Below are positions 1 through 26,129 of a stretch of DNA of 26,129 bases, one piece after another. A program made the translations under genes and the position numbers. The notes beneath the pieces were generated by a model. That model searched no databases. It was not told where the DNA came from and saw nothing but the letters and a program-made list of their open reading frames with translations. The stretch comes from a virus. The DNA lies in the IMG/VR virus record IMGVR_UViG_3300030329_004245, positions 15,128-41,256 of that record, one strand, 5' to 3'. How positions within the stretch are numbered: the stretch's first letter is position 1; every line of letters starts with the position of its first letter.

Positions 1-789
1 CTGCTGAGTGGACTCGCCATCCCCTAAAGACACTTCGGCGCGGACCTCTTGAATCCCAAAGTGACTTTTGGCAAAGTCATGGAACCGCCTGTGTGTCTGA
101 AGTGTAACACCAACAGGCACATGCTTCAATGCCTCTGTTCCAGCATTGTATATGCTCCAGGCGCTATCTCGACCGAACTTTTGAGAATGCGAACTTGAGT
201 GCCATTCCTCAATAGCTCGATCAAATATTCGTGGTTTTAGCACCTTGTCTTGGCGAGCCTGAACGAGGAAATGATGTGCGTCAGGTGTGTTTGCTGGCGC
301 AATCTGTAGACGCTCTGCATCGAGCTTGAGATTATTCCACTGGCCGGTGGCCTTGTGGAAACTCAAGGTTAGCTCCTTCTCCAGATAGGCGAAGATGCTG
401 CCGCTGTGCCTCCTGAACACAACGATGTCACCAGACACCATCATGTTGTCGCAAATCATAACACGACCAACCCCGCCAATAGCGAGACAGATGGACATAG
501 TCTTGTCCAGGCTGTTTCGACCGGCGGCGCACATCTCAATCCCGTTATTACCATTCTTGTAAGAATGGATGAAAAACAGCTTGCCACCATCCTTTGAGAC
601 TTGATAACGCTCAGAGGACAGGGTAAAGCCTTTGTCGGATAGCACGTCATCTCCAAGCTTGTGTGTGTTGTAGATGAAGTCATAGTGGCCGAGAGGCGAA
701 TACGTATCCGTCTTCTCGGGAGTCGGGATGGCTTTTAGCTCATCCAATGTCGCGGGAATCGTCCCGCGATGCGCGATCATACCAACCAT
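1..789 (-). CDS. DUF932-like phage protein, 3' end cut by window
   Basis: Open frame of 263 codons running off the left edge of the window, so the C-terminus is missing. The ATG at 789 follows an AGGAGG site at about seven bases, which fixes the start. The protein has features of the DUF932 family common in phages and plasmids: an N-terminal lead-in, a central stretch with ICDNMMVSGD near residues 103-112, and a later W-S-I-Y-N-A-G-T-E-A-L-K segment near residue 217 that matches the family's W-x-L-Y-N-A-x-T-E-x-L-K signature. The biochemical role of DUF932 proteins is not established. It is the most downstream visible gene of a minus-strand block whose upstream neighbours overlap one another; only two bases separate it from the next gene. 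Family assignment is by remembered motif, not search. Confidence 0.75.
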   Translation of the reverse strand, partial: MVGMIAHRGTIPATLDELKAIPTPEKTDTYSPLGHYDFIYNTHKLGDDVLSDKGFTLSSERYQVSKDGGKLFFIHSYKNGNNGIEMCAAGRNSLDKTMSICLAIGGVGRVMICDNMMVSGDIVVFRRHSGSIFAYLEKELTLSFHKATGQWNNLKLDAERLQIAPANTPDAHHFLVQARQDKVLKPRIFDRAIEEWHSSSHSQKFGRDSAWSIYNAGTEALKHVPVGVTLQTHRRFHDFAKSHFGIQEVRAEVSLGDGESTQQ

Positions 790-791
790 TG

Positions 792-1073
792 CTACCTCCT
801 AATGCGAGTGACAAAGAAGCCATCAAGGGAGCGATTCTCCTCCATAATCTTCCTTGCATACCACGGTGTCATGTTATTGTTCAGTTTGAACTCATCTTCT
901 GACGAAGTTTGAACACTGAACTTGAAACGCAACACTTCAAACAAACCACGGACACTGTATTGAGGGTAACCTTTCTTACGAAGCTCCATACACAGCGACA
1001 GGAGTTGTTCGTAGACGTGAGGGTTTTGTTCGTGGAACTTGGCAGCCTTGGCATCAGACTCTTGAGAGTTCAT
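792..1073 (-). CDS. conserved phage hypothetical, 93 aa
   Basis: Small soluble protein with a central block (F-H-E-x-N-P-H-V-Y, then Y-S-V-R-x-L-F-E, then F-K-L-N-N-N and P-W-Y-A-R) that recurs in many phage and metagenomic hypothetical proteins. No function is known for that family. The frame stays open further upstream to 1262, but the conserved part begins just after the ATG at 1073, and the longer version would overprint the next gene almost entirely, so the short form is preferred. The start overlaps the end of the upstream 70-aa gene by 20 bases and has no strong ribosome binding site, suggesting translational coupling. Confidence 0.7.
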   Translation of the reverse strand: MNSQESDAKAAKFHEQNPHVYEQLLSLCMELRKKGYPQYSVRGLFEVLRFKFSVQTSSEDEFKLNNNMTPWYARKIMEENRSLDGFFVTRIRR

Positions 1074-1266
1074 CGCTGATGTAATTTCTGGCTTGCGCGA
1101 AAGCGTCAGTCGCCTTTTCAATAGCATCGTCGACAGTCGGCCCATAAGCCTTAACCGTCGTGCCGATCTTACCGCTCTGTCCCTGGCTGAACTCGACTGA
1201 GATAAGGCGGTCATCTGCTTCCTCGGCGCGATGCTGATAGTGATGTACTTCGCTACGTTCACTCAA
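1054..1266 (-). CDS. small phage hypothetical with TTG start, 70 aa
   Basis: Frame beginning with TTG at 1266, which overlaps the stop of the upstream 86-aa gene in a TTGA arrangement, a typical coupling overlap. An AAGGGA ribosome binding site sits about ten bases upstream. The C-terminal half (V-K-A-Y-G-P-T-V-D-D-A-I-E-K-A) looks like a short beta strand followed by an amphipathic helix, similar to many small phage early proteins. No function recognised. It overlaps the following 93-aa gene by 20 bases. Confidence 0.55.
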   Translation of the reverse strand: MSERSEVHHYQHRAEEADDRLISVEFSQGQSGKIGTTVKAYGPTVDDAIEKATDAFAQARNYISDELSRV

Positions 1267-1523
1267 AATGGATTCCCTTCTGGTTCACTGGTGGCAATAT
1301 CCGTCAGCGCCTCTCCTTGAAGCGCCAATTCTGCACTGAGCGTCTTTCTCCTTTCGATGTCTAGAAGCTGGTGAAGGCGATCCTCGTTCTCTGTTAATTG
1401 AAGAATCACAATCCTTTGTGCTGTTACTATATCCTCTAGCTTTGAGCATTGGTTACGCAGGTTGGTGATCTCTTCTCTCTCCAGGTGAATCACCTGTGTC
1501 GGAATGGTTTTTACTGGCGGCAT
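1263..1523 (-). CDS. coiled-coil hypothetical, 86 aa
   Basis: ATG at 1523 preceded by AGAGGAG at a good distance; the same frame is open back to 1694, but that part overprints the upstream HTH gene and lacks a ribosome binding site. Residues from about 12 to 70 are rich in E, L, R, Q and K with heptad-like spacing (I-H-L-E-R-E-E-I onward), suggesting a coiled coil. The last residues are E-P-E-G-N-P-F, an acidic tail ending in P-F that loosely resembles the tip of SSB. It overlaps the upstream gene by 71 bases. No function recognised. Confidence 0.55.
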   Translation of the reverse strand: MPPVKTIPTQVIHLEREEITNLRNQCSKLEDIVTAQRIVILQLTENEDRLHQLLDIERRKTLSAELALQGEALTDIATSEPEGNPF

Positions 1524-1824
1524 TCTGCTCCTCTCTGTTGAGTTTATCCTGTTTAATAAGCTCCCTAACTCGATCTGCCTCCTTTGCGGCCTTTCCCAAG
1601 TCGGCTTTCTTTGATCCTGCCTTCTCGGGTCTAGGCTCTCTGTGAGAACGGAAGTTTTTCCGCTTGACAGTAAGGCCATGAGTTCTAAGGGCACGAGATA
1701 CTGAAGCTGATGCTACCCCAAGTGCATTTGCTATATCTCCTGTCGTGTGATACAGAGTCAGCAGATTAGATAAACGTTCCTTGGTAAGCGTAACTCTTGT
1801 CCCGGTGGATTTTGGACTAGCCAT
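1453..1824 (-). CDS. helix-turn-helix protein, 123 aa
   Basis: Start set at ATG 1824, which overlaps the stop of the upstream 56-aa gene by eight bases and follows a GAAGAGAA purine stretch; an upstream extension to 1881 exists but overprints that gene. Residues from about 10 to 50 (L-T-K-E-R-L-S-N-L-L-T-L-Y then D-I-A-N-A-L-G-V-A-S-A-S-V-S-R-A-L) form a good helix-turn-helix of the kind that reads a short DNA site. The remainder is highly charged, rich in K, E, R and D. Plausible roles are a regulator of the early block or a DNA-replication accessory protein; the sequence does not decide. Confidence 0.65.
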   Translation of the reverse strand: MASPKSTGTRVTLTKERLSNLLTLYHTTGDIANALGVASASVSRALRTHGLTVKRKNFRSHREPRPEKAGSKKADLGKAAKEADRVRELIKQDKLNREEQNAASKNHSDTGDSPGERRDHQPA

Positions 1825-1987
1825 CGTTCTCTTCTTCTGACGGCAAGTTTCCGTATTCCTTGACGGAAGTAAAGGGACCATATTTCTCTTCGGCCTCGTC
1901 TCTTGCCTTTTCGAGGTTGTCGGCGAAGATAAAATGTTCCTTGCCCAGAATGTCCCTGGCCTTAAATCGTTTTTTCGAGGTCGCCAT
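1817..1987 (-). CDS. small hypothetical, 56 aa
   Basis: ATG at 1987 shares one base with the TAA stop of the upstream frame (TAATG) and has AGAGG about nine bases upstream, so this start is preferred over an ATG in the same frame at 2041. The product is small and charged, with an N-terminal K-K-R-F-K-A-R-D-I-L-G segment and an acidic C-terminus. It resembles short phage proteins of about this length that combine a beta hairpin and a helix, but I do not recognise a family. Confidence 0.5.
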   Translation of the reverse strand: MATSKKRFKARDILGKEHFIFADNLEKARDEAEEKYGPFTSVKEYGNLPSEEENDG

Positions 1988-2136
1988 TACATTACCTCTT
2001 TCTTTTTCTGTATCCGTCTTAAGGTGAGAGAGAGTTTCCAAACGAGAGTTTTTACCATCTGGCCCGCCTGGTATTCACTGGCGAGTGTACGTTTCTGGAC
2101 AATTTCAAATCCTGAGTCTTTTATCCAGCTGTACAA
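1987..2136 (-). CDS. small basic hypothetical, start uncertain
   Basis: The frame ending at 1987 is open back to 2271, but its upstream part overprints the end of ssb and a perfect 28-bp-arm hairpin region, so translation must start later. The TTG at 2136 gives a 49-aa basic product (K, R and Q rich C-terminus). Its ribosome binding site is poor: AGGAAG lies about 20 bases away. The stop overlaps the next ATG by one base, which supports the 3' end being real. It may be a short coupled gene or only an open leader. Confidence 0.35.
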   Translation of the reverse strand: MYSWIKDSGFEIVQKRTLASEYQAGQMVKTLVWKLSLTLRRIQKKKEVM

Positions 2137-2169
2137 GTTTTGTTGCTGTATCCGTACTTCCTTTTGAGT

Positions 2170-2201
2170 AAGGGGGAGAGGGCGAAAGCCCTCTCCCCCT
2201 T
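2170..2201. terminator. perfect 14-bp hairpin just after ssb
   Basis: Arms 2170-2183 and 2188-2201 are perfectly complementary around a four-base loop, starting five bases beyond the ssb stop. Read on the plus strand the loop is GAAA (a GNRA tetraloop) and is followed by a T-rich stretch; read on the minus strand, the direction of ssb, no T-run follows. It could be a terminator, a processing or mRNA-stability hairpin for ssb, or a block to antisense transcription. Confidence 0.6.
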
Positions 2202-2206
2202 CTTGT

Positions 2207-2593
2207 TTAGAATGGATAATCGTTCTCGTCTTTCTGATCACCATTCCCGCTTTTACTATTGGTGCGACCATCGAGGATCACGAACTCTCGGACGTTGATC
2301 TCAGTCGTATACTGAGTAACTCCGTCTTTCTCCCACTTGCGAGTCTGCAATGGGCCTTCGACGTAGATCTTCGAGCCTTTGTGGGCGTGTTCCGCGATGA
2401 TCTCTGCGACCTTGCCCCAGGCGACAAGACGAATCCACTCCGTCTTGTCGGTGTACTCATCCTCGCCGCGCTTCTTAAAGCGCTCGTTGCAAGCGATGCT
2501 GAAGTTGAGGACGTGTGAATCTCCGGCCTCACGCAACTCCAGGTCCTGGCCGATATTGCCAAGACCACTGAACTTGTTGATCGAAAAAGCCAT
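2207..2593 (-). CDS. ssb: single-stranded DNA-binding protein
   Basis: A 128-aa SSB-type OB-fold protein that would coat single-stranded DNA during phage replication and recombination. The N-terminal 105 residues carry the expected pattern: an early G-x-L-G-N-I-G-Q-D-x-E-L, F-S-I-A-C-N near 33, T-E-W-I-R-L-V-A-W-G-K near 53, K-G-S-K-I-Y-V-E-G-x-L near 72 and W-x-K-D-G-V-x-x-Y near 88. A short hydrophilic linker follows, and the last residues D-E-N-D-Y-P-F match the SSB acidic tip that recruits partner proteins (D-D-D-I-P-F in E. coli). The start is the ATG at 2593 behind AAGGAG; in-frame upstream codons to 2650 have no site. A long palindromic leader lies upstream and a strong hairpin lies downstream. 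Confidence 0.95.
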   Translation of the reverse strand: MAFSINKFSGLGNIGQDLELREAGDSHVLNFSIACNERFKKRGEDEYTDKTEWIRLVAWGKVAEIIAEHAHKGSKIYVEGPLQTRKWEKDGVTQYTTEINVREFVILDGRTNSKSGNGDQKDENDYPF

Positions 2594-2610
2594 TTGGCTC
2601 TCCTTGTGAC

Positions 2611-2690
2611 GATGCGTGGTGTAAGTGAGTGAGGCAGGGTGCCTAGGCACATTACCAACGCATCCCCTGCCTCACTCGTGCGTGGTGGCT
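2611..2690. promoter_or_regulatory. nested palindromes upstream of ssb
   Basis: A perfect 13-bp inverted repeat (2627-2639 with 2665-2677) surrounds a 12-bp perfect palindrome GTGCCTAGGCAC at 2639-2650. A further pair, GATGCGT at 2611-2617 and ACGCATC at 2658-2664, can also pair. It sits in the 145-base gap between the 189-aa gene and ssb. Reasonable roles are an operator, an ssb leader hairpin, or a terminator for the upstream gene; there is no T-run, so an intrinsic terminator is less likely. Confidence 0.5.
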
Positions 2691-2738
2691 TCGGAATCAA
2701 ACCGATCAGCGCCACCTACTGATCTTGCTGTTAATATC

Positions 2739-3308
2739 TCAGCAAGCACATCTAAAGAAGGATTCGTACTGGTCTTCTCTTACCTTCTGTCCACTAACGG
2801 TTTCATAGGCTTTCCAGAATTTCTCCTCATCCATGAGCCATTCTTCTCGTTCGCCCATGTACATGCCCTGGCCGGTTGTTATCCAATTCCGTGCGCCGTC
2901 CATCAATCTCGGCACCGAAACGCCGACATTGATAGCTTCTCGGGCAATGTATTCCGCTGCTCCAGCAGGCGATTCCCAAGGTTTACTGGGATCCCATTTG
3001 GGGTCTTCCTCTACATCACTCTCTTTGCTTTTAATATCTGGGTGCTCCCAAGCGTGGCGAAGGCCAGTGACTGTGCGAGGATAGATAAAGATCCAACAGC
3101 GCTCACCAAACTTTATTGGTCCGATGATGAACGGATCTATAATGCCGATCTTGTCACCAACCGTGGTGATCACGCCGTTTTTATAGCCTACGTGCTGTCC
3201 AGGCTGAAGGCGTTCCTGCGCCTGGCCCGAAATACAGGCAACATGAACGGCGTCCCTCGGCATATCCGTATCAAATACGGTCCCGAAGGTTTCGAGTGCG
3301 TCAACCAT
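2739..3308 (-). CDS. conserved phage hypothetical, 189 aa
   Basis: The ATG at 3308 follows AAGGAG; the longer in-frame version to 3479 includes low-complexity sequence and is rejected. The first 95 residues carry a block seen in many phage hypotheticals: M-P-R-D-A-V-H-V-A, then E-R-L-Q-P-G-Q-H-V-G, then G-I-I-D-P-F-I, then F-I-Y-P-R-T-V-T-G-L-R-H-x-W-E-H-P. A second half (W-I-T-T-G-Q-G-M-Y-M-G onward) is well ordered too. The function of this family is unknown to me; its place next to ssb suggests a replication-phase role, which is only inference. Confidence 0.75.
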   Translation of the reverse strand: MVDALETFGTVFDTDMPRDAVHVACISGQAQERLQPGQHVGYKNGVITTVGDKIGIIDPFIIGPIKFGERCWIFIYPRTVTGLRHAWEHPDIKSKESDVEEDPKWDPSKPWESPAGAAEYIAREAINVGVSVPRLMDGARNWITTGQGMYMGEREEWLMDEEKFWKAYETVSGQKVREDQYESFFRCAC

Positions 3309-3591
3309 GGCATCTCCTTTTTTCGTTTTTGACCCCCACCCCCTTGGTGGGAGAATTTCAAATGAAATGCAGTTAATATGAAAATTTGGTTTTCTGATGA
3401 GGTTTGATTGAGCGAAATATCCGTCGAGGCGGGCACCCGCTACTGACATTTTAGTTTGAGGAACTGACCTCAAAAACAAGACCCCCCCCTCTTTTTTTGT
3501 AGATTTCAGTTACTAAAATTTTGAATTTTTTATTTTTTTTTGCATATCCGTACTTGCAGTCCGGCGGGGTTGGGGGCAGGGAGGGGAGTTG

Positions 3592-3668
3592 GTAGTTGGG
3601 GGCAGTTGTAGTTGCAGTTGTAGTTTGGGGCAGTTGCAGTTGGGGCAGTTGCAGTTGCAGTTGTAGTT
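3592..3668 (+). repeat. GCAGTT / GTAGTT hexamer tandem array
   Basis: Eleven copies of the hexamer G(C/T)AGTT. After one at 3592 they run in register at 3602, 3608, 3614 and 3620, then 3630 and 3636, then 3645, 3651, 3657 and 3663, the groups being separated by short G-runs. The same hexamer reappears in the other large non-coding region (7331-7345), with a related GCAGTA array at 7399-7422. The reading frame across it on the minus strand would give Q-L-Q-L low-complexity protein, which I regard as accidental. Confidence 0.85.
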
Positions 3669-3712
3669 GGGTATGAAGTGATCTGAAGCCTGGTCGCCGG
3701 TGAGCGTAGTAT

Positions 3713-3752
3713 TGAGAGGGTCTTACTTGGTTGTTTAAGTAAGACCCTCTCA
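3713..3752 (-). terminator. 16-bp hairpin after the 108-aa gene
   Basis: Arms 3713-3728 and 3737-3752 pair perfectly around an eight-base loop, 26 bases past the stop of the minus-strand gene ending at 3778. There is no T-run after it, so if it terminates transcription it is not a textbook intrinsic terminator. It may instead protect the 3' end of the message. Confidence 0.5.
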
Positions 3753-3777
3753 TGCGAGCCAGAGACCAAGCGAAGAT

Positions 3778-4104
3778 CTAGAAGGGCAAGTCTTCCTTGC
3801 CACGGCTTTCATAAGCAGTTCTCCACTGACGCGCTTCGGAGCGCCAGTGGTTTATGTTCTGCTTGAGGAATGCAATGTGATTGCTATCCTCTGGATTAAT
3901 GGTGAAGTCGGCGTTCTCGTCGATGTTGAAGGGAGACTGATCGGCACCTTTGATTTGCGCTGTGGCGACAAAGTCTCCAACTGCGTGCAGTGCGGACCGG
4001 ACATGGCCGGATGCAGTGTCGATGGCTTCGCCAACCTGATTCTCCAGCTTCTTGCTATCAAGTTCGAAATTACGCCCTGCGGCGAACACGCTGAGTCGTG
4101 CCAC
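3778..4104 (-). CDS. hypothetical with SSB-like C-terminal tip, 108 aa
   Basis: Start chosen at GTG 4104, eight bases after AGGAGA; a GTG at 4128 in frame lies upstream of that site and is less likely. The protein is mostly helical in appearance, with a charged N-terminal part (D-S-K-K-L-E-N-Q-V) and a C-terminal helix (W-R-S-E-A-R-Q-W-R-T-A-Y). It ends G-K-E-D-L-P-F, which resembles the acidic SSB tip (D-D-D-I-P-F) and the tail of this phage's own SSB (N-D-Y-P-F). Such a tip could bind host SSB-interacting proteins; this is inference. No family recognised. It overlaps the end of the membrane protein gene by 35 bases. Confidence 0.6.
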   Translation of the reverse strand: MARLSVFAAGRNFELDSKKLENQVGEAIDTASGHVRSALHAVGDFVATAQIKGADQSPFNIDENADFTINPEDSNHIAFLKQNINHWRSEARQWRTAYESRGKEDLPF

Positions 4105-4366
4105 GATAAATTCTCCTGGTAGAGTCACTGAGTCTAAGTACGCGATAAATAATTGAAGAACCGGCAGTTGATAACATCGCTGCCGTTAAAACGGTGACGC
4201 CCTTTGCGTCGAAGACCTCGCCAAGTATCCAACTTAGGCCGAGGCTAACAATGACGTTAAGCAAGAAATTCCCGCTAACCACAGTGCGGAAGCCGGGGAT
4301 TTTGCACATGATAAGCTGCTCGATAATCATGCTGCACACAGCTAACATTATCGAAACGGTGAGCAT
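4070..4366 (-). CDS. small membrane protein, holin-like topology, 98 aa
   Basis: Start set at ATG 4366, nine bases after AGGAG; an in-frame GTG at 4405 lacks a site. Three hydrophobic segments can be read at about residues 1-18, 32-50 and 56-75, followed by a strongly basic tail (R-R-I-Y-R-G and R-V-R-R-R). Length, three segments and a basic C-terminus match class I holins, the phage proteins that open the inner membrane at lysis. However, it lies in the minus-strand block, away from the lysin gene at 10027, so another membrane role is possible. The 3' end overlaps the next gene by 35 bases, and that gene's ribosome binding site lies inside it. Confidence 0.55.
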   Translation of the reverse strand: MLTVSIMLAVCSMIIEQLIMCKIPGFRTVVSGNFLLNVIVSLGLSWILGEVFDAKGVTVLTAAMLSTAGSSIIYRVLRLSDSTRRIYRGTTQRVRRRA

Positions 4367-4418
4367 GGCTAATGCTCCTATTCTGTGAAGGTGATCCAGT
4401 ACCACCCGATTAGAAGGA

Positions 4419-4616
4419 TTATGCAGATTGTTGTAACAAGCACGGCTTCTCTCCTAGGATTTTAAGCTGAGCAAGGACGTCGCTATACTCAGCGAATGTC
4501 TCAGGACAAAAATCGTAGACAGGAGTATGAAGCAAGACCTTCTCCCTACGTCGTAGAATCTCGACACAGTCTTCGATCTCCTGCTTCTCATGAGGCTTGA
4601 GAGGCTTGGCTATCAT
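4419..4616 (-). CDS. small hypothetical, 65 aa
   Basis: ATG at 4616 behind GGAGA, within a leader that shares its start-proximal part with two other genes of this block (see the repeats at 5955 and 6249). The protein is probably helical (H-E-K-Q-E-I-E-D-C-V-E-I-L-R-R-R-E then E-Y-S-D-V-L-A-Q-L-K). Two cysteines at about positions 17 and 37 and one near the end are not in a recognised motif. Function unknown. Confidence 0.55.
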   Translation of the reverse strand: MIAKPLKPHEKQEIEDCVEILRRREKVLLHTPVYDFCPETFAEYSDVLAQLKILGEKPCLLQQSA

Positions 4617-4635
4617 GGTGAGTCTCCATGGTAAG
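4614..4635 (-). repeat. partial copy of the repeated gene leader
   Basis: The start-proximal 22 bases, including the ATG and GGAGACTCACC, match the first part of the 53-nt elements at 5955 and 6249 with one missing base and one substitution; the rest of the element is not present here. Confidence 0.6.
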
Positions 4636-4645
4636 AGTTAGTTGA

Positions 4646-4726
4646 TCAAGCTAAAGCAATCTCGTCAGCACGGAGTTGATCAAGCTCCGTGGCCCGTTGC
4701 CTCTCATGGGTGCTTTCTGGATTCAT
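4646..4726 (-). CDS. possible 26-aa small protein
   Basis: Short frame starting at ATG 4726 with a weak CAGG site. It encodes a charged peptide beginning M-N-P-E-S-T-H-E-R-Q-R. It contains a hairpin (4669-4675 with 4685-4691) and one copy of a 12-base direct repeat GTTGATCAAGCT (4641-4652 and 4675-4686), which may be the real reason the sequence looks constrained. The whole interval 4617-4870 holds nothing else convincing: a 22-codon frame starting at 4821 abuts its own AAGGAGG too closely. Confidence 0.25.
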   Translation of the reverse strand: MNPESTHERQRATELDQLRADEIALA

Positions 4727-4870
4727 AGGACCTGAAATTCAGTCCCTCATAATCATCCTGCGAACGCTTCGACCACGGTGCCGGGACCAGCGTTCGACTC
4801 AGCTACAATTTCAGCATCCATCCTCCTTGGTTACACAAATCGTGCAGTTACTAAAACAGCATGGACGAGT

Positions 4871-4908
4871 AAAAAAAGGGAGCGCAGGGCATTAAGCCCC
4901 GCGCTCCC
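4871..4908 (-). terminator. intrinsic terminator after the 344-aa gene
   Basis: On the minus strand a stem of 8 bp (GGGAGCGC with GCGCTCCC), one mismatch and four more pairs closes a five-base loop, and is followed directly by seven T residues. It lies 15 bases beyond the stop at 4923. This is the clearest rho-independent terminator in the window and shows that the minus strand is the transcribed strand of this block. Confidence 0.9.
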
Positions 4909-4922
4909 AGTTGAGGGATGTT

Positions 4923-5957
4923 CTACGCTGCCGCTTGTCGCTCGGCTCGAATAATGGCAGTGCGGTCAGGAGCGTCGGGAAGCTCCTTCACATACTCTGG
5001 CGGGGCATAGGATGGGTCGGCGCCACGGAGATCCTCACGGCCCTCCATCCACTCCTCATACATTTCGGCAGTCTCCTTATGCACATCTTCGTTGCGTGCT
5101 CCTGAGTCCAACTGGACTATCTCAATCTTACGAGTTCCTGCGTAAGCAACGATGCTCCCGTCCTCAGCGACTTCGTGTTCATAGACGATGTTCCATGCCT
5201 CTGATTCACTCGCAGCTTGAACGAAGCTGGAATGCTGACGGTCGTTGGCATCGGCCCAGGTAACGCTAAAGGTTGGAAGAATTGCACGGTCGGTGAGCTT
5301 GCTAAGGGTCTCAGCGTCCCTTGTCAAATCAAAGGCCCCATCGTTTACACGGGCCAGTAGATTCATGCTTGCTGCCGCCTTGGTCTTGTAAAAGACTACG
5401 TAAGGCTTCTCATTGTATCGTTTGTTTGACGAGGCAAGCTCGATGGTTTTATTAGGATGCGCCTTGCTGACCAGCAATGCGTAATCCATAGCCTCTTTGA
5501 GGCTCGGGAAGGTTGTAACCTCCCGGTTGGTTGTATGGGATGCCTGATTGGCGGGCCAAGTCATTCGGCCTTTCTCGTAGCCTCGAATGGCAGTCATCCA
5601 AGTCTGGATGTTCTGAGGATTGTCAGGCTCCTTCGGACCTGACTGGGGGTAGGCTTTGGCGTTCTCTTCGAGGGCCGCCTGTGGACAGGCTAGCCACATG
5701 GCAACGAAGTAGCCAGTCGAGAAGCGTAAAGCAAACCACTTCTGACCTGTCTCGCGGCTGCGCTTCATGCACCGAGACATCGCGTTCTCCTTAGTCAAGG
5801 GCGTAACGCTCTTGCCCTCGGGCTTCAGAGTCGCAAGCAGTTCGCGCACACGCGCCTTCTCATCAAGCTGTTCCGGCCAAGTCATTGGCGGCACATTGCT
5901 GAGGTAAGGGTCGTGGTTGTTCACTGCGGCGTTCAGCTGCTGAGCAAATGCGGACAT
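4923..5957 (-). CDS. unknown early protein, 344 aa
   Basis: ATG at 5957 preceded by GGAGACTCAGCC inside a 53-nt repeated leader. The protein is soluble. It has an N-terminal part with P-M-T-W-P-E-Q-L near 24, a basic stretch at about 60-75 (R-C-M-K-R-S-R-E-T-G-Q-K-W-F-A-L-R-F), a middle alpha/beta-like part with S-L-K-E-A-M-D-Y-A near 150, and a C-terminal part with F-V-Q-A-A-S-E-S-E-A-W near 244, a pattern seen in small phage domains that modify or bind nucleic acid. I do not recognise the family. It is followed by an intrinsic terminator and is preceded by two small genes with similar leaders, so all three are probably expressed together. Confidence 0.7.
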   Translation of the reverse strand: MSAFAQQLNAAVNNHDPYLSNVPPMTWPEQLDEKARVRELLATLKPEGKSVTPLTKENAMSRCMKRSRETGQKWFALRFSTGYFVAMWLACPQAALEENAKAYPQSGPKEPDNPQNIQTWMTAIRGYEKGRMTWPANQASHTTNREVTTFPSLKEAMDYALLVSKAHPNKTIELASSNKRYNEKPYVVFYKTKAAASMNLLARVNDGAFDLTRDAETLSKLTDRAILPTFSVTWADANDRQHSSFVQAASESEAWNIVYEHEVAEDGSIVAYAGTRKIEIVQLDSGARNEDVHKETAEMYEEWMEGREDLRGADPSYAPPEYVKELPDAPDRTAIIRAERQAAA

Positions 5958-6007
5958 GGCTGAGTCTCCATGTTAAGGTGAACTACGTGAATACCGCTGT
6001 TACTATC
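5955..6007 (-). repeat. 53-nt junction repeat, copy A
   Basis: Runs from the stop of the 82-aa gene (TAG then TAA) to the ATG of the 344-aa gene. Matches copy B at 6249-6301 at 46 of 53 positions with no gaps; the 23 bases around the ribosome binding site and start are identical and the last nine are identical. Confidence 0.9.
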
Positions 6008-6251
6008 TTTTGAGCACATTGTGAACGGTCATCCACCGATTGGAGCGTCCTTGAGCGGCAATAGAGTCACAGTGATGCTCAAAGTAAGAGTCGTAGTAGA
6101 CGTCAATAGCATGGTCAAGTGCTAGATCTGCAAGATAGCGGTCGGGAAGGTCAACCTCATCAGGGGAGATGGGGTCGTATGGGGGGAAGCTGGCGTAACG
6201 CTTTGCTTCAAAGCGTCGCATGATCTGACGGGCCAGATCTTTACGAGTCAT
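6003..6251 (-). CDS. small hypothetical, 82 aa
   Basis: ATG at 6251 behind GGAGACTCAGCC in repeat copy B; the stop lies in repeat copy A. The product is acidic in the middle, with aromatic-rich segments (Y-A-S-F-P-P-Y-D-P-I and V-Y-Y-D-S-Y-F-E-H-H) and a likely helix at the N-terminus (R-K-D-L-A-R-Q-I-M-R-R-F-E). No family recognised. The identical junctions either side suggest it could be gained or lost as a cassette. Confidence 0.6.
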   Translation of the reverse strand: MTRKDLARQIMRRFEAKRYASFPPYDPISPDEVDLPDRYLADLALDHAIDVYYDSYFEHHCDSIAAQGRSNRWMTVHNVLKR

Positions 6252-6301
6252 GGCTGAGTCTCCATGTTAAGATTCACTACGTGAACTACGCGGTTACTAT
6301 C
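6249..6301 (-). repeat. 53-nt junction repeat, copy B
   Basis: Runs from the TAG stop of the 93-aa gene to the ATG of the 82-aa gene. Same length as copy A and 46 of 53 bases identical. This copy contains the perfect inverted repeat TTCAC-TAC-GTGAA, which copy A has lost in one arm. Confidence 0.9.
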
Positions 6302-6578
6302 GGGAGCTAGTGAGGAAGGCATTGTGCTTGCAATCCTCTGAGTGAATGGGCATCGCGCCCATCCCTTGGCACTCCTTGCAATACAGCCAATCACCAGCAC
6401 CCTCGGGGACTACTACGAGGTAGTCAGTGTAGAGCTTCAGGAGTTTCATATCGGCATCAATGCCAGCATGGAGATGAGACAAGTCATCACCCTCTGGCGC
6501 TACGCTGCAAGCACGGTCAGCGTCAGCAAGGCTGGCGCAGACATTGCCTAATGCATCAATGATGAAAGCATCATTCAT
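6297..6578 (-). CDS. small protein with cysteine cluster, 93 aa
   Basis: ATG at 6578 five bases after AAGGGA. The C-terminal third carries C-K-E-C and a later C with neighbouring histidines (H-S-E-D-C-K-H) between about residues 67 and 85, a possible small zinc-binding ribbon. The N-terminal two thirds look helical (A-L-G-N-V-C-A-S-L-A-D-A-D-R-A-C). First gene of the minus-strand block; a putative promoter lies at 6629-6654. Function not recognised. Confidence 0.6.
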   Translation of the reverse strand: MNDAFIIDALGNVCASLADADRACSVAPEGDDLSHLHAGIDADMKLLKLYTDYLVVVPEGAGDWLYCKECQGMGAMPIHSEDCKHNAFLTSSR

Positions 6579-6628
6579 GACAAATCCCTTCGTTGCACTG
6601 CGTTAACATCCTCGCTCTCTCTGTTCGC

Positions 6629-6654
6629 ATTCTAAAAGTAGGAAAGGCTGTCAA
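6629..6654 (-). promoter_or_regulatory. possible promoter for the minus-strand block
   Basis: On the minus strand TTGACA (6649-6654) is followed by TAGAAT (6629-6634). Both hexamers are close to sigma-70 consensus and lie 50-75 bases upstream of the first gene, but the spacer is only 14 bases instead of 16-18, so activity is doubtful without a helper protein. Confidence 0.3.
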
Positions 6655-6969
6655 GGAGAATCTCATGGGGGCATAAGGAAGGATCCATGAAGTCACAAAT
6701 TGGAGCCACCATGAACCAGGCTTTCGCGGGGCTGTTCATACCGCGAAACAGGAATGGTGTGAGCGACCCGTCGAAAGACGGTAGGCTCGCGTAGTTGCGA
6801 GCCTAAATTTACAGGGTGACGCTGTTGCACTATGTCACCCTGTGGACTTTATGGAAGGTTCCCTTGTGACCCCATGCTGTGTGAGATTGTCCTTTACTGC
6901 CGTAAGTTTGACAATCAGGCGTGACAGCGCTGTTTGCTGGCGCGGCTGTTGAACCGCAATAGCAGTGGG

Positions 6970-7031
6970 CATTTGTCTAGCCCGTTGTGCAACAACGCTT
7001 TACCCGTTGCACAACAGGTAACGGACAAATG
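6970..7031. repeat. nested inverted repeat
   Basis: Outer arms CATTTGTC and GACAAATG (8 bp) and inner arms GTTGTGCAAC and GTTGCACAAC (10 bp), both perfect, around a 12-base centre. Best read as a long helix of the RNA candidate; a recombinase or protein-binding site of the same symmetry is the alternative. The right outer arm belongs to the 11-mer ACGGACAAATG, which recurs exactly 180 bases later at 7201. Confidence 0.8.
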
Positions 7032-7330
7032 ACCGCGTCGCGGTATTCACAGATCAAGCGAAACAGAGAGAGAGAGAAAACAGAGCCAATGCGCTACACG
7101 CAACAAGCGTGACCAAGGCGAGACTTCGCCTGCTGTTAGGGCGCGCTTGTTGAAAGCAGACAACAGACGGCTCCCCTGCATTTGGCCGGTCGCAGTCCAG
7201 ACGGACAAATGCCATCATTGTGTGAGCGCGAGAAGTCGCGCCACAATAATTGCAGTTTGGTGATGTTCTGGTTTATGCGAGTATTGCGAGCAGATACACG
7301 ATGGGAGACGTCTGAGGTAATGACAACCTT

Positions 7331-7345
7331 GCAGTTGCAGTTGCT
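7331..7345 (+). repeat. short GCAGTT repeat
   Basis: Two and a half copies of the hexamer found in the 3592-3668 array, inside the left side of the 7319-7374 hairpin. Confidence 0.7.
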
Positions 7346-7398
7346 CACGCGGCGGGACGTTCCCGCTTGTCATTGGCTCAGATGGCGACCTGGCTGTT

Positions 7399-7422
7399 GC
7401 AGTAGCAGTAGCAGTAGCAGTG
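7399..7422 (+). repeat. GCAGTA tandem repeat
   Basis: Four in-register hexamers, three GCAGTA and a final GCAGTG, flanked on both sides by GGCTGTT. It differs by one base from the GCAGTT unit used elsewhere in the window. Confidence 0.85.
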
Positions 7423-7584
7423 GCTGTTAGGGGTGGGGGTCTACGCTAGAGAAGTTGACGAACTAGAGTGTCTCCTGTATCTCTGGTAGACGAGGGGTAG
7501 ATGTGGGGTGAGAGTGATGCGCCTTGAGGAACACCGAAGGTATTCCGATTAAGCATCACGAGATGGGGGGATTGAAGGCCCCCC

Positions 7585-7622
7585 CTAGGGTCGCTTCCCC
7601 CTCAAGGGGGTATCGGCCCTAG
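7585..7622. other. strong hairpin upstream of the 190-aa gene
   Basis: Nine pairs (7585-7593 with 7614-7622, one wobble), a 3x3 internal loop and five G-C pairs with a four-base loop. It directly follows a G6/C7 hairpin at 7565-7585. No T-run follows. Either the 3' end structure of the upstream RNA or the 5' leader of the 190-aa gene. Confidence 0.65.
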
Positions 7623-7674
7623 TATAAAGCCCTCTCATACATAAAATTACTGAAATATCTCACTGGAGGATGTT

Positions 7675-8247
7675 ATGTCTAAGGGACCATCGAGCAAGTC
7701 TGATTTAATAGTGGATCAGCGTCAGTTACTTGCTGGTATTCGTGAGTATTTCCAGACTCCGGCAGAGATGCGCGGTAACGTTCAGAGCATGAAGTCTTTA
7801 GCGGAGCATCTGGGCTGCGGGGTTCAGGATTTACATAGGGCGATGAGTCTGAATCCTGAGATGGGCAGCGACATATTACAGGGTGTGGCATTAGCTGGCG
7901 CGGTTCAGATACCTCGTGTTCTGTATAAGCTGATGGAGGCGATAGAGGCGGGCAGTATTAAGGCAGCGGAGATCTACCTGGACTTCATTCGTAAGACGAT
8001 TCAGGATGAGCGTTTGATGCAGATGTCCAGCAAGGCATCTGAGGATCTGACCAAGGTGCTGGGGAATGTAGGTACTCAGGTGGATATGTTATTACAGGCG
8101 GCAGAGCAATCGACTCCCGAGGAAGCTCGTTCTCGTCTGAACTCTGTCGTAGCTCATTCGCCGGATGGTTTAAGAGCGCGTACTACTGTTGCTTTGGAAG
8201 CTGATCGTACTATTCCAAAGGCAGAAGTAATTGAGGATGAGACATGA
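7675..8247 (+). CDS. putative terminase small subunit, 190 aa
   Basis: ATG at 7675, five bases after GGAGGA. A helix-turn-helix-like part at about 37-60 (M-K-S-L-A-E-H-L-G-C-G-V-Q-D-L-H-R-A) is followed by a helical part with V-L-Y-K-L-M-E-A-I-E-A-G-S-I-K-A-A-E-I-Y-L near 84-106. That HTH plus G-x-x-K-A-A-x-x-Y-L layout is typical of small terminases, which recognise the packaging site and hand DNA to the large subunit. The C-terminus is acidic (A-E-V-I-E-D-E-T). Assignment is by pattern and late-gene context; a different DNA-binding protein remains possible. It opens the plus-strand late genes but is separated from the large terminase by an inverted cassette. Confidence 0.55.
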   Translation: MSKGPSSKSDLIVDQRQLLAGIREYFQTPAEMRGNVQSMKSLAEHLGCGVQDLHRAMSLNPEMGSDILQGVALAGAVQIPRVLYKLMEAIEAGSIKAAEIYLDFIRKTIQDERLMQMSSKASEDLTKVLGNVGTQVDMLLQAAEQSTPEEARSRLNSVVAHSPDGLRARTTVALEADRTIPKAEVIEDET

Positions 8248-8264
8248 TCTTTCATTCTTAAACG

Positions 8265-8566
8265 TAGTTCCTCCGTCGATCACCGACCAGCAAGATAGCT
8301 GGCACTCCCTCTCCCTTCTTGCTTTCCCGCTACGGGAGCAGACGCGGACTAGGCGACACAGAACTCCCTACGGATGGTGCAAGCAACCTGACTGTATGTG
8401 ATCGGGCTGGCGTTTAAGCAGCCAGTGGGTCTGGCGCTCAAGGACGCTTCCCAGCGATCTATACCTATTTAGCCTTCGGTGGTGGGCCTCCCGGCCTCAC
8501 GACTGTCTCCAGCTTTCGACTGATTCTCTGGTCGTGGAGTATTCTCCCGTTCACGTAGATACGGGA
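8265..8566. ncRNA. second structured non-coding stretch
   Basis: The 329-base gap 8248-8576 between convergent genes has no gene. It can fold: 8275-8278/8284-8287; 8287-8291/8298-8302; a branched unit closed by GATCG 8400-8404 and CGATC 8455-8459 that contains GGCTG 8405-8409/CAGCC 8419-8423 and TGGG 8426-8429/CCCA 8450-8453; CACGAC 8498-8503/GTCGTG 8531-8536; and TCCCGT 8545-8550/ACGGGA 8561-8566. None is followed by a T-run. It may be a bidirectional terminator region, a separate RNA, or an eroded gene. Confidence 0.35.
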
Positions 8567-8576
8567 TCTGGGTAAG

Positions 8577-8768
8577 CTAGTTGAAGTTCAGGATTACGAC
8601 CATATCTGCTTTTTCTTTTTCCATCTCTCGGTCGAGTTCTTCCTCGCGCAGTGCTTTCACGAGAGTCATCCCTTCAGCCCGAACAGCTGCTTCTAGGACG
8701 AACTGTTCGTGTGGGGGCAGGTCGATCTCCATGCATTCAAAGTAGAATAGGGGGAACTCGTTATCCAT
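8577..8768 (-). CDS. small acidic hypothetical, 63 aa
   Basis: ATG at 8768 overlaps the end of the upstream 80-aa gene by eight bases (stop at 8761). The product is acidic, with a likely helix (H-E-Q-F-V-L-E-A-A-V-R-A) and a charged segment (R-E-E-E-L-D-R-E-M-E-K-E-K). No family recognised. Last gene of the inverted cassette. Confidence 0.5.
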   Translation of the reverse strand: MDNEFPLFYFECMEIDLPPHEQFVLEAAVRAEGMTLVKALREEELDREMEKEKADMVVILNFN

Positions 8769-9003
8769 CTCTGCGCCTTTTTGCTTCAGCGTCGGCTATC
8801 TGCTGAGATGTGAGTTGCCGTTTGCGCTTGTAGTATGGCACATCGAGTCCACGTCGTTTGAACTCTGCATAGTCGAGTTCGCTGATGTCGTTGCCCTTTT
8901 CGTAGTGCCACATCAGCCAGTTGTAGTATTTCTTATTTCGGCCTTTGAAGCCCTTGTCTTTTGGTTCGGGAGCGTGGGGCGGCATCCCCATAGGTAGGGA
9001 CAT
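8761..9003 (-). CDS. small basic hypothetical, 80 aa
   Basis: The first ATG, at 9003, directly abuts the T-run of a strong hairpin and has no ribosome binding site; in-frame ATGs at 8991 and 8985 are alternatives. The protein is rich in K, R and Y (K-G-R-N-K-K-Y-Y-N-W-L-M-W-H-Y, then P-Y-Y-K-R-K-R) and ends basic. Probably nucleic-acid associated, but no family is recognised. The leader upstream contains the kissing-loop element at 9012-9125, so expression may depend on transcriptional readthrough. Confidence 0.5.
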   Translation of the reverse strand: MSLPMGMPPHAPEPKDKGFKGRNKKYYNWLMWHYEKGNDISELDYAEFKRRGLDVPYYKRKRQLTSQQIADAEAKRRRDG

Positions 9004-9045
9004 AAAAAATAAGCCTCTCTGGACTCGGACCTACCCAGAGAGGCT
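9004..9045 (-). terminator. terminator-like hairpin with T-run in a gene leader
   Basis: Arms 9012-9022 and 9035-9045 form a perfect 11-bp stem with a 12-base loop; on the minus strand it is followed by TA and six T residues ending exactly at the ATG of the 80-aa gene. It has the form of an intrinsic terminator placed as an attenuator, about 100 bases after the stop of the 120-aa gene. Confidence 0.75.
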
Positions 9046-9063
9046 ATACCACCACGCATCCTA

Positions 9064-9125
9064 CGTGACCGGATTGAGGGCTAATCACGCAGGTTGGAGG
9101 AGTCTCACGAGGGTCCGAATCTCGT
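9064..9125 (-). promoter_or_regulatory. leader hairpins able to pair with the terminator loop
   Basis: Two small hairpins, 9064-9068/9085-9089 and 9107-9111/9121-9125. The loop of the second (9112-9120) holds seven bases, 9112-9118, perfectly complementary to 9025-9031 in the terminator loop, so the two loops can kiss. This could set up a switch between termination and readthrough into the 80-aa gene. Confidence 0.4.
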
Positions 9126-9145
9126 TTACATCACTTGTTCACCCG

Positions 9146-9508
9146 TTACAAAGATAAGGGACCAGACCACCCCCTGTCACGCGATTTTTTCTTCCATCGG
9201 GTAAATTTCTTGAACGGGATGCGGTCGTATGTCCGTCTGGCGAGAAACTCCAGGCAGGAGTAGATGCATTCATCGTTGTCCTCGATGACATTTCTGGCGA
9301 TTCCTCCAGCCGCTGCGTTCAGGCTGATCTGAGAAATGACCGAATTGGATGCGGCCACCCGAGACACCATCGCACGAAGCATGGAGTCATAATCAGCTAA
9401 AACAGCATCAACAAGCCCCTTGACTTGCTCAATGTGTTCGTCCTCATACCCCAGAGTCTGTAGGTTCAATAGCCCCCGCTGATATTGGCTTTTGCTTCCG
9501 ATGTTCAT
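9146..9508 (-). CDS. hypothetical, 120 aa
   Basis: ATG at 9508, inside the 3' end of the upstream 115-aa gene (65-base overlap), with no clear ribosome binding site, suggesting coupling. A helical middle (V-K-G-L-V-D-A-V-L-A-D-Y-D-S-M-L-R-A-M-V) is followed by an alanine-rich part and a basic C-terminus (F-K-K-F-T-R-W-K-K-K-S-R-D-R). No family recognised. Confidence 0.5.
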   Translation of the reverse strand: MNIGSKSQYQRGLLNLQTLGYEDEHIEQVKGLVDAVLADYDSMLRAMVSRVAASNSVISQISLNAAAGGIARNVIEDNDECIYSCLEFLARRTYDRIPFKKFTRWKKKSRDRGWSGPLSL

Positions 9509-9791
9509 AATCAGGGATCTCAGCGTCAGTAAAGGAGTGAGCCAGGAGCCAGTTGAGCTTTATAGCCATATTCATAATTATGGCCGAGGTCATTTCAGGG
9601 GTGAGTGGTTCCCCTTCGGCTGGCTCATAGCATAGATCTGCCCTGACCTCCGGGCTTTCCGACTGTGGGAATGCTTCAGCTAGCACAGATTGAGCGATCT
9701 TAACCACGATTTTGTGCATGACGGACGGATATGCCGCCATCAAAGTCTCGAACTCTACCTTCTCGGAACTTTCCTGCCCTTGATCAGCCAT
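9444..9791 (-). CDS. acidic hypothetical, 115 aa
   Basis: Start at ATG 9791 with GAGG eight bases upstream; an earlier in-frame start at 9815 has no site. The product is helical in appearance (V-M-H-K-I-V-V-K-I-A-Q-S-V-L-A-E-A-F then T-S-A-I-I-M-N-M-A-I-K-L-N-W-L-L). It overlaps the upstream HTH gene by 37 bases. Function unknown. Confidence 0.55.
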   Translation of the reverse strand: MADQGQESSEKVEFETLMAAYPSVMHKIVVKIAQSVLAEAFPQSESPEVRADLCYEPAEGEPLTPEMTSAIIMNMAIKLNWLLAHSFTDAEIPDYEHRKQKPISAGAIEPTDSGV

Positions 9792-9937
9792 TCCATCACC
9801 TCTTCCTCTACCCACCTAAGTCTGCCATGCGGCAGGACGTAGTAGGGCGGTCCTTGGTTACGTTTTTTCCACTGATATACGGTCAGATGGTTAACTCCAC
9901 ATATCTCGGCTACCCTTTTGGCCTTTATCCATCGCAC
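9755..9937 (-). CDS. AlpA/excisionase-like HTH protein, 60 aa
   Basis: Start set at GTG 9937, eight bases after AAGGAGG; an in-frame TTG at 9973 lies upstream of that site. The sequence W-I-K-A-K-R-V-A-E-I-C-G-V-N-H-L-T-V-Y then G-P-P-Y-Y-V-L-P-H-G-R-L-R-W and E-E-V-M-E-W-L is a compact winged helix-turn-helix of the MerR/AlpA/excisionase type (HTH_17). Such proteins bind DNA as small regulators or direct excision. Placed first in the inverted cassette and divergent from the late genes, it could regulate the 9938-10026 intergenic region. No integrase is visible in the window. Confidence 0.7.
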   Translation of the reverse strand: MRWIKAKRVAEICGVNHLTVYQWKKRNQGPPYYVLPHGRLRWVEEEVMEWLIKGRKVPRR

Positions 9938-10026
9938 CCCACCTGCCTCCTTGTCATAAAAAGATACTTGCAACTATGTAATCATACATCTACATTCAAA
10001 TATACGAAAGGCAAAAGGGGCGATTG
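9938..10026. promoter_or_regulatory. divergent AT-rich intergenic region
   Basis: This 89-base AT-rich gap separates the minus-strand cassette from the plus-strand lysis and packaging genes. On the plus strand TTGCAA (9968-9973), a 17-base spacer and TACATT give a fair sigma-70-like match. The minus strand has no equally good match. The neighbouring HTH gene is an obvious candidate regulator. Confidence 0.35.
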
Positions 10027-10407
10027 ATGGAATGGCAAGCAGATAAGTGGCCTAATTTCACCGAGCGGGAGCTTCAGTGCAAAGAAACTGGCGAGTGTGA
10101 GATGGATGTCAGTTTCATGAACCGCTTGCAGGGACTTCGGCGAGACTTTAATCAGGCAATGGTCGTGACTTCGGGGTATCGCTCTCCAGAGCATTCTGCC
10201 GAAAAGAAGAAAGAGACTGGCCCTGGCTCTCATTCGCAGGGTCATGCAGTGGACATAAGGTGCACAGGCGGCACGTATCGGTTTCGACTGATTGAAACAG
10301 CGATTAGAATGGGGTTTACAGGGATTGGCATATCCTCTGATTTCATTCACCTGGACGATATGCCGCCTCGCGACAACGCCCCACGGCCCTCTGCCTGGAC
10401 CTACTGA
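10027..10407 (+). CDS. M15-family peptidase, probable endolysin
   Basis: A 126-aa protein of the Peptidase_M15_3 type (zinc D-Ala-D-Ala carboxypeptidase-like), expected to cut peptidoglycan peptides at lysis. Visible zinc-site residues: H69 and D76 in S-H-S-Q-G-H-A-V-D-I and H108 in F-I-H-L-D-D; Y-R-S-P near 51 is also typical. ATG 10027 follows AAGGGG at seven bases; a TTG three bases earlier is an alternative. No signal peptide, so export would need a holin; candidates are the minus-strand membrane protein at 4070 or the small membrane protein at 12739. Its stop overlaps the next start (TGATG). Confidence 0.85.
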   Translation: MEWQADKWPNFTERELQCKETGECEMDVSFMNRLQGLRRDFNQAMVVTSGYRSPEHSAEKKKETGPGSHSQGHAVDIRCTGGTYRFRLIETAIRMGFTGIGISSDFIHLDDMPPRDNAPRPSAWTY

Positions 10408-10775
10408 TGGGCGGGAAAATGTCCCGCGACAAAGGAGCTAGGCGTGAAAGAGAATTTGTACATCGGCTCCATAAAGCGGGGATACCCGCAGAAAGAGTGC
10501 CCCTCTCCGGTGCAGTTGGCGGGCAATTTAGTGGAGATATACGATTCGGAGACGGATACCTTGCTGAATGCAAAGCTCGAAAAGACGGAAGTGGCTTCAA
10601 GACGGTCGAAGGATGGCTTGGTGATAACGACTTCCTGTTTCTACAAAGAGACAGGCAAGAGCCGTTCGTGTGTATGAGTTGGGAACGGTTTACCCACCTT
10701 GTTAAAGAAGCGAAACGTGTTTGGCGGGTCTTGGATGACGGCAGGGGCAATTCAGGATCGCCTGAAGCTAGATAA
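10407..10775 (+). CDS. PD-(D/E)XK nuclease, Holliday-junction-resolvase-like
   Basis: A 122-aa protein with the small archaeal-Hjc/phage resolvase pattern: a basic N-terminus with G-A-R-R-E-R-E-F-V (E14 or E16), S-G-D-I (D44), and A-E-C-K (E54 and K56), giving the PD-(D/E)XK catalytic set. It would cleave branched DNA before or during packaging. ATG 10407 overlaps the previous stop; ATG 10419 is an equally plausible start. It lies directly upstream of the terminase genes, consistent with resolving concatemers. Confidence 0.75.
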   Translation: MGGKMSRDKGARREREFVHRLHKAGIPAERVPLSGAVGGQFSGDIRFGDGYLAECKARKDGSGFKTVEGWLGDNDFLFLQRDRQEPFVCMSWERFTHLVKEAKRVWRVLDDGRGNSGSPEAR

Positions 10776-11058
10776 CGAGACTATCTATCGGTGGCTTAAT
10801 AAATCCTCGGAGGCAAGAAAAAGCCTTCGGGGATCTTTTGTATTTCCCGCAGACCGAATCTGGTACCTATATTTCCGAATGAGGCATCGTAGGGCAGGCG
10901 CACGGATAAAGTATCCTGATCTGACTAAGCTCATTGAAGACCAAGGCAAGCTCTGTGACTTCGACATCACCCCCAGAATTAAATGGGACAGGGGAAGAAG
11001 ACCTGTTTCCCAAGCTCGCCAAACTTGCGACGATGTTGAAGGAGAAGCCTTGGCTTAA
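10735..11058 (+). CDS. HTH-containing hypothetical, 107 aa
   Basis: ATG 10735 lies within the end of the nuclease gene (41-base overlap) and has only a weak site; an in-frame TTG at 10699 is upstream. The first 25 residues (A-I-Q-D-R-L-K-L-D-N-E-T-I-Y-R-W-L) look like a helix-turn-helix, followed by a basic segment (R-M-R-H-R-R-A-G-A-R-I). Its position directly before the large terminase makes it an alternative candidate for the small terminase. It overlaps the terminase start region by about 100 bases, so one of the two boundaries is probably off. Confidence 0.5.
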   Translation: MTAGAIQDRLKLDNETIYRWLNKSSEARKSLRGSFVFPADRIWYLYFRMRHRRAGARIKYPDLTKLIEDQGKLCDFDITPRIKWDRGRRPVSQARQTCDDVEGEALA

Positions 11059-11989
11059 AGAGGTCTTCCAAGACACTCAACCAGAAGCATATGAGCAGGT
11101 TCTTCAGCTAGCAGCCTGTCCGTTTTTTCAATGGAGTCCATTTGGATACACCATTGACGATAATCCCTGCCAATACGGATGGCTTGAGGAATGGAGCCAT
11201 CAATCCTGGGCTGTATGTGGAAATCGGACCGGGAAAACCGAGTCCACTTGGATGAAGTTTTACGCATCCATGATGGGGGTTGATGCACTCACCAAGCAGC
11301 CGATTCCCAAAGATCGCTTTAAGGAGGATCATGTTAACGGATGGATTATTTCAGATACAGAAGACACGTCCATTGACATCATCCAGCGAACACTTGTAAG
11401 GGAGGTGCTTGGCGACGATGAAACAGGATTTCTCTGGAACTTCGTGGACGATTCCTGCCAGTGGACAGAAGCTGGTGGATGGAAAAATAGCCGCTTTGCC
11501 ACCACCAACGGAAGTAGAGTTACCTTCAAATTTTCCACGCAGAAGCGGAAGACTTTTCAAGGGACTTCGCGTAACATTATTTGGGCTGATGAAGAACAGC
11601 CCAAAGACATCATGGAAGAATCTCGTGCTCGTGTTGCAGATTGCGATGGATACCTTTGGGGCACTCTTACTCCTGTTTATGAACGGCTCAGAGGAATACC
11701 GTGGATCTATCACGATGTCTATTTATCGCGAGAAGAGAAGGGGATCCCATTCCACAACTGGAGCCTCCTACACAACCCGCACATTTCAGATGATGTCAAA
11801 GCCCGATTGACGCGGGAGTGGGATGAGGATTCCAGGGAAGTCCGTATTCATGGCATGTTTGTTCCAATGGGCATCCAGTTAGCCTTCCCGATGTCGATGG
11901 TCCGAACTATGCGCGATGGGGTGCGGAAAGGTGAGTCTGCCCACTTACGATTCAATGAGGAAGGAATCGTAGAACGTGCCGTCATTTAG
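10955..11989 (+). CDS. terL: terminase large subunit, ATPase part
   Basis: Contains the packaging-motor ATPase domain: Walker A C-G-N-R-T-G-K-T-E (about 88-96), Walker B N-I-I-W-A-D-E-E (207-214) and the coupling motif G-T-L-T-P (236-240). Start uncertain: GTG 10955 has AAGG at eight bases; TTG 10934 and ATG 11033 are alternatives. The frame stops at TAG 11987-11989, exactly where a normal large terminase continues into its nuclease domain; that domain is present in the +1 frame from 11976. Deleting one T from the run before the stop would fuse both. So this is either a true two-gene terminase, a programmed frameshift, a mutation or a base error. Confidence 0.9.
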   Translation: MTSTSPPELNGTGEEDLFPKLAKLATMLKEKPWLKEVFQDTQPEAYEQVLQLAACPFFQWSPFGYTIDDNPCQYGWLEEWSHQSWAVCGNRTGKTESTWMKFYASMMGVDALTKQPIPKDRFKEDHVNGWIISDTEDTSIDIIQRTLVREVLGDDETGFLWNFVDDSCQWTEAGGWKNSRFATTNGSRVTFKFSTQKRKTFQGTSRNIIWADEEQPKDIMEESRARVADCDGYLWGTLTPVYERLRGIPWIYHDVYLSREEKGIPFHNWSLLHNPHISDDVKARLTREWDEDSREVRIHGMFVPMGIQLAFPMSMVRTMRDGVRKGESAHLRFNEEGIVERAVI

Positions 11990-12728
11990 GCTTACAATCT
12001 GGGAAGATCCTATCCCTGGCGATGCGTACGCCATAGGGGGCGATCCTTCAGAAGGGCTGGCTCACGGTGATGATTCATGCGGGCAGGTTATCCACTGCCC
12101 TACCGGCAATCAAGTCGCAGAGCTACAGGGAAAGATTGAGCCATTTTCCTTCGCAGACCAGCTGTTCACTCTCGGTCACTACTACAACGAGGCGCTGATC
12201 GGCGTGGAGAACAATAAGGACGGTGGCGCAAATAAGGTGCTGTTCGAGCTAGGATATAAGAATCTTTATTTCGAGATGAAAGAAACCGGCTTGCCGTATC
12301 AGAAGCCGACCGCCAAGCTCGGCTATAATGTGAACTCGCGCACCCGCGCAATGCTTGTAGCCCAGACGCGGAAGTTCCTTTCCGATGGCTCAACTTCTGT
12401 TGTGTCTCTGCATCTAATCAGTCAGTTTGAAACCTTTGCTCTAGAGAGCGATAAGTTCCAGGCGATTGAGAATGCACACGACGATTTAGTAATGTCCTAT
12501 CTCATTGCGTGTGAGATGATGCGCGTTCAGTTGATGCGAACTGAGACTTCGCAAAATCGACTGAATCCGATGTGGAACGGAGATGAAGTTAGCGAACCAG
12601 GCATGGAGGATTTCGAGGTTGCAGAAAACCAAACTCGATCTCAGAAGCTCATTGACAAACACACTAAAGGATCTTACGAGCAAGACATCGTTGATGCGTC
12701 AACGGTGGGCAATCTCGCCGGATTCTAG
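11976..12728 (+). CDS. terminase large subunit, nuclease part
   Basis: A 250-aa RNase H-fold nuclease domain of a large terminase, in the +1 frame relative to the ATPase gene and overlapping it by 14 bases. Visible acidic triad: D23 in A-I-G-G-D-P-S-E-G, E78 in I-G-V-E-N-N-K-D-G-G, and D169/D170 in A-H-D-D-L-V-M-S. The opening L-T-I-W-E-D-P-I-P-G is the usual junction that joins ATPase to nuclease in a single chain. A GTG start at 11976 has AGGAAGGA about ten bases upstream, so separate translation is possible. Confidence 0.9.
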   Translation: MPSFRLTIWEDPIPGDAYAIGGDPSEGLAHGDDSCGQVIHCPTGNQVAELQGKIEPFSFADQLFTLGHYYNEALIGVENNKDGGANKVLFELGYKNLYFEMKETGLPYQKPTAKLGYNVNSRTRAMLVAQTRKFLSDGSTSVVSLHLISQFETFALESDKFQAIENAHDDLVMSYLIACEMMRVQLMRTETSQNRLNPMWNGDEVSEPGMEDFEVAENQTRSQKLIDKHTKGSYEQDIVDASTVGNLAGF

Positions 12729-12738
12729 GAGGCTTGTT

Positions 12739-13002
12739 ATGTGGTGGCACAACCTACTCGGTAGCATTCCCTTTCTGCTAATAATCTTTTTTCTCTTGCG
12801 CCACATGACGCTTGAGCGAACTGCCTGGGTGAAAGAGCGTGCCCTTTTGCTCAACATCGTTATTCAGAAGCCTAGTTCTGGCTCAGTTTCAAACGAGAGC
12901 TTTATCCCGTTTGATGATCCCAGAATGAAGAGCATTATAGACCATGCAAACGCACAGCGGTCTACTGTTGGTTCTGTTGAAGGTGAGGATTCTCAGCCAT
13001 GA
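12739..13002 (+). CDS. small single-pass membrane protein, 87 aa
   Basis: ATG 12739 with AGGAGG at six bases; an earlier in-frame start at 12583 overprints the terminase nuclease and is rejected. One hydrophobic segment at about residues 8-20 (G-S-I-P-F-L-L-I-I-F-F-L-L), then a soluble part with coiled-coil character. This topology suits an inner-membrane spanin-like or other lysis/entry protein, without motif support. Its stop overlaps the next start (ATGA). Confidence 0.65.
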   Translation: MWWHNLLGSIPFLLIIFFLLRHMTLERTAWVKERALLLNIVIQKPSSGSVSNESFIPFDDPRMKSIIDHANAQRSTVGSVEGEDSQP

Positions 13003-13688
13003 CAGAGTCAACGGATCGCGGAGAGTTTGATATGGGGGATATGGAATCCAGTTTTAAGGAAGAACGAGAGTCTTCATCTGGTGTCCTTCCTCCAGAGAAA
13101 ATGCCGTCAGCACCAATCGGATCAGTGTCTCCAGAAATAGGCGATCAGATTCCTGATTCCTACTCTGTAGGAACTAGTGGATCTCCCAATACAGAATATG
13201 CATATGGCAATCCTGGTGCTGAAATGAAGGCAAGGCGCAAAGCTGAGAAAATGAAAGCTGAAAAAATGAAAGCTGAGAAAATGAACGGGGCCGACCTTAC
13301 TGCGGAAACTCAGCCAAAAAAAGAGGAAGTTTCCGCAGTAGAAGTTCCGTCATCGGCGCCATACCAGACCAATATGAAACCAGAAGAAATTGCCGATGCG
13401 ATATATCATTTCGGAACGGATCAGTATAACTTCTTTGTTTCCAGTGCCTTAGCTGCTGGCGGTCAGTGGTTTTTTCCTGCGCCCAGGGTCTTAATGATTG
13501 CGAAATCTGACTACTTAAAGGTATTGGACTTCTTACAGATCCGTTTTAAGCGTCTTTACGATCACGAAGGAGACGGTTTTGTTGGCGATAGTGCTGGCCT
13601 ATTGCAAGATCCAACTTTCGGGCCGATGATGGCAATGTCGGGCATGTTTCACGTGGAACAGGAAAATATTGACGAATCTGCTGAATAG
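12999..13688 (+). CDS. hypothetical upstream of portal, 229 aa
   Basis: ATG 12999 coupled to the previous stop. Residues 1-120 are low-complexity and likely disordered, including a tandem A-E-K-M-K repeat near 82-94 (a 15-base direct repeat in DNA around 13236-13283). The last hundred residues (E-E-I-A-D-A-I-Y-H-F-G-T-D-Q-Y-N-F-F-V onward) look folded. Position between terminase and portal suggests a virion or assembly factor; no family recognised. Confidence 0.65.
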   Translation: MTESTDRGEFDMGDMESSFKEERESSSGVLPPEKMPSAPIGSVSPEIGDQIPDSYSVGTSGSPNTEYAYGNPGAEMKARRKAEKMKAEKMKAEKMNGADLTAETQPKKEEVSAVEVPSSAPYQTNMKPEEIADAIYHFGTDQYNFFVSSALAAGGQWFFPAPRVLMIAKSDYLKVLDFLQIRFKRLYDHEGDGFVGDSAGLLQDPTFGPMMAMSGMFHVEQENIDESAE

Positions 13689-13697
13689 AGGTATTCT
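13669..13697 (+). promoter_or_regulatory. possible promoter before portal
   Basis: TTGACG (13669-13674), a 17-base spacer and TATTCT (13692-13697), followed by a TATATATAG stretch, lie in the 38-base gap before the portal gene. A moderate sigma-70-like match only. Confidence 0.25.
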
Positions 13698-13726
13698 ACG
13701 CTATATATAGTGCTTAAGGAGGCGTT

Positions 13727-15892
13727 TTGGAGAAACAGTCCGCAAGCGGTAGTCCAGTATCGTCTTTAGAAAAGCCCCCAAAGACTGAGGAGGATCTTAA
13801 TGCCTTCGCAGAAGATGTCTGGGGGTATGTTTCTGATTCACGATTGAATCTGGAATACCGTATCAAGGAAGCGATACATTTCCTTGCTGGAGATCATTGG
13901 GTGAGGTATCAGCCGCATTCCCAAAATTTCCAGCAACATTCGTTAGATGAGTGGATTCCCACTCCAGTAACGAACTATCTGGTCAAATACTTTGATCGGA
14001 TTGTCGATTTGTTTGTCTCTGGCGATCTGGCAGAGATCGTTGACGCTGCTACAAAAGACCAATCGGACGTAGAGAGTGCCCAAGCGGCGCTCCGAATGCT
14101 TCATGCAGAATTTGTCCGACTCAAGACCGAAACCAATCTATACATCCCTGCTGCTGGCTGGCTAACGCTAGCTGGCTCATGCGCCATTAGTGCTACATGG
14201 AATGGTCGCGCAGGACGAAGCATTAAGTCGCCTAAAATGAAGATGAGTGAGCGGAATGTTGAAAAGGACATCCTCTCCTGCGTCGATTGCGGATACAAGG
14301 ACAAGGCTTACTTGTCTCCAGCAGAATGCCCTCAGTGCCAAGGGGCAATGGTTTCGGATAAAGCGTATGCGCTGGATATGTCTACCGGGATGCCTCTAAA
14401 AGAGAAATATCAGGAAGAGGTAAAGGACAAAAACGGCGATCCTGTCTACAATGAGTTCAACGTAGGTGAGATAGAGGAGCGAGTTTGTAATCTCCTCAAC
14501 TGGTATCCAATGCCCACAAGAAGGTGGGAGGATTGTCGCTATGTCATGGAAACCGACCCGATGGACCTGGATCAGCTTCGATCCATTTTTGGGAATAAGG
14601 CCAAAGAGGTTATCGCGGAGGATCTTGAGCTAACGGATTGGCAGGGCGTCCACGGTACTGCTATTCAGAGCTACTCTGGGACGCAGAAGGAAAAGGACAG
14701 AGATCGAGTTAAAGTGAAATGGCTCCGTCATATTCCTGATAAACGCTGGCCGAAAGGTTTGCTGCTTATTACTGCTGGCGACAGAGTCATGTATAAGGGC
14801 GACCTAGACTCCTGTGACGGCGAGCTTCCGTATTCCTTTATAAAATATCGCGAGGTTCCTGGCTTGTTCTGGGGCGGGTCCATGTTCCAAGATGTGCTTC
14901 CCATGATGAAGCGGATCAACGCGATTGATTCACATATCGTTCAAAACCGTAAACAAATGGTGTCCGCTCAGTGGCTTGTGCCCGAAGGTTCGGCTATTAG
15001 CCATATCGACGGACGTTCTGGACTTATCATCCGATGGAGTCCATCAACAACTGCTGGCTTTAAGCCAGAAAAAGTTATGGGCACCCCGGTGTCTCAGCAG
15101 GTGCTGAATGAACGAGAGCAAACCATTTCAGATATGGAAGAAGTCTCGGGAGCGCGAGAAATCCTACAGGGGGATACGCCTCCAGGGCCAGAAACCGGCG
15201 CTGCCATCGAGAGACTTCAGGAGCAAGCGTTTAGGCGATTCAAACCTGCTATTTCTAGATGGCGACAGGGATTAGCCGATCACGCCAAACGCAAGCTTAT
15301 GTTGATCGAGAAGTATTGGGACGAGCCTCGCATGGTCAGGACAACTGGCGAGAACAAGGAAACCCAATCTGAGTATCTGTCCAAAGCGAACTTGAGAAAT
15401 GCAGAAGACATGGAAATCAGAGTATCCGTTGGGCTGGACTTCTCAGATGCGTCTAAGCGCGAACGGATTACTAATGCTCTCAGTAATGGGCTTCTTGGCG
15501 ATCCCGCTGATCCTTCTATTCGCGGTAAAGTTCTCGACAAGCTCGGTATTGAAGGCTTTGAGGCTGAATACCTTCTCGATGCGAAAAAGGCGCGACGGGC
15601 ACTTTTGGCCCTTCAAAAAGGGGAAGACCCGCCGCCTATTCTCCCGGTAGATAACCACGGTATTCAGTTCCAGATATTCCGCGACCACATGCTGACATCT
15701 GAATATGAAAACGAGCCAGAACCTACTAAACAGGCGATTCTCGCTCGTGCCATGGAACATCAAGAAGCTCTTAATCAGGAGCAGCAGCAGGTTATGGCTG
15801 CTGCTGAAGCAACCAAGGGGGCTGGCGACCAAGCCACTAATGCAGTAGCTCAGAGTGGCGCAATGGGTGGCGAAATGCCCGTATCAGCTTAA
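13727..15892 (+). CDS. portal protein
   Basis: A 721-aa portal of the P22-like short-tailed phage type: the dodecameric ring at the packaging vertex through which DNA passes. Family-like features: I-K-E-A-I-H-F-L-A-G-D-H-W near 46-58, S-G-A-R-E-I-L-Q-G-D-T-P-P-G-P-E-T-G and the following long helix (I-E-R-L-Q-E-Q-A-F-R-R-F) near 480-510, and an alanine/glutamine-rich C-terminus. An inserted four-cysteine ribbon, C185-x2-C188 and C201-x2-C204, is unusual for a portal. The start is TTG 13727 behind AAGGAGG at four bases. Confidence 0.9.
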   Translation: MEKQSASGSPVSSLEKPPKTEEDLNAFAEDVWGYVSDSRLNLEYRIKEAIHFLAGDHWVRYQPHSQNFQQHSLDEWIPTPVTNYLVKYFDRIVDLFVSGDLAEIVDAATKDQSDVESAQAALRMLHAEFVRLKTETNLYIPAAGWLTLAGSCAISATWNGRAGRSIKSPKMKMSERNVEKDILSCVDCGYKDKAYLSPAECPQCQGAMVSDKAYALDMSTGMPLKEKYQEEVKDKNGDPVYNEFNVGEIEERVCNLLNWYPMPTRRWEDCRYVMETDPMDLDQLRSIFGNKAKEVIAEDLELTDWQGVHGTAIQSYSGTQKEKDRDRVKVKWLRHIPDKRWPKGLLLITAGDRVMYKGDLDSCDGELPYSFIKYREVPGLFWGGSMFQDVLPMMKRINAIDSHIVQNRKQMVSAQWLVPEGSAISHIDGRSGLIIRWSPSTTAGFKPEKVMGTPVSQQVLNEREQTISDMEEVSGAREILQGDTPPGPETGAAIERLQEQAFRRFKPAISRWRQGLADHAKRKLMLIEKYWDEPRMVRTTGENKETQSEYLSKANLRNAEDMEIRVSVGLDFSDASKRERITNALSNGLLGDPADPSIRGKVLDKLGIEGFEAEYLLDAKKARRALLALQKGEDPPPILPVDNHGIQFQIFRDHMLTSEYENEPEPTKQAILARAMEHQEALNQEQQQVMAAAEATKGAGDQATNAVAQSGAMGGEMPVSA

Positions 15893-15908
15893 CTAAAGGA
15901 GACTTACC

Positions 15909-16787
15909 ATGACCGAGCATGTTCAGGAATCGGCGACGCCGGAACCCGAAGCTCAGCCTACGGTCGCACCCGAGGAGGTTTCTCCCGAAGTGTTTCAGGA
16001 GATGTATGCTGAAACAGTCGGTGGAGGATTCCCCCTTGAGACACAGGCTAATGAACAAGTTGAAGCGGACTCTTTCGTAGATGAGAGTCCGGAGATCAAC
16101 CCTGTTCAGGCTGAATTAGACCAGCTAAAGCAGACTATCGCTTATCAGCAAGGCCAGATTCAGAACCTGAGTCAGACTACAGAAGGACAAACTCAACCTC
16201 GCACCGTTGGGGATGTCGTTCGCGAACAGAACCCAGAAATGACCAACGAACAAGCTGACTGGCTTGTAAATCAAGTTGGCACGATTGCGGGTCCGATGAT
16301 TGAGGGGCTGAAAGGCCAGATCGAGTATCTGACTAATCGCCAAAATCAATCAGACCAGCAAGGCGTAGTGAATGACTTTAATGTCCACGTCAACAATCTT
16401 ATGGATAATCATGGGATTGAAGACGCCTGGACTAGAAAGGTCATGCGTCACGCTATTGTGAATGAAGGGCTGGAGCGTCACGGCAATCAATTCTCAAAGG
16501 ATCTGGCAACGCATGAGTTTATCGCGCTTAATAATGAGCGTGTCGAAAACGCGCATGCCAGTGGCGAATCATACGTTCAAGCAAAACAAGGGGCTGAAAG
16601 AGAAACCCCGCCTGTTTCGGGTCCAATTACAAACTCAAGTGCAGTAGAGAGCATTCGTAGCCAAGTCCGTGATCCAAATAATAAAAAGATGGATTTTCGC
16701 GGCGATAGTATGACCCAAATGGTTACTAAGTATCTCGATGCAGTTGAGTCTGGAGCCGACAGTGCGCTGGGGGGATCTAGCAGCTAA
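15909..16787 (+). CDS. scaffolding protein
   Basis: A 292-aa acidic, helical protein between portal and major capsid, the standard scaffold position. It has a disordered E/P-rich N-terminus, a coiled-coil stretch (E-L-D-Q-L-K-Q-T-I-A-Y-Q-Q-G-Q-I near 90-105), a helical middle and a hydrophilic C-terminus. It would direct procapsid assembly and leave before maturation. ATG behind AAAGGAGA. No protease domain or frameshift seen. Confidence 0.85.
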   Translation: MTEHVQESATPEPEAQPTVAPEEVSPEVFQEMYAETVGGGFPLETQANEQVEADSFVDESPEINPVQAELDQLKQTIAYQQGQIQNLSQTTEGQTQPRTVGDVVREQNPEMTNEQADWLVNQVGTIAGPMIEGLKGQIEYLTNRQNQSDQQGVVNDFNVHVNNLMDNHGIEDAWTRKVMRHAIVNEGLERHGNQFSKDLATHEFIALNNERVENAHASGESYVQAKQGAERETPPVSGPITNSSAVESIRSQVRDPNNKKMDFRGDSMTQMVTKYLDAVESGADSALGGSSS

Positions 16788-16792
16788 CGGAA

Positions 16793-18022
16793 ATGGCCCA
16801 GAATCTCCAAAATTTCGATAAGGCACTGAAGGAATTTTATCTTCCGCGCCTTCAATCGACAATCAATACCAATCGTGTGCTTATGCAGCGGTTGGAAAGG
16901 GACGCTAGCAAAACCGACGTTTCAGGTCGGTATGCTTATTTCCCTGTGAATATTCGTCCGACACAAGCTGTTGGCGCTAGAGCCGACGAGGGCGCACTGC
17001 CCACGCCACAGCACCAGGTGTATACGGAGGTCAAGGTAAGGTATAAGTTTAATTATGCCACAATTCGCCTCTCTCACCCAACTATCGCTGCCTCGCGCAA
17101 TGATAAGGGTGCGTTCATTCGCGTTGTAGGTTCGGAAATGGACGGCGTTCGCCGGGATGCGAAGAACGACATCAATCGCCAGTTGTTCGGTTGGGGTCTC
17201 GGCTCTCTCGGAACAGTAAACGGCACGGTTGCTGCTGATGTGGCAACTCTAGTTATGGACCCTGGTCATCAGATCAAGGTGGGTATGGTTATTGACTCCT
17301 ATACGGCAGCCAATACTGCTACCCAGGACATCAACTCTAAGACGGTTTCGGCTGTTTCGGGGAATACGGTTGTCCTTTCTGCTGACACTGGCGCGGAGGT
17401 TCCTGACGGTTCATATATCTACCGTGAGGATTCTGGAAATCAAGAGATGATGGGCCTTATGGGCATCGTTGACTCTGCGGCAAAGACTTCTGGTATCGGC
17501 GCTTTTGCGACCACGCTTCAGGATGTCGTTCGTGGCACATATCCCGAATGGAATGCTCAGGTTCTAGAGCATTCTACTCCTGGTACGTCCCGAGAAATCA
17601 CGGAAGATTTGCTCGACACCGCACAGCTTCAGGTTATGGAGCTTGCCGAGGGTGACAGTTCGATTGGCGTTACTTCGTCTACTCAATTCCGGAAAATCGC
17701 GCATTTGATTACACCGGATCGGCGTTATACGCCGACAATGAAGCTCGAAGGCGGTTTTAAGGCCATTGAGTGGGCAGGAATGCCGATTGTTTGGGATCGG
17801 GATTGCCCCACTGATGTCAACGGGAACCATATGATGTTCATTCTCGATGAGAGTGAGCTGAAGATCTTCCAGTTGGCCGATTGGGACTTTGACGATACAG
17901 ATGGCTCAGTGCTCCATCGTAATTCTGGCTACGCGCAGTATGACGCGCAGTTGTTCTACTACGCGCAGCTTGGGTGCATGGACCCTGCCACCCAGTGCGT
18001 CATTCGCGACCTGGCTTCATAG
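16793..18022 (+). CDS. major capsid protein, HK97 fold expected
   Basis: A 409-aa protein following the scaffold by five bases. Visible capsid-like features: N-terminal helix (F-D-K-A-L-K-E-F-Y-L-P-R-L-Q), an E-loop region with V-K-V-R-Y-K-F-N-Y-A-T near 80, an inserted beta-rich region at about 145-200 (G-T-V-N-G-T-V-A-A-D onward) and the axial/P-domain part with I-E-W-A-G-M-P-I-V-W-D-R-D-C near 322-335. The insertion may be a surface domain. ATG has only a weak ACGGAA site, so translation may be coupled to the scaffold. A hairpin follows in the next gap. Confidence 0.9.
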   Translation: MAQNLQNFDKALKEFYLPRLQSTINTNRVLMQRLERDASKTDVSGRYAYFPVNIRPTQAVGARADEGALPTPQHQVYTEVKVRYKFNYATIRLSHPTIAASRNDKGAFIRVVGSEMDGVRRDAKNDINRQLFGWGLGSLGTVNGTVAADVATLVMDPGHQIKVGMVIDSYTAANTATQDINSKTVSAVSGNTVVLSADTGAEVPDGSYIYREDSGNQEMMGLMGIVDSAAKTSGIGAFATTLQDVVRGTYPEWNAQVLEHSTPGTSREITEDLLDTAQLQVMELAEGDSSIGVTSSTQFRKIAHLITPDRRYTPTMKLEGGFKAIEWAGMPIVWDRDCPTDVNGNHMMFILDESELKIFQLADWDFDDTDGSVLHRNSGYAQYDAQLFYYAQLGCMDPATQCVIRDLAS

Positions 18023-18033
18023 ATCCAAGGGAC

Positions 18034-18072
18034 GTAGGGGGAGTGGGCGACAGTAACGGCTCCTCCCCCTAC
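18034..18072. terminator. 10-bp hairpin after the capsid gene
   Basis: GTAGGGGGAG at 18034-18043 pairs perfectly with 18063-18072 around a 19-base loop; no T-run follows. Likely a partial terminator or an mRNA-stabilising element that sets high capsid expression against downstream genes. Confidence 0.55.
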
Positions 18073-18095
18073 ACTCCACTGAGAAAGGGTGGCTG

Positions 18096-18470
18096 ATGGC
18101 TTATATCACGACTACACGTCCTCCCGGTCCATTTGAATCGAGAGGAACCCAGTACACACAGTCTGCCGGGACAGATGACGATTGCAATGGAAGCGCAGCC
18201 GTTTTAGTTCCTGCGGTTGCTGATCATATCGCAGTGATTGACGATCTTCTTTTAAGCTCGACAGCTGCTGAAATTTTGAATATCCGCGCTGGCTCTGATG
18301 AGTTAAGTGGGGCGATTCATACTGTGGCCCTGGCTTCTCCTGTAGATGTTCTTCCTGGCACAAAGACCATTCGGAGTGATGTCGCTAATGAGGCTATCAC
18401 TCTGTATGCGGCATCGTCTGGAGATGTTTTCTGGACGATCTGGTATCACTACGAGAAGAAAGCACATTAA
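18096..18470 (+). CDS. small virion protein, possible head decoration, 124 aa
   Basis: ATG 18096 behind AAAGGGTGG. The product is beta-rich (P-A-V-A-D-H-I-A-V-I-D-D-L-L-L-S-S and S-S-G-D-V-F-W-T-I-W-Y) with no charged coiled coil. Short beta-sandwich proteins directly after the capsid gene are commonly decoration proteins, but no motif identifies this one. Confidence 0.65.
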   Translation: MAYITTTRPPGPFESRGTQYTQSAGTDDDCNGSAAVLVPAVADHIAVIDDLLLSSTAAEILNIRAGSDELSGAIHTVALASPVDVLPGTKTIRSDVANEAITLYAASSGDVFWTIWYHYEKKAH

Positions 18471-18497
18471 CCAGTATCCTCAAATGAGGGGTAAACT

Positions 18498-19118
18498 ATG
18501 ATTAGAGATAGAAATATCGCATGGCAACGTAAGTCGAGAATCATTACTGCTGGCGAAATGATCGCTGGTGGATTTGCAGATGCCAGTGGTACTGCTCAGG
18601 GCTTTGGAACAGGTGCGCCACCGCTGACTGAATTGTCCAACTTTGGCTTTGGAACGATTGCTGTTACCAACACAGACGTCGTTACTTTCCTCGATTTTAT
18701 TACTCCTCGCGAAATGGAAATTGCGGAGGAGATCGGGGTTCGTGTAATTTGGGCAACAACCGGCGCGGTAACAGGAAGCGACTCGGTTACATTCACAGTC
18801 GTTTATGATCAAGTAGATCCAGGCGAAGCGATTATCGAGCCAGCTACTGCTCTTGATACTACAATCGCAGCACAAACCGCCGGAACGACTACAGCCTATC
18901 TTCTGAAGCGCACTGCTCGGGGTATCATCTCAAAAAAGAAATTCGATGAAACGGCACGGACCGGAATGCTGTCGTGGAAGATTACAACCGCGTTAACCGG
19001 GTTTTCTGCTGCCGAAGTTGGTATTCTCGGCCTTGAGATTGACTACCTCCCTCGTCTTACTTGGAGCAATGGCGAAGAGTTTGGTAATCTGAATAAGAAC
19101 CTGGCAGCTCAGGCATAA
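18498..19118 (+). CDS. virion structural protein, 206 aa
   Basis: ATG 18498 after GAGGGG. Alternating beta-strand-like segments with T, V, G and A (V-T-N-T-D-V-V-T-F-L-D-F, then D-S-V-T-F-T-V-V-Y-D) suggest a beta-sandwich. It resembles proteins found between capsid and tail adaptor in marine-type podoviruses; specific role not recognised. Confidence 0.6.
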   Translation: MIRDRNIAWQRKSRIITAGEMIAGGFADASGTAQGFGTGAPPLTELSNFGFGTIAVTNTDVVTFLDFITPREMEIAEEIGVRVIWATTGAVTGSDSVTFTVVYDQVDPGEAIIEPATALDTTIAAQTAGTTTAYLLKRTARGIISKKKFDETARTGMLSWKITTALTGFSAAEVGILGLEIDYLPRLTWSNGEEFGNLNKNLAAQA

Positions 19119-19119
19119 A

Positions 19120-20865
19120 ATGAACCCTAACGGACAGCGAAAAGAAGCTGACCGTGAGTGGTTCGCTCTAAAGAAGGCTCTGGGGCTAAAACCCCAGAGC
19201 CTTCAGGGCGATCTTTGCTTGTCTGTATCGCAGACACGACTCATGGCAGATGCCAAGTACCGACACAAGGTGCTAGAGATCGGGTGTGCGGGAGGTGAAC
19301 TAACTCTCGCTTTATGTCTTGATGGATGTGATGCTGTTGGCATTGACCATTCACCAGCAGCTATTGAACACTGTAAGAAGCATTGCGATGGAGCCTTCGC
19401 AATGTTTTACGAACAATGTGATGATCCATCTACCTACCACGGCAGTAACTATGATGCTGTGGTGATAAACGGATATTTGGACATCTGCGAAGATCCAGAA
19501 CCACCGCTTAAAGCGGCGTTTAGCCGCGTGGCAGAAGACGGTGAGCTAATTGTGGCATGTGGGAAAAATCGCTTTCCACAAATGCATCTGAAGCATCTCG
19601 TTTCTAGCCTGGAAGGCCGCTGGCCTTTCCATATTGATGAGGATGACCATTACTGGTATCTAACTGTTCGTAAAGTGACGATCAATGAACGGTATCTGTT
19701 TGTCACCTCTACTACATATGCAGCAGCACAGTCTAATGAGTGTGCCTGGGAAAAGAGATACAAGAGCGGCATTTGGACCTGGACTCGCGCTTTTAATGGC
19801 GAGACGAAGTACATGGAGGAAATTCAGGATGTCGATGACTACGACATCATCCATGTCCAGCTATCCGGCGAAATGCTCGACTACCCTCGTCGCCTCAAAG
19901 AAATGATGCGCCCTGATCAAAAGCTGGTAGTCAATCCTGACTACTCACTTGATCTATGGGGCGGGTTTATGCGCTATCCAGATTTGCTCTGGCATCAGAT
20001 GAATTTTGCTGATTCACTATTTGCCGTTGAGCCACATTCGGCTCGATTTATGGAGTCCGTGCTAGGCCGACCAGTGTCGTGTATCACGCATCCAGTAAAT
20101 GTCGAGTATCTCTCGCGATTTAAGATGCCTCGGGAAGTTCGGCAAGATGCTATGGTGATAGCGCACAATGACATGCGTGGACACCTAGGCTATTACCACT
20201 ATGATCATGTGGATATCCCGATTCACTATTCAGGTCCAAATCCTCAAGGTGCGGCTAAAACTGTTACGCTCTACGATCAGATATTCGACCACCACCATGA
20301 CTTTATGTCGGGTACTGATATGGTGAAAATGATGGCGAGCAAGAAAGTCTGCACTGACGCTTATAGTTACACCGTATCAGGTCGCGTTGCATCAGAGTTA
20401 GCGGTGCTGGGTGTTCCAAGCATCGGATATCCTAACGTAACCATTCAGGCCGACTGTTTTCCTCTGACAACACACGAGGAAATGGATCTGGTCAGTATCC
20501 GTCAGACTGTATCTCGATTGCTGGAAGATGGCATCTTCTACGATGAGGTTGCTTCTTACGCGCAGGAGAAGATAAAGGATTACGGATTAAACGAGTCAAA
20601 AACCCGTTTTCTCTCTATGTTGGAGGAAGATCATGGCAGTAGGCGCAATGATCCCAGATTGGGCGTTCCGGAAGGAACTAAAGCGCATGGACAAGAAGCT
20701 GGATGTGGAGTGGAATGTGAAGCTCCAACGATGGGTAGTGACACGGATGACGGACTCCCCTGGGATGACGATGCGATACAAAGTCCGAGTTATGACGATT
20801 CAGAACGAAAACGGGACATATCGTCCTCTCGATGCGAGAACGCCGAGGCTCTTGAGGCAGTATGA
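19120..20865 (+). CDS. methyltransferase-glycosyltransferase fusion
   Basis: A 581-aa frame. Residues about 15-185 form a class I SAM-dependent methyltransferase: V-L-E-I-G-C-A-G-G at 51-59 (SAM binding) and G-I-D-H-S with D76, then A-V-V-I-N-G-Y-L-D-I. From about 192 to 500 the protein looks like a GT-B glycosyltransferase, with V-S-G-R-V-A-S-E-L-A-V-L-G-V-P-S-I-G-Y near 427-445 at the expected donor site. It could modify host surface glycans or phage virions. Residues 505-581 overlap the next gene in another frame and are S, D and E rich, unlike the rest; the original end was probably near residue 505. ATG 19120 lies one base after the previous stop. Confidence 0.8.
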   Translation: MNPNGQRKEADREWFALKKALGLKPQSLQGDLCLSVSQTRLMADAKYRHKVLEIGCAGGELTLALCLDGCDAVGIDHSPAAIEHCKKHCDGAFAMFYEQCDDPSTYHGSNYDAVVINGYLDICEDPEPPLKAAFSRVAEDGELIVACGKNRFPQMHLKHLVSSLEGRWPFHIDEDDHYWYLTVRKVTINERYLFVTSTTYAAAQSNECAWEKRYKSGIWTWTRAFNGETKYMEEIQDVDDYDIIHVQLSGEMLDYPRRLKEMMRPDQKLVVNPDYSLDLWGGFMRYPDLLWHQMNFADSLFAVEPHSARFMESVLGRPVSCITHPVNVEYLSRFKMPREVRQDAMVIAHNDMRGHLGYYHYDHVDIPIHYSGPNPQGAAKTVTLYDQIFDHHHDFMSGTDMVKMMASKKVCTDAYSYTVSGRVASELAVLGVPSIGYPNVTIQADCFPLTTHEEMDLVSIRQTVSRLLEDGIFYDEVASYAQEKIKDYGLNESKTRFLSMLEEDHGSRRNDPRLGVPEGTKAHGQEAGCGVECEAPTMGSDTDDGLPWDDDAIQSPSYDDSERKRDISSSRCENAEALEAV

Positions 20866-21073
20866 CGCATATACTCGTGGCGCAGAGACAATCGCTGACG
20901 AGATTATGGGAGAGCAGGAAAAGTCAGAAGAAAGAAACGAGGCGGCTGAAAAGAGTGATATGGAGGATCTTATAAAAGAAGAGATCTTGCCTCGTGCTGA
21001 GATGGATGCACATGACCTGGGCGGCGTAAACATCCCCAAGGAAGACGTAGCAGCAATGATGGGAGAGAGTTGA
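20633..21073 (+). CDS. phage tail/head-completion associated protein, 146 aa
   Basis: ATG 20633 behind GGAGGA at a good distance. Features M-I-P-D-W-A-F-R-K-E-L-K-R-M-D then V-E-W-N-x-K-L-Q-R-W and Y-R-P-L-D-A-R-T-P-R-L-L-R-Q-Y-D match a conserved small family in short-tailed phages, of unknown exact role. The C-terminus is an acidic helical tail. The first 233 bases overlap the end of the previous frame; this frame is the better coding one. The stop overlaps the next start. Confidence 0.75.
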   Translation: MAVGAMIPDWAFRKELKRMDKKLDVEWNVKLQRWVVTRMTDSPGMTMRYKVRVMTIQNENGTYRPLDARTPRLLRQYDAYTRGAETIADEIMGEQEKSEERNEAAEKSDMEDLIKEEILPRAEMDAHDLGGVNIPKEDVAAMMGES

Positions 21074-21981
21074 TGTTACCAGTAGAGATGATGGAAAACG
21101 TCAAAGATCATATTGATGCTCCAGATAACTTCTGGAGTGACGAAATGGTCTGGCGGCGGCTTCACGAGGCCACGAATGAGGTGGTTCGGGATATTTCCGA
21201 GCAAGATCCTACCTTCTTCGTGCAAACCACAGATATCACGTTTGTTGCAGATCAGGCAGTTTATGATCTGCCGCTAAACGCGAGCCTTGGGACGCGCATT
21301 ATCTTTGCTGAGAATAGAGACAATCCAATTGGTGCTGAGATTCCACCGGGTCGCCTTCGAGATTTATTGGAATACGGTAACTCTACAAGCGTTATCAATC
21401 TATCAGATGCCTATAGTTTTGCTTTACAGGGCGATCAGGTCAGAGTAATTCCTACGCCTTCTGCCGGTAAGACTGCTGCTCTGCGCGTTTGGTATGTGCC
21501 AACCTACGGCCACATGATGCAGGGCACGGCGTCTGCTGGTGGAGCCAGCACACTCACCTTCTTTGCCTCTGATCCGAATTGGTCAACTAATTATGGCTGG
21601 CGGGATGTTCGAGATGACTACTTCAATGGCATGAAAGTGATGATCTACGAGGGAACCTCAGTCGGTGATGTTAGGGAAATCACTGACTATACAGGAGGTT
21701 CTACCTTTCAAATTACAGTCGATGAAGCATGGACATCTACTCCAGATACGACATCAAAATTTGCGATTTTATGTCCTATTCCAGAACAACACCATCAGAC
21801 CGTGTGTATTCGTGCGGCACTGATGTGCAGTATTAAAGGTCGCACCAGGGACAAAGAATTACGGTCGGCCTATTACGGGCACTTGGGTGCACCTGGGGCA
21901 CTGAAAGAGCTATTGTCTTGGGTATCCAAGCGACAAGATGCAAAAATCGAAACTGTAATTCCGTTCAACGTAGGAGCATAA
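21073..21981 (+). CDS. head-tail adaptor / tail tubular protein, 302 aa
   Basis: Start at ATG 21073, overlapping the previous stop (TGATG); a TTG three bases earlier is alternative. The N-terminal helical part (W-R-R-L-H-E-A-T-N-E-V-V-R-D-I) and the beta-hairpin with Q-A-V-Y-D-L-P near 62 are typical of the gp4/gp11-like adaptor family that joins portal to tail tube. Residues about 150-240 are an inserted beta-rich domain (G-A-S-T-L-T-F-F-A-S-D-P then V-R-E-I-T-D-Y-T-G-G), followed by the C-terminal helix. Exact family not verified. Confidence 0.7.
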   Translation: MLPVEMMENVKDHIDAPDNFWSDEMVWRRLHEATNEVVRDISEQDPTFFVQTTDITFVADQAVYDLPLNASLGTRIIFAENRDNPIGAEIPPGRLRDLLEYGNSTSVINLSDAYSFALQGDQVRVIPTPSAGKTAALRVWYVPTYGHMMQGTASAGGASTLTFFASDPNWSTNYGWRDVRDDYFNGMKVMIYEGTSVGDVREITDYTGGSTFQITVDEAWTSTPDTTSKFAILCPIPEQHHQTVCIRAALMCSIKGRTRDKELRSAYYGHLGAPGALKELLSWVSKRQDAKIETVIPFNVGA

Positions 21982-21982
21982 T

Positions 21983-22222
21983 ATGTCATCTATAGATTTC
22001 ACTAGTACTAATCCTACTCCACCGAAACGTATTCGTGCACGCGTGGCACTAGAGAACGCCAAGGCGGCACTGAAGAAAGCAGCTCAGATGAAAGCTGAAG
22101 CTGATGCCCTGGTTGGAGCAGCGCATCAGCTAGGAGTCGCTGCACAGGCTGAAATTGACTCTCAAGAGCCGCCAAAGCCCAAGGCTAAGGCTAAGGCCAA
22201 GGCTAAAGCTAAGGAAAAATAG
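21983..22222 (+). CDS. small coiled-coil protein with K-A repeat tail, 79 aa
   Basis: ATG 21983 behind AGGAG. A helical segment (R-A-R-V-A-L-E-N-A-K-A-A-L-K-K-A-A) is followed by an alternating lysine-alanine tail (from P-K-P-K-A-K onward), coded by six near-identical hexanucleotides. A basic tail of this kind could bind DNA or acidic surfaces. The stop shares one base with the next GTG start. Confidence 0.6.
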   Translation: MSSIDFTSTNPTPPKRIRARVALENAKAALKKAAQMKAEADALVGAAHQLGVAAQAEIDSQEPPKPKAKAKAKAKAKEK

Positions 22223-23883
22223 TGGCAATTGATCGAAGCGGCGAGTTTATCTGGGAGGAAGACCAGATATTCGATGGCATTCGTCAGGATGCCACTGAAT
22301 CTATTCGTCGCTACCGCGTCGTGCGGAATTTTAATTTCCGTAACATAGGCGCGATCACGAAGGATCTGGGTATTCGGCCAATCCACGAGACGGCTATTAG
22401 CTCTAGCTACGTCTCGAAGGCTGCGTTGGACTGCCATTTTAATAATGGAACCCAGAAGCTGGTGTTATGTCAGGGGGTCTCTGGTGGAGGCAATCTGCAT
22501 GTATATAACACTAGTACGGGTGAATTTGGATCTAGCCTAGGTGTGACAATAGCCAATGTAGATCACCCTTGTATGGTGATGTTTGCCGACAAGCTGCATA
22601 TCCTCGACGGAACTACTCTCCGCACGATGAACTCCTCAGAGACAATGGCTACACCAGGAGAGTCTAGTTATTCAAATCCCTCTAAATTTGGGATTGTCTA
22701 TGGAAACCGGCTTGTGGTTTCTGGTAACGCGACCTATCCCTTCAGCTTCTTTCCTTCTGGATTACGGGATTCTGGCACCTGGGATGTTGATTTATCAGTA
22801 GATGTAACTGGCCTTCATGGCGAAACAATTGAATGCATGGGCACCTGTGGTCCGTATGCTATCGTTGGTGGCCCTAAGTTCACCAGGGCATATTACTTAG
22901 GCACAGCTGATCCCTATGATTGGGATTGGGATGAAATTAGCAACGAAGTTGGTCCGATTAATCACGCCAGCTATCGAGCGGTTAGTAGAAACGGTGAATA
23001 CTTCGGTTTCTTCTGGTCTGAGGAAGGGCCAATGGTTCTTCATCAGTCACAGGGACTTCCTCGTTTATTCCCTTTGTGGAAGCCCATAGATAAGACAGTT
23101 CGCGGAGTGCCCCACCAGGGTCTTCCCGCTCATGTCGTTGCTCAGTACGGCAAGGTAACCAGTGTTTACGTTCCAGAATACAATGAAGTTCGCTTTGCTA
23201 CTGTTCAGGATACGGGGGCATCTCCTACGCCAACGGAGCCAAATCAGATATATGCAGTAGATTTGGATAGCGTTATCGCATACGTCCGTGAGCCACAGCG
23301 GATGTATCCAAAGTGGAGATTACGAGATAATTCCAATTCTGATCTGCAATGTGAAAGAATCTTCAGTGCAAGAGTAGATCCAACTAGTGGCATTCCCTCT
23401 TCTACAGGGCAAAATCGCTGTATGAGTGCGGCGGCTGGCAGGGTTTATGAAATGGATGCCAGAGACACATATACAGACGGTCCAGATAATACCTCTATTC
23501 CAGCTATGGCTAGAAAAGATGGATATGACGGTCTAGATGACGGGGTGAGGGAGCATACAAAATCTGTCCAGCGGTGGCATGTTCGGACAAACCAGGCAGG
23601 GGATTACTCTTTATACGCACGTTTATATACCGATGGAGGGCAACAAAACTCTGTTACGGAGGTTGATCTTGGCGAAGGATTGTCTCTGTGGGGAAGCAAT
23701 TCATCAGATGGCTCCTGGGGCGATGGCGGCAAATGGAACGAAGGTGAATTTGTCTTAAAACGCGGTGGTTTTTCAGGAGTTGGTAAAAAGTTTGACCTTG
23801 AGGTGTATGACTCCGGTAACGTAAACGAAGAACTCCAAATTAACTCTTGGAGTTTGTCAGGAATGCTAGAGGATCGTCGCTAA
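22222..23883 (+). CDS. tail protein, beta-propeller-like (P22 gp10-type)
   Basis: A 553-aa protein with GTG start sharing one base with the previous stop and AAGGA six bases upstream. Repeated blade-like elements are seen: L-V-L-C-Q-G, L-H-V-Y-N-T-S-T-G, M-V-M-F-A-D-K-L-H-I-L-D-G-T-T-L-R and P-Y-A-I-V-G-G-P-K-F-T. These suit the propeller-type tail stabilisation/tubular proteins of short-tailed phages. The last quarter (R-W-H-V-R-T-N-Q-A-G-D-Y-S onward) is beta-rich and may be a separate domain. Assignment from shape and context. Confidence 0.65.
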   Translation: MAIDRSGEFIWEEDQIFDGIRQDATESIRRYRVVRNFNFRNIGAITKDLGIRPIHETAISSSYVSKAALDCHFNNGTQKLVLCQGVSGGGNLHVYNTSTGEFGSSLGVTIANVDHPCMVMFADKLHILDGTTLRTMNSSETMATPGESSYSNPSKFGIVYGNRLVVSGNATYPFSFFPSGLRDSGTWDVDLSVDVTGLHGETIECMGTCGPYAIVGGPKFTRAYYLGTADPYDWDWDEISNEVGPINHASYRAVSRNGEYFGFFWSEEGPMVLHQSQGLPRLFPLWKPIDKTVRGVPHQGLPAHVVAQYGKVTSVYVPEYNEVRFATVQDTGASPTPTEPNQIYAVDLDSVIAYVREPQRMYPKWRLRDNSNSDLQCERIFSARVDPTSGIPSSTGQNRCMSAAAGRVYEMDARDTYTDGPDNTSIPAMARKDGYDGLDDGVREHTKSVQRWHVRTNQAGDYSLYARLYTDGGQQNSVTEVDLGEGLSLWGSNSSDGSWGDGGKWNEGEFVLKRGGFSGVGKKFDLEVYDSGNVNEELQINSWSLSGMLEDRR

Positions 23884-26129
23884 TGCCTACTCTTTCACTA
23901 ACTCTATCTGGGGCCAATGGCTCGGCTCATAACTGGACGCATGTATCAGTTCCGTTACAAGAGATAGCCACGCTACTGAATACGACCGGCCTGGACTATT
24001 TGAACGTCCAGACAAACGGATTAAGAACAACTCAGCTTAGAACTTTCTCTTATACCCTCCACGGTCAGACCAAAATCCACAATGCTACTGGTGGGACTTT
24101 GGCCGCGCATGACATCGTATCCCAAACTGAGGGATACAGCGATGGTACGGACACCTATCCCAAGGTGGTTAAGGCCGACGCTGCTGTGCGTGCTGACTGG
24201 ATTCCTGCTGAGGGAATCCTTACAGGAGCAGTAGCTAATGGCGCAGATGGGACTCTAGCAAAAGTCTTTGAAATTACTGGTATTAACACCAGCGCACAGT
24301 CCCTTCACGATCCTGTTTATCTGTCCGAGACAGCAGGTGGATACACTTTTACCAAGCCAACTGGGAATGTTGTTGCACAGGTCATTGGTAAGGTTACTGA
24401 AGACCATGCCTCCACAGGGCGCATTCTATTCCACTTTCCTGGGATGCTGGATACGGGGTTTGATACAACTGCCGCGCTGGCCCTTACTAATACTTTTACA
24501 GTAGGCGCGAATACTGACGGCCATGATGTAAAGTTCTTCGGAAATTCCAGTGGTGCCTACATGGAGTGGGACGAGAGCGCCGATCAGTTGCGGATCATGG
24601 GCGCATCGGCTGATGCAACCACCAGCACTGGCAAATTGCTGTTGGCTACCTCCCTCACAGACATCAATGCAAATGATGTATTGGGAAAGATTGACTTTCA
24701 GGCTCCCCATGAGGCTGGAGGGACAGATGCCACCACAATTGCCGCCTCAATACAGGCTGTAGCACAAGGCACTTTTGCAGCGGATCTCAATGCCACTGAC
24801 CTGATTTTCTATACCGGCCACTCAGAAGCAGCTACGGAAAAACTGCGGATAACGAGTCAGGGAGAGATTGGCATTGGTGGGGCGAACTACGGAAGCGATG
24901 GGCAGGTGCTCACCTCTGGTGGTGCTGGGGTCGCACCGGCATGGGAGACCCCAACGACAGGCGACATCACGGGAGTAACGGCAGGCACCGGACTATCGGG
25001 CGGTGGAACCAGCGGTACCGTCTCTCTTGCTCTTGATCTCTCGGAGCTTACCGATACAGCGATTGCTAACGGTGACTATATCGTATTCACGGATGCTACC
25101 GACAGCAATGCAACCGTAAAAGGCGATTTGGCAGACGTAGCTACGCTATTTGCTGGGACAGGTCTTACTGCTTCGAGTTCGGTTATCGGTGTTGATGCCT
25201 CACAGACTCAGATAACAGCTGTAGGCACTATTGGCACAGGCACATGGCAGGGAACCAAGGTGGCGAGTGCCTATCTGGATGATGACACGGCGCATCTAAG
25301 CGGAACACAGACATTTACGGGCGCAAAGACTTTCGATTCTGCTGATGTCGTTGTAGCCAATGGCAACGGATTGGTTGTCGGCCACACGACTCAACAGGCT
25401 ACAACTGGTGGTTCAATTCACGAACTTCAGGTTCTGGGAACAGGCTTGGCCGATTCAAGCATGACGTTGGGCCGATGGTCTAACGATCAACCCGGTCCCA
25501 CGTTGACCTTTGCCAAGTCTCGGAATACTACGATTGGCTCCCGCACTGTGGTGCAGGACGATGATATCGTTGGGGAGATTTTGTGGACAGCGGATGATGG
25601 CGTTGACCTGACTAATCAATTTGCACGTATTCAGGTATTTGTAGATGATTCCTCTCCGGCTAATAATCAAGTCGGTATGGAAATGCTTTTCAAGGTAAGC
25701 GACACATCTGGGAATGCTACAACCCCATTAACCTTGGGCCACGCCGCAGCGGATGCCGTGGTAATTTCTGGTAATACAATCGTAAACCCCCCCGACGGTG
25801 GTGGTCTGAAGTTTTTTGCTGGCGGCACCGGACACGGGAACTATATCCGCTGGTCGGATGACAGCGGCTCATCGAATCAAGGAAGCATTGGGTACGATCA
25901 CAGCACGAACTCAATGTTTTTCTATACAGTTGCCACAGAACGTATGCGGATGGACAGTGGCGGGAATGTTTTTATCGGCGACACCGCTAACGCCAACACA
26001 ACTCAAGGATTGACCATCAATCAGGGCGCTGCGGATAACGATATTCTTGCATTCAAATCATCTGATGTGGCGCATGGCGTGACGAATGGCTGGGAGACTG
26101 ATACTTATGGGGCATTTCAGAAGGCAGCT
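23883..26129 (+). CDS. tail fibre/spike protein, 3' end cut by window
   Basis: 749 codons visible with no stop before the right edge. ATG 23883 overlaps the previous TAA. The N-terminus (about 1-180) has no repeats and may bind the virion. Then come short G/T/S/D-rich beta modules, among them G-S-D-G-Q-V-L-T-S-G-G-A-G near 340, and G-V-T-A-G-T-G-L-S-G-G-G-T-S-G near 365, characteristic of long phage fibres. Several near-identical sub-repeats (E-R-M-R-M-D-S-G-G-N-V-F-I-G near 690; A-T-E-K-L-R-I-T-S-Q-G-E-I-G-I-G near 318) suggest triple beta-helix segments. It is probably the receptor-binding fibre; the tip lies beyond the window. Confidence 0.8.
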   Translation, partial: MPTLSLTLSGANGSAHNWTHVSVPLQEIATLLNTTGLDYLNVQTNGLRTTQLRTFSYTLHGQTKIHNATGGTLAAHDIVSQTEGYSDGTDTYPKVVKADAAVRADWIPAEGILTGAVANGADGTLAKVFEITGINTSAQSLHDPVYLSETAGGYTFTKPTGNVVAQVIGKVTEDHASTGRILFHFPGMLDTGFDTTAALALTNTFTVGANTDGHDVKFFGNSSGAYMEWDESADQLRIMGASADATTSTGKLLLATSLTDINANDVLGKIDFQAPHEAGGTDATTIAASIQAVAQGTFAADLNATDLIFYTGHSEAATEKLRITSQGEIGIGGANYGSDGQVLTSGGAGVAPAWETPTTGDITGVTAGTGLSGGGTSGTVSLALDLSELTDTAIANGDYIVFTDATDSNATVKGDLADVATLFAGTGLTASSSVIGVDASQTQITAVGTIGTGTWQGTKVASAYLDDDTAHLSGTQTFTGAKTFDSADVVVANGNGLVVGHTTQQATTGGSIHELQVLGTGLADSSMTLGRWSNDQPGPTLTFAKSRNTTIGSRTVVQDDDIVGEILWTADDGVDLTNQFARIQVFVDDSSPANNQVGMEMLFKVSDTSGNATTPLTLGHAAADAVVISGNTIVNPPDGGGLKFFAGGTGHGNYIRWSDDSGSSNQGSIGYDHSTNSMFFYTVATERMRMDSGGNVFIGDTANANTTQGLTINQGAADNDILAFKSSDVAHGVTNGWETDTYGAFQKAA

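Follow-up and report, generated by a model that had tools for sequence, protein, structure and literature searches.

The described RNAs that invite the closest comparison with the element reported here are GOLLD and ROOL, which assemble RNA-only cages by loop contacts (PMC12286853). GOLLD is a non-coding, multi-stem phage RNA of ~0.8-1 kb with unknown function (PMC12286853), and the present element, at ~930 bases, resembles it in these respects. However, GOLLD is often found near tRNA genes or tRNA islands, whereas the element lies beside a terS-like gene and a tRNA search of the window (the whole 26,129-nt stretch analyzed) found none; it also lacks a match to the GOLLD covariance model and carries repeated pyrimidine loops. 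ROOL is likewise a large, ornate RNA of phages and prophages, but the element does not match its covariance model either and is not near tRNAs. ROOL is nearer 0.6 kb, a different size class from the 0.93-1.25 kb of the element and its relatives. At the Rfam gathering threshold, the window and eight related loci gave no match to GOLLD, ROOL, OLE, HEARO or other large RNAs, and permissive thresholds returned none at E up to 5 (window, L018) or at E up to 1 (L020). An earlier, sequence-only reading of this DNA had been unable to match the region to GOLLD or ROOL and had suggested that it may be new, a view that the empty Rfam scans support.

Two further systems offer partial parallels. Protein-sequestering RNAs of the CsrB/RsmZ type comprise many hairpins in which one loop motif is repeated on unrelated stems. 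In the element, too, a single loop motif recurs on several hairpins with unrelated stems, albeit a motif recognized post hoc, but its loops are GCUNUU/GUCUUU-like and lack GGA, it is much larger, and its partner is unknown. The phi29 pRNA, of ~170 nt, serves phages without TerS. It is a structured phage RNA, as the element probably is, and the element adjoins a packaging gene; however, a terS-like gene is present here and no packaging link has been shown. The comparison with packaging RNAs drawn in the sequence-only reading is still speculation, as the only link is the location beside terS, which is on the opposite strand in most relatives.

The virus record from which the window derives is 41,256 bases long, and the element occupies window positions 6692-7622. 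Family matches indicate a phage with a P22-like portal, a major head protein and an SSB, and another of its proteins has relatives among phage DNA repair/recombinase families. The (early) genes on the left side of the element are oriented leftward, while the terS-like gene and structural genes to its right are oriented rightward. Because the terS-like gene has no Pfam or PHROG match, its designation as a small terminase rests on position and context only. The GC skew changes sign in the part of the window that contains the element, and searches for sigma-70 promoters and terminators found none beyond chance. Further to the right, TerL is encoded in two overlapping frames, 10934-11989 (ATPase part) and 11976-12728 (nuclease part), with a 14-nt overlap; since the same split is retained in L006, L007 and L008, it is no sequencing error but either a split gene that has been conserved or a programmed frameshift. 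Separately, positions 3570-3670 hold G-rich hexamer repeats of the GCAGTTGTAGTT type, after which comes a strong hairpin (~3715-3755), and this tract resembles the GCAGTA/GCTGTT repeats at 7393-7428 within the element.

The main components of the element and its neighbor are as follows.

6692-7622, + strand: whole structured non-coding element, candidate giant RNA (fold z -8.8; no gene; no Rfam match; 98.1% identity to L006 without indels).
6692-6870, + strand: 5′ domain closed by a predicted helix P1 (6692-6698 GTCACAA with 6864-6870 TTGTGAC), in the same position as the covarying P1 of L013, L014, L018 and L020.
6722-6748, + strand: perfect 8-bp hairpin with loop GGCUGUUCAUA, from the inverted-repeat search; the MFE structure favors a competing pairing.
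6768-6781, + strand: CCGUC-GAAA-GACGG tetraloop hairpin, seen in the sequence; it abuts the next stem.
6782-6805, + strand: perfect 9-bp hairpin with loop GUAGUU, from the inverted-repeat search.
6811-6843, + strand: perfect 10-bp hairpin with 13-nt loop GCUGUUGCACUAU, a loop type common to L014, L018 and L020.
6967-7034, + strand: arm GGGCATTTGTC / GACAAATGACC around a 10-bp hairpin at 6984-7015, from inverted repeats; 6980 G to A turns a G-U into an A-U pair in L006.
7101-7152, + strand: stem 7101-7109/7144-7152 with inner hairpin 7117-7128, from inverted repeats and the strand-neutral helix count.
7178-7212, + strand: stem GCATTTGGCCG / CGGACAAATGC, whose arms may alternatively pair with 6968 or 7024.
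7311-7382, + strand: stem 7311-7326/7367-7382 around hairpin 7352-7366; 7371 C to T retains pairing as G-U.
7514-7559, + strand: stem GTGATGC / GCATCAC with an inner GGAA..TTCC hairpin, from the fold and the helix count.
7565-7622, + strand: 3′ G/C-rich hairpins, GGGGGG..CCCCCC and CTAGGGTCG..CCCTAG; similar CCCCC/GGGGG elements occur at the terS end in relatives.
6731-7428, + strand: seven copies of GCTGTT (6731, 6821, 6929, 6945, 7132, 7393, 7423), the top enriched hexamer (expected 0.39).
7675-8247, + strand: terS-like gene, 190 aa, adjoining the element; many of the fetched loci have a related gene, among them the five lineages in which a similar structured element occurs.

The region 6692-7622 is non-coding, strongly structured and conserved. 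The sequence-only reading had described a gene-free interval of ~0.9 kb at 6707-7622 that is dense in perfect stems; this held, with the 5′ limit better placed at ~6692, where the closing helix 6692-6698/6864-6870 begins. The GAAA tetraloop that it noted on the plus strand (CCGTC-GAAA-GACGG, 6768-6781) and the exactly abutting stems at 6781/6782, 7031/7032 and 7366/7367 were also confirmed, all three as described. A reading frame conserved through the region, which that reading had named as grounds for refutation, was not found: there is no credible gene within 6692-7622, and no frame is conserved among related phages. The longest frames, 7182-7430 (+) and 7136-7348 (-), are not conserved as protein, and all four differences from L006 in the plus-strand frame are non-synonymous. 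Coding potential was considered and rejected, as cross-lineage frame matches fall on both strands and in several frames, in the manner that DNA conservation predicts. A short frame of 35 aa (6687-6794) has a good Shine-Dalgarno sequence and extends across the 5′ end of the element; it could be either a leader peptide or a chance occurrence.

The predicted MFE of positions 6690-7640 is -404.6 kcal/mol, as compared with -334.7 ± 7.9 for dinucleotide shuffles (z -8.8 on the plus strand), and the complementary strand gives a z of -7.3 against shuffles of the same kind. The energy excess of the element, -57.6 kcal/mol, is the largest among 28 tiled windows of 900 nt, the next being -47.9, although at this window size a few coding windows match its z. 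There are 22 inverted repeats within 6500-7800, including those at 6722-6748, 6782-6805, 6811-6843, 6984-7015, 7101-7152, 7311-7382 and 7585-7622. Strand-neutral helices with a score of at least 9 number 35 in six such regions taken together (the element and those of the five lineages described below), versus four in shuffles, an approximately ninefold excess. As a separate observation, two CATTTG-type and two CAAATG-type arms (6968-6977, 7024-7034, 7178-7188 and 7202-7213) permit alternative pairings and, conceivably, a conformational switch.

Nearly the same phage is present on two other contigs (L002, L003/L006). The element aligns with that of L006 over 842 nt at 98.1% identity and with zero indels, whereas the third codon positions of neighboring genes are only 79-96% identical; the adjacent gene is well conserved too, however, and so the conservation of the element may be partly regional. 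Ten of the 16 differences from L006 lie at unpaired positions of the predicted fold. Two substitutions keep pairing via G-U on the plus strand (6980 G to A; 7371 C to T), and a third, 7615 G to A, does not. Searches of the fetched loci with the window's element (nhmmer and blastn) matched only the near-identical L002, L003 and L006. Two of these contigs (L002, positions 1-30; L003, positions 1-20) begin in or just before the hairpin at 6782-6805, and the first bases of L002 are a short sequence that differs; this strong inverted repeat is probably a point at which assembly breaks.

More distant relatives were gathered with a profile of the nuclease part of TerL, yielding 48 loci, in many of which tblastn located terS-like genes. 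In five further distinct lineages (L013, equivalent to L061; L014; L018, equivalent to L055; L020; and L035, equivalent to L036), the slot between the leftward early genes and the terS-like gene is occupied by ~1-1.25 kb of structured non-coding DNA, with plus-strand fold z-scores of -4.0, -6.7, -8.8, -11.5 and -10.3, respectively. The elements of L013, L014, L018 and L020 are homologous in sequence. The window's element has no detectable sequence match to this group, and a covariance model built from the 5′ domain of the four relatives recovered its founders and neither the window nor L035, at E up to 5. What the window shares with the group is position between the leftward early genes and the terS-like gene, orientation relative to TerL, the loop type, the G/C-rich hairpins at the terS end and the enrichment of GCUGUU. 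A long-range closing helix predicted from the window's own sequence (6692-6698/6864-6870), together with a CCCUUG element, may be a further link. Because the covariance model misses the window, the case for its membership is built on where the element lies, how it is oriented, its loop type and its general architecture; that it belongs to the same family is likely, an inference that remains unproven. If the window and the four relatives do share an ancestor, their sequences have diverged beyond detection here.

Broader searches were largely negative. No DNA similarity to the element was found in 50,697 phage records, and no isolated phage with a similar element was found; a TerS scan with the widest alignment returned no further relatives of the window's type, and viral contigs scanned twice for RNA patterns gave a single addition, L061, which is 99.9% identical to L013. 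The 15 loci recovered by a TerL scan of genome contigs were all remote relatives (37% identity at best), and therefore no host can be assigned. Two additional loci are mentioned as observations in their own right. In L039, the same place (4868-5440) holds only ~570 nt that are weakly structured (z -2.9); its terS-like protein is the closest to that of the window outside the near-identical relatives, and hairpins of the CCCCCCTAGGGGGCGGTTCCCCCC type precede terS in both. In L014, positions 6020-6215 contain two near-identical copies of GTCTTTATAATATTTCCCTTCC within the element and several TATAAT boxes, which may be internal promoters or repeats.

Evidence for a selected structure comes from L013, L014, L018 and L020, in which P1 (UUGUCAAGGG with CCCUUGACAA) closes a 5′ domain containing a long rod. 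RNAalifold predicts 28 pairs in this domain, of which 12 show compensatory, two-sided changes; shuffles of the 3′ letters give 4.0 ± 1.6 (0 of 500 reach 12) and slid versions of the structure give 0 to 5, with the qualification that one alignment supplied both the structure and the covariation count, which biases the comparison with the slid versions in its favor. Between L018 and L014, both helices of the second hairpin are altered while the loop GAC-A-AGGA is retained. The tip of the first rod reads GCUUCUUCUGUUU in L013, GCUGUUCG in L020 and GUCUUUUU in L018, each on a different stem; L013 and L020 have a common flanking rod whose terminal stems and loops differ (13 nt of GCUUCUUCUGUUU versus 8 nt of GCUGUUCG). 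Taken together, the covariation, the kept loop and the exchanged tips are strong evidence that the structure in the relatives is under selection. Covariation in homologues was one of the checks proposed by the sequence-only reading, and compensatory changes were found in these four relatives, to whose family the window is assigned by inference. Its broader suggestion of a giant structured RNA is supported by the fold excess, by the structured regions in the same place and by these changes, in the absence of transcript data. It is thereby shown that structured elements recur at a conserved position and that those of four relatives covary.

The strand from which such an RNA would be read is less certain. 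The terS gene is on the strand opposite to the element in L013, L014, L018, L020 and L035, and on the same strand in the window. A simple terS leader is ruled out, because terS flips in this way while the orientation of the element with respect to TerL stays the same. P1 includes G-U pairs and no A-C pairs, the alifold energy is -23.5 on the plus strand versus -19.2 on the minus strand, and strand-neutral helices contain five G-U versus one A-C. Isolated mismatches, by contrast, show G-U and A-C equally and hence no strand preference, and the fold z-scores are alike on both strands. With strand evidence this modest and no transcript data, transcription from the plus strand is inferred with moderate confidence.

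In the relatives, unrelated hairpin stems are capped by short loops rich in pyrimidines (GCUGUU, GUCUUUUU, GCUUCUUCUGUUU), and the loop is swapped while the supporting rod is kept. The loops of six perfect hairpins in L020 are GCUGUUCG, GCUUUUUCUUUUU, GCUUUUUCUUUAU, GCUUCUGCUUCUU, GCUGUUGCUGUUU and GCUUCUUCUUUUU, and those of L014 and L018 include GUCUUUUU, GUCUUUGUCUUUU and GCUUUUGCUGUU. Overall, loops with the motif occur in 16 of the 32 perfect hairpins in the six regions, and in 12 of 266 in the remainder of these contigs (p 8e-11), although the motif was defined only after inspection of these sequences. The signal is strong in L020, L014 and L018; within the window, three of five perfect hairpins carry such loops (GGCUGUUCAUA, GUAGUU and GCUGUUGCACUAU), and none was seen among the perfect hairpins of L035. 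In the window's global MFE structure, only one of the seven GCUGUU copies is held in a hairpin loop. Complements of the loops are somewhat over-represented in L018 (14 observed versus 7.5 expected), L020 (20 versus 8.5) and the window (10 versus 5), but are absent in L013 and show no excess in L014; intramolecular kissing of loops was rejected as a universal role on these grounds. A consistent loop target in the phage genomes was also sought and none was found, and thus pairing is disfavored as the general mode of loop action.

Overall, it is very likely that 6692-7622 is a selected large structured RNA element, with its transcription and strand inferred in the absence of expression data. It would be transcribed rightward, next to the terS-like gene where the leftward early genes meet the rightward late ones, as a large non-coding RNA whose 5′ domain forms a multi-hairpin arm shut by the long-range helix P1. 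Its stable hairpins would present short, mostly pyrimidine loops that repeat a GCUNUU-like motif on unrelated stems. That one class of loop recurs on stems that are unrelated and exchangeable points to a single partner, bound multivalently, that recognizes short pyrimidine-rich single strands. The likeliest mode of action is therefore that of a multivalent scaffold or decoy, in which the stems would act as spacers and handles while multiple copies of the partner are held by the repeated single-stranded loops. By analogy with CsrB-type RNAs and their GGA loops, this partner might be a nucleic-acid-binding protein of the phage or host, although no such protein has been identified. Family membership of the window, transcription, strand, loop binding and partner are all inferred in this model, and it could as readily prove wrong as right.

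Among the alternatives, the main rival, and a possible one, is a giant ornate RNA that self-assembles into an RNA-only multimer (nanocage) like GOLLD and ROOL, with its loops making contacts between copies. In size, stem density, occurrence in phages and terminal loops the element resembles GOLLD and ROOL (PMC12286853), which is in favor of this rival, as is the modest over-representation of loop complements within L018, L020 and the window. Against it are the lack of an Rfam match to GOLLD, ROOL or OLE, and loops that are pyrimidine-rich and not self-complementary, with no complements in L013 and no excess in L014.

A DNA-level element is unlikely. Under this explanation, the region would be a pac site or replication origin whose DNA hairpins and GCTGTT/GTCTTT boxes bind TerS or a primase/initiator. 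The location adjoining terS at the early/late divergence, the sign change in GC skew, the short repeated boxes and stems that are nearly as good on the minus strand are consistent with such a role. However, helix covariation, conserved internal loops and the presence in P1 of G-U but not A-C pairs argue against it, as do a length of ~1 kb, which is long for a pac site, and the placement of the repeats in the loops of unrelated stems.

Less plausible still, and very unlikely, is a very long structured leader or cis-regulatory region (a 5′ UTR with switching structures) of the terS or late transcript. In the window, the element lies directly 5′ of terS and in the same orientation, no terminator separates the two, and the alternative pairings among 6968, 7024, 7178 and 7202 would suit a switch, but terS is opposite in L013, L014, L018, L020 and L035, where the same element would be antisense. 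Finally, chance folding of a GC-rich spacer or decayed-gene remnant, for which it can be said that some coding windows of the same size reach a similar z, is all but excluded by the largest energy excess among 28 windows, the ninefold helix excess, the conservation and the covariation in four relatives.

Returning to the preferred reading of a selected structured RNA, the element likely represents a new family of large or giant phage RNA from a clade of uncultivated phages that encode a P22-like portal; its function is unknown and its transcription is inferred. A bolder version, which we hold only tentatively and would not favor over its denial, is that an undescribed family of ~1-kb phage RNAs resides beside the terS-like gene across divergent lineages and works by modular display, its interchangeable terminal hairpins carrying the same class of hexamer-repeat pyrimidine loops and capturing many copies of a partner during infection. 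Few giant ornate phage RNAs are known, GOLLD and ROOL among them, and to our knowledge neither has an established function. The present element would add a new genomic setting for such RNAs, the packaging-gene junction of uncultivated phages, and its repeated, exchangeable loop motif leads to a specific hypothesis of binding that is open to in vitro testing.
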